57,745 nt of DNA from Solirubrobacterales bacterium (GTDB lineage: Bacteria > Actinomycetota > Thermoleophilia > Solirubrobacterales > 70-9): NCBI GenBank assembly GCA_025936755.1, contig JAICSS010000017.1, positions 1 to 57,745 on the forward strand, written 5' to 3'. Made by a program: the position numbers and the translations under genes. Shown in pieces: positions 1-57,745 of this stretch. How positions within the stretch are numbered: the stretch's first letter is position 1; each line of letters begins with the position of its first letter. Under the pieces are notes generated by a model, which saw only the letters and a program-made list of their open reading frames with translations, ran no database searches and was not told the DNA's origin.

Positions 1-669
1 CATCTCTCGCCCGGACAAGCGTCGGGCCAATTGGCCCGACGCTTTGAGCATCCGCCCGTTCGAGAGATGCCCCGCGCCCCCGACGCAGTGGTCATCGAGG
101 CTGGCAGCTACGAGATTGGGGCTCCTGCAGATGGCTTCGCCTACGACAACGAGCGACCGCGGCACGTGGTCGAGCTGGACACCTTCGAGATCGATCGAAC
201 CCCCGTTACCAACGGCGCGTACGTCAGGTTCATGGAGGAGACCGGGGCGGAGCCGCCGCTCTACTGGGAGCGCGACGCGGAGGGCTGGGTCGATACCGCC
301 CGCGGCCGGCGCGAACCCGTCGACCCGGCGCATCCCGTTCTCCACGTCTCCTGGGTCCAGGCCGACGCCTTCGCCCGCTGGGCCGGCAAGCGGCTGCCGA
401 GCGAGTTCGAGTGGGAGGCGGCGCGGCCGCACCTCGACGGCGTCGGGCATGGCTGGGAATGGACCTCCTCCGACTTCCTCGCCTACCCCGGCTTCGAAGC
501 CTTCCCCTACCGCGAGTACTCCGAGGTCTTCTTCGGCGACTCCCACAAGGTGCTGCGCGGCGGCTCCTGGGCGACGCATCCGCGGGTCGCCCGGCCGAGC
601 TTCCGCAACTGGGACCTGCCGCAGCGCAATCAGATCTTCTCCGGCCTCCGCTGCGCGAGGGACGCATGA
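1..669 (+). CDS. egtB: EgtB-like sulfoxide synthase, C-terminal part (5' truncated by window edge)
   Basis: The reading frame is open from base 1, so the true start lies upstream; a TTG at 31 is only the first in-frame start-like codon. The visible 222 residues are the FGE-sulfatase (SUMF1-type) half of EgtB: a WxYDNERP-like segment (AYDNERPRH), the VTNGAYVRFM strand, the EWTSS motif, FPYREYSEVFFG and the VLRGGSW signature, ending in SGLRCAR. EgtB is an iron enzyme that couples hercynine to gamma-glutamylcysteine or cysteine with oxygen in ergothioneine synthesis. The N-terminal DinB-like domain must be upstream. Its stop codon overlaps the start of egtD (ATGA), so the two are translationally coupled. 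Confidence 0.85.
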   Translation, partial: HLSPGQASGQLARRFEHPPVREMPRAPDAVVIEAGSYEIGAPADGFAYDNERPRHVVELDTFEIDRTPVTNGAYVRFMEETGAEPPLYWERDAEGWVDTARGRREPVDPAHPVLHVSWVQADAFARWAGKRLPSEFEWEAARPHLDGVGHGWEWTSSDFLAYPGFEAFPYREYSEVFFGDSHKVLRGGSWATHPRVARPSFRNWDLPQRNQIFSGLRCARDA

Positions 670-1640
670 CGATCGCGATCGAAGTCCACCTCGACGGCGA
701 CGCCGCGGCGAAGATGGCGCGGGACGTCCGCGAGGGCCTCTGCGCCTATCCGAAGGAGGTGGCGCCGAAATACTTCTACGACGAGCGCGGCTCGCTGCTC
801 TTCGAGCGGATCACCGAGCTGCCCGAGTACTACCCGACCCGGGCCGAGCGGGAGATCCTCACAACCCGCTCCGCCGCGATCCACGCCGCCGCCGGCTGCC
901 CCGAGACGCTGGTCGAGCTCGGCTCCGGCTCGGCGGCGAAGACCCGCCACCTGTTGAGCGCGATGCGCGACTGCGGCAGCCTCGACACCTATGTCCCCGT
1001 CGACATCTCCGAGGAGATCACCGAACGCACCGCGTCCGAACTGGTCGACGAGTACCCGGGCCTGAAGGTCCACGGGATGGTCTGCGACTTCGAGCAGCAC
1101 CTCGAGCGCGTCCCCCACGGCTCCGGCACGCGGATGATCGCCTTCCTCGGCGGCACCATCGGCAACCTCTACCCGCGCGAGCGCCACGCCTTCCTCGAGC
1201 GGATCCGGGCCCTGCTCGGCCCGGGCGACCACCTCCTGCTCGGCACCGACCTGATCAAGGACAAGGCGCGGCTCGAGGCCGCCTACGACGACGACGCCGG
1301 CGTCACCGCCGAGTTCAACAAGAACGTGCTCGCGGTGCTCAACGACCAGCTCGGGGCCGACTTCGACCTCGACGCCTTCGAGCACGTCGCCCGCTACGAC
1401 ACCGAGGCGGAGCGGATGGACATCCGGCTGCGTTCCCGCGCCGACCAGGACGTGCGGGTCGACGGGCTCGACCTGGAGATCCACTTCGCCGACGGCGAGG
1501 AGATGCGGACCGAGATCTCGACCAAGTTCACGCGGGAGCGGATCGCCGCCGCCTACGACGGCGCCGGGCTCGAGTTGCGCGGCTGGTTCACCGACGCCGC
1601 GGGCGACTACGCACTCAGCCTTGCGGCACCTGCTGGGTGA
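666..1640 (+). CDS. egtD: L-histidine N-alpha-methyltransferase EgtD
   Basis: This 324-residue protein trimethylates histidine to hercynine with S-adenosylmethionine, the first step of ergothioneine synthesis. Family signatures are clear: [10 protein letters not shown] at 34-43, LPEYYPTR at 52-59, the SAM-binding ELGSGSA at 84-90 and FLGGTIGN at 160-167. Length matches the family (about 320). The start overlaps the egtB stop (ATGA). Its last 26 bases overlap the 3' end of the convergent gene aguA, so transcription of either can run into the other. Together with egtB it forms at least a two-gene ergothioneine operon; egtA and egtC are not in view. Confidence 0.93.
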
Positions 1641-2709
1641 TGCAGTGGACGTTGCCGCCGCCGAGAAGGACCTCGCGCGCCGGCACGCCGACCACCTCGC
1701 GCTCGGGGAAGGCGCGGCGGAGGATCCCTGCGGCCTCCTCGTCGTGCCGCGGGTCCAGCAGCGGGTAGACCACCCGCGAGTGGCCGAGGTAGAAGTTGAC
1801 GTAGGAGGCGGCCATGCGGTCGCCGGCGCGGCGCGGCTGCGTGCCCTCCGCGGCGTCGACGCCCTCGGCCTCCTCGGCTGAGATCAGCAGCGGCCCGGGG
1901 GAGGGAAGGAGCACCACCTCGAAGCCCCGGCCACGGGCGTCGGTCGCCGCCTCCAGCCGCTCGCGCGCGTCGCGGGAGATCGCGTGCTGAGGGTCCTCTT
2001 CGTCCTCGGTCCAGGTCAGCAGGACCACCCCCGGGCGGGCGAAGCAGGCGAGGTTGTCGACATGGCCGTCGGTCTCGTCTTCGAAGACGCCGGCGCCGAG
2101 CCAGACCACCTTCTCGGCGCCGAGGTAGTCGAGGAGGACGCGTTCGATCTGCTCCTTGGAGAGCTCGGGGTTGCGGTTCGGGTTGAGCAGGCACTCTTCG
2201 GTCGTCAGCACCGTTCCCTCGCCGTCGACGTGGATCGCGCCGCCCTCGAGCACGATCGGGGCGCGGTAGCGGCCGGCGCCTTCGACCTCCAGCACCTTGG
2301 CGGCGACCCGTTCGTCGCGGTCCCAGGGGAAGTAGAGGCCGCTGTTCCGCCCGCCCCAGGCGTTGAAGCGCCAGTCGACGCCGCGGCGGCCGCCCTCGCC
2401 GTCGAGGAGGAAGGTCGGGCCGTGGTCGCGGATCCAGGCGTCGTCGGTCGAGACCTCCACCACCCGCACCTCGGGCGGCAGCAGCGCCCGGCAGTTCTCG
2501 AACTGGCCGTCGGAGACCGCCATCGTCACCGGCTCGGAGGCGGCGATCGCCACCGCCACCGCCGCGTAGGCCTCCTGCGCCGGCTTCGCCCCCAGCCGCC
2601 AGTTGTCAGGGCGCTCGGGCCAGGCCATCCAGCAGCCGCTGTGGGGCTCGAACTCGCCCGGCATCCGGAAGCCGTCTTCGGCGGGCGTCGATTTGTGGGT
2701 CGCCGTCAC
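1615..2709 (-). CDS. aguA: agmatine deiminase
   Basis: This 364-residue enzyme hydrolyses agmatine to N-carbamoylputrescine and ammonia (guanidine-modifying fold, cytoplasmic). It shows [12 protein letters not shown] at 27-38, [11 protein letters not shown] at 90-100, [12 protein letters not shown] at 155-166, TDGHVDNL at 213-220 and the C-terminal GGGNVHC motif with catalytic Cys356. The GTG at 2709 is chosen because the conserved sequence begins soon after; Met16 is a less likely alternative. It is divergent from aguB with only 19 bp between start codons, so the pair makes the two-step agmatine-to-putrescine route and shares a promoter region. Confidence 0.93.
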
Positions 2710-2716
2710 CTCCCAC

Positions 2717-2722
2717 TATCTT
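2717..2722 (+). promoter_or_regulatory. -10 box of a probable leaderless aguB promoter
   Basis: TATCTT lies 6 nt before the GTG start of aguB, so transcription would begin at or next to the start codon. No Shine-Dalgarno sequence is present. The opposite strand reads GATAGT 5 nt before the aguA start, so the two -10 regions overlap. Confidence 0.5.
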
Positions 2723-2728
2723 GAACCA

Positions 2729-3688
2729 GTGGACGAGATCCGCCTGATCAGCGCCCCCGACCCGCCCGAGTCGCCGGCGCGGACGCGGGAGCCGAGCCGG
2801 CCGCCGTTCCGGATCGCCGCCGTCCAGCACCGCTGGCACCCCGATCCCGGCGAGCACGAGGCGGCGCTGGGGGAGGCGATCCAGCTCGCCGCCGAGGCTG
2901 GGGCCCAGCTCGTCTGCCTGCAGGAGCTGACCCTGAGCCGCTACTTCGCGGTCGATCCCGCCGGCCCCGAGGCCGCCGGCGCCGAGCCCGAGGACCTCCC
3001 CGGCGGCCGCACCTTCCAGTTCGCCGCCCGCGTCGCCGCGGCGACCGGCGTCCACGTCCACGCCTCGCTCTACGAGCGCGCCGAGGGCGGGGACGGGCTC
3101 GGCTTCAACACCGCGATCGTCGTCTCGCCGGGCGGCGAGCTGATCGCCCGCACCCGCAAGCTCCACATCCCGATCACCGCCGGCTACCACGAGGATCGCT
3201 ACTTCCGGCCCGGTCCCGGCGACGCCGACGCCTTTCCGCTGGTCGGCCTCGGGGACGCGCGGCTCGGCCTGCCGACCTGCTGGGACCAGTGGTTCCCGGA
3301 GGTCGCCCGCGCCTACAGCCTCGAGGGCGCCGACATCCTCGTCTACCCGACCGCGATCGGCTCCGAGCCCGACCACCCCGAGTTCGACACCCAGCCGCTC
3401 TGGCAGCACGTGATCGTCGGCAACGGCATCGCCAACGGCGTCTTCATGGTCGCCGTCAACCGCATCGGCACCGAGCCGCCCCTCACCTTCTACGGCGCCT
3501 CCTTCATCTCCGACCCCTACGGTCGCATCCTCGCCCAGGCCCCCCGCGACGAACCCGCCGTCCTCGTCGCCGACCTCGATCTCGACCAGCGCCGCGACTG
3601 GCTGGAGCTCTTCCCGTTCCTCACGACGCGCCGCCCCGACGCCTACGCCCGCCTGGCGGAAGAGGCAACGAAGCTGCAGGCTGAGTAG
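2729..3688 (+). CDS. aguB: N-carbamoylputrescine amidase
   Basis: This 319-residue nitrilase-superfamily enzyme hydrolyses N-carbamoylputrescine to putrescine, CO2 and ammonia, finishing the pathway begun by the adjacent AguA. The catalytic triad is visible as Glu66 (LQEL), Lys144 (RKLH) and Cys184 in the family-specific CWDQWFPE. Although the frame is open further upstream (inside aguA), the GTG at 2729 is chosen because it follows a good -10 box and gives a normal length with only a short proline-rich N-terminal tail (about 26 residues) before the first core strand FRIAAVQ. Confidence 0.93.
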   Translation: MDEIRLISAPDPPESPARTREPSRPPFRIAAVQHRWHPDPGEHEAALGEAIQLAAEAGAQLVCLQELTLSRYFAVDPAGPEAAGAEPEDLPGGRTFQFAARVAAATGVHVHASLYERAEGGDGLGFNTAIVVSPGGELIARTRKLHIPITAGYHEDRYFRPGPGDADAFPLVGLGDARLGLPTCWDQWFPEVARAYSLEGADILVYPTAIGSEPDHPEFDTQPLWQHVIVGNGIANGVFMVAVNRIGTEPPLTFYGASFISDPYGRILAQAPRDEPAVLVADLDLDQRRDWLELFPFLTTRRPDAYARLAEEATKLQAE

Positions 3689-3698
3689 GACGGGGAAC

Positions 3699-3744
3699 CG
3701 CATCCGACTTCGACCCCACCCCGCTGTGCGAAAAATCGGATGCG
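3699..3744. terminator. inverted repeat between convergent genes, possible bidirectional terminator
   Basis: CGCATCCGA at 3699-3707 pairs perfectly with TCGGATGCG at 3736-3744 around a 28-nt loop. It sits between the ends of aguB and the convergent oxidoreductase gene. The only T run (on the minus strand) is in the loop, so this is a weak terminator candidate. Confidence 0.3.
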
Positions 3745-3756
3745 CCGCGCGGCGTC

Positions 3757-4689
3757 TCAGCTAGGCGCCAAAGCCGCGATCGTCTCGCCGAGCTTGTCCG
3801 GCGTCACGATCGGGGTGAGGATCGGGAGGGTGATGCCGCCGGCGACGAATTCGTCGAGGCGCTGCTTCATCTGCTCCGGGGTGCCGAAGACGAACATGTC
3901 CTCGATCAGCTCCCAGGGGGCGGCCGCGGCGGCGGCCTGGCGGTCGCCGGCTTCCCAGGCCTCGACCATGGGGGCGATCTGCTCGCCGTAGCCGAGCCAG
4001 CGGTAGAAGTCGGCGTAGACCGGGACGGTGATGTAGGAGGAGAACATGAAGCGGGCGAGGGGCTCGACCTGCTCGCGCTCGCCGGGGATGCAGAAGAAGC
4101 GGCAGAGGAGCTCGAATCCGGCCGGCGCCCCCTCCAGCTGCGCGGTCACCTTCGGCAGTCCCGCCAGCGGCAGGAAGTTGGTGAAGGCGCCGGCGGCGCG
4201 CTCGACCGCCAGCTCGAGCATCTTGCCGCGCAGCGCCGCCAGCACGATCGGCACCTCGAACCGCGGCGCCGTTTCCAGCTTGAAGCCGGTCGCGCTGCGC
4301 TCGCCGCCCAGCACGGGGTCGAGGAAGTCGAGCGTCTCCCGGACCCTGCTCAACGGCCGCTCGAAGGGGATCCCGTTCCAGCCTTCGACGATCCGGTCCG
4401 AGGAGGAGCCGAGGCCGAGCATGAAGCGGCCCTCGGAGGCGTCGCTCAACGCCGCCGCCTGCTGTGCCAGCAGCGCCGGACCGCGCTGGAAGACGCCGAC
4501 GATCCCGGTCCCCAGCCGCAGTCGCTCGCTCCAGGCGGCGCTCAACGCCAGCGGCGTGAAGCCGTCCGGCCCCGCGGTCTCGCCGCTCCAGAGGTCGGTG
4601 TAGCCGGCCGCCTCGGCGCGCCGGACGTGCTCCTCGTGGTCAGGGAGCGTCAGTCCCGGCAACGGCAGCGTCAGGCCCCAGCGATCCAT
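3757..4689 (-). CDS. LLM-class F420-dependent oxidoreductase
   Basis: A 310-residue luciferase-like monooxygenase-family protein with the (beta/alpha)8 architecture typical of F420-dependent enzymes: WGLTLPLPG at the first strand, the AAGYTDLWSGE segment, LRLGTGIVG, ALLAQQAAALSDASEGRFMLGLGSSS, and a C-terminal helix ending DKLGETIAAL. Substrate cannot be read from sequence. The start codon lies inside the 3' end of the upstream GGDEF-EAL gene (50-bp overlap), with a -10 box 8 nt before it, so it probably has its own promoter as well as possible read-through. Confidence 0.85.
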   Translation of the reverse strand: MDRWGLTLPLPGLTLPDHEEHVRRAEAAGYTDLWSGETAGPDGFTPLALSAAWSERLRLGTGIVGVFQRGPALLAQQAAALSDASEGRFMLGLGSSSDRIVEGWNGIPFERPLSRVRETLDFLDPVLGGERSATGFKLETAPRFEVPIVLAALRGKMLELAVERAAGAFTNFLPLAGLPKVTAQLEGAPAGFELLCRFFCIPGEREQVEPLARFMFSSYITVPVYADFYRWLGYGEQIAPMVEAWEAGDRQAAAAAAPWELIEDMFVFGTPEQMKQRLDEFVAGGITLPILTPIVTPDKLGETIAALAPS

Positions 4690-6517
4690 CGAAGGGGACC
4701 CTATCGCCGTCCGGGCGCTCGTTGCGAACCTCGAAGCGCCGGTTCGGCGACCAGCTGCTGAAGAAGGAATCGGCGTCCTGGGCGCTGAGGGGCCGGGTGA
4801 AGAGGAAGCCCTGGCCGTTGTCGCACTGCTTGTCGCGGATCAGCGAGAGGTCCTGCGGCCGCTCGATCCCCTCCGCCGTCGTCTCTATCTCCAGCGCTTT
4901 GCCGAGCTGGACGAGGGTGTGGAGGAGGATCTCGTTCTCGCCGCCGTCGGCGAGCTGGGAGACGAAGGAGCGGTCGATCTTCAGCACGTCGACCGGGAAC
5001 TGACGCAGGTGGGAGAGCGAGGAGTAGCCGGTGCCGAAGTCGTCGACGGCGATCTTCACCCCCAGCTCCTTCAGCTCGCCGAGCCGCCGCGCCGTCTCCT
5101 CGGCGTTGCTCATCAGGGTCGTCTCGGTGATCTCCAGCGTCAGCGCCTCCGGCGGCAGGCCGCTCGCCGCCAGCGCCACCTTGACGTCGTCGAGCAGCTC
5201 GTCGGTGTCGAGCTGGAGCTGGGAGACGTTGACCGAGAGGCCCATCGGGCGCCCCTCCTGCTGCCAGCCCGACGCCTGCGCGCAGGCCTCGCGCAGGACC
5301 CAGGCGCCGACGTCGACGATCAGCTTCGACTCCTCCAGCAGCGGGATGAACTCCTCCGGCTCGACCACCCCGCACCCGGGGCGGCGCCAGCGGATCAGCG
5401 CCTCGACCCCGGTCGGGGTCATCGTCTGCAGGTCGAAGGTCGGCTGGTAGACCAGGAAGAACTCCTCGTTGACGAGCGCGGTCTGCAGGTCCATCTCGGT
5501 TTCCAGCCGCGCCTGCACCTCGTCCTCCATCCCCGACTCGAAGACCAGGTAGCGGCTCTTGCCGCCCCACTTGGCCCGGTACATGGCGATGTCGGCGTCG
5601 CGCAGCAGCTCTTCGGCCGAGGCCCGGACGCCGGTGGCGATGCCGATGCTGGCATTCACGTGGACCAGCGTCTCGCCTTCCTCTCCCAGCGCGAAGGGCT
5701 CGCCGAAGGCTTCCAGCAGGCGCTCGGCGATCAGCTCGGGCCCCGCCGCCAGCGACAGCCCCTCGGCGACGACGACGAACTCGTCGCCGCCCATGCGGCC
5801 GAGCGCGTCGGTCTCCCGGATCACCCCCTCCAGCCGTTCGGCAACGGCGCAGAGCAGCTCGTCGCCGACGCCGTGACCGAGCGAGTCGTTGATCGCCTTG
5901 AAGTTGTCGAGGTCGACGAAGAGCGCCGCCACCGGTTCCTGGTTCTGGCGCGAGCGCCGCAGCGTCTGCTCGATCCGGTCGAGGATCAGGGTCCGGTTCG
6001 GCAGGCCGGTGAGGGCGTCGTGGGTGGCGAGGAAGACGAGTTCCTTCTCGCGGCTGGAGAGTTCCTCGTGGGCGCGCTGGCGCTCGTCCTCGAAGGACTG
6101 GCACATCCGCACCAGGGTGACGTCGAGGCTGCGCTGGACCATCGCCCGCGCCGTCGCCAGCGTCTCCCCGGCGAGGCCGAGGTCGGCGGCGCTTTCGCCG
6201 AGCACCTCGAGCGTGCAGTCGCGCCAGCGCAGGCAGCGTTTCGTCACCTCGTTCAGCGCCGCCTCCTGCTGGGAGGCGAGCTGGGCGAAGATCCGCCAGG
6301 ACTCCTGCCCGACCGCGCGGGCTACCGCTTCGCCCTCGCCGGACATCCAGCGGGCGACGGCGACGGTGGAAACGGTGCCGACGTCGCGGAAGCTGTCTTC
6401 GACGACTTTCGCCAGTGTCGTGCTCGACTCGGCGGAGCGCCGCATCATCCGCGCCACCACCTCGTCGGTGCGTTCGCTCAACTCCTGCCCCAGCCTGGAC
6501 AGCTCCCCGGCTTCCAT
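4640..6517 (-). CDS. GGDEF-EAL protein (c-di-GMP synthesis/hydrolysis)
   Basis: This 625-residue protein has a helical N-terminal region (about 1-140, no membrane segment; loosely like the RsbRD/PucR-type sensor region, uncertain), a short coiled linker, a GGDEF domain (DNFKAINDSLGHGVGD 204-219; intact GGDEF 243-247; inhibitory-site RETD 234-237 at the usual spacing) and an EAL domain (VEALIRW 371-377; LEITETTLM; DDFGTGYSSL 492-501; KIDRSFV 513-519). Both catalytic signatures look intact, so it could make and degrade c-di-GMP. It is soluble and its sensed signal is unknown. A likely downstream target in this window is the c-di-GMP riboswitch before pilA. Confidence 0.9.
   Translation of the reverse strand: MEAGELSRLGQELSERTDEVVARMMRRSAESSTTLAKVVEDSFRDVGTVSTVAVARWMSGEGEAVARAVGQESWRIFAQLASQQEAALNEVTKRCLRWRDCTLEVLGESAADLGLAGETLATARAMVQRSLDVTLVRMCQSFEDERQRAHEELSSREKELVFLATHDALTGLPNRTLILDRIEQTLRRSRQNQEPVAALFVDLDNFKAINDSLGHGVGDELLCAVAERLEGVIRETDALGRMGGDEFVVVAEGLSLAAGPELIAERLLEAFGEPFALGEEGETLVHVNASIGIATGVRASAEELLRDADIAMYRAKWGGKSRYLVFESGMEDEVQARLETEMDLQTALVNEEFFLVYQPTFDLQTMTPTGVEALIRWRRPGCGVVEPEEFIPLLEESKLIVDVGAWVLREACAQASGWQQEGRPMGLSVNVSQLQLDTDELLDDVKVALAASGLPPEALTLEITETTLMSNAEETARRLGELKELGVKIAVDDFGTGYSSLSHLRQFPVDVLKIDRSFVSQLADGGENEILLHTLVQLGKALEIETTAEGIERPQDLSLIRDKQCDNGQGFLFTRPLSAQDADSFFSSWSPNRRFEVRNERPDGDRVPFDGSLGPDAAVAGTDAP
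4698..4703 (-). promoter_or_regulatory. -10 box of a probable leaderless promoter for the LLM oxidoreductase
   Basis: On the minus strand TAGGGT ends 8 nt before the ATG at 4689. It lies within the last codons of the GGDEF-EAL gene. No Shine-Dalgarno sequence is present. Confidence 0.45.
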
Positions 6518-6631
6518 GGATCGCGCATCGACCCCCCGCTCAAGGATCTTTAGAAGAAAGCGTCAGCCGGCACTGATTTCGATTGGGGCAAACGTCCATC
6601 TCCCCGGCTTCGTCCCGGCTCCGACTTCAAT

Positions 6632-6637
6632 TAGGCT
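6632..6637 (+). promoter_or_regulatory. -10 box of a probable leaderless glpX promoter
   Basis: TAGGCT ends 8 nt before the chosen ATG of glpX. No Shine-Dalgarno sequence and no recognisable -35 box is present. Confidence 0.5.
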
Positions 6638-6645
6638 CCCGCCCA

Positions 6646-7668
6646 ATGGGGCCCACCGATCAGGAGGCCGGGACCGCCCGCTCGGCGGCCAAGCCCGACC
6701 GCAACCTCGCTCTCGAGCTCGTCCGCGTCACCGAGGCCGCCGCGCTCGCCTCGGCCCGCTGGGTCGGCCGCGGCGACAAGATCGCCGCCGACCAGGCCGC
6801 CGTCGACGCGATGCGCCACGTCCTCGACTCGGTCTCTATGGACGGCACCGTCGTCATCGGCGAGGGGGAGAAGGACGAGGCGCCGATGCTCTACAACGGC
6901 GAGCGGATCGGCGACGGCAGCCCGCCCACGGTCGACATCGCCGTCGACCCGCTGGAGGGAACCCGCCTCTGCGCGCTGGGGATGCCGAGCGCCATTGCCG
7001 TCATCGCCCTCGCCGAGCGGGGGACGATGTTCGATCCCGGCCCCTGCGTCTACATGGAGAAGATGGCGGGCGGGGAGGAGATCGCCGACCTGCTCGACCT
7101 CGACCGGCCGTTGCCGGAGACCCTGAAGCTGATCGCCGAGCGCAAGGGCGGCTCGGTCGGCGACGTGATTGTCGTCATGCTCGACCGCCCCCGCCACGAG
7201 CAGGCGATGAAGGAGGTTCGCGAGGCGGGCGCCCGCATCCGGCTGATCACCGACGGCGACGTCTCCGCCTCGCTGCTGGCGGTGAGCGAACGCTCGCCGG
7301 TCGACCTGCTGTGGGGGATCGGCGGCACGCCCGAGGGCGTGATCTCCGCCGCGGCGCTGAAGTCGATGGGCGGACAGCTGATCGGCCGCCTCTGGCCGCG
7401 CGACGACGAGGAGCGCTCGGCGGCGGTCGACGCCGGTTACGACCTCGACCGCGTCCTCACCGCCGACGACCTCTGCTCCGGCGACGACGTCTTCTTCTCC
7501 GCCACCGGCGTCACCGACGGCGACGTCCTCCAGGGCGTCCGCTACCGCGGCCCCGGCGCCACCACCGAGTCGCTGGTCATGCGCTCCCGCTCGGGGACGG
7601 TCCGCCGCGTCCACGCTCGTCACGACAGGTCCAAGCTCAGAGAGATCATCGGCGAGCGTTACGGCTGA
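6646..7668 (+). CDS. glpX: fructose-1,6-bisphosphatase, class II
   Basis: A 340-residue GlpX-type phosphatase that converts fructose-1,6-bisphosphate to fructose-6-phosphate in gluconeogenesis. Key signatures: [15 protein letters not shown] at 43-57, the metal-binding [11 protein letters not shown] at 72-82, and DPLEGT at 101-106. The ATG at 6646 is preferred over upstream in-frame codons because it gives the usual family length and follows a -10 box. GlpX is the standard sole FBPase of actinobacteria. It is divergent from the GGDEF-EAL gene across about 130 bp. Confidence 0.93.
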
Positions 7669-7696
7669 TTTCCCGCTGCTCGGGTAGAAGATCCGC

Positions 7697-8587
7697 GTGA
7701 TCGCCGTCGCCGGAGCCACTGGATACATCGGCGGCCTCTTGTGCAGGCGGCTGCGCGAGGAAGGGCGGGAGGTGCGGGCGCTGGCGCGGCACCCGGAGCG
7801 GGCGGGGGAGTTGGTGGACGCCGGCTGCGAGGTGGTGCAGGCTGACGTTCTGGAGGCCGAGACGCTCGCTCCGGCGCTGGCGGGGGTCGACGTCGCCTAC
7901 TACCTCGTCCACTCGATGGGCCGCGGCTCCGACGGGGACTTCGCCGAGCGCGACCAAGAAGGCGCGGAGAACTTCGCCGCCGCCGCCGCGGCGGCCGGCG
8001 TAAGGCGGATCGTCTACCTCGGCGGGCTGGGGGAGGGGTCGAAGCACCTCGACAGCCGCCACCGCACCGCCGAGACCCTGCGCCGCGGCCGGGTCCCCGT
8101 CGCCTACTTCCGCGCCGCCGCCGTGCTCGGCGCCGGCAGCGAGTCCTTCCGCACCGCCTTCTACCTGGTCCGCCGCCTGCCGGCGATGGTGACCCCGCGC
8201 TGGGTCGCCACCCGCACCCAGCCCGTCGCCGTCGCCGACGCGGTCGCCTACCTCGCGGCCGCCGCCGACCTCGGGCTGCCGGTCGAGCGCGAAATCGAGA
8301 TCGGCGGCCCCGACGTCACCACCTACGGTGGCATGATCGACGAGCTGGCCCGGGCGCTCGGCCGCCGGCCGCCCCTGCGGATCACGGTGCCGCTGCTGAC
8401 GCCGGGGCTCTCCTCGCTCTGGATCGGCCTCGTCACCCCGGTCGACGCCGGCGTCGCCAAGCCGTTGATCGAGGGCCTCGCGACCGAGACCGTGGTCGAC
8501 GATCCCTCCGGGATGGAGCTGTTCCCCCGGGTCGAGCGGACGCCGCTGCGGCAGGCACTCGCCGCCGCTCTCGCCGAGCGCGGCTAG
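7697..8587 (+). CDS. NmrA/YbjT-like NAD(P)-binding protein
   Basis: A 296-residue atypical short-chain dehydrogenase with the N-terminal Rossmann motif GATGYIG at 6-12, followed by DVLEAETLAPALAGVDVAYYLVHSM and the RIVYLGGLGEG strand. The usual YxxxK catalytic pair is not evident, as is common in the NmrA/YbjT group, which often act as redox sensors or reductases acting on quinone-like or isoprenoid substrates. Function here is unknown. GTG start. It ends 4 bp inside the convergent TetR gene, and could be a target of those regulators, though no site shows this. Confidence 0.75.
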   Translation: MIAVAGATGYIGGLLCRRLREEGREVRALARHPERAGELVDAGCEVVQADVLEAETLAPALAGVDVAYYLVHSMGRGSDGDFAERDQEGAENFAAAAAAAGVRRIVYLGGLGEGSKHLDSRHRTAETLRRGRVPVAYFRAAAVLGAGSESFRTAFYLVRRLPAMVTPRWVATRTQPVAVADAVAYLAAAADLGLPVEREIEIGGPDVTTYGGMIDELARALGRRPPLRITVPLLTPGLSSLWIGLVTPVDAGVAKPLIEGLATETVVDDPSGMELFPRVERTPLRQALAAALAERG

Positions 8588-9252
8588 GCGCCCGCGCGCC
8601 GCTGCTCGGCCCGCGCCACCTCTTCGCCGACGAAGGGGACGAGGAGTTCGTAGGTGAGGTCGGGCAGCAGACGGGGCAGCTCGGCCTCGCGCCCGAGCAC
8701 GACTTCCTCGTAGATCCGGGCCATGATCGCCCCGACCGCCAGCCCGGTCGCGCGCGAGAGCTCCGGGTCGGGCCCGTCCTCGCCGAGGCCGTCGTCGAGG
8801 AGCTTGGTGAAGCGGGCGTACTCGCTCTGGAAGATCGCCCGGAAGGCCGGACCGACCGTGCTCAACTCGACCAGGGTGAAGCGGGCGGCCTGGGGGTCGG
8901 CCGCGAACCAGGCGAGGGTCACCGCCAGTGCCTTGCGGACCCGTTCGGGCCAGGGACCCTCCTCGCCGTAGGCCGCGGCCACCCGCTGCTCGAGATCGTC
9001 GACGAGGATCTTGTGGGCGGCCAGCATGCAGGCGAGCTTGTCGTCGAAGAGTTCGTAGAAGCTCTCGCGACCGACTCCGGCCTCGCCGAGGATGTCGCCG
9101 ACGGTGGTCGACTCGTAGCCGTTGGTCGCGGTCACCCGGACCACCGCCGCGAGCAGACGTTCTCGCTGGGAGCGCTCGACCAGCTCGCGCGGGAGACCGT
9201 GCCGCCCCCGCGGCAGGCGCCACTGGCGCAGGTCCTCGGAGTTGTCGCTCAC
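8584..9252 (-). CDS. TetR-family transcriptional regulator (second of a coupled pair)
   Basis: A 222-residue TetR regulator with the HTH near the N-terminus (ERLLAAVVRVTATNGYESTT, then VGDILGEAGVGRESFYELF at about 46-64) and a helical ligand-binding C-terminal domain. The GTG at 9252 overlaps the stop of the upstream TetR gene (GTGA), so the frame's further upstream extension is rejected and translation coupling is expected. Two TetR proteins made as one operon may form heterodimers (inference). Ligand and targets are unknown. Confidence 0.85.
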   Translation of the reverse strand: MSDNSEDLRQWRLPRGRHGLPRELVERSQRERLLAAVVRVTATNGYESTTVGDILGEAGVGRESFYELFDDKLACMLAAHKILVDDLEQRVAAAYGEEGPWPERVRKALAVTLAWFAADPQAARFTLVELSTVGPAFRAIFQSEYARFTKLLDDGLGEDGPDPELSRATGLAVGAIMARIYEEVVLGREAELPRLLPDLTYELLVPFVGEEVARAEQRRAGA

Positions 9253-9824
9253 CGCGATGCGGGACCGCCGATCTCGGTTTTCGCCGCCAGGCGGGACTGC
9301 CGCAGCGCCTCGTCGTGACCGCCGAATGGGCTGACGGTCAGGTAGACGATCTCGGGCAGCAGCTCGGGCAGCCGGTCGGGCTTGCCGGTGGCGATCTGGT
9401 TGAGGATCAGGACCTGGGCTTGGCCGAAGGCGAGGCGAGGATCGGTGTGGGCCTCGGCCCGTCCGTCGCCGCTCCAAAGGGCTTCCAGCGCCGGAACCGT
9501 CGCCTTGCGGTAGCGCTCGATCACCATCGGGTCGACGGCCATCGCGTCGCCGGCGAGCATCTGCGCCAGCCCCGGCCGCGCCGCCAGCGCCTCGACCACG
9601 GCGGTCGCCGCCATCCGCGCCGCCTCACCCGGCGTGTCCTCGGGCGAGTGGGACGCCGCTGCGACCCCTTGCAGCTCGGCGATGCAGAAGTCGATCGCGG
9701 TGTCGAAGCAGGCCCGCTTGTCCTCGAAGTGCTTGTAGAAGGTGGTGCGGGAGATGTGGGCGCGGGAGACGATGTCGCTGATCGTCGTCGTCGCGTAGGT
9801 CTTCTCGGCGCACGACTCGATCAT
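9249..9824 (-). CDS. TetR-family transcriptional regulator (first of a coupled pair), start uncertain
   Basis: TetR-type HTH (TTTISDIVSRAHISRTTFYKHF) with a C-terminal helical domain. The first canonical start codon is the ATG at 9824, but this cuts into HTH helix 1: in-frame codons upstream encode a typical TetR lead-in (SQRQRIVDAM). No ATG, GTG or TTG exists in that frame back to the stop near 9941. A CTG at 9887 is preceded by GGGGA at 5 nt and would give a normal 212-residue protein, so a non-canonical start is likely. It is co-operonic with the downstream TetR gene (GTGA overlap). Confidence 0.8.
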   Translation of the reverse strand: MIESCAEKTYATTTISDIVSRAHISRTTFYKHFEDKRACFDTAIDFCIAELQGVAAASHSPEDTPGEAARMAATAVVEALAARPGLAQMLAGDAMAVDPMVIERYRKATVPALEALWSGDGRAEAHTDPRLAFGQAQVLILNQIATGKPDRLPELLPEIVYLTVSPFGGHDEALRQSRLAAKTEIGGPASR

Positions 9825-9897
9825 CGCGTCGACGATCCGCTGCCGCTGCGACTGGCCTGCGATATCTGGCGAGATAGTCGGACGCAGAACGTTCCCC

Positions 9898-9933
9898 GTC
9901 GTTTCAGAACTCCGATGTTCCGAAGGATACGAC
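9898..9933. promoter_or_regulatory. possible TetR operator/promoter
   Basis: Imperfect inverted repeat with outer arms GTCGTTTC and GATACGAC, just upstream of the TetR pair. On the minus strand it includes TATCCT, a possible -10 box. Operator function is inferred only from position. Confidence 0.3.
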
Positions 9934-9979
9934 AGTTTTTAACTAGTGGAAGAGGTCGCTTGAACGCTGGCGCCAGCGG

Positions 9980-10870
9980 TCACTTCTCGTCGCAGCCCTC
10001 GCAGGGCCGCTCCAGCGTCGCGAAGTAGGGGAGTTCGCCGGTGTCGTGGTACTCGAAGCGCAGCGAGTTGATCACCGCCCCGACCATCAGCGCCAGGCTG
10101 AGCACGTAGAACCAGAGCAGGGCGATGAGGATGAAGCCGAGGGTCGAGCCGAACCGGGAGAGGCTGGACACGTTGGAGAGATAGATCGGGAAGAGCCAGT
10201 TGGCGAGGCCGGCGCCGAGGGTGACGAAGAGGGCGCCGGGCCAGACCGCGCGCCAGGGCATGTGGCCTTTGGGCACCGCCCAGAAGATCACCGAGCAGAT
10301 GGCGAAGGTGATCAGCAGCGCCGCTCCCAGCAGGAGGATCGTGTCGAGCGCCTTGATGTCGGAAAGCCCGAGCGGCAGCCGGTCGGTGCTGGAGACCAGG
10401 GTGCTCTCGAAGGTCGGGACGAAGATGCTGGCGGCGATGAAGAGCAGGACGACAACCAGCATCGCGAAGGAGAAGCGCTTCTGCTCGACCCAGCCGCGGC
10501 ACTCGACGTGGTAGATGCGGCAGAAGGCGGTGTCCATCGCCCCCCAGAAGGAGGCGCCGATCCAGAGCGAGCCGGCGAAGGCGGCGATCCCGATCGGCGC
10601 CGTGTTGTTCTCGATCCGGGTCAAGGCGTCGGTCAGCGTCTGCTGCTCGGTGTTCGGGAAGAGGCGCTGGAGGTCGGCGAGGACCCCGCTCTCGACCCCG
10701 CCGATCTTCAGCACCTGGCCGAAGACGAAGAGGACCAGGAGGGCGAAGGGGAAGACGGCCAGCATCAGGTTGTAGGCGACCATCGCCGAGAGACCGGTGA
10801 CGTTCTCCCGGTACGCGCGCTGCCAGAAGGCGCGGAGCCAGGGGGTCGGATGGCGGGGAGGGCTGGGCAT
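9980..10870 (-). CDS. YihY/BrkB-family inner membrane protein
   Basis: A multi-pass membrane protein of the YihY/virulence factor BrkB family, with about six hydrophobic segments, the first being GLSAMVAYNLMLAVFPFALL, and a later LIALLWFYVLSLALMVGAV. The frame is open to 11035, but the ATG at 10870 is preferred: it gives 296 residues, the usual length, and the region upstream carries the sigA promoter and leader. Function of the family is poorly defined (the ribonuclease BN label is historical). The C-terminus ends in a small Cys-containing tail (ERPCEGCDEK). Confidence 0.8.
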   Translation of the reverse strand: MPSPPRHPTPWLRAFWQRAYRENVTGLSAMVAYNLMLAVFPFALLVLFVFGQVLKIGGVESGVLADLQRLFPNTEQQTLTDALTRIENNTAPIGIAAFAGSLWIGASFWGAMDTAFCRIYHVECRGWVEQKRFSFAMLVVVLLFIAASIFVPTFESTLVSSTDRLPLGLSDIKALDTILLLGAALLITFAICSVIFWAVPKGHMPWRAVWPGALFVTLGAGLANWLFPIYLSNVSSLSRFGSTLGFILIALLWFYVLSLALMVGAVINSLRFEYHDTGELPYFATLERPCEGCDEK

Positions 10871-10898
10871 TGACTTCACAAACTGAAGCGGGTACCAT
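10870..10898 (+). promoter_or_regulatory. sigma70-type promoter for the primary sigma factor gene
   Basis: TTGACT at 10870-10875 and TACCAT at 10893-10898 are separated by exactly 17 bp. Transcription would begin near 10905, giving a leader of about 175 nt. The -35 box abuts the start codon of the divergent YihY gene. Confidence 0.65.
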
Positions 10899-10906
10899 GC
10901 GAACAC

Positions 10907-10928
10907 GCGTTTGAGCCATCTCAAACGC
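10907..10928 (+). promoter_or_regulatory. 5'-terminal hairpin or operator at the sigA transcription start
   Basis: GCGTTTGAG and CTCAAACGC form a perfect 9-bp inverted repeat around CCAT. It starts where the transcript should begin, so it may be a 5'-end stabilising hairpin or a repressor site. Confidence 0.55.
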
Positions 10929-10967
10929 TGGCCCATCGGGCACGATGACGATGTAGACGCTACTTCG

Positions 10968-11004
10968 CGGACCAGACTTCTCGGGTCCGTTTTTTGTCGG
11001 TCCG
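10968..11004 (+). promoter_or_regulatory. terminator-like hairpin with an alternative pairing, possible attenuator
   Basis: CGGACC (10968-10973) pairs with GGTCCG (10984-10989), directly followed by six T residues (10990-10995), like an intrinsic terminator. A second GGTCCG (10999-11004) offers a competing pairing. No plus-strand gene lies just upstream, so it acts, if at all, inside the sigA leader. Confidence 0.5.
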
Positions 11005-11078
11005 GCGCGACTTTCGGCTCGCGACGGTATTTCATCGCCAGGACTAAACATCGAGCGCAAGGGAACGAGTAAGAACGG

Positions 11079-12185
11079 ATGCTGGTAGCAGAGCTTCAGG
11101 AACTGGACGAGGTCAAAAACCTCATCAATCGCGGGCAGCAGCTCGGCGTTCTGACCTTCGGGGACATCGCCTCGGCGGTCTCCGAGGTCGATCTGGACGA
11201 GTCTGACGTCGAGGACCTCTACGGCCACCTCGAGAAGTCGGGGATCGAGCTCGTCGAGGACATGGACCCGGCGCAGAAAGCCGCCGCCGAAGCGCTCCCC
11301 GCGGACACCGGCAAAAAAGGTCGCCGGCGCCAGAAACAGGCGCTCGACCTGAAACCGGACATGACCACCGATTCCTTGCAGCTGTTCCTCAAGGACATCG
11401 GCAAAGTCCGCCTCCTGACGGCGGCGGAGGAGGTCGAACTGGCGAAACGGATCGAGCGCGGCGACCTCGACGCGAAGCAGAAAATGGTCGAGTCGAACCT
11501 CCGCCTCGTCGTATCTATCGCGAAAAACTACCGGAACCAGGGGCTTCCCTTCCTCGACTTGATCCAGGAGGGGACGCTGGGGCTGGTCCGCGCGGCGGAG
11601 AAGTTCGACTACCGCAAGGGGTTCAAGTTCTCCACCTACGCGACCTGGTGGATCCGCCAGGCGATCGCCCGCGCGCTCGCCGACAAGGCGCGGACGATCC
11701 GGATCCCGGTCCACGTCGTCGAGAAGCTGAACAAGATCGGCCGCGCCGAGCGCAAGCTGGTCACCGAGCTGGGCCGCGAGCCCACCCCGGAGGAGATCGC
11801 CGAGGTGACGGGGATCGATCCCGAGGAGGTCGACTCGATCAAGCGCTCCGCCCAGGCCCCGGTCTCCCTCGAGAAGCCGGTCGGCGACGAGGAGGAGTCC
11901 GAGTTCGGCCAGTTCATCGCCGACGAGAAGGCCGAGAGCCCGTTCGACCGGGCCGCGGACCTGCTGACCAAAGAGGCGCTGAAGGAAGCGCTGGAGAACC
12001 TCTCCTACCGCGAGCGCCGCGTGCTCGAGCTCCGTTACGGGCTCGGCGGCGAGCACCCGCGGACCCTGGACGAGGTCGGCCGCACCTTCAACGTCACCCG
12101 CGAGCGGATCCGCCAGATCGAGAACCAGAGCCTGAAAAAGCTCCAGTCGCTCGGAGAGGCCCAGAAGCTGCGCGAGGTTGCGTAA
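11079..12185 (+). CDS. rpoD: primary RNA polymerase sigma factor
   Basis: A 368-residue sigma70 group 1/2 factor. Region 1.2 begins near residue 98 ([16 protein letters not shown]), region 2 holds the [12 protein letters not shown] and [14 protein letters not shown] motifs and region 2.4 reads [16 protein letters not shown] at 181-196 (-10 recognition); region 4.2 has the [23 protein letters not shown] (-35 recognition). The N-terminal about 90 residues carry a short acidic region 1.1. Length and motifs fit SigA. It has its own promoter and a structured leader. The pilU-like gene follows 42 bp downstream on the same strand, so read-through into the pilus locus is possible. Confidence 0.93.
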
Positions 12186-12227
12186 CCAGGATTAAGTGAT
12201 CGGGCGTCCCGGCCGATACCGGTCGGG

Positions 12228-13340
12228 ATGTTCGACGTCGATTCAGCGCTGCGGACCCTGATCGAGCGGGGGGGCTCCGACCTCCACGTCAAGGTCGGGG
12301 TGCCGCCGACGGTGCGGTTGCACGGTGAGCTGGCGCCGCTGGAGGGTTACCAGCCGCTGACCCCGGAGGACACCGAACGGGCCTTCCAGGACATGGCCGA
12401 GGTGCGGTCGCTGTCGGAATTCGAGGAATGCGGCGAGGCCGACTTCTCCTACGCGATCAAGGGCCTCTCGCGCTTCCGCGTCAACGCCTTCAAGCAGCGC
12501 GGCTCGATCTCGATCGTCTGCCGCGCGATCCCCTTCGACATCCGCTCCGTCGACGATCTCGGCCTGCCGCCGGTGGTGACCAAGCTGGCCGAAGAGCAGC
12601 GCGGGATCATCCTCGTCACCGGCACCACCGGCTCGGGCAAGAGCACGACGCTGGCGGCGATGATCGACCACATCAACCGCACCCGCACCGACCACATCGT
12701 CACCCTCGAGGACCCGATCGAGTACCTGCACCCGGACAAAAACTCGATCGTCAACCAGCGCGAAGTCGGCTCCGACACCGAAAGCTTCGCCCGGGCGATG
12801 CGCCGGGTCCTGCGCCAGGACCCCGACGTGATCCTGATCGGCGAGATGCGCGACGAGGAGACGGTGCGCACGGCCCTGTCTGCGGCCGAGACCGGCCACC
12901 TCGTGCTCTCGACCGTCCACACCCTGGACGCGACCGAGACGATCAACCGCATCGTCGACTTCTTCCCGCCCCACCTCCAGCACCAGGCCCGGGTGATGCT
13001 CGCCGCGACCCTCAGGGGGGCGATCGCCCAGCGCCTCGTCCCCGACCTGACCGGCGACGGCCGCGTCCCCGCCTCCGAGATCCTCATCGTCACCGGCCGG
13101 GTCCAGGACCTGATCATGAACCCGGAGGAGACCGGCAAGATCACCGAAGTCATCGCCGAGGGCGAGTACTACGGGATGCGCACCTTCGACCAGTCCCTCA
13201 TGCACTACGTGATGGAGGGCAAGGTCTCCGAGGACGTCGCCCTCGAGTTCGCCTCCAACCCCCACGACTTCAAACTGATGCTGGCGGCCGGCGGCCAGCG
13301 CGCCAGCGGGATCGAGCAGCTCGCACCCGCTACCGAGTAG
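12228..13340 (+). CDS. PilT/PilU-like type IV pilus retraction ATPase
   Basis: A 370-residue hexameric secretion ATPase of the PilT family: Walker A GTTGSGKST at 132-140, Asp box TLEDPIEYLHP, Walker B VILIGEMRDE at 201-210, and the His box STVHT. It differs from the second PilT in this locus by having GTTG instead of GPTG in Walker A and by lacking the AIRNLIRE motif needed for retraction in PilT, so it resembles PilU or an accessory motor. It acts at the cytoplasmic face with PilC. First gene of the pilus locus, 42 bp after sigA. Confidence 0.88.
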   Translation: MFDVDSALRTLIERGGSDLHVKVGVPPTVRLHGELAPLEGYQPLTPEDTERAFQDMAEVRSLSEFEECGEADFSYAIKGLSRFRVNAFKQRGSISIVCRAIPFDIRSVDDLGLPPVVTKLAEEQRGIILVTGTTGSGKSTTLAAMIDHINRTRTDHIVTLEDPIEYLHPDKNSIVNQREVGSDTESFARAMRRVLRQDPDVILIGEMRDEETVRTALSAAETGHLVLSTVHTLDATETINRIVDFFPPHLQHQARVMLAATLRGAIAQRLVPDLTGDGRVPASEILIVTGRVQDLIMNPEETGKITEVIAEGEYYGMRTFDQSLMHYVMEGKVSEDVALEFASNPHDFKLMLAAGGQRASGIEQLAPATE

Positions 13341-13408
13341 GACGGGCGTCCAGATGGGGCCCACGACCGTACCGGCGCCTCAAGCTCGAACTACGGGCTG
13401 ACGATGAG

Positions 13409-14740
13409 ATGACGCGAATGATCGCCATCGACCGCTTCATCCTGCTTGTCCGCGACCTGCGGCGCAGCGAGCGCGGGATCGCGGTCCCGACGGCGCTGAT
13501 GGCGCTGGTCGCGACCTTCGCCCTCTCCAGCGTCGCGGTGATGTCCACCCTCGACGTCCAGCAGGGGACGACCCGGGACCACGACTCCAAGGAAGCGATC
13601 GCGGCCGCCGACGCCGGCGCCAACATCGCCCTGCTCAGGCTCAACCGCTACCTGCCGAGCCTGACCGTCGCCCATCCCTGCATCGGAGCCGACGGCGAAT
13701 ACCAGACCGCGGTCAGCGGCTGGTGCCCCGCGACCGCGACCGAATCGGTCGGCCGCGCGACCTACAGCTACGCGATCAGCGCCTACGCCGGCACCGGCAC
13801 GCCGCTGAACGTCGTCTCGGTCGGCTCCTCGGGCACCGTGCAGCGAAGGGTCAACGTCGCGATGACGACCACCAACGGCCAGGGCATCTTCGCCGACGAG
13901 AAATTCATCGGCCAGGACGAAATCACCGTCAAGGGAAACTTCAAAATCGAAGCCGACATCGGGACGAACGGCAGCATCATCCAGAATGGCGGGGCGGGCA
14001 CGGTCTGCGGCGACGAGCGCCACGGCGTCGGCAAAGAAGCGCCGACGCCGAGCTGCTCGGGGGTCAAAACCGAAGAGAACCGCGAACTGCCGGCGATCGT
14101 CCCGCCGTCGAATCTGACTACGGAAAACGCCAACTGCATGCTGTCGCAGAAATGCACCTCCGGCCCCTACGCCGGTCAGGTCGACACTTACACGAAAAGC
14201 AACCCCTGGAGCCTGAGCACGCGGACGATCAACGTCGGCGGCAACGGGACGCTGACGATGAACGGCGGCGACTACTTCATCTGCAAGCTCGAAATCGGGC
14301 CGGGCACGGTCTACATGTCGGCCGGGGCGCACGCGCGGATCTTCATCGACACGCCCGAACACTGCGGGCTGGCCTCAGGCGCGACCCAGGTCAACATCAA
14401 CGGCAACGGGAACCTCGTGTCCAGCGCGTGGAGCCCGCAACAGGGCAGCTACGAAATCCCCCAGATCTACGTGCTCGGCAACGGCGCGGTGAAGATCGGC
14501 GCCAATTCCGGGACCAACCACCTGATGCTCTACGCCCCCCAGAGCCAGGTCACCCTCGAAGGCAACGCCGAATGGATCGGGATGTTCGCCGGCAAGTCGA
14601 TCACCCTCAACGGCAATCCCTACTTCAGGTCGGATCCGCACATCAAGGAACCGAACATCACCTACGCCGGCCGCTTCCAGCGCACCCGCTACGTCGAGTG
14701 CACCGGCGCCACCGCCTCGCCGCCGAACGCCGACTGCTGA
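13409..14740 (+). CDS. PilX-like pilus-associated exported protein
   Basis: 443 residues. The N-terminus (ERGIAVPTALMALVATFALSSV) resembles a prepilin/PilX N-terminal hydrophobic helix, with the EAIAAADAGANIALLRLNRY segment typical of PilX-type proteins. The rest is Gly/Asn-rich and beta-repetitive (for example VNINGNGNLV, KIGANSGTN, VTLEGNAEWIGM, SITLNGNPYF), suggesting a small beta-helix exposed outside. Several Cys residues may form disulfides. The canonical G/FTLxE pilin motif is absent. ATG at 13409 chosen; the frame upstream is a shadow of the ATPase gene. Likely a minor pilus component or cell-surface protein (inference). Confidence 0.65.
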   Translation: MTRMIAIDRFILLVRDLRRSERGIAVPTALMALVATFALSSVAVMSTLDVQQGTTRDHDSKEAIAAADAGANIALLRLNRYLPSLTVAHPCIGADGEYQTAVSGWCPATATESVGRATYSYAISAYAGTGTPLNVVSVGSSGTVQRRVNVAMTTTNGQGIFADEKFIGQDEITVKGNFKIEADIGTNGSIIQNGGAGTVCGDERHGVGKEAPTPSCSGVKTEENRELPAIVPPSNLTTENANCMLSQKCTSGPYAGQVDTYTKSNPWSLSTRTINVGGNGTLTMNGGDYFICKLEIGPGTVYMSAGAHARIFIDTPEHCGLASGATQVNINGNGNLVSSAWSPQQGSYEIPQIYVLGNGAVKIGANSGTNHLMLYAPQSQVTLEGNAEWIGMFAGKSITLNGNPYFRSDPHIKEPNITYAGRFQRTRYVECTGATASPPNADC

Positions 14741-14813
14741 ACCCCCTCGCGGGCCGTCCCTCGCGGCGCTCAAGCTTCGGCCCGCGGCGGTCGAATGGTG
14801 ACTAGGCGCAAGC

Positions 14814-15398
14814 ATGAGAGAGAAGCTGAACGACAACCCGATGGCGCAGGTCGCCCTGGTCGGCATCCTGCTGGTCCTCGCCGCCGTCTTCCTGCTCGGA
14901 AAAGCCGGCGGCGGCGAATCCGAAGAAGAAGAAGGGGGCTCGGCCGCCGCCGATGCCGCGGTCGCGGCCGTCGCCGCCGAACTCGAAGCCGGCCAGCAGC
15001 CGCTGCGGCTGCCGGCGCCGGGCACCGGGCCGGGGTCGGTTCCAGCGCCCCCCCGCGCCGTCGTCGACGCCGTCGACGCCGGCAACACGGTGGCGATCCT
15101 CTTCGTCCGCGACGGCGGCATCGACGACCGGCTGGTGACCGAAGCCGTCGGCAGGCTCGATGCCATCGGCGGCGTCGCCACCTTCGTCGTCCCCGCCCAC
15201 CGGCTCTTCCGCTACGTCGCGATCGCCCAGGGAGTCGACCTCAGCCGCGTCCCCGCCCTGGTGGTGATCAGGCCGAAGAGCCTCAGCCACCGGTACGACC
15301 CGGCTTCGGTCCACTACGGCTTCCAGAGCGCCCAGGCAGTCGTCCAGGCGGTGGTGGACGCGCGATACCACGGCGGAACCCTCCCTTACCACCCGTGA
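14814..15398 (+). CDS. membrane-anchored thioredoxin-fold-like protein of the pilus locus
   Basis: 194 residues: a short cytoplasmic start, one transmembrane helix (about 12-28, VALVGILLVLAAVFLLG), an acidic/Ala-rich linker, then a domain with VAILFVRDGGIDD, ATFVVPAHRLFRYVAIAQGVDLSRVPALVVI. The strand-helix-strand order and the VPAL turn, like the cis-Pro loop, suggest a thioredoxin-like fold without a CxxC, so redox catalysis is unlikely. Its stop overlaps the pilB start (GTGA), tying it to pilus assembly. I do not recognise a named family. Confidence 0.55.
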   Translation: MREKLNDNPMAQVALVGILLVLAAVFLLGKAGGGESEEEEGGSAAADAAVAAVAAELEAGQQPLRLPAPGTGPGSVPAPPRAVVDAVDAGNTVAILFVRDGGIDDRLVTEAVGRLDAIGGVATFVVPAHRLFRYVAIAQGVDLSRVPALVVIRPKSLSHRYDPASVHYGFQSAQAVVQAVVDARYHGGTLPYHP

Positions 15399-17188
15399 GC
15401 ATGGACTCCAGGGATTTCCCGAGCCACCTGCGGCCGGTCCCCAGCTCCGGAGATTCCACCGCGCCCGCGCTCGATCCGACCGGCGGCACCCCCGGCCTGA
15501 CGCCGCCGCAGACCCGCGGCCGCTCCAGCGGCTTCGTCACCGACGTCATCGTCGACCTCGGCTACGTCAGCGACGAACGGGCGCGGCAGGCGATCGAAGA
15601 GGCCCGCACCGCCGGACGCCCCCCCGAGCGGCTGCTGCTCGAGCAGGGGGCGATCAGCGCCGACCAGTTCTCCCGCGCGGTCGCCGAGCGCTACGGGCTC
15701 GACCACGTCGACCTCACCGCCTACCAGGTGGACATGGCGGCGGCGAACCTCGTCTCCGTCAACAGCGCCCGGCGCTACCAGGCGATCCCGGTCGGATTCG
15801 TCGACAAGGAGACGCTGCTGGTGGCGATGTCCGATCCGACCAACGTCCTCGCGATCGACGACATCCAGATCGCCACCGGGCTCGACTGCCGGGTGGCGGT
15901 CGCGGCCGAAGAGGACGTCGAGGCGCTGCTGGGGAGGCTGAACACGCTGCAGAGCGCGGTCTCCGAGGCGACGGACGAGGAAGGGGAAGCCGAGGAAGAG
16001 CTCGCCGAAGTCGCCGACATGCAGGTGGGCGCCGAAGACGCGCCGGTGATCAAGCTCGTCTACAGCATCCTCGGGCAGGCGGTGGGGGAGGGCGCCTCCG
16101 ACATCCATTTCGAGCCCTCCGAGGACGAGATGCGGGTCCGCTTCCGCGTCGACGGCGTGCTCCGCGAGGCCGCCCACGTGCCGAAGCGGATGGTGAGCGC
16201 CGTGATCTCGCGGGTGAAGATCATGAGCGACCTCAACATCGCCGAGAAACGGGTGCCGCAGGACGGCCGCGTCAGCGTCAACGTCGAGGACCGTCGCGTC
16301 GACCTGCGGATCACCACCCTGCCGACGCAGAAGGGCGAGGGGGTGACGATCCGCATCCTCGACAAGGACAACGCCCAGCGCTCGCTCGACGACCTCGGGA
16401 TGGGCGGCGACGCGCGCGAGCGCTTCGAGCGCTCCTTCCAGCAGGCCTACGGCGCCGTCCTCGTCACCGGCCCGACCGGCTCGGGCAAGAGCACGACCCT
16501 CTACGCGGCGCTCGGGGACCTCAACGACGTCGAGAAAAAGATCATCACGATCGAGGACCCGGTCGAGTACCAGATCAACGGCATCAACCAGATCAACGTC
16601 AACCGCAAGGCCGGGCTCGACTTCGCCACCGGGCTGCGGTCGATCCTCCGCGCCGACCCCGACATCGTGATGGTGGGCGAGATCCGCGACGGCGAGACCG
16701 CGCGGATCGCGATCGAGGCGGCGCTGACCGGGCACATGATGCTCTCGACCCTCCACACCAACGACGCCCCCGGCGCGATCACCCGCCTTACCAAGATGGG
16801 GATCGAGTCCTTCCTGATCGCCTCCGCGGTCGACTGCGTCGTCGCCCAGCGCCTGGCCCGCAAGCTCTGCAGCCACTGCAAGCGGCGGGCCGTGATCCCG
16901 GTCCAGGCCCTGCAGGAAGCCGGTCTGCGCGCCGCTGCCGAGCTGGAGGCCTACGAGCCGGTCGGTTGCGCCCGCTGCAACCAGAGCGGCTACAAAGGCC
17001 GGGTCGGCCTCTACTCGGTGATGGCCTTGAGCGAGCGGATCAAGGAGATGGCGGTCGCCCACGCGCCGGAGGCCGAGATCGCCGCCGTGGCGCGCGACGA
17101 GGGAATGTGCACGCTGCGCGAGGACGGGCTCGAGAAGGTCCGGGCGGGGCAGACCAGCCTCGAGGAGGTCCTCCGTGTCACCGCTTAA
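15395..17188 (+). CDS. pilB: type IV pilus assembly ATPase PilB
   Basis: 597 residues. An N-terminal GspE/MshEN-type domain (about 40-190, VIVDLGYVSDERARQAIEEA; RYQAIPVGF) precedes the ATPase core: Walker A GPTGSGKS near 359-366, IIDIEDPVEY-like Asp box (ITIEDPVEYQ), Walker B IVMVGEIRDGE near 424, and a zinc-binding CSHC...CARC tetracysteine near 491-528, diagnostic of extension motors rather than PilT. It powers pilus polymerisation at the inner membrane with PilC. GTG start overlaps the upstream stop (GTGA); ATG at 15401 is the alternative. Confidence 0.92.
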   Translation: MSMDSRDFPSHLRPVPSSGDSTAPALDPTGGTPGLTPPQTRGRSSGFVTDVIVDLGYVSDERARQAIEEARTAGRPPERLLLEQGAISADQFSRAVAERYGLDHVDLTAYQVDMAAANLVSVNSARRYQAIPVGFVDKETLLVAMSDPTNVLAIDDIQIATGLDCRVAVAAEEDVEALLGRLNTLQSAVSEATDEEGEAEEELAEVADMQVGAEDAPVIKLVYSILGQAVGEGASDIHFEPSEDEMRVRFRVDGVLREAAHVPKRMVSAVISRVKIMSDLNIAEKRVPQDGRVSVNVEDRRVDLRITTLPTQKGEGVTIRILDKDNAQRSLDDLGMGGDARERFERSFQQAYGAVLVTGPTGSGKSTTLYAALGDLNDVEKKIITIEDPVEYQINGINQINVNRKAGLDFATGLRSILRADPDIVMVGEIRDGETARIAIEAALTGHMMLSTLHTNDAPGAITRLTKMGIESFLIASAVDCVVAQRLARKLCSHCKRRAVIPVQALQEAGLRAAAELEAYEPVGCARCNQSGYKGRVGLYSVMALSERIKEMAVAHAPEAEIAAVARDEGMCTLREDGLEKVRAGQTSLEEVLRVTA

Positions 17189-17219
17189 GGAATCGGCCTA
17201 GAAGGCCGATCTAGAGCCC

Positions 17220-18359
17220 ATGAACTTCGACTTCTCGGAGGTCCTGCGCCGGATGGTGGAGGCGCGGGCTTCGGACGTGCACCTGACCGCGGGCTTTCCG
17301 CCGGCGATCCGCGACAAGGGCAAGATCACGCCGATGGACGGCTTTCCCGTCCTCGGAACCCAGGACACCCGCGAGGTCGTCTACAGCATCCTCAACGACG
17401 ACCAGCGCAAACGCTTCGAGACCCAGAAACAGCTCGACTTCGCCTACGCGATCCCCGGGGTCGCCCGCTTCCGCGTCAACTGCTTCTTCCAGCGCGGCGC
17501 CGTCAGCGCCGCCTTCCGCCTGATTCCCCAGGACATCCCCGCCCTCGACTCGCTCGGGGTGCCGCAGGTTCTGCGCGAGATGACCCAGAAACCGCGCGGC
17601 TTCGTCCTCGTCACCGGGCCCACCGGCTCGGGCAAGAGCACGACGCTGGCGGCGATGATCGACGTGATCAACCGCGAGCGCCAGGACCACATCCTCACGA
17701 TCGAGGACCCGATCGAGTTCCTCCACCAGCACAAAAAGTCGATCGTCAACCAGCGCGAGATCGGCTCCGACGCCGACGACTTCTCCCTCGGCCTCAAGGC
17801 CGCCCTGCGAGAGGACCCCGACGTGATCCTGGTCGGCGAGATGAGGGACCTGGAGACGATCGCCACCGCGCTCACCGCGGCTGAGACCGGACACCTCGTC
17901 TTCGCCACCCTCCACACCCAGTCGACCGCGCAGACGGTCGACCGGATCATCGACGTCTTTCCGCCGGAGCAGCAGGGTCAGGTCCGAGCCCAGCTCTCGA
18001 TCGCGCTGCAGGGGATCGTCACCCAGCAGCTGCTGCCCACCGCCGACGGGATGGGCCGCGCCGTCGCCACCGAGGTCCTGGTGCCGACGCCGGCGATCCG
18101 CAACCTGATCCGCGAGGGCAAGACCCACCAGATCTACGCCGCCGTGCAGACCTCGGGCGCGATCGGGATGCAGACCATGGACGCCGACCTGGCGCGCCTC
18201 GTCAGGGCGGGGAAGGTCAGCCGCACGCTGGCCGAACAGCGCTCCTCGGTGCCGGAGGAGCTCAAACGCGTCCTCGGCGGCGAGGACGCGGTGATGCCGG
18301 CCGCGACGCCCGACTACACGAGCGCGCCCCAGCCCCCGTCCTACGTCTCGGGGGGCTAG
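17220..18359 (+). CDS. pilT: type IV pilus twitching motility ATPase PilT
   Basis: 379 residues. Walker A GPTGSGKST at about 133-141, Asp box TIEDPIEFLH, Walker B VILVGEMRD, His box ATLHTQ, and the retraction-specific AIRNLIREGK near 291-300, which the upstream paralogue lacks. The short disordered C-terminal tail (PQPPSYVSGG) is not part of the core. It depolymerises the pilus fibre. The gene follows pilB by 31 bp and precedes pilC by 3 bp, so pilB-pilT-pilC form one transcription unit. Confidence 0.92.
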   Translation: MNFDFSEVLRRMVEARASDVHLTAGFPPAIRDKGKITPMDGFPVLGTQDTREVVYSILNDDQRKRFETQKQLDFAYAIPGVARFRVNCFFQRGAVSAAFRLIPQDIPALDSLGVPQVLREMTQKPRGFVLVTGPTGSGKSTTLAAMIDVINRERQDHILTIEDPIEFLHQHKKSIVNQREIGSDADDFSLGLKAALREDPDVILVGEMRDLETIATALTAAETGHLVFATLHTQSTAQTVDRIIDVFPPEQQGQVRAQLSIALQGIVTQQLLPTADGMGRAVATEVLVPTPAIRNLIREGKTHQIYAAVQTSGAIGMQTMDADLARLVRAGKVSRTLAEQRSSVPEELKRVLGGEDAVMPAATPDYTSAPQPPSYVSGG

Positions 18360-18362
18360 GAC

Positions 18363-19607
18363 GTGGCGACCGCCACCACCTTCACCTTCCGGGCGATGGA
18401 CGTCGGCGGCACCGCGACTGCGGGCGAGCTCGAAGCCGACTCCAAGGCGCAGGTCTCCGAGCAGCTGCGCCAGCGCGGCCTGATCGTCCTCGACGTCAGC
18501 GAAAAGAGCAACCCGGTCAAGATCGAGGACATCATGCGGCGCTGGAAGAGCGTCGACATGCGCGAGCTGGCCGTCTACTCGCGCCAGTTCGCGACCCTGG
18601 TCGCCTCGGGGATGCCGATGCTGCGCACCCTCCACACGCTCGAGGAACAGACCCAGGACGAGGAGATCAAGGAGGCGACCGCGGCGATGCGCGCGGACGT
18701 CGAAGCCGGCAGCACCCTCGAGCAGGCGATGGAGCGCCACCCCCGCGTCTTCGACCGGCTTTTCCGGGCGATGGTGCGGTCCGGCGAGCAGTCGGGACGG
18801 CTGGAGGAGGCGCTCGACCGGATCGCCTTCCAGGTGGAGAAAAGCGACGCCCTCAGGCGCCAGGTGAAATCGGCGATGATGTACCCGGCGCTCGTCTTCG
18901 GCTTCGCGGTCGTGGTGCTGGTCGCGATCGTGATGTTCGTGATCCCGGTCTTCGCCAACATCTTCAAAGAACTCGCCGAAGAACACCCGGACGAAGCGAG
19001 CGGGCTGCCGCCGCCGACCCAGCTCTGCGTCGCCTTCTCCGGACTGCTGACCGGCTACTGGTTCATCCTCCTGCCGGGGATCGTCCTCGGCTTCTGGCTC
19101 TTCTTCCGCTGGAAGAAGACCGAGGCCGGCAAAGACCAGTGGGACCGCCTCATCCTCCGCCTGCCGTTCAAAATCGGCGACGTGATCCAGAAGGTGGCGC
19201 TGGCCCGCTGGTCGCGCACCTTCTCCGGCTCGGTCTCCTCCGGCGTGCCGATGCTGCAGTCGATCAAGCTGACCGGCGAAACCGCCGGCAACGTGGTCGT
19301 CGAAAAGGCGATGGAGGACGTCTACAAATCGGTCAAGACCGGCGGCTCGCTCGCCGGCCCGATCGAACGGCACGACATCTTCCCGCCGATGGTCGGCCAC
19401 ATGGTCGCGGTCGGCGAGGAAACCGGTCAGCTGGAGACGATGCTCTCCAAAATCGCCGACTTCTACGAGGCCGAGGTCGACGCCAAGGTGAAGGCGCTGA
19501 CCGCCCTGATCGAGCCGGTGATGATCTGCTTCGTCGGCGGCATGGTCGGCTTCATCGTCATCTCGATGTACCTGCCGCTCTTCAGCATCTACGAAAAGAT
19601 CCGCTGA
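18363..19607 (+). CDS. pilC: type IV pilus inner membrane platform protein PilC
   Basis: 414 residues of the GspF/PilC family with two repeated cytoplasmic helical domains (YSRQFATLVASGMPMLRTL near 72-90 and WSRTFSGSVSSGVPMLQSI near 281-300), and three hydrophobic segments near 175-200, 229-249 and 384-406. It couples PilB/PilT motion to pilin insertion and extraction. GTG start 3 bp after pilT. It ends 6 bp from the convergent membrane-protein gene with no terminator between. Confidence 0.93.
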   Translation: MATATTFTFRAMDVGGTATAGELEADSKAQVSEQLRQRGLIVLDVSEKSNPVKIEDIMRRWKSVDMRELAVYSRQFATLVASGMPMLRTLHTLEEQTQDEEIKEATAAMRADVEAGSTLEQAMERHPRVFDRLFRAMVRSGEQSGRLEEALDRIAFQVEKSDALRRQVKSAMMYPALVFGFAVVVLVAIVMFVIPVFANIFKELAEEHPDEASGLPPPTQLCVAFSGLLTGYWFILLPGIVLGFWLFFRWKKTEAGKDQWDRLILRLPFKIGDVIQKVALARWSRTFSGSVSSGVPMLQSIKLTGETAGNVVVEKAMEDVYKSVKTGGSLAGPIERHDIFPPMVGHMVAVGEETGQLETMLSKIADFYEAEVDAKVKALTALIEPVMICFVGGMVGFIVISMYLPLFSIYEKIR

Positions 19608-19613
19608 GTCGGT

Positions 19614-21224
19614 TCAGCGCAGCGTGCAGAGACGGACCGGGCCGCCGTCGAGCCGCAGCTTCCACGGTCGATCCGACCGGCCCGCCGGCAGGTCGAGCGA
19701 TCCGCCTGCCCCGGCTTCGAGCCGGCCGAGCCGGGCCGAAGGGTCCGGCGCGAGACGGCCGCCCTCGACGAGCACCTCTTCCCCGCTGAGGTTCGTCAAT
19801 GCGAATCGCCCGGAGGGCGGAAGGCGGGTTTCCAGCCGGACGTCCGCTCTCGGATCGAGCCTGCGACAGGAGGACCGCCGGCCCGGCCCGCCGCTGGCGA
19901 GGCGGGCGCCGACGACCGCCGCGAAGACCCGGTCGGCGGGCCGCAGCTCGGATTCGCCGGCGGCGAGGAGCTCCGCCTCGGAGTAGGCCGGGGTGCCGAA
20001 GGCCCGCATCGCCCGGCGGTACCGCCCGACCGAGACGTAGATCGAAGGGGGGAGGCTGATCTCGTAGGTGGGCTGGGCGTCGGCGCCGGCGAGATCGACG
20101 GCGCCCAGGGTCGCCTCGATGCTTTCGGAGGTGGGCTTCCACTTCGTCGAGTACCCCTTGTCGAGCAGCGATATGCCGCCGGCGAGGGCTGCCGCGGTGA
20201 TCACAGCCACCGCGAGCACCGCGACGCGCGGTGGCTTGTAGCCGCGAAGCGCCTCGGCGGCGACCATCAGGAGGAAGACGCCGCTCGGATACTGGAAGCG
20301 GCTCGAAAACCTCTGCGGTCCGCGGTCGAGGGCGAGCAGGCCCCAGAAGGAGAAGGTGAGAACCAGGGCCACGATCAGGCCCGGCGACATCTTCTGCCTG
20401 CGGCCGAACCAGTAGATGAAGGCGACCCCGAGGACGATTGCCAGGATCTGGGCGAGCGCCGGCGGGCGCCCGCTCGCCTCGATCGGCTGGCGCCCCAGCA
20501 GCGACGCGATGCCGGCCGACGCCGCGTCGAAGACGTAGCCGGGGAGGTGGGGAATGTCGCCGAGCCCGAGCTGGTTGCCGGCCGAGTGCCCGGAGCCGAG
20601 CCACCAGATCGCATAGAGACCGAGCGGGAGCAGCGGCACGAACGCCCGCCGCAGCCGGGGGGAGGGGCCAAGGAAGATCTTGGTCGCGGCGGCGAGGACG
20701 AAGGGGATGCCAAGGGTGGAGAAGGCGGTGGCGAGGACGAGCAGAACCGACGCCAGCCAATCCCGTGCCCGGTCTTCGCGGTCGAGGGCGAGCAGCGCCC
20801 CGAGGCCTCCGGCGATCGAGCCGAAGAAGCACATCTGGAACTCCCAGAGGAGGTCTTCGTAGGCGGCTCCCATGAAGAGGAGGAGCACTGCGCCGCAGAG
20901 CGCCAGCCAGCCGCCGACCCGACGGCGCATGAACACGAACACGAGGATCGCGCAGAGCAGGAAGAGGAAGATCGCGACGGCGTGGAAGGGGAACGCCGAG
21001 TCCATTCCGAAGGCGGCCAGCAGGATCTTGTAGAGGAGAGCCGGGATTACGACCGGGTGTTCGTTGAACGGCTCCAGGAAGGTGTTCGGCGACCACCCGG
21101 GCCGCCTCACCAGCAACTCCCAGCTGTCGCCGAGGAAGGTGAGGTGCGAGGCGTAGGAGAAGAGCAGCGCGGCTGAGGCCGCCAGGGCGACCGCGAGGAG
21201 GTAGACCGGCGCCCGCTGCCTCAT
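19614..21224 (-). CDS. multi-pass membrane protein, GT-C glycosyltransferase-like
   Basis: 536 residues. About ten hydrophobic segments occupy the first 370 residues, followed by a soluble, Pro/Arg-rich C-terminal domain. After the first membrane helix the loop reads TFLGDSWELL, placing an acidic residue where GT-C glycosyltransferases carry their catalytic Asp, and FNEHPVVIPALLYK follows. This suggests a lipid-linked sugar transferase (inference; no family assigned). It runs against the pilus genes, convergent with pilC and divergent from another membrane protein of similar type. Confidence 0.55.
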   Translation of the reverse strand: MRQRAPVYLLAVALAASAALLFSYASHLTFLGDSWELLVRRPGWSPNTFLEPFNEHPVVIPALLYKILLAAFGMDSAFPFHAVAIFLFLLCAILVFVFMRRRVGGWLALCGAVLLLFMGAAYEDLLWEFQMCFFGSIAGGLGALLALDREDRARDWLASVLLVLATAFSTLGIPFVLAAATKIFLGPSPRLRRAFVPLLPLGLYAIWWLGSGHSAGNQLGLGDIPHLPGYVFDAASAGIASLLGRQPIEASGRPPALAQILAIVLGVAFIYWFGRRQKMSPGLIVALVLTFSFWGLLALDRGPQRFSSRFQYPSGVFLLMVAAEALRGYKPPRVAVLAVAVITAAALAGGISLLDKGYSTKWKPTSESIEATLGAVDLAGADAQPTYEISLPPSIYVSVGRYRRAMRAFGTPAYSEAELLAAGESELRPADRVFAAVVGARLASGGPGRRSSCRRLDPRADVRLETRLPPSGRFALTNLSGEEVLVEGGRLAPDPSARLGRLEAGAGGSLDLPAGRSDRPWKLRLDGGPVRLCTLR

Positions 21225-21318
21225 CCGGCGGGCAATGGTTCCAGCGCGGGCGGACGCGAGCGGGCAGGTAATCGGCGACCGCCCTCAAACAAAACCGCTG
21301 GTGGTCGATACCGGGAAC

Positions 21319-22533
21319 ATGCTTCGACTGCGGAAGTGGGTGCCGTACGTCCTGATCGGCCTGCTGGCGGCCCGGCTCGCCGCCTTCGCCGATTCCTCCG
21401 CGGACTGGAAGGTCGACGCCCAGCCGGCGGTGGAAGCCCTGGCGCATGGGCGCGTCGGGGACTTCCTGAGCGCCGAAGCGCTGATGGGCCCCTTCGCGAC
21501 CCTGGTCCAGGCGCCGTTCGTCGCCATCTCCGGCACGTCCGGGGAGGCGGCCTACCCATGGGCGGTGTTCCCCTGCCTGCTGCTCGCCGGGCTCGTCGGC
21601 CTCTACCTGTCGCGAATCGCCGCCCGGCGGGAGGCGGGCCGTTTCGCGCAGGTGTTGATCGCCGCCGTCTTCCTGCTCAACCCCCTCACCTTCGAGGCGA
21701 TCCGGAACGGGCACCCGGAGGAGATTCTCACCGCGGCCCTCGCCGTCGGCGCGGTCGCCGCCGCGGCCGAGCACCGCTCTCGCCGGGCCGCGGTCCTGCT
21801 CGGCCTCGCCGTCGCTTCCAAGCAGTGGGCCGTCGTCGCCGTGCTGCCGGCGCTGCTGGCTCTCCCGGAGGCGCGGCTGCGCACGGCGATCCTGGCCGCC
21901 GCAGTGGCGGCGGTGCTCTTCCTGCCCGCCGTCATCGCCGCTCCGGGCTCGTTCTTCGGGGTTCAGAGCCAGGTTGCGGGGACGGGTCGGGTCGTGACGC
22001 CGTGGAGCGCCTGGTATCCGGCCGCCACCTCCGAAAGCGAGACCTACGTCGTCGACGGCACGAAGCTCGTCGCCGAGGTCGAGAACGCGCCGCCCCTGGC
22101 CGATCCGCTCTCCCACCCCCTGATCGTCCTGCTCGCGCTCGCGGTGCCGCTGGCGGTGGGATTGCGAAGGGGCCTGCCGCTGGCAGCGTCGGATGCGTTC
22201 GCGCTGCTGGCGCTGCTCGCTCTCCTCCGCTGCGTCCTCGATCCGGTCGACAACCTCTACTACCAGGCGCCGTTGCTGCTGGCGCTGATCGGATGGGACG
22301 CTTTCACCGCCCGGGGCCTGCCGCTGCGATCGCTGCTGGGGGCCGGCGTCGCGCTCCTCTTCTGGCGGGCGTGGCACGACCTCTCCGACCCGACGGCGTT
22401 CAACCTCGCCTACCTGAGCCTCGCCCTGGGCCTCGGCTCTGCCCTGGTCTCATCGCTTTTCAGACCGTTTCGCTGGACAGGCGTTCCAGTAACTCCAGTT
22501 TTCGCCCAACGGAGCCCCAATTTCAGGGATTAA
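21319..22533 (+). CDS. GT87-like multi-pass membrane glycosyltransferase
   Basis: 404 residues with about ten hydrophobic helices. The first external loop holds ADSSADWKVDAQPAV, and later motifs NGHPEEILTAALAVGA and LLGLAVASKQWAVVAVLPALLAL resemble the DUF2029/GT87 type of polyprenol-phosphate-sugar-dependent transferases. The ATG at 21319 begins a basic N-terminus directly before helix 1; upstream in-frame codons are non-conserved. The pilA riboswitch leader begins right after its stop. A role in glycosylating pilin or surface polymers is possible but only suggested by location. Confidence 0.6.
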   Translation: MLRLRKWVPYVLIGLLAARLAAFADSSADWKVDAQPAVEALAHGRVGDFLSAEALMGPFATLVQAPFVAISGTSGEAAYPWAVFPCLLLAGLVGLYLSRIAARREAGRFAQVLIAAVFLLNPLTFEAIRNGHPEEILTAALAVGAVAAAAEHRSRRAAVLLGLAVASKQWAVVAVLPALLALPEARLRTAILAAAVAAVLFLPAVIAAPGSFFGVQSQVAGTGRVVTPWSAWYPAATSESETYVVDGTKLVAEVENAPPLADPLSHPLIVLLALAVPLAVGLRRGLPLAASDAFALLALLALLRCVLDPVDNLYYQAPLLLALIGWDAFTARGLPLRSLLGAGVALLFWRAWHDLSDPTAFNLAYLSLALGLGSALVSSLFRPFRWTGVPVTPVFAQRSPNFRD

Positions 22534-22584
22534 GGATCTGGGCTGGCGGTCGATGTAGGGCAGGTGATGAATCTGCCAGTGCTT

Positions 22585-22666
22585 CGGTGCCAAAGGCAAA
22601 CCCGCTGCGAGGCGGGGGCGCAAAGCCGACGGGGCTCCCTTGCGGGAGCCGGCCGGGCTACCACCG
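22585..22666 (+). ncRNA. cyclic di-GMP-I riboswitch (GEMM-I) in the pilA leader
   Basis: The sequence matches the GEMM-I aptamer: P1 CGGTG (22585-22589) with CACCG (22662-22666); AAAGGCAAACC; a P1b stem CCCGC/GCGGG capped by a GNRA loop (GCGA); the conserved CGCAAAGCC; and a second hairpin with a perfect 7-bp stem GGCTCCC/GGGAGCC followed by GGGCTACC. The base at 22595 is G, at the position (G20 in the Vibrio aptamer) that favours c-di-GMP; the cGAMP-sensing variants carry A. No intrinsic terminator follows, so control of translation is likely: the pilA Shine-Dalgarno lies in a small GACC/GGTC hairpin at 22722-22735. Confidence 0.9.
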
Positions 22667-22728
22667 GGGTCGACAGACACCACGTGGCTTCATGCGACGG
22701 GGCTCTGGCGCAAACGATTAGGACCATA

Positions 22729-22735
22729 GGAGGTC
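22729..22735 (+). promoter_or_regulatory. strong pilA Shine-Dalgarno within a small hairpin
   Basis: AGGAGGT lies just before the ATG at 22740 and is flanked by GACC (22722-22725) and GGTC (22732-22735), which can pair and mask it. It is one of the strongest ribosome sites in the window, as expected for a major pilin. Confidence 0.6.
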
Positions 22736-22739
22736 ACTA

Positions 22740-23195
22740 ATGTTTCTCCAGAATCTCCGGGCCAAGGTTGGCGCCCGGCTCAACGGCGACGGCGAGGCGG
22801 GCTTCACGCTCATCGAGCTCCTCGTCGTGATGCTGATCCTCGGAATCCTGGCCGCGATCGCGCTGCCGGCGTTCTTCAACCAGAAAGACAAGGCCGGCGA
22901 CGCCAAGGCCAAGGAGTACGCGCACTCCGCGCAGGTCGCGATGGAGACCTATTCCACCGACCACAACGGCAGCTACGAAGGCGCCGACGAATCGGCCCTG
23001 ATCGCGATCGAGCCGACGCTTTCGAGCGCCGAAATCACGGTCAACAAAGCCGAAGAAAAGACGTACGAAATCACCTCGAAATCGAGCAACGGCCACGAAT
23101 TCCAGGTGATCAACGAAGCCGGCACCCTCTCCTTCCCCTGCTCGCCCGAAGGCGAAGGCGGTTGTCCGGAAGGCACCGAAGGCTGGGGCGGTTGA
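22740..23195 (+). CDS. pilA: major type IV pilin PilA
   Basis: 151 residues. A basic leader (1-21) ends in Gly21, followed by FTLIELLVVMLILGILAAIA: prepilin peptidase should cut after Gly21 and methylate Phe22; Glu26 is the conserved Glu5 needed for assembly. The C-terminal head has two Cys (134, 142) that can form the D-loop disulfide, and a Glu/Ser-rich surface. It has the strongest ribosome site in the locus, a riboswitch in its leader and a strong terminator after it, so it is a single-gene unit, as expected for the most abundant subunit. Confidence 0.92.
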   Translation: MFLQNLRAKVGARLNGDGEAGFTLIELLVVMLILGILAAIALPAFFNQKDKAGDAKAKEYAHSAQVAMETYSTDHNGSYEGADESALIAIEPTLSSAEITVNKAEEKTYEITSKSSNGHEFQVINEAGTLSFPCSPEGEGGCPEGTEGWGG

Positions 23196-23240
23196 TCCGT
23201 CTGAGTCGACCGGTCTTGGCCTAGCCAAGCATGTGGTTCA

Positions 23241-23279
23241 CGAGGAGGCGGGTCGGATCGACCCGCCTCCTCGCTTTTG
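23241..23279 (+). terminator. strong intrinsic terminator after pilA
   Basis: CGAGGAGGCGGGTCG (23241-23255) and CGACCCGCCTCCTCG (23259-23273) form a perfect 15-bp stem with loop GAT, followed by CTTTTG. Confidence 0.9.
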
Positions 23280-23338
23280 TGGCCAGAGCTTCGCGAGCCG
23301 CTAAACGGTTGAGCGATTTGAGCCGATACCTGACTGCG

Positions 23339-25711
23339 ATGCGCAAAGCGACTCCTCACCCTCGCTTCGCGGGGCTGGCATCCGTGCTGCTGGCAGCTGT
23401 GCTCTGCGGGACCTGCGCCCCGGGCGCCCTCGCCGCCCCCGCCTTCTACGACGGCAACTCGGCTGACGGCTCGACCGCGATCTTCAGCACCAAAGAGCAG
23501 ATGGTTCCGGGGGACACCGACCAGGAACTCGACGTCTACGTGCGGGAATTCGACACCGGCCTCGGCGAATACCTGACCCGCGAGGTCTCGATCGGCCCCA
23601 AGGGCGGCAACGACGCCCAGCCCGCCACCTTCGACGGTATGTCCAGCGATGGCAGCGAAGTCTTCTTCTCGACCGCGGAGCCGATGGTCGCCGGCGACAC
23701 CGACCAGGCCGAAGACGTCTACGTCCGCAACCTGGTCGAAAACAGGACCGTCCTCGTCTCGCAGGGAAGCAGCGGCTGCGCCGGCCAGGGCTGCGGCAAC
23801 GGCGCCTTCGACGCCAGCTCCCTCCCCGGCGGAGTCGCCCCCGACGGCGGCGTCGTCTTCTTCGGAACCGACGAGCGGCTCGTCGCCGCGGACCAGGACA
23901 ACGCCTTCGACCTCTACGTCCGCGACGTCGAAGCGGAAACGACCAGCCTCGTCTCCGTTCCCGACCCGAGCTGCGCCGGCTGCGCGAGCGAAGGGCTCGA
24001 CCCGCAGTTCCGCGGCACCGACGCCAGCGGCGACCGGGCGTTCTTCACCACCGCTGAAAAGCTGGCGAGCGCCGACACCGATGCCGGCGAATCGGACATC
24101 TACGCCCGCGACCTCGCGGCCGGGACCACTGCCCTCGTCTCGGAGCCGGGGACCTGTCCGCCGAACCTTGCGGTCGGCCAGAATTGCGAACCGTCCTACG
24201 GCGGCGCCTCCGCCGACGGGTCCCACGTCTTCTTCGAGACCAACGACCGGATCCTCGGTGCCGACACCGATAATTCCCAGGACGTCTACGACTGGTCCGA
24301 AGGGGCCGTCTCGCTCGCCTCGACCGGGCCGGACGGCGGCAACGGCGACTTCAACGTCACCTTCGCCGGTACCACGCCGGACGGCGGGGCTGCGTTCTTC
24401 GAGACCAGCGAGTCGCTCCTCCTCGCCGACGCCGACCTCGCGCAGGACGTCTACCGGCGCTCGGGCGGAACGACCACCCTCGTCTCCTCGGGCGAAGCCG
24501 GCAGGGGGAACCTTGCGGTCGCCGCCTCCTTCGAGTGGGTCTCGCTCTCCGAACCCCAGGTCGTCGCCTTCACCACCGCCGAGCCGCTGGTCGCCGAAGA
24601 CACCGACTCCAGCCAGGACGTCTACATGCGCTCGGGCGGGACCACGACGTTGCTCTCGACCGGGCCCGACGGCGGCAACGGCGAATTCAACGCCATCTTC
24701 GCCGGCGCCGCCGACGACGGCTCGAAGATCTTCATCACCACCGCCGAGCCGCTGGTCGCCGAAGACACCGACTCCAGCCAGGACGTGTACATGCGCTCGG
24801 GCGGCGAGACGACGCTCGTCTCCGGCGGCCAGGTCGGCGGCAACGGCCCCTTCTCCGCCGGGCTGCGAGGAGTCTCGAGCTCGGGCTCTCGCGCTTTCTT
24901 CACCACCCAGGAGCGGCTCACCGTCGACGACGACTTCGCCGGCGAGCAGGACGTCTACGGCTGGACCGAATCCGGCACCCTCCTCGTCTCGGTCGAGAAC
25001 TCGCCCGACCTGGTGATCGGCCCGCCGCCGCCCGCACTGGAAAAAACCAACCCGACTTCGCCGAACCCGTCGACGAACCCGGCGATCGTCGGCCAGGCGG
25101 CCGCGGGCTCGCTGGTCAAGGTCTACAAGACCTCGGACTGCTCGGGCGAAGCGGTCGCCCAGGGATCCGCCGCGCAGCTTGCCAGCCCCGGCCTCACCGT
25201 CACCGTTCCCGTCGCCGCGGGTTCAACCACCACCTACAGGGCGACGGCGGAAGCCGAAGGCGTGGTTTCGGCCTGCTCCGCGCCGATCGCCTACAGGCAG
25301 GAAGACCCGCCCCCGCCGGCGGAAGAAGAATCCGGCGGCGGCGGCGGTGGTGGCGAAACCCCGGCCGGCGGCGGGGGAACCGGGACCACGGGAACGAAGA
25401 CCGGCGGCAAGGCTCCCGGCGGCGGCAAGAGCGGGATCGAATACGTCGCCCCGCAGCTGAAGATCACCTTCGGCCCCGCCTTCAAGACCCGCAAGCGGCG
25501 GCCGGTCTTCCGCTTCGCCGACCTCACCGGGCAGCCGGGCACGAACTTCTTCTGCCGCGTCGACAGGCACCGGTGGAAGGGGTGCACCTCGCCGACGAAG
25601 TTGAAGAAGCTGAAGCTCGGCCGCCACGTCTTCGCGGTCAAGGCGGTCAACGCCGTCGGGACTCCCGGGGCCCGGCCGCTGAAGCGGGCCTTCAAGGTGG
25701 TGCGCCGGTGA
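23339..25711 (+). CDS. secreted nine-repeat (beta-propeller-like) surface protein of the pilus locus
   Basis: 790 residues with a Sec-type signal peptide (MRKATPH..., hydrophobic core ASVLLAAVLCGTCA, cleavage near ALAA/PAF). The mature part holds about nine repeats of roughly 55 residues with the pattern DGSxxFFxTxExLVxxDTDxxQDVYxR, then TTLVS and GGNG, resembling TolB/PD40-type propeller blades with acidic, possibly Ca-binding DTD turns. A Gly-rich linker and a C-terminal Ig-like module (PVFRFADLTGQPGTNFFC to the end) follow; such modules are common in secreted proteins of this class. It lies between pilA and minor pilins, where PilY1 sits in Gram-negatives. Its 3' end overlaps the pilW-like start (GTGA). 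Confidence 0.65.
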   Translation: MRKATPHPRFAGLASVLLAAVLCGTCAPGALAAPAFYDGNSADGSTAIFSTKEQMVPGDTDQELDVYVREFDTGLGEYLTREVSIGPKGGNDAQPATFDGMSSDGSEVFFSTAEPMVAGDTDQAEDVYVRNLVENRTVLVSQGSSGCAGQGCGNGAFDASSLPGGVAPDGGVVFFGTDERLVAADQDNAFDLYVRDVEAETTSLVSVPDPSCAGCASEGLDPQFRGTDASGDRAFFTTAEKLASADTDAGESDIYARDLAAGTTALVSEPGTCPPNLAVGQNCEPSYGGASADGSHVFFETNDRILGADTDNSQDVYDWSEGAVSLASTGPDGGNGDFNVTFAGTTPDGGAAFFETSESLLLADADLAQDVYRRSGGTTTLVSSGEAGRGNLAVAASFEWVSLSEPQVVAFTTAEPLVAEDTDSSQDVYMRSGGTTTLLSTGPDGGNGEFNAIFAGAADDGSKIFITTAEPLVAEDTDSSQDVYMRSGGETTLVSGGQVGGNGPFSAGLRGVSSSGSRAFFTTQERLTVDDDFAGEQDVYGWTESGTLLVSVENSPDLVIGPPPPALEKTNPTSPNPSTNPAIVGQAAAGSLVKVYKTSDCSGEAVAQGSAAQLASPGLTVTVPVAAGSTTTYRATAEAEGVVSACSAPIAYRQEDPPPPAEEESGGGGGGGETPAGGGGTGTTGTKTGGKAPGGGKSGIEYVAPQLKITFGPAFKTRKRRPVFRFADLTGQPGTNFFCRVDRHRWKGCTSPTKLKKLKLGRHVFAVKAVNAVGTPGARPLKRAFKVVRR
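24570..24804. repeat. 165-bp internal duplication, 70-bp near-identical copies
   Basis: Bases 24570-24639 and 24735-24804 differ at a single position (tctac versus tgtac). The offset of 165 bp equals one 55-residue protein repeat, which indicates recent duplication or homogenisation of repeats within the gene. Confidence 0.85.
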
Positions 25712-26277
25712 TCGCCAGGCTGCGGAAGCAGAGCGGGGAGGGGGGCTTCACGCTCGTCGAGCTGCTGGTCTCCTCGATGATGGGCGTCGTCGTCATGGGC
25801 GCGGTCGCCTCCCTCGTGATCAGCGCCGTGCGGGAGCAGCCGAAGATCAGCAAGGAAGTCCAGAACGTCAGCAACGCCCGCTGGATGCTCGAACGCCTCA
25901 CCCACGAACTCCGCAACGGGGTCGCGGTCAAGGAAGGGACCGCCAGCAAAATCTCCTTCGAAGGCTACGTCCGCCGCACCACCTGCGGAGGGTCGACGCC
26001 ACTTGCCGCGGCCAGCCCGGCGATCAAGTGCCGCATCACCTACGAATGCTCGACCACCGCCTGCACCCGCAAGGAGACCAGCCCGGAAACCACCAGCGGG
26101 ACCGCCGAGCCGGTCTTCAGCGGCTTGATCAGCAATCAGATCTTCACCTACGTGCCCAGCGCGGCGAACGCCACCTACGTCAAAGCGACCCTTCAGTTCC
26201 CCGATCCGACCGACGCCGGCTCCCCGCTCGTGATCTCGAGCGGCGCCAGCCTCCGCAACGCCACCCTGGGGTACTGA
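25708..26277 (+). CDS. prepilin-type minor pilin (PilW position)
   Basis: 189 residues. Type III signal: Gly13 followed by FTLVELLVSSMMGVVVMGAV, with Glu18 as the conserved Glu5. The head domain has several Cys (TTCGG, IKCRITYECSTTACT). The GTG start overlaps the stop of the upstream secreted protein (GTGA) and its stop overlaps the next minor pilin (TGATG), so the three are translated together. Minor pilins prime fibre assembly and can present a tip protein. The helix and order fit PilW; the head domain itself shows no clear family match by eye. Confidence 0.8.
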   Translation: MIARLRKQSGEGGFTLVELLVSSMMGVVVMGAVASLVISAVREQPKISKEVQNVSNARWMLERLTHELRNGVAVKEGTASKISFEGYVRRTTCGGSTPLAAASPAIKCRITYECSTTACTRKETSPETTSGTAEPVFSGLISNQIFTYVPSAANATYVKATLQFPDPTDAGSPLVISSGASLRNATLGY

Positions 26278-27674
26278 TGGGCTGCCGGGAGGACAGGGAG
26301 GCCGGGTTCACGATCATCGAGGTCCTGATCGCGATCCTGATCGTCTCGATCGCGTCGATGACGACCTTCACCCTGATGTCGGCCGCGACCCGCAACGCGC
26401 AGCGAGCCGAGGCCAGCCAGGTCGCGCTCGATTACGCCGAACAGGAACTCGAGCTGCTGCGGAGCATGGAAGACAAAAACCTTGCCCTGACCGCGTCGCC
26501 GTCCACCTCGACCAACCCCAACAGCCCCAACAGCCGCGTCGACAACGGGACCTTCGCGCTCTCGCGGCAGCCGCTCGGCAACTACCGCAACCTGGTGGTC
26601 AACGGCGGCAGCCTCTACGGAGGCAGCTACGTCGCCGGCGGCACCGTCAACCCGGGCCCGACCAAATTCACCAGCGGCGACGTCAGCGGCCGGGTCTACC
26701 GCTACATCGTCTGGCGCAACGACGAAAAATGCTCGGAAACGAACTGTCCCGGCAAACAGGACTACAAACAGATCGTCGTCGCGGTGCGGCTGGACACGCC
26801 ACCCAACCAGGCGGCGGAACGCGGATACGTGGAAGTGCAGTCGAACTTCGTCAGCCCGACCGACAACAAGGAAAACGACCCGCTGCCGAATGAGAACGGG
26901 GAAGTGATCACCGCCCAGCAGTTCTTCCTCACCGACACGCCGTGCTCGGCGTCCGGGTCGACCTCGCGCCAGGAACCGACCGCCAACCACCTCCTCCACA
27001 ACACCCTAGGCACCTGTGCCAGCGGCCCGCAGACGGGGACGACCCCGGGCGCGCCGGACGCGCTCCTGCTCGGCAGCCCGCCCGATCCCGACCCCGAAGA
27101 CATCAATGACCCGCTCAAGTACGACTACGCCAACGATTCCTACCTCGACACCTCGCCCGACGCCGGCGTCGGCGTGCAGATCCGCAAAGACGACACCAAC
27201 GGCTGCCACTACACGCCGACCGGAACGACCAATCCCGAGTCGCAGGTGCACCGCTGGGTCACCGACCCGATGGCCGAAAGCTTCGTCCTCAACAGCAAGG
27301 TGACGCTCGAAGTCTTCACCCAGTCGATCAACAAAGCCCAGTCCTCCGGCAAGCTCTGCATCTACCTCTTCAAACGGCACGAAGTCGGGTCGCCGCCGGT
27401 CGCGACCGACACGATGCTGACCGACTCGCTCGGCGGGACCCCCTACTGGACCTACTTCGAATCGCCGATCTGGACGACCGAACTGAAGCCCAAAACCCTG
27501 ACGATGGCCCTCGGCGAAGCGCCGTATACGATCCCGGCCGGCGACCGGCTCGGGGTGGCGTTCAGCGTCGAACGCCAGTCGACCCCGGCCGACGCACTCT
27601 CCTTCATGTACGACCACCCACAAGCCCCGACCCGGATCGAGGTCGACACCCCCACGCCGATCGACGGGGGCTGA
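26277..27674 (+). CDS. large prepilin-type minor pilin (PilV position)
   Basis: 465 residues. Prepilin signal: Gly10 followed by FTIIEVLIAILIVSIASMTTF, Glu15 as Glu5. It is much longer than ordinary minor pilins (about 150-200), with an extra C-terminal beta-rich domain (about 280-465: VGVQIRKDDTNGCHYTP, SFVLNSKVTLEVFTQS, LCIYLFKRHE, LGVAFSVERQ) that looks like a lectin- or carbohydrate-binding-type sandwich. It may act as the pilus tip adhesin (inference). Translation is coupled to the upstream pilin by a TGATG overlap and it is followed 3 bp later by pilD. Confidence 0.75.
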   Translation: MGCREDREAGFTIIEVLIAILIVSIASMTTFTLMSAATRNAQRAEASQVALDYAEQELELLRSMEDKNLALTASPSTSTNPNSPNSRVDNGTFALSRQPLGNYRNLVVNGGSLYGGSYVAGGTVNPGPTKFTSGDVSGRVYRYIVWRNDEKCSETNCPGKQDYKQIVVAVRLDTPPNQAAERGYVEVQSNFVSPTDNKENDPLPNENGEVITAQQFFLTDTPCSASGSTSRQEPTANHLLHNTLGTCASGPQTGTTPGAPDALLLGSPPDPDPEDINDPLKYDYANDSYLDTSPDAGVGVQIRKDDTNGCHYTPTGTTNPESQVHRWVTDPMAESFVLNSKVTLEVFTQSINKAQSSGKLCIYLFKRHEVGSPPVATDTMLTDSLGGTPYWTYFESPIWTTELKPKTLTMALGEAPYTIPAGDRLGVAFSVERQSTPADALSFMYDHPQAPTRIEVDTPTPIDGG

Positions 27675-27677
27675 ACC

Positions 27678-28433
27678 TTGGCCGCAGCCCTGGCCCTCGC
27701 CTTCGCCGGGGGGTTGATCTTCGGCAGCTTCCTCACCGTCGTCGCCCACCGGGTCCCGCGCGGGGAATCGGTCGTCGGCGGCCGCTCGCACTGCCCCCAC
27801 TGCGGGGCGCAGATCGCCGCCTACGACAACGTGCCGGTGCTCTCATGGCTGCTGCTGCGGGGTCGCAGCCGCTGCTGCGGGGAGCCGATCTCACCGCGCT
27901 ACCCGCTCACCGAGCTCGCTCTGGCGGCGCTCTGGACGGCGACGGTCGCCGTTCTCTGGGAGGACCCGGCCGAAATCGCCCTCGGGCTCGTCTTCGTCTT
28001 CACGCTGCTGGCGGTGACGCTGACCGACCTCGAGCGGCGGGTCATCCCCAACAAGATCCTTCTCGCGGCGGCGATCGCCGGCCTGGCCATCGCCGCGGTG
28101 GGCGATCCCTCGAGCCTGCCCGAGAGACTGCTCGCGGCCGCGGCCGCCGGAGGCGTCCTCTTCCTCGTCGTCCTCGCCTATCCCCGCGGGATGGGCCTCG
28201 GCGACGTCAAGCTGACCGCGCTGATGGGTCTCTACCTGGGGCGCAACGTCGCCCCCGCCGTTCTGGTCGCGCTGCTGCTCGGCTCGATCGTCGGCCTGGC
28301 GATGATCGCCCGCCACGGCGCGGCCGCCCGCAAGCAGGCGATCCCGTTTGGGCCGTTTCTTGCAGTCGGCGGCGTGGTCGGCTTGCTGGCGGGCGATCAG
28401 CTGGTCGACCTGTACCTCTCGACCTTCTCCTAG
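27678..28433 (+). CDS. pilD: prepilin peptidase / N-methyltransferase PilD
   Basis: 251 residues, polytopic. The N-terminal methylase segment has CPHC (39-42), AYDNVPVLSWLLLRG and ISPRYPLTE; the peptidase aspartates are Asp117 (LTDLERRVIPN) and Asp176 (GMGLGDVKL). It cleaves and methylates PilA and the minor pilins of this locus. The second zinc-binding pair, usually CRxC, reads SRCC (Ser64, Cys66, Cys67), so metal binding may be altered. TTG start, 3 bp after the upstream pilin gene. Confidence 0.9.
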   Translation: MAAALALAFAGGLIFGSFLTVVAHRVPRGESVVGGRSHCPHCGAQIAAYDNVPVLSWLLLRGRSRCCGEPISPRYPLTELALAALWTATVAVLWEDPAEIALGLVFVFTLLAVTLTDLERRVIPNKILLAAAIAGLAIAAVGDPSSLPERLLAAAAAGGVLFLVVLAYPRGMGLGDVKLTALMGLYLGRNVAPAVLVALLLGSIVGLAMIARHGAAARKQAIPFGPFLAVGGVVGLLAGDQLVDLYLSTFS

Positions 28434-28517
28434 TTTCAAGTAGTTGCACGGCGAAAGTTTTCGGCGGAATCTGCCGATTCAGGGAATGCGCTCCGCACCG
28501 GGGCGAATGACATTCCC

Positions 28518-29654
28518 ATGCAACTGACGAAACCGATCAACCTTCCGAAGCCCTCGCTCGGCTCGCTGGGCGCCCTGCGCCGCGGCAAGAAGAACGGCAG
28601 CCTCGCCGGCCTCAGCATCGAGGCCGGCAGCCTGGCGGTGGCCGGGGTGGCGGTCAACGGCAGCCCCCAGCTGACCGCCTCGGCCGTGCAGCCCCTGCGG
28701 CCTGGCGTCTTCCACGAGGGCGAGGTGATCGACCCCAGCGGGCTCACGGCCGCGGTCAAGGAGCTCTACTCGCGGCAGAAGCTGCCCAAGCAGGTGCGGC
28801 TCGGGATCGGCAACCAGCGGGTGATCGTCCGCGCCCTGCGGCTGCCCCTGATCGGGGACCCGAAGGAGATGGAGGCGGCGATCCGCTTCCAGGCCCAGGA
28901 GCAGATCCCGATGCCGCTCGACCAGGCGGTGCTCCAGCACCAGGTGGTCGGCGGCGTTCCGGCCGAGGAGGGGGCCACCCCTCAGGTCGACGTCGTCGTC
29001 GTCGCCGCCCGCCGCGAGATGGTCGCCTCCTTCCTCGAGCCGCTGCGCCGGGCCGGGCTCGAGCCCGCCGGCATCGACCTCTCCGCCTTCGGGATGATCC
29101 GGGCGCTGGCGCCGCTGGCCGCCCAGCCGGCGCAGGCCGAGGACGGCGCCGCGGCCTCCCAGGAGTCGATCCTCTACTGCAACGTCGGCGACGTGATGAA
29201 CCTGGCGGTCGCCCGCGGCCGCTCCTGCCTCTTCACCCGCGTCTCGGGGATCGGGATGGAGTCGATGGTCGCCCGGCTCTCGACCGAGCGCGCCCTCAGC
29301 CCCGAACACGCCGAGCAATGGCTGCTCTTCGTCGGCCTGGAGACGCCGGTCGCCGAGATCCAGGGGGACCCCGAGATCGTCGCCGCCGCCCGGCGGGCGA
29401 ACGAAGAGGGGGTCACCGCGATGGTCGACGAGCTGCGCCTCTCCCTCGATTACTACCGCGCGCTCGACAGCGCCGTCCCGGTCTCGCGCGTCGTTCTCTG
29501 CGGGACGGGCAGCGCGATCGCGGGCCTCGCCCCGGCGATGGAAGAGCAGGTCGGGCTGCCGATCTCGGCGCCGCGTCCGGCGGCGCTTTCAGGGCTCGAC
29601 GAGGCCACGGCGGCGCGGCTGGTGCTGCCGCTGGGCCTGGGACTGGAGAGCTGA
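28518..29654 (+). CDS. pilM: type IV pilus assembly protein PilM
   Basis: 378 residues of the actin-like PilM/SHS2 family: LAGLSIEAGSLAVAGVAV at the first subdomain, MEAAIRFQAQEQIPMPLDQAV, the SILYCNVGDVMNLAVARG phosphate-loop strand, and VVLCGTGSAIAGLAPAMEEQV near the C-terminus. PilM binds the cytoplasmic N-terminus of PilN and links the motor to the PilN/PilO alignment complex. It begins after an 84-bp gap, then runs tightly into pilN (3 bp), pilO and the pilP-position gene, forming the alignment operon. Confidence 0.88.
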   Translation: MQLTKPINLPKPSLGSLGALRRGKKNGSLAGLSIEAGSLAVAGVAVNGSPQLTASAVQPLRPGVFHEGEVIDPSGLTAAVKELYSRQKLPKQVRLGIGNQRVIVRALRLPLIGDPKEMEAAIRFQAQEQIPMPLDQAVLQHQVVGGVPAEEGATPQVDVVVVAARREMVASFLEPLRRAGLEPAGIDLSAFGMIRALAPLAAQPAQAEDGAAASQESILYCNVGDVMNLAVARGRSCLFTRVSGIGMESMVARLSTERALSPEHAEQWLLFVGLETPVAEIQGDPEIVAAARRANEEGVTAMVDELRLSLDYYRALDSAVPVSRVVLCGTGSAIAGLAPAMEEQVGLPISAPRPAALSGLDEATAARLVLPLGLGLES

Positions 29655-29657
29655 GGC

Positions 29658-30419
29658 ATGCGTCCGATCGACCTCACTCCCTCGGAGATGCGCCAGGGCG
29701 CCCGCGCCCCGATGCGCACCGGCCCGATTCCCTACATCCTCCTCGGCGCCCTCGTCGCCGTCCTCGCCGGCGTCGCCCTGCTGGTCACCACCGGCAACCA
29801 GGTCTCCGAACGGGAAACCGAAGTGGCGCAGTTGAAGCGCGAAGACTCGGCCGCCAAGCAGGAAGCCCGCCGGCTGGCGCCCTATGTGCAATTCCAGACC
29901 CTGCACGAACAGCGGCTGGCGACGGTCTCCAGCCTCGCCGACAGCCGCTTCGACTGGGAACGCGTGGTCCGCGAACTCTCCCTGGTCCTTCCCGCCGACG
30001 TCTGGCTGACCGAACTGAAGGCCTCGGCTTCGGCTGAAGCCGAAGGGGGCGACAGCGGCCTGCGGAGCTCGATCGCCGGTCCGGCGATGGAACTCGAAGG
30101 CTGCGCCGTCGGTCAGGAGTCGGTCGCACGCTTCGTCACCGTGCTGAAGGACATCGACGGGGTCACCCGCGTCGCCGTCGCCTCCTCTGAACTGCCCTCC
30201 AGCGGCGAAGGGGAAGCCTCCTCGGAAGGCGGGGAATCCGAAGGCGGGAGCGAGTGCCGGACGCGCAAATACATCGCCAAATTCAGCATCGTCGTCGCCT
30301 TCGACGCCGCTCCGGTCCCGATCACCGCCGAAGGCGAAGGCGAAGCTCCGGCGACCGCGACTGAAACGGCGGAAACGACCTCGACCGAAACCGAATCGAC
30401 CGAAGGCGAAGAAGGATGA
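29658..30419 (+). CDS. pilN: type IV pilus alignment protein PilN
   Basis: 253 residues. The N-terminus carries the PilN motif IDLTPSEMR (residues 4-12) that binds PilM; one transmembrane helix follows (about 26-44), then a coiled coil and a PilN-type ferredoxin-like domain (VVRELSLVLPADVWLTELK). An acidic Ser/Glu/Gly-rich insert and a Thr/Glu-rich C-terminal tail are unusual. Its stop overlaps the pilO start (ATGA). Confidence 0.87.
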   Translation: MRPIDLTPSEMRQGARAPMRTGPIPYILLGALVAVLAGVALLVTTGNQVSERETEVAQLKREDSAAKQEARRLAPYVQFQTLHEQRLATVSSLADSRFDWERVVRELSLVLPADVWLTELKASASAEAEGGDSGLRSSIAGPAMELEGCAVGQESVARFVTVLKDIDGVTRVAVASSELPSSGEGEASSEGGESEGGSECRTRKYIAKFSIVVAFDAAPVPITAEGEGEAPATATETAETTSTETESTEGEEG

Positions 30420-31180
30420 GCCAAAGCAATCGCATCATCGTCGCCATGCTCGCCCTCGTCGCCCTCGCGATCGGGTTCTGGATGCTGCTTCTCAGCCCGA
30501 AGAAGGAAGAAGTAAGCAAACTCGACCAGCAGGTCGCGAAACAGGAACAGCTTCTCTCTGCCCACCAGGCGGAAGCCCAGCGAGGCCTTGCTGCGCAGAA
30601 GTCCTTCCCGAGCGCCTACCGGGACCTCGTAGTGCTCGGCAAGGCCGCGCCGGCCGACGACGACACCGCCTCGCTGATCGTGCAGTTGAGCCAGATCGCA
30701 CGAAGCTCGGGGGTGCGGTTCGAGACCTTCGTTCTCGCCCCCGCCAGCGGCGGCGAATCGAAAGCCCCCGAACCGGTTGCGGCTCCCGAACCAGGGCAGC
30801 CCTCCTCCTTCGTCTCGCCAACCGAGGTCGCGGCCTCGACGATGCCGATCGGCGCCTCGATCGGCCCGGCCGGGCTGGCGGTGATGCCGTACACGCTCAC
30901 CTTCAAAGGCAACTTCTTCAACGTCGCCGACTTCATCCACGGGCTCGACTCGCTCGTTCGGTCGAACAACGAAAAGGTCGAGGTGACGGGCCGCCTGGTC
31001 ACGATCAACGGGTTCACCCTCACCGAAGACAGCGTCAAGAGGTTCCCTGCCCTGGAAGCGAGCTTCACGGTCACCACCTTCCTCGTCCCCCCCGAACAGG
31101 GAGTCACCGCGGGGGCCACCCCGAGCAGCCCCGAACCTTCGACCACCCAGGTCTCGACGACGATCGGAGGGACCCCGTGA
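30416..31180 (+). CDS. pilO: type IV pilus alignment protein PilO
   Basis: 254 residues: N-terminal transmembrane helix (about 7-27), a coiled coil (EEVSKLDQQVAKQEQLLSA), then the PilO core with LIVQLSQIARSSGVRFETF and YTLTFKGNFFNVADFIHGLDSLVR. A Pro/Glu linker interrupts the core near 115-130. It pairs with PilN to form the inner-membrane alignment complex. Start and stop overlap the neighbouring genes (ATGA and GTGA). Confidence 0.87.
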   Translation: MSQSNRIIVAMLALVALAIGFWMLLLSPKKEEVSKLDQQVAKQEQLLSAHQAEAQRGLAAQKSFPSAYRDLVVLGKAAPADDDTASLIVQLSQIARSSGVRFETFVLAPASGGESKAPEPVAAPEPGQPSSFVSPTEVAASTMPIGASIGPAGLAVMPYTLTFKGNFFNVADFIHGLDSLVRSNNEKVEVTGRLVTINGFTLTEDSVKRFPALEASFTVTTFLVPPEQGVTAGATPSSPEPSTTQVSTTIGGTP

Positions 31181-32010
31181 AGCGGCTCGGCCCGGAGCTG
31201 AAGATGCCGAAGTTCAAGGGCGGCGAGACGAAGGTCCCGCCCTTCCTCGCGGACCTCTACCACGACATCCGCGACCGCGGGCTGCTGCCCGTGATCGCGC
31301 TGATCGTCGTCGCGATCCTCGCCGCCCCCGTCCTGCTCAAGGACGAAAGCGACAAGGCATCCGCGCCGCCCGCTCCGCCCGCTGGAAACCCGGGCATCGC
31401 GGGCGCTTCCGCCAAGACCCTGACCGTGGTCAAATCCTCACCGGGGCTGCGCGACTACAAGGAACGCCTGCGGCGTCGCGAGCCTTCGAACCCCTTCAGG
31501 CAGCACTACACGGGCCCCGTCCTCCAGGGCTCGCAACTCAACGAAGCCAGCACGACGACCTCGACGGTCGAAGAAGGCTCGAGCAGCGGCCCGGAAGCTC
31601 CCTCGTCGAGCGGCGGCACGGTCACGACCACCACGCGGCACCGGCTGATCTTCTTCTCCTTTGCGGTCGACGTGCGGATCGGCAAGGTGCGGACGAAGCC
31701 GGACGGGACGCTGGAAAAATCGGAACCGGAAGACCGCGAAAAAGTGCTCGCGCCGGCCGCGCTCCCGGGGGAGAAGACCCCGGTCGTCACCTATCTCGGC
31801 CTCGGCGACAAGGGCCACAACCCCTTGTTCATGGTCTCCGAAGAAGTCAGCGCCGTGTTCGGCGAAGGCAAGTGCGTCTCGGGCACCGGTCGCTGCCAGC
31901 TGATCGAACTGGAACCGGGGATCCCGGAGATCTTCGAATACGGCGAAAACAAGGTTCGCTACAAGATCAACGTGCTCAAGATCGTCCCCGTCGTCACTCA
32001 TAAATCCTGA
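31177..32010 (+). CDS. single-pass membrane protein at the PilP position
   Basis: 277 residues: a basic N-terminus, one transmembrane helix (about 35-54, GLLPVIALIVVAILAAPVLL), a Pro/Ala and Ser/Thr-rich linker (to about 150), then a small beta-rich domain (RLIFFSFAVDVRIGKVRT, VVTYLGLGDKGHNPLFMVSE, CQLIELEPGIPEIF) with two Cys. Gene order pilM-N-O-this gene matches PilP, which is normally a lipoprotein bridging PilO to the secretin; no lipobox is present and no secretin is found. It may cap the alignment complex in a monoderm (inference). GTG start overlaps pilO. Confidence 0.6.
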   Translation: MKRLGPELKMPKFKGGETKVPPFLADLYHDIRDRGLLPVIALIVVAILAAPVLLKDESDKASAPPAPPAGNPGIAGASAKTLTVVKSSPGLRDYKERLRRREPSNPFRQHYTGPVLQGSQLNEASTTTSTVEEGSSSGPEAPSSSGGTVTTTTRHRLIFFSFAVDVRIGKVRTKPDGTLEKSEPEDREKVLAPAALPGEKTPVVTYLGLGDKGHNPLFMVSEEVSAVFGEGKCVSGTGRCQLIELEPGIPEIFEYGENKVRYKINVLKIVPVVTHKS

Positions 32011-32030
32011 TCCCAGCGCCGTTTCCCCAA

Positions 32031-32062
32031 GGCTTCAGTAAGTGAAGCCATGGCGCTACACT
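32031..32062 (+). promoter_or_regulatory. promoter and inverted-repeat operator of the first HxlR gene
   Basis: TTCAGT (32034-32039) and TACACT (32057-32062) are separated by 17 bp. The perfect repeat GGCTTCA/TGAAGCC (32031-32049) covers the -35 box, and the related palindrome CTTCTTGAAG follows at about 32061-32070 over the start point. This fits autoregulation. Confidence 0.5.
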
Positions 32063-32104
32063 TCTTGAAGCGAGATTGGTCCCACCGCCTTTCTCCTTCC
32101 GATC

Positions 32105-32455
32105 ATGAGTGCCGAGAGCAACTCAACCTGCCCCGTCTGCAAGACCGCCGAAGTTGTTTGCGGGAAGTGGACGCTGCTGCTGATCCGCGACCTGGCCGAG
32201 GGCAACGCCCGCTTCTGCGAGCTCGAGCGCTCGCTGGAGGGGATCAGCCCCCGGACCCTCTCCCTGCGCCTGCGGGCGCTGGAGGAGGAGGGCGTCGTCG
32301 AGCGCCACACCTACCCCGAGGTGCCGCCGCGAGTCGAGTACGCGCTCACCGCCAAGGGCAAGGCCCTGGTGCCGCTGGTCGAGGACATGCGCCGCTACGG
32401 CATGCGCTGGCTGCTGGGCGACGCGGCCGACGCGCGTCAGCCCGCCGCCGTCTAG
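32105..32455 (+). CDS. HxlR-family transcriptional regulator
   Basis: 116 residues, a MarR-like winged helix of the HxlR type: CPVCKTAEVVCGKWTLLLIRDLAEG, RFCELERSLEGISPRTLSLRLRALEEEGVVER, and the beta-wing YPEVPPRVEYALTAKGKAL. The Cys pair CPVC near residues 9-12 may sense oxidation or a metal. It has its own promoter with palindromic repeats. An 8-bp hairpin (32460-32483) follows its stop. Confidence 0.85.
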   Translation: MSAESNSTCPVCKTAEVVCGKWTLLLIRDLAEGNARFCELERSLEGISPRTLSLRLRALEEEGVVERHTYPEVPPRVEYALTAKGKALVPLVEDMRRYGMRWLLGDAADARQPAAV

Positions 32456-32459
32456 TTAC

Positions 32460-32483
32460 CGCCTGCAAGCGTTTGTGCAGGCG
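32460..32483 (+). terminator. hairpin after hxlR, no T run
   Basis: CGCCTGCA (32460-32467) pairs perfectly with TGCAGGCG (32476-32483) around an 8-nt loop. A second, weaker repeat GGCTCA/TGAGCC lies at 32490-32517. Without a T run, terminator function is uncertain. Confidence 0.35.
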
Positions 32484-32517
32484 CAGGAGGGCTCACGCCC
32501 GAGCGGAAGCCTGAGCC

Positions 32518-34164
32518 GTGCGGGATTTCCTCCTCAACGAATCGATCAAACGCCTTGCGACCGAGGCCGCGACGCGGTTGAGCTCCCTGGTGGCGATGGG
32601 AGAGGAGATTCCCTTCGACGTCGCCGCCGACGGCGGCGACGATTCGGCCTTCTACAGCTACGTGCCGATGACCGGTCGCTACGTCAGCGAGCACGCCGAG
32701 GAGCTGCGTCGGCTGCCGAGCTTCGGGCCGGCGCGGGAGGCGACCGTGGAAGCCGGCGTCGCCGCTCCCTATCTGGAGGCGCGGGGGCAGGGCGTTCCCG
32801 CCGACCCGGGCGCCCGGGCCGAGCTGATGCTGATCACGTTCTTCGCCGAGCTTTGGGAAGGATCCGCGGGCTTCGTGCTCGATCGCGAGCGCCTGGAGGC
32901 GGCGCTGGCGACCCTCGACGCCGAATCCCGCGACGCCGACGAGGCCGAGGTGCTGATGGTCCCGCTCGTCGGCCTGCGGATGCCGATGCCGCGGCTGCAG
33001 CTGCCGCACGACGTCCGCATCGTCCGCGCCGACTCGATCGAGGCCCCGGTCGAGTCGATGCGCAGCGAGGGCATGGGTCGCGCCGCCTGGGAGCCGCAGT
33101 ACCTGGCCGTCGCCGAGCAGGATCCCGAGGGCGGGGTCGAGAGCGCCCTGCAGCAGCTGCGCGAGCTGATCAGCGTGATGAGGATGTTCAAGGGGGGAGG
33201 GATCGGCCTCGGCCCCTACGCCTTCGCCCCCACCGGCGAGGGCTGCTGGCGGCGGATCGCCACCGGCGCCCCGGCCACCCGCCCTGGCGGCTACCGCCTC
33301 GACGAGGAGGAGGGCGAAGAGCTGATCGAGTTCTGCGCCGCGCTGGAGGCCCGGCCGGACCCCGACAACGCCCTCACCTGGGCGGTCGGGCGCTTCGAGA
33401 TGGGCTGCGAGCGCGGCACCGCGCTCGAGGGCCTCAGCGACCACCTGCTGGCGATGCGCGCCGTGCTCGAGGGGCACGGGCCGGTCGGCGCCTCGCTGCC
33501 GCTGCGCGCGGCGGCGCTGATCGCCGACGAGGAGATGGACCGGATCGAGGCCGGCGAACGGGTCGAGGAGGTGCTCGGGCTGGAGCGGGCGATGATGAAC
33601 GGCCGTCCCGTCGAAGGCGCCGTCGCGCTCGCGACCTGGCTCGAGGAGAACGCCCGCAGGTTGCTGCGCCAGGCGGCCCTTGGGGAGCTCGGCAACGACC
33701 TCAGCACCGTCGCCGACGAGACCCTGATCGTCAGCGGCCTCGCCGAAGGCGACGCCGAGATCATGGTCTCGGCCGAGGAGACGGCGCCGGAGCCGGACTT
33801 CGTCCCCGAGCCCGAGTCGGAGGAGATCTCGATCGAAGCGGTCGAGCCCCTGCCTTCCGCCGAACTTCAACTGCCCGTCGACGCACTACCGGAGGAGGAG
33901 TACGTGGAGCAGGAGACCCGCATCATGGAGCCGGTCCCGGCCGAGGACGAGATCAGGATCACCGCCACCCCGTGGCTGGAGGAGGTCTCCGATCCGCGCG
34001 GCGGCGAGACGATCGACTGGCCGGCCGACTCCGACCGCGACATCCAGCACCGCGAGAAGATCGACACCCCCCGCGTGCGCCATCTCTTCCCGGTACCCGA
34101 GGACGCCGACTGGGAAGTCAGCCACCTCGAGTTCGAGTACTCGCGCGGCCGCGCGCGGCAGTAG
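32518..34164 (+). CDS. large hypothetical protein with a possible degenerate HEPN region
   Basis: 548 residues, GTG start; not a family I recognise with confidence. Residues 1-240 are mixed alpha/beta. Residues about 255-390 are helical and pattern like ApeA-type HEPN domains: a helix with RFEMGCERGTALEGLSDHLLAMRAVLEG, LPLRAAALIADEE, then VEEVLGLERAMMNGRPVEG and LATWLEENARRLLRQAA. The HEPN RNase signature (R-x4-6-H) is missing, so it would be inactive as an RNase. Residues 400-548 are acidic and probably disordered. It has no signal peptide. Its bias is like that of native genes. Follows hxlR by 62 bp. Confidence 0.5.
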   Translation: MRDFLLNESIKRLATEAATRLSSLVAMGEEIPFDVAADGGDDSAFYSYVPMTGRYVSEHAEELRRLPSFGPAREATVEAGVAAPYLEARGQGVPADPGARAELMLITFFAELWEGSAGFVLDRERLEAALATLDAESRDADEAEVLMVPLVGLRMPMPRLQLPHDVRIVRADSIEAPVESMRSEGMGRAAWEPQYLAVAEQDPEGGVESALQQLRELISVMRMFKGGGIGLGPYAFAPTGEGCWRRIATGAPATRPGGYRLDEEEGEELIEFCAALEARPDPDNALTWAVGRFEMGCERGTALEGLSDHLLAMRAVLEGHGPVGASLPLRAAALIADEEMDRIEAGERVEEVLGLERAMMNGRPVEGAVALATWLEENARRLLRQAALGELGNDLSTVADETLIVSGLAEGDAEIMVSAEETAPEPDFVPEPESEEISIEAVEPLPSAELQLPVDALPEEEYVEQETRIMEPVPAEDEIRITATPWLEEVSDPRGGETIDWPADSDRDIQHREKIDTPRVRHLFPVPEDADWEVSHLEFEYSRGRARQ

Positions 34165-34171
34165 TCGCAAC

Positions 34172-34177
34172 TAAAAT
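34172..34177 (+). promoter_or_regulatory. -10 box for the nucleotidyltransferase / winged-helix pair
   Basis: TAAAAT, 42 nt before the start codon, places the transcript start near 34184, just before an array of inverted repeats. No clear -35 box is visible. Confidence 0.45.
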
Positions 34178-34194
34178 TGCGGCACCTCTCCTGA

Positions 34195-34242
34195 GAGATG
34201 CTTAACATCTCGATTCGAGATGAACAACATCGCGAATCGAGA
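34195..34242 (+). promoter_or_regulatory. palindrome array over the start of the nucleotidyltransferase gene
   Basis: GAGATG (34195-34200) pairs with CATCTC (34206-34211); CATCTCG and CGAGATG form the perfect palindrome CATCTCGATTCGAGATG (34206-34222), which includes the start codon; and TCTCGATTCG (34208-34217) recurs inverted as CGAATCGAGA (34233-34242). This looks like an autorepressor operator, or a structured leader. Confidence 0.6.
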
Positions 34243-34801
34243 AGTTGCAGAACGCGTTCTCGAAGCTCTTGGCGAGCATCTGGATGCGGCTGAAGAGGCC
34301 TTCGATCTCGTAGTGGTCGGCGGCTCGGGTTTGCTGGTTCTCGGGATGATCGACCGGTCGACCCAGGATGTGGACCTTGTCGCCCTCAGAGCAGGGTCGA
34401 CCTTGGAGAAGCCTGTACCACTTCCCGCTCCCCTGCGAAAAGCTCGCAATCGGGTGGCACGAGATTTCTCCCTTCCGGAGCATTGGCTCAATCCTGGCCC
34501 GGCCAGCTTGCTGGACTTCGAGCTTCCCGACGGATTCCTCGACCGGGTCGAGTCGCGTCGGTACGGAGGTCATCTCACCGTCCACTTCGCTTCGCGGCTC
34601 GACCAGATCCATTTCAAGCTCTATGCAGCCGTAGACGCCGGCCCTGGGAAGCACTCCCGGGATCTAGAGGCTCTTGAACCAACCTCGGAGGAGCTGTTGC
34701 TGGCCGCGCGCTGGACCCGTACCCATGACCCCTCGCCAGGTTTCGAGGGAGTGTTGCGCCGCGTTCTCTCTTACTACGGAGTGAACGATGCAGATTTCTA
34801 G
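34220..34801 (+). CDS. nucleotidyltransferase-fold protein (DUF6036/AbiEii/MNT-like)
   Basis: 193 residues. The nucleotidyltransferase signature is intact: VVVGGSG at 32-38, then the Asp pair DVD (Asp50, Asp52) at the usual spacing. Downstream, DQIHFKLYAAVDAGPGKHSRDLEAL resembles the Lys/His...RDLxxL segment of AbiEii-type and MNT-type toxin or antitoxin enzymes. It overlaps the winged-helix gene by 14 bp. Codon use is visibly less G/C-biased at third positions (many CTT, TCT, GTA, GAA), which suggests recent transfer. A role as a toxin or antitoxin transferase is inference. Confidence 0.7.
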   Translation: MNNIANREVAERVLEALGEHLDAAEEAFDLVVVGGSGLLVLGMIDRSTQDVDLVALRAGSTLEKPVPLPAPLRKARNRVARDFSLPEHWLNPGPASLLDFELPDGFLDRVESRRYGGHLTVHFASRLDQIHFKLYAAVDAGPGKHSRDLEALEPTSEELLLAARWTRTHDPSPGFEGVLRRVLSYYGVNDADF

Positions 34802-35777
34802 GCTGAGGCAAGAGCTCCAAGATCACCTTGTCGATTTCGTGTGGTCGCAGTGGGGCCAGATGGGGATGCTTGCTTCCTCGTCTCGGACCGATCCGTGGGC
34901 GGCGGATCCCGAGGCCCTTCTGCTTCTCACCTTTGAGATTGGCCGGGAAGAACCAAGGCTCTTCGATGAGACGCTCGATTGGCTCCTAGTAAACGAGCGC
35001 TTGGTCAGCCTTCATCGCTTGCGGAACCTCGCTGTGGGCGAGGAGGATCAGGCCCTTTCCAGGGCGGTGATTCAGTGGCTTGGTCAGTGGCGGCGAAAAA
35101 ACGAGCAGCAGCTTCCGGCGGAACTCGACTCTCGGCTGGACGTGGTCCCTCTTTTCCTCCGCGAGAGGATCCCGGTGGAGCGGGCCGACCCTGCTTTTCG
35201 CGCCAACGGGTTTCTCAAGAGTTGGCACGAGCCGGCCCGTCGATCTGTGCAGCCGGACCTGAGGCTACCCATCAACTTTGCCTTTCGAATGCGAAGCCTG
35301 CTTGGAGTGGGGGCGCGGGCAGAGGTGGTGCGGGTGCTTCTGACCGTGGACGCGCCTGCGTTGTCACTTCAAGCGATTGCCGCCAGCAGCGGCTTCAACA
35401 AGCGCAACGTGCAGGAGGCGGCTGCTGCTTTGCGGGCGGCTGGAGCCGCTAACTCCTGGACCCTGGGAAATGAACAGCGTTTCGATCTTCCACGGGAGGC
35501 CTGGCTTCAGATGCTCTCCCTCGATCGTCCACCGCTCCAGGTTGACTGGCCCCAGCTGTTCCATGCATTGCGTTTGCTGCTGCGGTGGCTTCGCGATCCC
35601 GAGACCGAGCACCTCTCGGATTACATGCGGGCGAGCAACGCTCGGGAGCTTGTCGAGGAAATGAGCAAAGACCTTCTATTCGCCGGGCGCACTGCCGGTC
35701 CAGCCGCCGCGACCGGGGACGAGTATTGGTCTGCCTTCGAAGCTTGGGTTCGCGAGCTAGCTGCGACGCTGGGTTAA
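34788..35777 (+). CDS. winged-helix protein partner of the nucleotidyltransferase
   Basis: 329 residues, no known family recognised. A winged HTH is predicted at about 176-232 (RAEVVRVLLTVDAPALSLQAIAASSGFNKRNVQEAAAALRAAG). The N-terminal half is helical and rich in Trp and Arg; no membrane segment or nuclease motif is seen. It overlaps the transferase gene by 14 bp and shares its lower-GC codon use, so they form one two-gene cassette; it could bind the palindrome array at 34195-34242. Its TAA overlaps the stop of the convergent ArsA gene (shared TTAA), so the cassette fits exactly against its neighbour. Confidence 0.6.
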   Translation: MQISRLRQELQDHLVDFVWSQWGQMGMLASSSRTDPWAADPEALLLLTFEIGREEPRLFDETLDWLLVNERLVSLHRLRNLAVGEEDQALSRAVIQWLGQWRRKNEQQLPAELDSRLDVVPLFLRERIPVERADPAFRANGFLKSWHEPARRSVQPDLRLPINFAFRMRSLLGVGARAEVVRVLLTVDAPALSLQAIAASSGFNKRNVQEAAAALRAAGAANSWTLGNEQRFDLPREAWLQMLSLDRPPLQVDWPQLFHALRLLLRWLRDPETEHLSDYMRASNARELVEEMSKDLLFAGRTAGPAAATGDEYWSAFEAWVRELAATLG

Positions 35778-36925
35778 GCCCGACCCGCCGCCATCTCGAC
35801 TCGCTCCTCCGCGGTTGCGAAGAGGTAGCGGTCGATCTCGGTGAGGCCGTGGAGGTCGTGGACGTCCTCGTCCAGGTAGGGGACGCGGATCACGCAGCTG
35901 GTCCGGAGCTCGGCGGCGAGGTGGTCGATGTTGCGGGCGTCGCGCTCGGAGAGGGCCTGGTAGTCGGCGAAGTTCTCGGCGACGCGCTTGGCCAGCTTCT
36001 CGTCGCCGAGCTTCTCGGCGAGGGCCTCCGGCAGGTCTTCGACCTCGGTCCGCAGCTCGTCGGCGGGGTAGTGGACCTTGTTGACGATGACGCCGCCGAA
36101 GGGGAGCTTCGCCTCGACCAGTTTGCGGTGGAAGTAGACGGCCTCGTCGATCGGCTCGCCCTGCGGGCCGCAGACGACGAGGAAGCAGGTCTCGGGGTCG
36201 GCGAGGAGCTTGTTCACGCGCTTGGCGCGGGCCTGGAAGCCGTCGACCATGCCGCTGAAGGCGTTGAAGAACTCGGCCAGGTCGGCGAGGAGGTCGAAGC
36301 CGACGATCTTCTTGAAGATGCCGAGGGCGACGGAGACGCCGCGGCCGGTCACCTTCGCCGCCAGCCCGGTCGGCTTCATGAAGACGCGCAAGGATTTGCC
36401 CTCGATGAACTGGGTGAGGCGTTTCGGCGCCTCGAGGAAGTCGAGGGCGTTGCGCGTGGGCGGGGTGTCGAGGACGAGCAGGTCGAACCCGCCTTCGGTG
36501 TGCAGCTCGAACAGCTTCTCCATCGCCATGTACTCCTGCGAGCCGGCCAGGGCGCTGGAGATCTGCTGGTAGATCCGGTTGTCCAGAACCCGGTCGCGGG
36601 ACTCCTCGTCGGGCGCCTGGCGGGCGATCAGCTCGTCGAAGGTCGCCTTCGCGTCGAGCATCATCGCCCACAGCTCCCCCTTCATCTCCACGCCCTGCTC
36701 CTCGATCAGGGCGGGGTCGACTCGGCGCGCTTCGTTGCCGAGCTCCTCGAGCCCGAGCGAGTCGGCCAGCCGCTTCGCCGGATCGATCGTCAGCACGCAG
36801 ACCTTCAGCCCCTGCGCCGCCATCCCGGTCGCGATCGCCGCCGAGGTCGTCGTCTTGCCGACCCCGCCCGAGCCGGCGCAGATGCAGATCGACTTGCCCT
36901 CGAGGACTTCGTTCAGCGACGCCAT
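35774..36925 (-). CDS. ArsA/Get3-family ATPase (second of pair)
   Basis: 383 residues of the SIMIBI-class ArsA/Get3 family: deviant Walker A GSGGVGKTT at 18-26, switch I TIDPAKRLADSLGL, and LLVLDTPPTRNALDFL. It lies directly after the first ArsA paralogue with a TGATG overlap. In mycobacteria the equivalent adjacent pair (Rv3679/Rv3680, Get3-like) works as a two-subunit complex. No arsenic genes (arsB, arsR, arsC) are nearby, so a tail-anchored-protein or related role is more likely than arsenite export (inference). Confidence 0.85.
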   Translation of the reverse strand: MASLNEVLEGKSICICAGSGGVGKTTTSAAIATGMAAQGLKVCVLTIDPAKRLADSLGLEELGNEARRVDPALIEEQGVEMKGELWAMMLDAKATFDELIARQAPDEESRDRVLDNRIYQQISSALAGSQEYMAMEKLFELHTEGGFDLLVLDTPPTRNALDFLEAPKRLTQFIEGKSLRVFMKPTGLAAKVTGRGVSVALGIFKKIVGFDLLADLAEFFNAFSGMVDGFQARAKRVNKLLADPETCFLVVCGPQGEPIDEAVYFHRKLVEAKLPFGGVIVNKVHYPADELRTEVEDLPEALAEKLGDEKLAKRVAENFADYQALSERDARNIDHLAAELRTSCVIRVPYLDEDVHDLHGLTEIDRYLFATAEERVEMAAGRA

Positions 36926-37911
36926 CAGCCGAGCTTCCCCGCCAGCTTGCGGGCCGCCTCGACGTCGAGCTCGGGCTCGAAGAGGAAGGGCAGGGTCTTC
37001 ACGGGGGCGCTGACGCCCTTCTTCAGGCGCGAGAGCTGCTGGCGCTGCGAGCGCGCCCGCCCGTGCTCGGAGAGCGCCGCCCGCGCCGCCGCCCGGGCGG
37101 CGCCGTTCTCGTTCTCGGCCAGCGCCGAGAGCTTCTCCGCCTCCTCCTTCTTGAACCGCTCGGGGTAGAGGCCGTTGAGGTAGACGCGGTCGACCGCGAC
37201 GCCGACCTCCTCCCGCAGGTCCCGCTCCAGGGAGACGGACTCGTTGACCGGCATCTCCTCCGGCAGGGCGACGATCGCGGTGCCGGTGTGCTCGTGGTCG
37301 GTGATGAAGCGGTCGAGGGTCTGCGCCTGGGAGTGGATCGGCCCGACGCGGGCGATCGAGGCGAAGGTGCGCGGCGTCTGCAGGAAGCCGACCCCGTGCC
37401 CGGTCGCCGGCGCGTCGACGATCACCAGGTCGTACTTGCGGCCGCTCTTCACCTTGCGGTCGAGCTGCGCCAGCTCCCAGATCTTCCCGATCGTGACCAG
37501 CTCCTTCAGCCCCGGCGTCGCCGCGGCGAGGTAGTTGAAGATGCGGCTGCGGAAGAGCATGTCGCGCATCGCCCGCACCTTCAGCTGCAGCAGGACGTAC
37601 TCGCGCATCGACTCGTCGGGATCGATCGAGATCGACCAGAGGTTCTCCTCCATCTCGACCTCGTGGAAGCCGACTTCGGTGTGGGCGAACATCCGCGAGG
37701 CGTTCTCCTGCGCGGCGACCTCGCAGACGATCGTCCGCTTGCCTTCGGAGGCCGCGCGCAGCCCGAGCGCCACCGCCACCGTCGTCTTGCCGACACCGCC
37801 CTTGCCGGTGACGATCACCAGTCGCTTGTCTAAGAGGTCGGGGATTGGCTGATTCCTAGCAATTTCGGAGGCCGGCAGGAAAAGCGAGGTCCCATACGAA
37901 TATCCGCGCAA
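36925..37911 (-). CDS. ArsA/Get3-family ATPase (first of pair), start uncertain
   Basis: Walker A GKGGVGKTT follows RLVIVTG. The other subunit-type motifs are LVIVDAPATGHGVGFLQTPRTF and LNGLYPERFKKEE. In-frame starts are TTG at 37938 or 37911 and GTG at 37818; the TTG at 37911 gives 328 residues, the GTG would cut into the first strand. None has a good ribosome site. It is divergent from parA and translated in coupling with the downstream paralogue, making the first half of a heteromeric ATPase (inference). Confidence 0.8.
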   Translation of the reverse strand: MRGYSYGTSLFLPASEIARNQPIPDLLDKRLVIVTGKGGVGKTTVAVALGLRAASEGKRTIVCEVAAQENASRMFAHTEVGFHEVEMEENLWSISIDPDESMREYVLLQLKVRAMRDMLFRSRIFNYLAAATPGLKELVTIGKIWELAQLDRKVKSGRKYDLVIVDAPATGHGVGFLQTPRTFASIARVGPIHSQAQTLDRFITDHEHTGTAIVALPEEMPVNESVSLERDLREEVGVAVDRVYLNGLYPERFKKEEAEKLSALAENENGAARAAARAALSEHGRARSQRQQLSRLKKGVSAPVKTLPFLFEPELDVEAARKLAGKLG

Positions 37912-38996
37912 TGGGATTTCTAAGCCGCAAGAAGCCAAAGTCCGCTCCCGTCGAGATTCAGGAGGAGCACCCGATCGTCGACGAGCTCCACGAGATGGAG
38001 CAGGCCGTGCCCGAGAGGGTCGCGGAGCAGCCTCGGACCGAGATCGAGGACATTCCCCAGCCGGCGGTCGACGAGGAGCCGGAGGAGGCTCCCCTCAACG
38101 CCGCCGAGCCCGAGCCGGAGCCGGAGGAATCTCCCGAGGCCGAGGGGGACGGGCGGATGAAGGCGATCGACCTGATCGCGCCTACCCGGTTGGACTTCCT
38201 GGCGGAGAAGGAGACTGCGGAGCGGGAGCCGGTGAAGACGGCCGAGGTGATCGCCTTCGCCAACCAGAAGGGCGGGGTCGCGAAGACGACCACGACCCTG
38301 AACCTCGCCGTCGCCTTCGCCGAGTCCGGCTACCGCGTCCTCTGCATCGACCTCGACCCGCAGGGGAACCTGACGATGAGCCAGGGGATCGACCCCGACA
38401 AGGTCGAGAGAAGCCTCTACGACGTCCTCGTCAACGACATGCCGATCTCCGAGATCATCGTCAAGCGGGAGATCGACATCGCCGTCGCCTCGATCGACCT
38501 CGCCGGAGCCGAGATCGCGATGAGCACCAAGATCGGCCGCGAGCGCTCGCTGGAGAAAGCGCTGAAAGAGGTCGCCGGCGACTACGACTTCGTCTGCATC
38601 GACACGCCGCCGAGCCTCGGCCTGCTGACGATCAACGCGCTCACCGCCGCCAACAAGGTGATCGTCCCGGTCCAGTGCGAGTACCTCTCGATGCGCGGCC
38701 TGGTCCAGCTCCAGAACACGCTGCGGATGATCCAGGAGAACCTCAACCCCGACGTCAAGATCGAGGGGATCCTGCCGACGATGCTCGACTCGCGGACGAT
38801 CCACGCCAAGGAGGCGGTGGAGATCCTCGAGGAGAACTTCGGCGACCTCGTTTTCCAGTCCCGGATCAAGAAGGCGATCAAATTCGCCGAGGCCCCCGTC
38901 AAAGGCGCCTCCGTGCTCAAGTACGATTCGGCTTCGAGCGCCGCGAACTACTACCGGGATCTGGCGAAGGAGGTTCTGTCCCATGGCTCGCCGTAA
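37911..38996 (+). CDS. ParA/Soj-like ATPase with acidic N-terminal extension
   Basis: 361 residues. Residues about 1-110 are acidic, Pro/Glu-rich and probably disordered. The ParA core follows: deviant Walker A KGGVAKTT at 120-127, [34 protein letters not shown] and [13 protein letters not shown]. Such ATPases position chromosome, plasmid or division cargo by dimer-based DNA or membrane binding. There is no parB next door; instead it overlaps ftsZ by 14 bp, pointing to a role tied to cell division. A parent rather than plasmid origin is likely because all neighbours are chromosomal. Confidence 0.87.
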
Positions 38997-40455
38997 CAAG
39001 CGCGCAAGCATGCGCGAGGGGCCGCTTTCCGACCTCTTCAAGTCGACCTCCGAGGACGCGCCGATCGATCCGCCGGAGGCGCCGCGGTACGGCCGGGAAG
39101 ACCCGGCCGAGGCGCGCAGGATCGAGCAGGAGGAGGCCGCGCCGGCTCCGCCTCCGCAGGAGGAACTCGCCCCCGAGCCAGCCGCGGAAAAGCCCATCCA
39201 GGCCGACGTCCCCCTCCGCCAGGACGAGGCCCCGGCCCTCTACGACCAGGATGAGATCGAGAGCTCGGCCGAGTCCGCGCCCGAGCGGCTGAAAAGGGTC
39301 TTCAACGAGGAGCCGCTGCCGCGGCGGGAGCAGTTCTCGACCGAGAACCCGCGCTACGGGCGCGAGGAGCCCGCTTACGAGCCGCCGGGAAGCGGCGAGC
39401 CGCACCAGCCGGTGATCAAAGTCGTCGGCGTCGGCGGGGCCGGCGTCAACGCCGTCAACCGCATGGTCGACGCCCGCATCCCCGGGGTCGAGTTCATGGC
39501 CGTCAACACCGACCTGCAGTCGCTGCAGCTCTGCGTCGCCGACGTCACCGTCCACATCGGCGACGAGCAGACGCGCGGCCTCGGCGCCGGCGCCGATCCC
39601 GAGGTCGGCCACCGCTCCGCCTTCGAGGAGCAGGACAAGATCAAGCGCCTGCTGAAGGGCTCCGACATGGTCTTCGTCGCCGCCGGCGCCGGCGGCGGCA
39701 CCGGTTCGGGCGCCGCCCCGGTGGTCGCCCGCCTCGCCCGCGAGGTGGGGGCGCTGACCGTCGGCATCGTCACCAAGCCGTTCAGCTTCGAGGGCAGCCG
39801 CCGCGGCGGTCAGGCCGAAAAGGGGATCGAGGAACTGGCCGCCGAGGTCGACACCCTGATCGTCGTCCCCAACGACCGCCTGCTCGACGTCCTCGACCAG
39901 CAGACCTCGATGGTCGAGGCCTTCAAGGTCGCCGACGACGTCCTCCGCCAGGGCGTCCAGGGAATCTCCGACCTGGTCACCCTGCCCGCCGTGATCAACC
40001 TCGACTTCGCCGACGTGCGGTCGATCATGTCCGAAGCCGGTCGGGCCCTGCTCGGGATCGGGATGGCCTACGGCGACGACCGCGCCGTCCTGGCCGCCGA
40101 AAAAGCGATCTCCTCGCCGCTGCTGGAGACCTCGATGGACGGCGCCCGCTCGATCCTGCTCTCGATCACCGGGGGCGCCGACCTCTCGCTGGTCGAGGTC
40201 TCCGAGGCCGCCAAGGTCGTCGGCGAGGCCGCCCACCCCGACGCCAACATCATCTTCGGCGCCAACGTCGACGAGGAGCTCTCCGAGCAGATCTGGGTCA
40301 CCGTCGTCGCCACCCGCTTCGACGGCCGCACGCAGCCGCCGCGTCGCGCCGCCGAGCCGACGATCCGCCGCACCAAAGACGCCGAGGCGGGCCGCCGCGG
40401 CCGCGGCCGCGATCGCGAGCTCGGCATCGACGTTCCCGAGTTCCTCCCTGGCTGA
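38983..40455 (+). CDS. ftsZ: FtsZ with a 140-residue N-terminal extension
   Basis: 490 residues. The tubulin-like GTPase core starts near 143 ([19 protein letters not shown]), with the nucleotide-binding GGGTGSG at 237-243, [12 protein letters not shown]-like ([10 protein letters not shown]) and [12 protein letters not shown], and ends with the C-terminal peptide IDVPEFL that binds division partners. The extension (1-142) is charged, Pro-rich and likely disordered, with two copies of PRYGRE (34-39 and 123-128). Normal FtsZ has only about 10 residues before the core. It polymerises into the division ring. Start overlaps the parA 3' end, so both are translated together, outside a dcw cluster. 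Confidence 0.92.
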
Positions 40456-40478
40456 CGCCACCCGGTAAAACCCGGCCG

Positions 40479-41987
40479 ATGAAGGGAGTCGTCGCAGCCG
40501 GACACCCGCTCACCGCCGAGGCCGGCGCCGCCGTCCTGCGCGAGGGCGGCAACGCGGTCGACGCCGCCGTCTGCGCGGTGCTCGCCTCCTTCGCGGTCGA
40601 GAGCCCGCTGACCGGGTTCGGCGCCGGCGGCCACATGATGGTCCACCTGGGGGGCGAGACGACCCTGATCGACTTCTTCGTCGCCGCCCCCGGGCTCGAC
40701 GGGATCGAGCGCACCACCGAGCTGGTCCCCGTGCCCGTCCGCTTCGACGCCGAGACGACGCAGACGTTCTACGTCGGCCCCGCCTCCTGCGGCGTGCCGG
40801 GGACCGCCGCCGGTCTCGCCCACGCGCTGGCGCGCTTCGGGACGCAGCCCCTGCGCGACCTGATCGGGCCCGGGGTGCGCCTGGCCCGCGAGGGCGCCCC
40901 GGTCAACCGCGGGCAAGCCTACATCCTCGACATCCTCGGCCCGATCCACGAGCGGATGGCCGGGACGCGGGAGCTCTACGCACCGCGGGGACGGCGCCTC
41001 GGCGAAGGGGACGTCTTCCGCTTCCCCGAACTCGCCGACGCCCTCGAACGCTACGCGGCCGAGGGCCCCGACCTCTTCTACAAGGGCGAGATCGCGGCGG
41101 CGATCAGCGACTTCGTCGTCGGCCACGGCGGCCTGATCGGACCGGGGGACCTGGCCTCCTACGAGGCGATCGAGCGCAAGCCGATCGGCACCCCCTTCCG
41201 CGGCACCGAAGTCCTGACCAACCCGCCGCCCTCCTCGGGGGGGATCCTGATCTCCTACTGCCTCGGGCTGCTCGAGCGCCTCGGCCCCCGCAGCGGCCCC
41301 GAGCAGCTGGTCGCGGCGATGGCGGCGGCCAACTCGCGCCGCGACCTCGCCTTCGCCGAGTCCCTCTACGAGGAGGGGATGGAGGTCGCCTTCCTCGACT
41401 CGGCCGGGCTCGACCTCGCCGCCGCCGACCTGCTCGGCTCGACCACCCACATCTCGGTCCTCGACGCCGACGGCAACTGCGCCAGCGTCACCTGCTCCAA
41501 CGGCTCCGGCTCCGGCGTGCTCGTTCCCGGAACCGGGGTGATCCTCAACAACATGCTCGGCGAGGAGGACCTCAACCCGGCCGGTTTCCACCTGATCGGG
41601 CCGGGGCGGCGGGTGCCGTCGATGATGGCGCCGACGGTGGTCCTGCGCGACGGTGAGATCGTCCTCGCCCTCGGCAGCGCCGGCTCCAACCGGATCCGCT
41701 CGGCGATCCTGCAGACGGTGGTGCGGGCGGTCGAGCAGGGCTACCCGGTGGCGGCGGCGATCGAGGCGCCGCGGCTGCACTTCGAGCAGGGGATCGTCCA
41801 GGCCGAGGCGGGGGTGGACGCCGAGGCGCTGAACCGGCTGGAATCGCGCGGTCTCGAGATCGCTCGCTGGCCCTCGCTCAACCTCTTCTTCGGCGGTCTC
41901 CAGGCGGTGGCCCGCGACCCCGCCGGCGGCGAGCTCAGCGGCGGCGGCGACCCCCGCCGCGGCGGGGCCGTCGCCTACGCCGACTGA
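40479..41987 (+). CDS. gamma-glutamyltransferase-family protein
   Basis: 502 residues, an Ntn-hydrolase that would self-cleave before Thr322 (GSTTHISVLDADGN) into large and small chains. Core signatures: GGNAVDAAVC near 24-33, GVPGTAAG, LTNPPPSSGG and PSMMAPTVVL. There is no signal peptide, so it is probably cytoplasmic, unlike the exported enzymes. It may transfer or hydrolyse gamma-glutamyl compounds. A TAAAAC box lies about 7 nt before the ATG, a possible leaderless start. Substrate unknown. Confidence 0.88.
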   Translation: MKGVVAAGHPLTAEAGAAVLREGGNAVDAAVCAVLASFAVESPLTGFGAGGHMMVHLGGETTLIDFFVAAPGLDGIERTTELVPVPVRFDAETTQTFYVGPASCGVPGTAAGLAHALARFGTQPLRDLIGPGVRLAREGAPVNRGQAYILDILGPIHERMAGTRELYAPRGRRLGEGDVFRFPELADALERYAAEGPDLFYKGEIAAAISDFVVGHGGLIGPGDLASYEAIERKPIGTPFRGTEVLTNPPPSSGGILISYCLGLLERLGPRSGPEQLVAAMAAANSRRDLAFAESLYEEGMEVAFLDSAGLDLAAADLLGSTTHISVLDADGNCASVTCSNGSGSGVLVPGTGVILNNMLGEEDLNPAGFHLIGPGRRVPSMMAPTVVLRDGEIVLALGSAGSNRIRSAILQTVVRAVEQGYPVAAAIEAPRLHFEQGIVQAEAGVDAEALNRLESRGLEIARWPSLNLFFGGLQAVARDPAGGELSGGGDPRRGGAVAYAD

Positions 41988-42004
41988 GCCGGGACAATGC
42001 GCCC

Positions 42005-43150
42005 ATGGCGGGTGGGCCCAAGATCGACTTCGAGGCCGAGGGGCTGCTGGAAGGCGTCGAGGGTCAGTCGCGGCAGGCGCGGCTGGAACTGCTCGAGCAG
42101 CTTGCGGGCGAAGGCTGCTCGCTGGAGGAGCTGAGGGAGGCGGTTGCGGCCGGTCGGCTGACCCTGCTCCCGGTCGAGCGGGCGCTGGCCGGGGAGGGCC
42201 CGCGCTACACCGCCCGCGAAGTCGCCGAGATCGCCGACCTCGACCTCGAGATGCTGCTGCGCTTCCGCTCGGCCCTGGGGATCCCGGTCCCCGACCCCGA
42301 CGAGCACCTCGGCACCGACGCCGACGTCGAGGCGGCGCGGGCGATGAAGCGGTTCCTCGAGCTCGGCCTGCCCGAAGACGGGATGCTGCAGGTGGCGCGG
42401 ACGATCGGGATGGGGACGGCCCGGATCGCCGAATCCAACCGCGAGCTGATAATCCGCACGCTGACCCAGCCCGGCGACACCGAGCGCGACGTCGCCCTGC
42501 GCTTCGCCGCCGCCGCCGAGTACATGCTGCCGCTGGCCGGCCCGACCGTCGTCTACGCCCTGCAGGCCCACCTGCTGGAACAGATCCGCCGCGACGTGAT
42601 CGGCGCCACCGACATCGCCTCGGGGGAGCTCGGCGGCGCTGTCGAGCTGACCGTCTGCTTCGCCGACCTGGTCGAGTTCACCCGCCTCGGCGAGGAGATC
42701 GCCCCCGAGGAGCTGGGGATGGTCGCCGGCCGCCTCGAGGAGATGGCGACCGCCGTCGCCGAGCCGCCGGTGCGGCTGGTGAAGACGATCGGCGACGCGG
42801 TGATGCTGATCTCCCCCGAGCCGGAGCCGATGGTCGGCGCGGCGCTGGCGCTGATCCACGCCGCCGAGGCCGAAGGCCAGCAGTTTCCCTGGCTCCGCGC
42901 CGGCATCGCCAGCGGCCCGACCCTGCCGCAGGCGGGCGACTACTACGGCCGCGCCGTCAACCTCGCCAGCCGCATCACCAACGTCGCCCGTCCCGGCAGC
43001 GCCGTCCTCGACGAGGCGACCAAGGAGGCCGCCGGCGAGGGCTTCGACTACTCCTACGTCGGCGAGCGCCGCCTCAAGGGGCTCGACTACCGGGTGAAGC
43101 TGTTCCGGGCGCGGACCCCGGGCGAACGGAAGGACGGCGGCCGGCGCTAG
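42005..43150 (+). CDS. class III adenylate cyclase with regulatory domain
   Basis: 381 residues. Residues about 1-195 are an all-helical regulatory domain like that of Mycobacterium Rv1264 (pH-responsive adenylate cyclase); the catalytic domain follows with metal-binding Asp221 (VCFADLVEFTR) and Asp264, purine-specifying Lys260 (KTIGD) and Asp312 (GDYYGRAVNL), and transition-state Asn319 and Arg323. All are present, so it should make cAMP. No membrane segment. It stands alone after the GGT-like gene; GACAAT before the ATG is a possible -10 box. Confidence 0.87.
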   Translation: MAGGPKIDFEAEGLLEGVEGQSRQARLELLEQLAGEGCSLEELREAVAAGRLTLLPVERALAGEGPRYTAREVAEIADLDLEMLLRFRSALGIPVPDPDEHLGTDADVEAARAMKRFLELGLPEDGMLQVARTIGMGTARIAESNRELIIRTLTQPGDTERDVALRFAAAAEYMLPLAGPTVVYALQAHLLEQIRRDVIGATDIASGELGGAVELTVCFADLVEFTRLGEEIAPEELGMVAGRLEEMATAVAEPPVRLVKTIGDAVMLISPEPEPMVGAALALIHAAEAEGQQFPWLRAGIASGPTLPQAGDYYGRAVNLASRITNVARPGSAVLDEATKEAAGEGFDYSYVGERRLKGLDYRVKLFRARTPGERKDGGRR

Positions 43151-43154
43151 GGCG

Positions 43155-44075
43155 CTAGGCCGGCTTCCGCGCCGAGACCAGGAGGTTGTAGAAGAGCTCG
43201 GCCGGGAGGTGGGGCTCGAGCACCTTGGTGTCGACCTTCTGCAGGGCGATGTAGCTGTTGAAGGCGAAGCGGCGCCAGCCGAAGGAGATCGACTCGGGCT
43301 CGGCGCTCGACTCGACCGTGCGCAGCCCCCAGCCCCAGGCATTGGAGAGGAGCTCCTCGCCGCCGACGCGGCGCTGCTCGAAGCCGGCGTTCTTGAGCAG
43401 GCGGCGGAGGTCGGCGGGGGCGAAGGCGTGGACGTCGACCTCGCCCTCGAGCGAATGCCCCTCCGACTGCTCGTGCTCGGGGGTGCTGCGAACATGGGCG
43501 CCGATCGCCCGCCGCCAGGCCGGCGCCAGCGCCAGGCCGGCGCGCTTCGGCAATGCCGCCAGCCGGTCGCCGTAGCGGGAGGGCTCGCCGGCGAAGGCGA
43601 TCATCCCGCCCGGCCGCAGGACGCGGCGGAATTCGGCGAAGGCCCGGTCGAGGTCGGGGATGTGGTGGAGGACGGCGTGGCCGAGGACGAGGTCGAAGCT
43701 CTCGTCCTCGAAGGGCAGGACCTCAGCCTCGGTCTCGACCGTGGTCACGCCCTCGATTCCGAGCGCCTCGGCGGTCGCCGCCAGACGCTGCAGCATCCCC
43801 GGCGAGATGTCGGTCGCGGTCAGCCGCTCGATCGCCCCGAGCTGGACGAGGTTGAGCGAGAAGTAGCCGGTGCCGGAGCCGATCTCCAGCGCGTCGCCGA
43901 AGCAGCGGCCCTTCAGCCCGCCCAGCGCCTTGACCAGCTTCAGGCGCACCTGCCGCTGGCCGACCTCGCCGAAGTCGATGCCCCACTTGGCGTCGTACTC
44001 CTCGGCGGCCGCGTCGTGGTAGCGGGTGTTGACGTCCTTGATGTGCTCGTGGGTGGCGGTGGGGGAGGCTGGCAT
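43155..44075 (-). CDS. class I SAM-dependent methyltransferase
   Basis: 306 residues. Methyltransferase motif I DALEIGSGTGYFSL at about 61-74, motif II ATDISPGM, LPFEDESFDLVLGHAVLHHI, and VLRPGGMIAFAGEPSR. The C-terminal 130 residues carry an extra domain not typical of small-molecule methyltransferases. Substrate unknown. It is divergent from another methyltransferase with back-to-back -10 boxes, near a polysaccharide cluster. Confidence 0.8.
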   Translation of the reverse strand: MPASPTATHEHIKDVNTRYHDAAAEEYDAKWGIDFGEVGQRQVRLKLVKALGGLKGRCFGDALEIGSGTGYFSLNLVQLGAIERLTATDISPGMLQRLAATAEALGIEGVTTVETEAEVLPFEDESFDLVLGHAVLHHIPDLDRAFAEFRRVLRPGGMIAFAGEPSRYGDRLAALPKRAGLALAPAWRRAIGAHVRSTPEHEQSEGHSLEGEVDVHAFAPADLRRLLKNAGFEQRRVGGEELLSNAWGWGLRTVESSAEPESISFGWRRFAFNSYIALQKVDTKVLEPHLPAELFYNLLVSARKPA

Positions 44076-44084
44076 GGGGCGGGA

Positions 44085-44097
44085 ACTCTAATAGCGT
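44085..44097. promoter_or_regulatory. back-to-back -10 boxes of two divergent leaderless promoters
   Basis: The minus strand reads TAGAGT (44085-44090), 9 nt before the ATG at 44075; the plus strand reads TAGCGT (44092-44097), 7 nt before the GTG at 44105. The whole gap is 29 bp, with no room for Shine-Dalgarno sequences. Confidence 0.55.
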
Positions 44098-44104
44098 CCC
44101 GCCC

Positions 44105-44869
44105 GTGGAGCGTCACTACCTCCAGTCGAACCAGCCGCCCGGGGTGCCGCCGCTGCCGTTGACCGGCGAGCGGACGCTGCCCGACGTGCCCGAGGAGAAC
44201 TACTGGTTCCGGCGCCACCTGGTCGTCTACGAGTGGATCGCGGGGCGGGTTCGCGGGCTGCGGGCGGTCGACATGGCCTGCGGCGAGGGGTACGGCTCCG
44301 ACGTCCTCGCCGGGACGGCCGCGAGCGTCGTCGGCGTCGACGCCAACCCCGAAGCGCACGACCACGCGCGGCTCCGCTACCGGCGCCCGAACCTGCGCTT
44401 CGAGCGCGACCTGGTCGAGAGCTTCTCCGAGCCCTGCGACGCCGTCGTCTTCCTGCAGACGATCGAGCACGTTCAGGACCCGAGCGCGATCCTCGAGCAC
44501 TTCAAGTCGATGCTGGCGCCGGGCGGCATCGCCTACGTCTCGACCCCGAACCTGCTGACGCTGGCGCCGCCGGGGGCGGAGAAGTCCGACAACCCCTGGC
44601 ACGTCAAGGAGTACCGGGCCGAGGAGTTCCGGGCGCTCTGCGAGGCGCACTTCCCGCGGGTGGAGATGTTCGGCCTCTTCCATGCCGGCAAGCTGCGCGC
44701 CCACGAGCTGGCGATCGGGCTCGGCTGGGACTCGGTCCACAAAGCCCTGCGGCTGACCAAGCCCTTCTACGACCGCTTCACCCCGGCGATCGCCGCCTCC
44801 GACTTCCGGCTGCGACCGGCCGAGCTCGACCGCTCCCTCGACTTCCTCGCGGTCTGCCACTCGGGTTGA
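44105..44869 (+). CDS. SAM-dependent methyltransferase of an MGLP-like cluster (Rv3030-type)
   Basis: 254 residues. Motif I AVDMACGEGYGSDVLA near 56-71, VVGVDANPEAHDHAR, AVVFLQTIEHVQDPSAILEHF and APGGIAYVSTPN. The gene order methyltransferase - GH57 - GT4 matches mycobacterial Rv3030-Rv3031-Rv3032, which make methylglucose lipopolysaccharide (MGLP), so a sugar O-methyltransferase role is likely (inference). Translation is coupled to the GH57 gene (TGATG). Confidence 0.8.
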   Translation: MERHYLQSNQPPGVPPLPLTGERTLPDVPEENYWFRRHLVVYEWIAGRVRGLRAVDMACGEGYGSDVLAGTAASVVGVDANPEAHDHARLRYRRPNLRFERDLVESFSEPCDAVVFLQTIEHVQDPSAILEHFKSMLAPGGIAYVSTPNLLTLAPPGAEKSDNPWHVKEYRAEEFRALCEAHFPRVEMFGLFHAGKLRAHELAIGLGWDSVHKALRLTKPFYDRFTPAIAASDFRLRPAELDRSLDFLAVCHSG

Positions 44870-46281
44870 TGGACCGAGAGGGGACGGCCGGGGACCTGGC
44901 GATCGTCCTGCACAGCCACATGCCCTACGTCGAGGGCTTCGGCACCTACCCCTTCGGCGAGGAGTGGCTGTTCGACGCGGTGATCCGCTCCTACCTGCCG
45001 GTGCTGGAGGCGGCGCGGGACCTGACGATGACGGTGACGCCGGTGCTCGCCGACCAGCTCGAGGACGCGGGGGCGGCCGAGCGCCTGCGGCGGTTCCTGG
45101 TCGAGTGGCGGATCGGCGCGGCCGAAGCGGATCTGCCGCAGGTGCCGGAGGAGTGCCGGGCCGCCTGCGAGGGAGAGCGGCAGCGCTACGCCCACGCGCT
45201 GGAGCTGCTCGAAGCGGCCGGCGGCGACCCGCTCGTCCCCTTCCAGCGAGCGGCGGCGGAGGGCCGGGTCGCCCTCGCCGCCTCCGCCGCGACCCATGCG
45301 GTCCTGCCGCTGCTGGCGACGGCGGAGGGGGTGCGACTGCAGCTGGAGACGGGGATTCGCTCGCACCGCCGCCGCTTCGGCTGGGACGGGGGGCTCTGGC
45401 TGCCGGAGTGCGCCTACGTTCCCGGGCTGGAGGACGAGCTGGCTGCGCAGGGGGTGCGCTGGTTCTGCGTCGACCAGAGCCGGCACGCCGAGCCGCTGGA
45501 GGCGCTCGGGCCGGTCGCGACCGGGGCCGGCCCGACGGCGCTGCCGATCGACTGGGAGGCGATCTCCTGGCTCTGGTCGCTCGGCGGCTATCCCTCCGAC
45601 CCCGCCCACGCCCAGTTCGCCGGCAAATCCCTGCGCGGGATCCGAATCTGGCGGGTCGGGGGAGGCGCCTACGACCCCGATGCGGCGGCGGCGGCGGCGC
45701 GGCGCCAGGCCGGGGAGTTCCTCGCCGCCGCCGCGGAGCGGCTGCGCGCCTACGCCGAGAGCCGCGGCCGTCGCGGCCTGCTCGTCTTCGCGATCGACAC
45801 CGAGCTGCTCGGGCACTGGTGGTCGGAGGGGCCGATCTGGCTGCGCAGCGTGCTCGAGGGTGCGGAGGCGGCGGGGATCCGGCTGCTGACCGTGCCGCAG
45901 GCGCTGGCCGAGCACGAGCCGGTCTCCCGGCCGCTGCACGCCTCGACCTGGGGCGAGGACAAGGACCTCGGCACCTGGGACTCGCCGCCGGTCGCCGACC
46001 TCGCCTGGGGCGCGCGGCGGATGGAGCTGCGCCTGCTGCGAGCGGTCTCAGGGGGCCTGCGTGGCGAGCGCCTGGAGCGGGCGGCGCGCGAGCTCCTCGC
46101 CGCTCAGTCCAGCGACTGGGCCTTTCTCGATCAGCGCAAGCAGGCCGGCGATTACGCGTATCAACGGGCGACCGATCACTCACGGGCCCTGTTGGAGGCC
46201 ATAGACTGCGACCGCCCCATCGATCCGCGTATGCGTTCCCTCGCCCCGGACCTCAGCCTCGCTCCGCTCCTGGAGCCCTAG
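44869..46281 (+). CDS. GH57-family glucan branching or transferring enzyme (Rv3031-type)
   Basis: 470 residues. GH57 motifs: HSHMPY at 15-20, nucleophile Glu180 in LWLPECAYVPG, and the acid/base Asp310 in FAIDTELLGHWW. A C-terminal helical domain begins near 380. The family includes 1,4-alpha-glucan branching enzymes; the Rv3031-type protein acts in MGLP assembly. Start overlaps the upstream stop (TGATG). It makes or shapes an alpha-1,4/1,6-glucan together with the downstream transferase. Confidence 0.85.
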   Translation: MDREGTAGDLAIVLHSHMPYVEGFGTYPFGEEWLFDAVIRSYLPVLEAARDLTMTVTPVLADQLEDAGAAERLRRFLVEWRIGAAEADLPQVPEECRAACEGERQRYAHALELLEAAGGDPLVPFQRAAAEGRVALAASAATHAVLPLLATAEGVRLQLETGIRSHRRRFGWDGGLWLPECAYVPGLEDELAAQGVRWFCVDQSRHAEPLEALGPVATGAGPTALPIDWEAISWLWSLGGYPSDPAHAQFAGKSLRGIRIWRVGGGAYDPDAAAAAARRQAGEFLAAAAERLRAYAESRGRRGLLVFAIDTELLGHWWSEGPIWLRSVLEGAEAAGIRLLTVPQALAEHEPVSRPLHASTWGEDKDLGTWDSPPVADLAWGARRMELRLLRAVSGGLRGERLERAARELLAAQSSDWAFLDQRKQAGDYAYQRATDHSRALLEAIDCDRPIDPRMRSLAPDLSLAPLLEP

Positions 46282-46313
46282 GACAGCCACCAACCGGACC
46301 AGCCTCCTCGAAC

Positions 46314-47504
46314 TTGACCCGCGTCCTGATCCTCTCCTGGGAGTACCCGCCGCTGATCGAGGGCGGCCTCGCCCGCCACGTGCGCAAGCTCTCCGAGGCG
46401 CTGGTCGAGCGCGGCGTCGAGGTGCACGTGCTGACCCGCGGCGGCGAGGAGTCGCCGGCGACCGAGGGCCGCGGCGGCGTCGTCATCCACCGCATCCGCG
46501 AGCCGAAGCGGCCGACCGACCTCGGCGAGTTCGTCGCCTGGATCGAACGGATGAACTCCGACATGCTCGCCGCCGGGGTCGAGCTCGGCGACCGCTACAG
46601 CTACGACCTCGTCCACGGCCACGACTGGCTCGTCGCCAACGCCTGCGACCACCTCGCCAAGCGCTTCGGCGCGCCGCTGGTGACGACCATCCACGCGACC
46701 GAGTACGGCCGCCACCAGGGCTGGGTCGACAAGCACCCGCAGACCTACATCCACGGGGTCGAGCGCTGGATCACCAACCGCTCCGACCGGGTCATCGCCT
46801 GCTCCCACTACATGCGCGAACAGGTCGCCGACATCTTCGGCGTCGAGGAGGGGCGGATCAGCGTGATCCCGAACGGGATCGACCCCGACGACCTGCCCGC
46901 CCAGCCGGCCGAGGAGCTGGCGCGCCTGCGCTCGGAGTTCGCGGCGCCCGGCGAGAAGCTGGTCCTGCTGATCGGCCGCCTCGTCTACGAGAAGGGATTC
47001 CAGCTGGCGCTGGAGGCGATGCCGCGGGTGCTGGAGGAGGCGCCCGGGACGCGCTTCCTCGTCGCCGGCTCCGGCACCCACGAGGCCGAACTGAAGCGCC
47101 AGGCGCAGGAGCTGGGGCTGATGGAGCACGGCACCTTCCTCGGCTGGATCGGCGACGACGTCCTGCACTCGCTCTACCGGATCGCCGACCTCACGGTGGT
47201 CCCCTCGATCTACGAGCCGTTCGGCCTCGTCGCGCTGGAGGCGATGGCCTCGGGCTGTCCCTGCATCGTCGCCGACACCGGCGGCCTGCGGGAGGTCGTC
47301 CCCCACGAGGAGGCGGGCCTGCGCTTCCGCGCCCACGACCCCGAAGCGCTGGCCGAGGTCGCGATCCGCGTCCTCTCCGACGACGAGCTCGGCCGCCGCC
47401 TGGTCGCCGAAGCCTACGAGCACCTGCGCCGCTTCGACTGGGGCGACGTCGCCGAGCAGACCGCCGCCGTCTACGCCGAGCTGGCCGGCGCCAAGACCGC
47501 GTAG
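46314..47504 (+). CDS. GT4-family glycosyltransferase (Rv3032-type glucosyltransferase)
   Basis: 396 residues of the GT-B fold: N-terminal LILSWEYPPLIEGGLARHV (donor/acceptor loop at GGLARHV, about 17-23), HGHDWL, and the C-terminal nucleotide-sugar motif with EPFGLVALEAM (EX7E). It resembles glycogen synthase and Rv3032, which extends alpha-1,4-glucan chains of MGLP. The TTG at 46314 lies directly before the first strand and is preferred over the long upstream open frame. Third gene of the MGLP-like trio, 32 bp after the GH57 gene. Confidence 0.85.
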   Translation: MTRVLILSWEYPPLIEGGLARHVRKLSEALVERGVEVHVLTRGGEESPATEGRGGVVIHRIREPKRPTDLGEFVAWIERMNSDMLAAGVELGDRYSYDLVHGHDWLVANACDHLAKRFGAPLVTTIHATEYGRHQGWVDKHPQTYIHGVERWITNRSDRVIACSHYMREQVADIFGVEEGRISVIPNGIDPDDLPAQPAEELARLRSEFAAPGEKLVLLIGRLVYEKGFQLALEAMPRVLEEAPGTRFLVAGSGTHEAELKRQAQELGLMEHGTFLGWIGDDVLHSLYRIADLTVVPSIYEPFGLVALEAMASGCPCIVADTGGLREVVPHEEAGLRFRAHDPEALAEVAIRVLSDDELGRRLVAEAYEHLRRFDWGDVAEQTAAVYAELAGAKTA

Positions 47505-47517
47505 GGCGCCTCCGCGT

Positions 47518-47859
47518 TCAGCAACCGTCGCGCCGCCGGGAGAGGCTGCGGTCGCTGATCGTGAAGCTGCCGTCGGCGCTGCTGGCGGGCGTCCAGTGGA
47601 TGCCGTCGAGCAGCTCCAGCGGCGAGATCGAGAGGGCGCCGGCGAGCTTCATCAGCGTGTCGGCCCGGGCCAGGCGCGTCCCCTGCTCGAGCATCCCGAT
47701 CTCGGTCCGGTGCAGCGAAGCGAGCGCCCCCAGCTCTTCCTGGGACATCGCCGCCCGGCGGCGGCAGCGGAAGAGGTTGCGCCCGAACCTGACCGCCACC
47801 TCCTCCGACCGAATTCTCCCGTCGCGGGCCATGCAGGGACTGTTCCTCAGACGGTTCAT
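47518..47859 (-). CDS. XRE-family helix-turn-helix regulator
   Basis: 113 residues. The HTH lies at about 32-90: FGRNLFRCRRRAAMSQEELG, ASLHRTEIGMLEQGTRLARADTLMKLAGALSI, with the canonical second and third helices. ATG at 47859 follows TATTGT by 10 nt; ATG at 47832 (104 residues) is an alternative. A perfect 17-bp palindrome overlaps the -10 box and start codon, so it very likely represses itself. It could also control the neighbouring acyltransferase, transcribed toward it. Confidence 0.75.
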   Translation of the reverse strand: MNRLRNSPCMARDGRIRSEEVAVRFGRNLFRCRRRAAMSQEELGALASLHRTEIGMLEQGTRLARADTLMKLAGALSISPLELLDGIHWTPASSADGSFTISDRSLSRRRDGC

Positions 47860-47875
47860 TGTCGGCCAGACAATA
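47858..47875 (-). promoter_or_regulatory. XRE promoter with overlapping palindromic operator
   Basis: ATTGTCGGCCAGACAAT (47858-47874) is a perfect palindrome with a 5-bp centre. It overlaps the -10 box TATTGT (47870-47875, minus strand) and the start codon, the classic layout for an autorepressor. Confidence 0.65.
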
Positions 47876-47906
47876 CATTTCCATCCTGACGGACTTCTTG
47901 CAGGAG

Positions 47907-48572
47907 CTACTCGTCGCGGCCGGCGTACTGCTGCGGCTGCATCGTCGTCCAGGCGCCCGGATCCGGTTCGACCGGGCGCTTCCAGCGCAGATCCCGCGGG
48001 GCCTCGCGCATGCGGATGATCCGGGCCGGGATGCCGGCGACGACGGCGTTGGCGGGGACGTCCTTGGTGACGACCGCGTTGGTGCCGATCACCGAGTTGT
48101 CGCCGACGCTGACCCCGCGGAGGATGCAGGCGCCGTAGCCGATCCAGACGTTGTTGCCGACCTCGACGTCGCGCTTGTAGATGCCCTGGAGGCGGATCGG
48201 GCGCTCGACCTCGACGATGCCGTGGTCGAAGTCGATGAACATCGCCCGGTCGGCGATCACGCACTCCTCGCCGATCCGCACCCGCTGGTAGGCGGAGATC
48301 GTGCACTCCTGGCCCATCACCGTCTTGGCGCCGATCTCGACGACGCCCTCGTGACAGCGGATCTTGGTCTCGTCGCCGATCCAGACGAAGCGGCCGAAGC
48401 GGATCTCGCCCCGCGGCTCGACCTTCAGTTCCAGGCCCCGGCCGAGGAAGAAGGGCCCGTCCGAGCGCCAGCGCCGGCCGGCCGGCGTCAGCAGCCGCCG
48501 CCAGAGGTAACGCCAGAGGAGCCGCGCGTAGCGCGGGTTCAGCATCCGGTTGCGGGCCAGGAAGCGGAGCAC
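47907..48572 (-). CDS. left-handed beta-helix acyltransferase
   Basis: 221 residues. The hexapeptide repeats run from about 65 to 185 (VVEIGAKTVMGQECTI; VEVGNNVWIGYGACILRGVSVGDNSVIGTNAVVTKDVPANAVVAGIPA), with the terminal GIPAR motif of the maltose/galactoside acetyltransferase and WbbJ group. The N-terminus is basic and amphipathic. Beside an MGLP-like trio, it recalls Rv3034c, an acetyltransferase of the mycobacterial MGLP cluster, and may acylate the polysaccharide (inference). It is read toward the XRE gene. Confidence 0.8.
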   Translation of the reverse strand: MLRFLARNRMLNPRYARLLWRYLWRRLLTPAGRRWRSDGPFFLGRGLELKVEPRGEIRFGRFVWIGDETKIRCHEGVVEIGAKTVMGQECTISAYQRVRIGEECVIADRAMFIDFDHGIVEVERPIRLQGIYKRDVEVGNNVWIGYGACILRGVSVGDNSVIGTNAVVTKDVPANAVVAGIPARIIRMREAPRDLRWKRPVEPDPGAWTTMQPQQYAGRDE

Positions 48573-48585
48573 GGCGGGGCAACTT

Positions 48586-48591
48586 TAGACT
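48586..48591 (+). promoter_or_regulatory. -10 box of a probable leaderless meaB promoter
   Basis: TAGACT ends 10 nt before the GTG start. No Shine-Dalgarno sequence is present. Confidence 0.45.
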
Positions 48592-48601
48592 CAACCGGCC
48601 T

Positions 48602-49564
48602 GTGGCAGACGTCGCCAAATCCGCCTCGCTCGCCGAGCGCCTCCTCGCCGGCGAAAAGCGGGCGCTGGCGCGGGCGATCACGCTGATCGAGTCCGACGAC
48701 CCCGCCGGCTGGGAGCTGGTCCGCGAGCTCTACCCGCGCACGGGCAAGGCGCGGATCATCGGCTTCACCGGTCCTCCCGGAGTGGGGAAGAGCACCCTGA
48801 TCGGCGCCCTCACCGGCGAGCTGCGCAAGGCCGAGCGCGAGGTCGCGGTGCTCTCGATCGACCCCTCCAGCCCCTTCACCCGCGGCGCCCTGCTCGGCGA
48901 CCGGATCCGCCTCACCGACCATTTTCTCGACCCCGGCGTCTTCATCCGCTCGATGGCCTCGCGCGGCGCCCTCGGCGGCCTCTCGGAGGCGGCCCTGCAG
49001 GTGGCGCTGATCATGGACGCCGCCGGCAAAGACGACGTCCTGATCGAGACCGTCGGCGTCGGCCAGGCGGAGATCGACATCGTCGACCACGCCGACACGA
49101 TCGTGCTGGCGCTGATGCCCGGCTCCGGCGACTCGATCCAGGCGCTGAAGGCCGGGGTGATGGAGATTCCCGACGTGATCGTCGTCAACAAGGCCGACCA
49201 CCCGATGACCGACACGATGGTCCGCGAGGTGCGCGGAGTCCTGGCGCTCTCCCAGGATCCCGAGGGCTGGAAGGTGCCGATCCTCCGCACCGAGGCCGCC
49301 CGCGGCGAGGGCGTCGAGGAACTGGCCGCGCAGATCGACGCGCACCGGAAGTTCATCGAGCAGGCGGGGACCCTGGCCGAGCGCCGGGCCCGCAACCTGC
49401 GCAGCGAGGTCCTCGGCATCGCCACCTCGCGGATGCGCCGCCGGCTCGAGCAGGCCGTCTCCGAGGACCCGGCGACCGCCGAGCTGCTCGACCGCGTGGT
49501 GCGGCGCGAGCTCGACCCGGCGACGGCGGCCGGCGAGCTGCTGGAGAAGCACGTCGATGGCTGA
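48602..49564 (+). CDS. meaB: methylmalonyl-CoA mutase-associated GTPase MeaB
   Basis: 320 residues of the G3E/ArgK family: P-loop GPPGVGKS at 57-64, the switch segment SIDPSSPFTRGALLGDRIRL, LIETVGVGQAEIDIVDHADT, and the NKAD base motif. MeaB guards and reloads the B12-dependent methylmalonyl-CoA mutase (or isobutyryl-CoA mutase). The mutase genes are not in this window. Its 3' end overlaps the next gene by 8 bp. Confidence 0.92.
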   Translation: MADVAKSASLAERLLAGEKRALARAITLIESDDPAGWELVRELYPRTGKARIIGFTGPPGVGKSTLIGALTGELRKAEREVAVLSIDPSSPFTRGALLGDRIRLTDHFLDPGVFIRSMASRGALGGLSEAALQVALIMDAAGKDDVLIETVGVGQAEIDIVDHADTIVLALMPGSGDSIQALKAGVMEIPDVIVVNKADHPMTDTMVREVRGVLALSQDPEGWKVPILRTEAARGEGVEELAAQIDAHRKFIEQAGTLAERRARNLRSEVLGIATSRMRRRLEQAVSEDPATAELLDRVVRRELDPATAAGELLEKHVDG

Positions 49565-49961
49565 GGAGGGGGGGCTCTCGGCCGCCGAGGCGGCGAGCTG
49601 GCTCGGGGCCGAGGCCGCCGAGCTGGACGGCAGCTCGGTCGGCCAGGTGCAGGGCTTTTACGTCGACGCCGAGGGCGGCGAGCCGGTCTGGCTGATCGTC
49701 CGCCTCGGGCGGCGCCGTCGCGCCCGCGTCGTCGCCCTCCCAGCCGCCACCTGCGCGGGGGCGCCCTTCGGCGTCTGGGTCGCCCAGGAGGCCGACGCGA
49801 TCCGCAGCGCCCCGGTGGTCGACCCCACGCGGCCCCTGCGCCGCGAGCACGAGTTGATGATCTGCGCCCACTTCGGGATCGGCGAGAGGGTCGGCCGGGC
49901 GGCGGCGGTCGCCGGGCGGGAAGAGGGCGGGATCACCGCCACCCCGCCGCACCCCGCCTGA
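49557..49961 (+). CDS. PRC-barrel domain protein
   Basis: 134 residues. The beta-rich core reads SVGQVQGFYVDAEGGEPVWLIVRLG, RARVVALPA and FGVWVAQEADAIRSAP, then PLRREHELMICAHFGIG, all typical of the PRC-barrel fold in small actinobacterial proteins. No enzyme function is expected; such domains bind RNA or proteins. It overlaps the end of meaB by 8 bp, so it is translated with it. Role unknown. Confidence 0.7.
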   Translation: MAEEGGLSAAEAASWLGAEAAELDGSSVGQVQGFYVDAEGGEPVWLIVRLGRRRRARVVALPAATCAGAPFGVWVAQEADAIRSAPVVDPTRPLRREHELMICAHFGIGERVGRAAAVAGREEGGITATPPHPA

Positions 49962-50033
49962 ACCGAAGCAGGCTTACACGCGATTTTTTGGCGCTGCTTG
50001 ACCAGCGGCCACCTCTTACTGGAGATTTGAGTA

Positions 50034-51140
50034 ATGAGGATCGCCTATGTGCTGGGGGGGCTGGCGGCAGCCGTATTCCTGCTCGCCGGTTGCGGGGGAG
50101 GAGGGACGTCGAACATCGCCGCCACCCATCCGGAAGCGGCCAGCACCTCGAAGCAGGAAACGACGGCCCCGAAGGGGGAAACCACGGTCCCGGAAGTCTT
50201 CAAGGACCGAGGGCCGCTCCGGTGCCCCACGCACTCCACGGAGATGCCGGTGACGCTGGATGCCGATCCCAACGCCGAGAACATAGGGACGGTGATGGCC
50301 GAGGCCGAGAAGCACTTCGAAGACGCCGGCCTGACGGTCTCCGTCGGGGGCCCGAAAAACTCGGCCCGGGCGGTGAAGTACGTCGCCCTCGGGATCGATG
50401 CGATCGGCGTCGCCCAGCAGCCGCAGGTCCTGCTCGCGACGGAAGAAGAAGTTGGAGCGCCCCTCCTCGCCATCGGCAGCGTGATCAAGCAGAACAACGC
50501 GGCGATGATCTGGCTGCCGAAATCGGGGATCGGAGACATCGCCGATCTCAAGGGGAAGACGATCGGCATCCCCGGCGTTCCCTTTCAGGAAGCCTTTCTC
50601 GGAGAGATCCTGTCGCGGGCAGGCCTCACGCTCGAAGACGTGGAAGTCAAGCGGACGAACTTCAGATCGATGGCCGCCCTGCTCGAAGGACGCGTGGACG
50701 CCATCTTCGGGGTCACCTGGAACGTCGAGGGGGCGGCGCTGGAAGCGAGGGGCGCCGAACCGGTGATCAAGCGGGCGCAGAGCCTGGGCATCCCCGGCTA
50801 CGAAGAACTGGTGGTGATCGCCCCGGCCAAATGCGTGGCGAAGCACCCGGCCGTGTATCGCGACTTCATGAGGGCCCTCGCGAGAGGGCCGGAAGAGGTG
50901 CGGAACCATCACGGCGTGGCCGTGAGCTTGATCTCGGAGAACTATGGGTTCGATCCCCGGTTCCGCATGCGCACCGACGTGCGGGTTCCGCTCAAGGTGT
51001 CGGCGCCGCTGCTCTCCGCCGATGCCCACATGAACCTCGGTCGAGTGGCGCACCTGGCGGACTGGATGTACGAAAAGGGGATTCTCAAGCGGAAGCCGCC
51101 GGTCCGCCAGCTGTTTACCAACGACTACCTGGCGCCTTGA
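50034..51140 (+). CDS. orphan SsuA/NMT1-like substrate-binding lipoprotein 1
   Basis: 368 residues. Lipoprotein signal peptide with lipobox LLAGC (Cys20). The mature protein has the periplasmic type II binding fold of the NMT1/SsuA group: AEKHFEDAGLTVSVGG, KYVALGIDAIGVAQQPQ, DLKGKTIGIPGVPFQEAFL and GRVDAIFGVTWNVEGAAL. No permease or ATPase gene adjoins it. It shares these motifs with the next lipoprotein and a third at 53710, so the three are paralogues. Ligand unknown (thiamine precursor-, nitrate- or sulfonate-type solutes are known for the fold). Confidence 0.82.
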   Translation: MRIAYVLGGLAAAVFLLAGCGGGGTSNIAATHPEAASTSKQETTAPKGETTVPEVFKDRGPLRCPTHSTEMPVTLDADPNAENIGTVMAEAEKHFEDAGLTVSVGGPKNSARAVKYVALGIDAIGVAQQPQVLLATEEEVGAPLLAIGSVIKQNNAAMIWLPKSGIGDIADLKGKTIGIPGVPFQEAFLGEILSRAGLTLEDVEVKRTNFRSMAALLEGRVDAIFGVTWNVEGAALEARGAEPVIKRAQSLGIPGYEELVVIAPAKCVAKHPAVYRDFMRALARGPEEVRNHHGVAVSLISENYGFDPRFRMRTDVRVPLKVSAPLLSADAHMNLGRVAHLADWMYEKGILKRKPPVRQLFTNDYLAP

Positions 51141-51166
51141 GCGCTGCTCCTCGAGGGGGATCCGGG

Positions 51167-52213
51167 ATGAAGAACCACTGGCTCGCGGCACTGGCCCTCG
51201 TCGCCCTGCTGGCGGCCGGATGCGGGGGAGGGGGCGGAGCCGACACGAGCGAATCCGGGTCCGCAGAAGGCACCCAGGCGTCGAGCACCCAGAAGGGCCC
51301 CGACCTGGACAATCGAGAAGGGAACGAGCCCGAGACCGTGTGGGTGGCGATGGACGGCTTCGACAGCGCCGAAACGGTGTCGTTCCTGGTCGCCGAAAAA
51401 CGCGGCTACTTCGCCCAGGTGAAGATCTCCCCCCTCACCCTCAGCCCGGTGACGCCGAGGTTGACGATTCCCGACGTCGTCAAAGGGCAGGACGTCGTCG
51501 GCGTTGCCTCCGGACCCGAGGCGGTTGCGGCAAGGGACCGGGGGGCGCCGATCGTGGTCGTCGGCAACGTGCTTCAGCGGGCGACGGCCGCCCTGATCTG
51601 GACGAAGGAATCGGGCATCACGGGCATCGCCGACCTCGAGGGCAGGACGGTCGCGATTCCGGGTCTCTCCTCGCAGAGGAGCCTGCTCGAACACATCCTG
51701 GCCGAAGAAGGGCTGGATCCGGCGAAGGTCAAAGTGATCAGCGTCGGCAACGACCTGGTCCCGGCCTTGGTCAAGGGACGGGCCGACGCCATCTTCGGCG
51801 GCTCCGGGAACGTCGAGGGGGTCGACCTGAGGTCACGGGGTTTCCAGCCGGTCGTGACCCCCGTCACCGCCCTCGGAGCTCCCGATTACGACGAACTGGT
51901 CCTGGTGGCGCGTCAGGATGTCGCGGAAGCGAACCCGAAGCTGATGGAGGACTTCGTCTCGGCCCTCGCTCGCGGCGCTGCTGCGGCGGCCGCGGAACCG
52001 CAGGCGGCGACGCGGGCCCTCCAGGGCTCCGGCGAAAAAAATCCCGAAATCAGCCGCCCGGCGATGAAGGCGCAGGTGGATGCCACGGTAGGAATGCTGT
52101 CGGGCAGCGGCCGCGTCGACCCGGCCCGCCTCCAGCGCCTGATCGACTGGATGTCCGAAAACAAGCTGATCGAAAAGGACTACCCGGCCGCGGAACTGCT
52201 GCCGGGCTCCTAG
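51167..52213 (+). CDS. orphan SsuA/NMT1-like substrate-binding lipoprotein 2
   Basis: 348 residues; lipobox LLAAGC (Cys19). Shares FLVAEKRGYFAQVKIS, VVGVASGPEAVAARDRGAPIVVVG, ALIWTKESGITGIADLEGRTVAIPG and GRADAIFGGSGNVEGVDL with its paralogues. The ATG at 51167 follows the first lipoprotein stop by 26 bp with a weak GGGAT-type site (GGGGGATCCGGG) before it, so it is probably in the same operon. No transport permease or ATPase is present. Ligand unknown. Confidence 0.82.
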   Translation: MKNHWLAALALVALLAAGCGGGGGADTSESGSAEGTQASSTQKGPDLDNREGNEPETVWVAMDGFDSAETVSFLVAEKRGYFAQVKISPLTLSPVTPRLTIPDVVKGQDVVGVASGPEAVAARDRGAPIVVVGNVLQRATAALIWTKESGITGIADLEGRTVAIPGLSSQRSLLEHILAEEGLDPAKVKVISVGNDLVPALVKGRADAIFGGSGNVEGVDLRSRGFQPVVTPVTALGAPDYDELVLVARQDVAEANPKLMEDFVSALARGAAAAAAEPQAATRALQGSGEKNPEISRPAMKAQVDATVGMLSGSGRVDPARLQRLIDWMSENKLIEKDYPAAELLPGS

Positions 52214-52221
52214 CCTGGGCC

Positions 52222-53658
52222 CTACAGCTGCAGGCTCTTGACCTGCAGCAGCTCCTCGATCCCGAAGCGGCCGTTCTCGCGGCCATGGCCGGACTGGCCG
52301 TAGCCGCCGAAGGGGGCGAGGGGATTGAAGGCGCCGCCGTTGATCTCGATCTGGCCGGTGCGGATGCGGCGGGCGACGGCGATCGCCCGCTCGGCATCGG
52401 CGGACCAGACGCCGCCGGCGAGGCCGTACTCGGTCGAGTTGGCGATGCGGACGGCGTCGTCCTCGCCCTCGTAGGGCTGGATCGCCAGGACCGGGCCGAA
52501 GATCTCCTCCTGGCCGATCGTCATCTCGGCCTCGACCTCGGAGAAGACGGTGGGTCGGACGAAGTAGCCGCGCTCGAGGCCCTCGGGCGGCTCGGCGCCG
52601 CCGCTGATCAGGCGCGCGCCCTCCTCGACTCCCTTCTCGACGTAGCCGCGGACGCGCTCGCGCTGGACCTCGGAGACGAGCGGCCCGAGCCGGGTCGAGG
52701 GCTCGAAGGGATCGCCGGGGGTGAAGGTCTCCGCCGCCGCCTTCGCCAGCTCCTCGGCCTCGGCCAGGCGCTGGCGCGGGACCAGCATCCGGGTCAGGGC
52801 GCTGCAGGTCTGGCCGCTGTTGAGGAAGCACTTGGCGACTCCGTCGGGAACCGCCTTCGCGAGGTCGGCGTCGTCGAGGATCACGTTCGGCGACTTGCCG
52901 CCGAGCTCCATCGCCACCGGCTTCACGGTCGCCGAGGCGAGCTCGGAGACGCGGCGCCCGGCGCGGGTCGAGCCGGTGAAGGAGACCATGTCGACGCCGG
53001 GGTGGGCGGCGATCGCCTCGCCGACGACCGGCCCGGTGCCGGTGACGAGGTTGAAGACGCCGGCGGGGAGGCCGGCGGCCTCGACGACCTCGGCGAGGAG
53101 GAAGGCGTTCAGCGGCGTCACCTCGCTCGGCTTCAGGACCACGGTGCAGCCGGCGGCGAGCGCGGGGGCGACCTTGGCGGCGATCTGGTTCAGCGGGTAG
53201 TTCCAGGGCGTGATCGCGCCGAGCACCCCGACCGGCTCCCGCAGCACCCGCGAGTTGCCGATCTCCTCTTCCCAGGCGACCTCCTCGATCAGCTTCGGCA
53301 TCGAGGCGAACTGGGAGGCGGGCAGGCCCACCTGGATGATCCGGCTCAACTTCAGCGGCATCCCCAGCTCCTGGGTGATCGTCGCCGCGATCTCGTCGCC
53401 GCGCCGGTTCAGCCCTTCGGCGATCGCGGCGAGGTAGCCGGCGCGCTGCTCGTGCGGGGTCTGCGACCAGGACTCGAAGGCGTCGCGGGCGGCGGCGACA
53501 GCGCGGTCGGCGTCCTCGGGCGAGCAGCCCGGAATCGTCCCCAGCACCTCCTCCGTCGCCGGGTTGACGACCGCGATCGGCTCGGCTCCGCTCGGCGCCA
53601 CCCAGGCGCCGCCGATGAAGATCCTGTCCTTGACCTGAAGCTCTGCCGCCGTAGCCAT
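52222..53658 (-). CDS. NAD(P)-dependent aldehyde dehydrogenase
   Basis: 478 residues, full-length ALDH. PWNYP with Asn153, KPSE with Lys176, the cofactor loop FTGSTRAG, base Glu251 in ELGGKSPN and nucleophile Cys285 in [11 protein letters not shown] are all present. EEIFGPVL follows. It oxidises an aldehyde to the acid; substrate is not evident. It starts with a strong AGGAGG site on the minus strand and is divergent from lipoprotein 3; it is embedded among the binding lipoproteins, which may feed its pathway (inference). Confidence 0.9.
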
Positions 53659-53696
53659 TTTCTCTCCTCCTCGGTCCCCCTCGCATATTTACTCCG

Positions 53697-53702
53697 TATA
53701 GT
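53697..53702 (+). promoter_or_regulatory. -10 box of a probable leaderless promoter for lipoprotein 3
   Basis: TATAGT (five of six matches to TATAAT) ends 7 nt before the GTG at 53710; there is no Shine-Dalgarno sequence. It is the clearest of the leaderless candidates in the window. Confidence 0.55.
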
Positions 53703-53709
53703 CTGAGTA

Positions 53710-54765
53710 GTGAGGCGGGAGTTCTCTTTCTCTTGTGCTGCGCTGATCGTAGCCGCCGTCCTGCTCGGCGGTTGTGGGGGCGGCCAGGCGGCTGTCGATA
53801 CGACCCTCTCGACGACCACCCGGGAAGCGAGGCCGGAATTCGCCGGAAAGCCGAGCCCGACGTTCCCCCGGCAGCTGAACCTCTCCTACGACGGTCAGGT
53901 GACCCCCGCCAACGTCGCCATTCTGATGGCGGTGACAAAAGGGTTCTTCACCGATGTCGGGCTCACGGTGTATCCCAGCAGCCCGGTCATTCCGCGACGG
54001 CCGGTCAGCTATGTCGCCGCCTATACCGACGACATCGCGATCGCGCAACAGCCCCAGGTGGCCCTGGGCGAGGACCACGGCGCGCCCGTCGTCGCAGTGG
54101 GGAGCCTGATCTCGCAGCCGACCGCGGCGCTGATCTGGCTGAAGGAATCGGGGATTCGAACGATCGCCGACCTCAGGAACAAGACGATCGCGGTCCCCGG
54201 AATCCCGTACCAGGAACAGATGCTCGAATCGATCTTGGAACGAGCCGGTGTCAACCCCGACGACGTCGAAGTGATGACCTTCGGCTACAGGCTGTTGCCG
54301 GCCCTGTTGCATGGGAAGGCCGATGCCATCTTCGGAGGATCCTGGAATGTCGAGGGGGCGGCGCTGCGGGCCAGGGGGGTGAAGCCGGTGATCAAGCGGG
54401 TTCAGGATCTCGGGGTGCCCTCCTACGACGAAGTCATGGTCATAACCCGCGCCGATCGTGCGGCAAGGGAGCCGGGGGTGATTCGCAAGTTCATGTCAGC
54501 GCTGACCCGTGCGGTCAGGGCGGTGAAGAGAAACCCCGGGCTCGCCGCGAAGCTGGTCGAGAGCGGTCCGCACGAATTCCAGATCAGCAAGAAGGAAATA
54601 AACGCCCAGGTGCGGGCGACGTTGCCGCTCCTGTCTCCGACCGGGCATGTCGACCTCGATCAGGCTCGCAGGCTCACGAGCTGGATGCACGAGGAAGGCA
54701 TGATCCAGCGCCAGCCCCCCGTCTCAGAGCTCTTCACCGACAAGTACCTCTCCGGGGGCGGCTGA
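53710..54765 (+). CDS. orphan SsuA/NMT1-like substrate-binding lipoprotein 3
   Basis: 351 residues, GTG start; lipobox LLGGC (Cys22). It is closest in motif to lipoprotein 1: VTKGFFTDVGLTVYPS, DDIAIAQQPQVALGEDHGAPVVAVG, ALIWLKESGIRTIADLRNKTIAVPG, GKADAIFGGSWNVEGAALRARG and a C-terminal SWMHEEGMIQRQPPVSELFTDKYL. No transporter genes adjoin it. Its last 42 bp overlap the convergent HxlR gene. Confidence 0.82.
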   Translation: MRREFSFSCAALIVAAVLLGGCGGGQAAVDTTLSTTTREARPEFAGKPSPTFPRQLNLSYDGQVTPANVAILMAVTKGFFTDVGLTVYPSSPVIPRRPVSYVAAYTDDIAIAQQPQVALGEDHGAPVVAVGSLISQPTAALIWLKESGIRTIADLRNKTIAVPGIPYQEQMLESILERAGVNPDDVEVMTFGYRLLPALLHGKADAIFGGSWNVEGAALRARGVKPVIKRVQDLGVPSYDEVMVITRADRAAREPGVIRKFMSALTRAVRAVKRNPGLAAKLVESGPHEFQISKKEINAQVRATLPLLSPTGHVDLDQARRLTSWMHEEGMIQRQPPVSELFTDKYLSGGG

Positions 54766-55233
54766 GGCCGCTCCGGGTCCCGGCACCTGCTTGGCGTCCC
54801 GCGCGGTCAGCACCTTCCCGCAGCGTTCGCAGATGCCGCGCTCGCTGACGGTGCCGCCGCACTCCTTGTGGACGATCTGCCGCAGCGGCCCGCCGGGGTT
54901 GGGGGAGTAGCGGTCGCCCCAGTGCAGGAGGGCGATCAGCGCCGGCCAGAGGTCAAGGCCCTTCTGGGTCAGGAAGTACTCGTATCGGGGCGGGTTTTCC
55001 TGGTAGGCGCGCCGCTCGAGGATGTCTTCGTCGATCAGGCGCTGCAGGCGGGCCGAGAGCACGTTGCGGGCGATCCCCAGCGCCTCCTGCATCTCGCCGA
55101 AGCGGCGGTTGCCGTGCATTGCCGTGCGCACGATCAGCAGCGACCAGCGCTCCCCGATCACCTCCAGCGCCTTGGCGACGGAGTCGTCGAGGCCGGGATA
55201 GTCGCGACGCAGCACGTGTGAATCATCGCACAC
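54724..55233 (-). CDS. HxlR-family regulator with C-terminal zinc-ribbon-like tail
   Basis: 169 residues. HxlR winged helix at about 14-110: KALEVIGERWSLLIVRTAMHG, RFGEMQEALGIARNVLSARLQRLIDEDILERR, and the wing ENPPRYEYFLTQKGL. The tail holds CGGTVSERGICERCG, a Cys cluster suggesting a small zinc ribbon. GTG start. Two matching palindromes lie upstream, one directly before the start, and the divergent mini-operon begins after the second, so it probably represses both. Confidence 0.85.
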   Translation of the reverse strand: MCDDSHVLRRDYPGLDDSVAKALEVIGERWSLLIVRTAMHGNRRFGEMQEALGIARNVLSARLQRLIDEDILERRAYQENPPRYEYFLTQKGLDLWPALIALLHWGDRYSPNPGGPLRQIVHKECGGTVSERGICERCGKVLTARDAKQVPGPGAASAAPGEVLVGEEL

Positions 55234-55236
55234 TAG

Positions 55237-55294
55237 GTTGCATCAAGCAACTATCTCCGCTAGGCTCGGCCAGTCCAGAGTTGCATCATGCAAC
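55237..55294. promoter_or_regulatory. paired HxlR operators in a divergent promoter region
   Basis: GTTGCATCAAGCAAC (55237-55251) and GTTGCATCATGCAAC (55280-55294) are near-identical palindromes 43 bp apart, about four helical turns, on the same face of the helix. Between or over them lie -10-like boxes GATAGT (minus strand, 55250-55255) and TAGGCT (plus strand, 55261-55266). Confidence 0.7.
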
Positions 55295-55315
55295 CGAGCG
55301 TTTGGAGGCCCGCAG

Positions 55316-55468
55316 ATGAGGTTGATCCCACGACACAGGCACAACCGGCGCCCCAGGGGACCGCGAATCTCGATCAGCGAAGCCGAGATCAGCGCCGACC
55401 TGCACTACCCGGCGAGCCAGCCGCGCGCGGCGCCTGCCGGGGATGGCCGGAGGCCTTCGGTCAGATGA
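55316..55468 (+). CDS. small basic ORF, 50 residues, unknown function
   Basis: A 50-residue Arg-rich peptide (begins MRLIPRHRHNRRPRGPR). ATG at 55316 follows GGAGG by about 7 nt, a good ribosome site. It is the first gene after the paired HxlR operators and its stop overlaps the next small ORF (ATGA). No family recognised. It may be a genuine small protein or a leader for the next ORF, or a remnant. Confidence 0.35.
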   Translation: MRLIPRHRHNRRPRGPRISISEAEISADLHYPASQPRAAPAGDGRRPSVR

Positions 55469-55623
55469 GCGAAAACGGCGTGGTCACCGCGCCCGAGGGC
55501 ACGGCGGCGGCCGTCGCCGAGGCGTTCGCGGCGGCCGGCCCCGACAACTCCCGTACAACTCCCGTAGCCCCCAGGCTGCTCGCCCACGGCGTCGCCACCT
55601 GCATGATCCTCGGGGAGGCCTAA
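55465..55623 (+). CDS. small ORF, 52 residues, unknown function
   Basis: 52 residues (begins MSENGVVTAPEGTAAAV), Ala-rich with one Cys. Start overlaps the previous small ORF (ATGA). The same frame is open back to 55288 with an ATG, so a longer 111-residue version is possible, but lacks a ribosome site. It ends 4 bp into the convergent aminopeptidase gene. No family recognised; could be a decayed gene fragment. Confidence 0.35.
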   Translation: MSENGVVTAPEGTAAAVAEAFAAAGPDNSRTTPVAPRLLAHGVATCMILGEA

Positions 55624-57050
55624 GAAGCGTGCTGGCGGGCGAGCTCGACCAGGAGGCGGACGCCGAAGCCGTTGGCTCCGCTGCCGACGTACTCGCGGCC
55701 GATGTCCCAGGCGCTGCCGGCGATGTCGAGGTGCGCCCAGGGCACCTCGCCGACGAACTCCTCGAGGAAGGAGGCGGCGGTGATCGTCCCGGCCTTGCGC
55801 TTCTTCCCCAGGTTGGAGAGGTCGGCGACGGTCCCCTTCATCAGCTCCTTGTACTCGGGGTGCAGCGGCAGCCGCCAGGCCAGCTCCCCGGTCGCCTCGC
55901 CGGCCCGGGCGACCGCGGCGGCGAGCTCGTCGTCGTTGGCGACGAGGCCGGCGTAAGTCGAACCGAGAGCGACCTCCACGGCCCCGGTCAGGGTGGCGAT
56001 GTCGACCAGCCGCTCGGCTCCGAGCTCGGCGGCGTAGGCGAGGGCGTCGGCGAGGATCAGCCGCCCCTCGGCGTCGGTGTTGTTGACCTCGACCGTCTTG
56101 CCGTTGTACTGGGTGATGACGTCTCCGGGCTTGATCGCGCTTCCGGAGGGCATGTTCTCGGTCGAGGGGACGACCGCGATCAGGTCGAGCGGAAGCTCCA
56201 GCTCGGCGATCGCGGCGACCGTCTCCAGCACCGCGGCGGCGCCGGACATGTCCATCTTCATCTCCTGCATCCCGGCGCCGGGCTTGAGCGAGATGCCGCC
56301 GGTGTCGAAGGTGACCCCCTTGCCGATCAGGCCGAGGGTGGGGGCCGAGCCGCCGCCGGCGTAACGCAGGACGATCATCTTCGGCTCCTCCGGGCCGCCC
56401 TGGCTGACCGCGAGGATGCCGCCCATTCCCTTCTCCTCGAGCTCGGAGCGGCCGAGGACATCGACCGAGAGGGAGTCGAAGCCGGCGGCGATCTCCTCGG
56501 CTCGCGCGGCGAGGAAGCTCGGCGTGGCGATGTTGGCCGGGGTGTTCTGCAGGTCGCGGGCCCGGTTCTGGGCCTCGGCGACGATCCGCGCGGTCTCCAC
56601 CGCATCGGCGAGCTCGGCCGAGCCGAGGATCGTCAGCGACCCCAGCCGGGGCGCCTCGTCGTCGCTCTCGGACTTGAAGCGGTCGAAGCGGTAGGCGGCG
56701 AGGATCGCCCCCGTGGCCAGAGCCGCCGCGGCCGTGGCGTCATCCCCGCTGTCGGGCAGCGCCCAGGCGAGCGAGGCGGCCTCCAGCCGCTTCGCCTCCT
56801 TGGCGGCAAGCGCGGCGGCCACGCGCAGCCGCTCGGCGTCGAGATCGTCGCGATCGCCAAGGCCGACGACCAGCGTCGGCGGGAAGCCCTCCGGCCGCAG
56901 CAGCGAGAGCTTCTTGAAGCCGCCCTTGGCCGCGCCGGCGCCGTCAGCCGCGCCGATTCCGGCCGGCAGATCGGCTCCCTCGGGAAGCCCGATCGCCAGC
57001 AGATCGGCCTGGACGTCCTCCAGCTCCCCCTGCTCGACTCCGACCTTCAT
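55620..57050 (-). CDS. pepA: leucyl aminopeptidase (M17)
   Basis: 476 residues. Metal and catalytic residues are all visible: Lys244 and Asp249 in GKGVTFDTGG, Asp267 in MKMDMSGAAAV, and NTDAEGRL at 324-331 (Asp, Glu and catalytic Arg330). It is a hexameric two-metal enzyme that removes N-terminal residues and turns over peptides. The N-terminal domain (1-160) is typical. The start is an ATG at 57050. Confidence 0.93.
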   Translation of the reverse strand: MKVGVEQGELEDVQADLLAIGLPEGADLPAGIGAADGAGAAKGGFKKLSLLRPEGFPPTLVVGLGDRDDLDAERLRVAAALAAKEAKRLEAASLAWALPDSGDDATAAAALATGAILAAYRFDRFKSESDDEAPRLGSLTILGSAELADAVETARIVAEAQNRARDLQNTPANIATPSFLAARAEEIAAGFDSLSVDVLGRSELEEKGMGGILAVSQGGPEEPKMIVLRYAGGGSAPTLGLIGKGVTFDTGGISLKPGAGMQEMKMDMSGAAAVLETVAAIAELELPLDLIAVVPSTENMPSGSAIKPGDVITQYNGKTVEVNNTDAEGRLILADALAYAAELGAERLVDIATLTGAVEVALGSTYAGLVANDDELAAAVARAGEATGELAWRLPLHPEYKELMKGTVADLSNLGKKRKAGTITAASFLEEFVGEVPWAHLDIAGSAWDIGREYVGSGANGFGVRLLVELARQHAS

Positions 57051-57142
57051 CGGCCGCGAGTCTACGCCCTGTCGGTATCGTCATCCGCTGGACCTGGCGG
57101 ACAGGGGCCAGGCCAGCGAACTTCGGAAAGGAAAGGCAGTAG

Positions 57143-57745
57143 ATGCCCAGCTCAGTGATTCTCGGAACCGCGCGCACGCCCTTCGGCAAGATGGGCGGCG
57201 GTCTCAAATCCCTCGACGCCACCGACCTCGGCGGCACCGTGATCGAGGCCGCTCTCGACCGCTCCGGCGTCGCCCCCGAGCAGGTCGAGCAGGTCGTCTT
57301 CGGCCAGGTGCTGCAGGCCGGCCAGGGCCAGATCCCCTCGCGCCAGGCCCAGATCAAGGGCGGGATCCCGAAGGAGGTCCCCTCGGAGACGATCAACAAG
57401 GTCTGCGCCTCGGGCATGCGCTCGCTCGGCCTCGCCGACCAGGCGATCCGCGCCGGCGACTCCAACGTCGCCGTCACCGGCGGCATGGAGTCGATGAGCC
57501 AGGCGCCCTACCTGCTGCCGAACGCCCGCTTCGGGTTCCGGATGGGCGACGTGCAGGCGCTCGACGCGATGACGCACGACGGGCTGACCAACCCCTTCAC
57601 CGAAAAGCAGATGATCAACGAGGCGAGCGAGGTCGGCAACGAGCTCGAGATCACCCGCGTCGACATGGACCGCTTCGCCGAGCGCTCGCACCGGCTCGCC
57701 CACGAGGCGACCGAAGCCGGCCGCCTCGCCGAAGAGATCGTCGGC
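57143..57745 (+). CDS. acetyl-CoA acetyltransferase (thiolase), 3' truncated by window edge
   Basis: 201 residues are visible and the frame continues past the window. The start ATG at 57143 has a good GGAAAGG site. The N-terminal thiolase signatures are intact: ILGTARTPFGKMGG, VVFGQVLQAGQGQIPSRQA and nucleophile Cys88 in NKVCASGMRS, then GGMESMSQAPYLL. It condenses or cleaves acyl-CoA units in beta-oxidation or ketone/PHB-type pathways. It is divergent from pepA. Confidence 0.9.
   Translation, partial: MPSSVILGTARTPFGKMGGGLKSLDATDLGGTVIEAALDRSGVAPEQVEQVVFGQVLQAGQGQIPSRQAQIKGGIPKEVPSETINKVCASGMRSLGLADQAIRAGDSNVAVTGGMESMSQAPYLLPNARFGFRMGDVQALDAMTHDGLTNPFTEKQMINEASEVGNELEITRVDMDRFAERSHRLAHEATEAGRLAEEIVG

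What the first reader, a model, noticed from the sequence alone, without database searches (positions are those of the whole stretch)
23339..25711. Nine-repeat propeller-like secreted protein in the PilY1 position
Between pilA and two minor pilins lies an exported protein of about nine 55-residue repeats (FFxTxExLVxxDTDxxQDVYxR) plus an Ig-like C-terminal domain. PilY1, a beta-propeller tip protein, sits beside minor pilin genes in Gram-negatives. This could be an unrelated functional analogue, with the acidic DTD turns possibly binding Ca2+.
Basis: inference. Interest (0 to 1): 0.6.

Follow-up and report, generated by a model that had tools for sequence, protein, structure and literature searches.

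The report
Nine-bladed propeller in pilus operon
A soil actinobacterium (order Solirubrobacterales) carries, inside its type IV pilus operon, a secreted protein predicted to fold into a nine-bladed propeller; it sits where other bacteria keep the pilus-tip adhesin PilY1 but is unrelated to it in sequence, so it is probably an independently recruited pilus-associated adhesin.

Summary
Observation confirmed; interpretation partly supported. Window 23339-25711 encodes a 790-aa secreted protein ('X'): signal peptide, exactly nine repeats, an Ig-like domain, a Gly/Pro linker and a basic C-terminal Ig-like domain. AlphaFold2 gives nine four-stranded blades (pLDDT 84, pTM 0.85). Its nearest solved folds are TolB/S9-peptidase propellers and the nine-bladed eIF2A. 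It has no PilY1 domain (PF05567) and no PilY1 calcium motif.

The pilus link is strong. X overlaps the PilW-like minor-pilin gene by 4 bp, ahead of PilV, PilD, PilM, PilN and PilO. All three full-length orthologues (44-55% identical; Solirubrobacterales MAGs) keep the order pilA-terminator-promoter-X-PilW-PilV. A sigma-WhiG-type promoter lies 9 bp before the start codon; in Rubrobacter that sigma factor makes pili c-di-GMP-controlled. pilA carries a c-di-GMP-I riboswitch.

Against a core PilY1 role: X is rare (4 of about 232 genomes of the order), has been lost in a close relative (G007) that keeps PilW and PilV, and related repeat proteins occur away from pili.

Best reading: an accessory, c-di-GMP-regulated pilus-associated (probably tip) adhesin built on a TolB-like propeller, analogous but not homologous to PilY1. 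Ca2+ binding is unproven. New variant of a known kind.

The parts
22585..22665 (+). c-di-GMP-I riboswitch aptamer (RF01051) in the pilA leader
   Evidence: cmscan 56.8 bits, gathering score 35
22740..23195 (+). pilA, major type IV pilin (151 aa, GFTLIELL)
   Evidence: N_methyl PF07963 34.7 bits; TIGR02532 32.5 bits
23241..23273 (+). strong intrinsic terminator that separates pilA from the repeat gene (15-bp stem, CTTTTG tail)
   Evidence: a G+C-rich hairpin followed by a T-rich stretch is visible at the same place in the three orthologous loci
23302..23329 (+). sigma-WhiG/FliA-type promoter TAAA-N16-GCCGATAC, 9 bp before the ATG
   Evidence: 1 mismatch to the consensus; 0.1 such matches expected per window; only exact TAAA-N14..17-GCCGATA in the 2.4-Mb genome, the reversed control pattern also giving one; conserved in L065 and L070 (1 mismatch) and weakly in L051 (3 mismatches)
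23339..25711 (+). gene X: secreted nine-repeat propeller protein, 790 aa
23339..23434 (+). Sec-type signal peptide (residues about 1-32); no GFxxxE prepilin motif, no lipobox
   Evidence: read from the sequence; residues 1-33 are low-confidence in the model
23444..24991 (+). nine-bladed propeller, residues 36-551, net charge -63; blades at residues 36-82, 96-139, 159-204, 223-266, 286-326, 341-381, 396-438, 452-493, 507-551
   Evidence: AF2 strand assignment; charge
25019..25303 (+). Ig-like domain (residues about 561-655), Cys601/Cys646 conserved
25304..25438 (+). Gly/Pro-rich linker
   Evidence: sequence; low pLDDT from residue 660 onward
25442..25708 (+). basic C-terminal Ig-like domain (residues about 702-790; +20 over residues 700-790), Cys739/Cys749
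25708..26277 (+). PilW-like minor pilin (GTG start overlaps X by 4 bp)
   Evidence: N_methyl 20.5 bits against cut-off 21.2; GFTLVE motif
26277..27674 (+). PilV-like large minor pilin (465 aa)
   Evidence: TIGR02523 type_IV_pilV 30.7 bits (below its curated cut-off of 52.2), N_methyl 25.4 bits over cut-off
27678..28433 (+). PilD-like prepilin peptidase
   Evidence: by sequence and position; syntenic in relatives
28518..29654 (+). PilM
   Evidence: TIGR01175 142.3 bits, over its cut-off
29658..30419 (+). PilN
   Evidence: PF05137 27.3 bits, over its cut-off
30416..31180 (+). PilO
   Evidence: PF04350 32 bits, over its cut-off
31177..32010 (+). last gene of the pil run, PilP-like by position only
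   Evidence: no Pfam match; syntenic in relatives
13418..14740 (+). PilX-like large protein; its homologues occupy X's slot in four relatives
   Evidence: DUF7305 25.1 bits, below its cut-off of 27; synteny
12192..12219 (+). second WhiG-type promoter (2 mismatches), 8 bp before the pilT-like gene at 12228

Best explanation
X is an accessory component of a c-di-GMP-controlled type IVa pilus. It is made from a sigma-WhiG-type promoter as the first gene of the X-PilW-PilV-PilD-PilM-PilN-PilO operon and exported by Sec. It folds into a very acidic nine-bladed TolB/PD40-type propeller carried on two Ig-like domains. Most likely the Ig-like part or the propeller docks on the minor-pilin (PilW/PilV/PilX) tip complex, and the propeller is displayed as a ligand-binding head, as PilY1's propeller is in Gram-negatives. 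Shown: gene, nine repeats, promoter match, gene overlap, conserved synteny. Predicted: the fold. Inferred: export, docking on minor pilins, display on the pilus, adhesion.
For: Gene overlap with PilW, then PilV. All three full-length orthologues lie in the same slot, pilA-X-PilW-PilV. pilA-terminator-promoter-X architecture in all four, with the promoter 9 bp before the ATG here and unique as an exact match in the genome. The genome has a true FliA/WhiG sigma factor (286 bits, cut-off 189.6) and no detected flagellin; in Rubrobacter this sigma factor controls pili (PMC8325347). Nine-bladed propeller predicted twice. The PilM tree groups the X-bearing loci (93/89), so X travels with the pilus locus. 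X is at or near the bottom in identity among the pil genes in each comparison, as expected of an exposed protein. In a sister clade the same slot holds a secreted protein made of related Ig-like domains only. Precedent: TM7x PilX2 carries an RCC1 propeller and is needed for its pilus function (PMC12206443).
Against: X is absent from G007, whose locus otherwise matches, and from most T4P loci in the order, so it is not a core part. Related repeat proteins occur away from pili in the same genome and in G013 (L071). No direct evidence of pilus association. The C-terminal domain type is common among this lineage's surface proteins.
Confidence: 0.58

Rival explanations
1. X is a general secreted surface propeller protein of the lineage that happens to be co-transcribed with the pilus genes; it acts in the cell wall or matrix and is not physically part of the pilus.
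For: The same repeat and Ig types occur in other exported proteins at non-pilus loci of this genome; G013 has a nine-repeat relative with a related C-terminal domain away from its pil genes. Patchy presence.
Against: Every match covering the full length is in the same slot; translational overlap with PilW; conserved own WhiG-type promoter.
Confidence: 0.22
2. X is a true PilY1 equivalent needed to prime pilus assembly together with the minor pilins.
For: Gene position and a Sec-exported propeller, as PilY1 (PMC7541494; PMC13190605).
Against: G007 keeps orthologous PilW, PilV and the machinery without X; many related loci lack it; no PF05567 match in the protein or genome.
Confidence: 0.12
3. 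X is an extracellular enzyme or substrate-binding protein (S9-peptidase-like or glycan-active propeller) whose genomic position is incidental.
For: Closest structural neighbours include S9 peptidase propellers.
Against: No alpha/beta-hydrolase or other catalytic domain; the C-terminus is Ig-like; no Pfam enzyme match.
Confidence: 0.05

Closest known systems
PilY1 / PilC1 (PF05567), tip protein of Gram-negative type IVa pili
   Same: Sec-exported non-pilin with a propeller; gene next to minor pilins; presumed display on pili
   Different: No PF05567 match, nine rather than seven blades, propeller N-terminal rather than C-terminal, no Dx[DN]xDGxxD motif, absent from a close relative with the same minor pilins, no detected secretin (monoderm-type machine)
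PilX2 of Nanosynbacter TM7x (RCC1-type seven-bladed propeller; PMC12206443)
   Same: A propeller other than the PilY1 type recruited to a pilus in a lineage far from Proteobacteria
   Different: There the propeller is fused to a minor pilin; here it is a separate Sec-exported protein of a different propeller family
TolB / PD40 (PF07676) propellers and S9-peptidase propellers
   Same: Repeat pattern SxDGxxVFFxT...DxxxDVYxR; top Foldseek matches; an orthologue matches PD40 just over cut-off
   Different: Nine blades, a longer acidic hairpin, Ig-like C-terminal domains, no catalytic domain, pilus operon
eIF2A / eIF3b nine-bladed propellers
   Same: Blade number and overall ring size (3wj9 Z 16.2, rmsd 4.3, 353 aligned)
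   Different: Eukaryotic intracellular translation factors; no sequence relation claimed
Modular pilins PilB/PilC of Streptococcus sanguinis (PMC6916266)
   Same: Large adhesion-type domain supplied by the minor-pilin part of a monoderm pilus
   Different: X is not a pilin: no class III signal sequence

Membership tests
PilY1 (PF05567) | PF05567 propeller domain | tested here: not met
   No PF05567 hit for X at E<=10; none in the whole genome
PilY1 (PF05567) | Seven-bladed modified propeller at the C-terminus | tested here: not met
   Nine predicted blades, N-terminal
PilY1 (PF05567) | Ca2+ motif Dx[DN]xDGxxD | tested here: not met
   Zero matches in X and in four homologues; DxDxxxDxY instead
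PilY1 (PF05567) | Type I signal peptide, soluble non-pilin | tested here: met
   Read from the sequence; no GFxxxE motif. No signal-peptide predictor was run
PilY1 (PF05567) | Gene in a minor-pilin cluster | tested here: met
   4 of 4 genomes with a full-length copy
PilY1 (PF05567) | Location at the pilus tip and need for pilus assembly | not testable with these tools
   Needs experiments; natural absence in G007 argues against need
PD40/TolB-type propeller (PF07676) | Match to PF07676 over its cut-off | tested here: inconclusive
   Window protein: no hit; orthologue L065 21.6 bits against cut-off 20.9; L070 11.5 bits, below
PD40/TolB-type propeller (PF07676) | Propeller fold nearest to TolB/S9 propellers | tested here: met
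   Foldseek top 50 almost entirely S9 and TolB structures, E about 1e-8 to 1e-10
Nine-bladed propeller | Nine four-stranded blades in one closed ring | tested here: inconclusive
   36 strands in nine sets of four, pTM 0.85; eIF2A/eIF3b among best matches but tied with eight-bladed DPP4; ring closure not seen directly
Modular type IV pilin | Class III prepilin signal GFxxxE | tested here: not met
   N-terminus MRKATPHPRFAGLASVLLAAVLCGTCAPGALAA
Sigma-WhiG regulon | TAAA-N15/16-GCCGATAA promoter and a WhiG gene | tested here: met
   1 mismatch, conserved in orthologues; WhiG-type sigma 286 bits
Sigma-WhiG regulon | RsiG anti-sigma factor present and transcription start at the promoter | not tested
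   RsiG was not searched for; a transcription start needs RNA data
c-di-GMP-I riboswitch (pilA leader) | RF01051 score over the gathering threshold | tested here: met
   56.8 against 35 bits

The most novel reading that the evidence does not exclude
A nine-bladed TolB-type propeller has been recruited, independently of PilY1 and of the RCC1 propeller of TM7x, as the tip head of an actinobacterial type IVa pilus, and its operon is switched by c-di-GMP through sigma-WhiG while pilA is switched by a c-di-GMP riboswitch.
Probability: 0.35. Interest if true: 0.7.

Novelty: new variant of a known kind. Interest (0 to 1): 0.5.

Why it matters
If X sits on the pilus, it would be a third unrelated kind of propeller recruited to type IV pili, which would suggest that a propeller head is a general answer to the tip-adhesin problem. 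It would also give a monoderm actinobacterial type IVa pilus (type IVa pili there are barely studied; the review PMC6916266 describes the actinobacterial pili studied by then as Tfpc, the Tad-type) a specific testable adhesin. The sister genomes make a natural series of slot contents (propeller plus Ig, Ig only, nothing, PilX-like).

Tried and rejected
PilY1 homology: rejected. Homology to any solved structure by sequence: none. PilY1 was not among the top 50 fold matches; this does not exclude fold similarity. Lipoprotein: the two Cys in the signal peptide do not fit a lipobox and are not conserved. Canonical Ca2+ motifs, RGD and MIDAS: absent in X; 25 of 27 Asp of the turn motif are invariant in four orthologues, but the same turn is found in the off-locus homologue, so this is not a pilus-specific signature. 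S9 peptidase: rejected, no catalytic domain. The viral structure library gave only generic propeller matches. A public genome scan found only the three known orthologues; widening to the class added no further full-length copy. One PF05567 hit in G035 (L107) lies in a pilV-pilW-pilX-pilY1 cluster of proteobacterial type, probably a foreign contig in that MAG.

Full report
What is there. The window (contig 45 of a 2.4-Mb genome) carries a type IVa pilus cluster: a PilT-like ATPase (12228), a PilX-like protein (13418), PilB, PilT, PilC, then pilA (22740), the repeat gene X (23339-25711), a PilW-like and a PilV-like minor pilin, PilD, PilM, PilN, PilO and a PilP-like gene. The three public records with orthologues are two Solirubrobacterales MAGs and one 'Actinobacteria' MAG. 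No secretin and no flagellin were detected in the genome, consistent with a monoderm-type pilus machine.

The protein. X has a Sec-type signal peptide, nine repeats (27-residue cores share 10.2 identical residues on average; random windows 2.1, maximum 4.1), an Ig-like domain with a conserved Cys pair, a Gly/Pro linker and a basic C-terminal Ig-like domain. The propeller part has net charge -63 and the C-terminal domain +20. AlphaFold2 of the whole protein with three orthologues and of the propeller alone with four homologues (pLDDT 84.2, pTM 0.85) both give nine sets of four strands. Alignments were shallow (4 and 5 rows). Foldseek ranks TolB and S9-peptidase propellers first. By overall shape the best matches are a centriole linker protein (9qzc_i, Z 16.9), the nine-bladed eIF2A (3wj9, Z 16.2, rmsd 4.3, 353 aligned), the eight-bladed DPP4 group and eIF3b, all within about 2.5 Z units. 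So 'propeller' is well supported; 'nine blades in one closed ring' is likely but not proved. The repeats are of the PD40 type: an orthologue scores just over the Pfam cut-off, the window protein itself does not.

The pilus link. X's stop codon overlaps the start of PilW by 4 bp. Three orthologues (55, 49 and 44% identical over the aligned stretch) occur in L065 (G026), L051 (G002) and L070 (G031), each as pilA-X-PilW-PilV. A search of 232 genomes of the order and 399 of the class found no other full-length copy. The PilM tree puts the X-bearing loci together (93/89), with G007, which has the same minor pilins but no X, nested inside, indicating loss there. The sister clade (100/99) has in the same slot, between pilA and PilD, a secreted protein with related Ig-like domains and no repeats (G003, G009, G010, G011; in G001 it is interrupted by a transposase gene). 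Further relatives have a PilX-like gene in the slot. X is at or near the bottom in identity among pil genes in each comparison. A variable, fast-evolving, exported slot product suits an adhesin and argues against a core assembly factor.

Regulation. pilA ends in a strong terminator. Between it and X lies TAAA-N16-GCCGATAC, one mismatch from the WhiG/FliA consensus, 9 bp before the ATG, which suggests a nearly leaderless transcript. It is the best match in the window (0.1 expected at that stringency) and the only exact TAAA-N14..17-GCCGATA in the genome; the reversed control pattern also occurs once, so it is the position that carries the weight. Orthologues have it at 1, 1 and 3 mismatches. 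Similar sites lie upstream of pilA, pilD, pilM and pilX in many relatives. The genome encodes a clear WhiG-type sigma factor. In Rubrobacter radiotolerans WhiG with RsiG and c-di-GMP controls type IV pili (PMC8325347); that paper reports RsiG homologues in Thermoleophilia, but RsiG was not searched for here. The pilA leader has a c-di-GMP-I riboswitch, also found in three related loci.

What it is not. It is not a member of the PilY1 family: no PF05567 match, no PilY1 Ca2+ motif, wrong blade number and domain order. It may still work like PilY1. The Asp turn DxDxxxD[VIL]Y is invariant at 25 of 27 Asp in four orthologues, against 29% invariance over the propeller, but it is equally present in the off-locus homologue of G013, so it marks the propeller family; Ca2+ binding remains an untested possibility.

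Verdict. X is most likely an accessory pilus-associated adhesin with a TolB-type propeller head, expressed with the minor pilins under c-di-GMP/WhiG control (confidence 0.58). Physical association with the pilus, adhesion and metal binding are inferences. Most genomes used are draft assemblies, the public records with orthologues being MAGs.

Noticed in passing
window 22585-22665: c-di-GMP-I riboswitch (RF01051, 56.8 bits) in the pilA leader; also found in L051, L063 and L070.
   Followed up: yes
window 12192-12219; L050-L088: WhiG-type promoters recur upstream of pil genes (pilT, pilA, pilD, pilM, pilX) across Solirubrobacterales relatives, suggesting that the WhiG-pilus link known from Rubrobacter extends to this order.
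   Followed up: partly
L050 3005-4390 (G001): A transposase-like gene interrupts the slot gene between pilA and pilD: a natural knock-out of the Ig-only version.
   Followed up: partly
L107 (G035:C111): Canonical pilV-pilW-pilX-pilY1 cluster in a Solirubrobacterales MAG with 5% contamination; probably a foreign contig.
   Followed up: partly
L071 7102-8976 (G013): A nine-repeat relative of X with a related C-terminal domain, away from that genome's pil genes; shows that the nine-repeat number is a property of the family.
   Followed up: partly
G000 contigs 1, 16, 25, 26, 33 (L100-L105): Several exported proteins of about 1000-1300 aa carry weaker copies of the same repeat; several lie beside other large exported-protein genes and TetR-like regulators.
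   Followed up: partly
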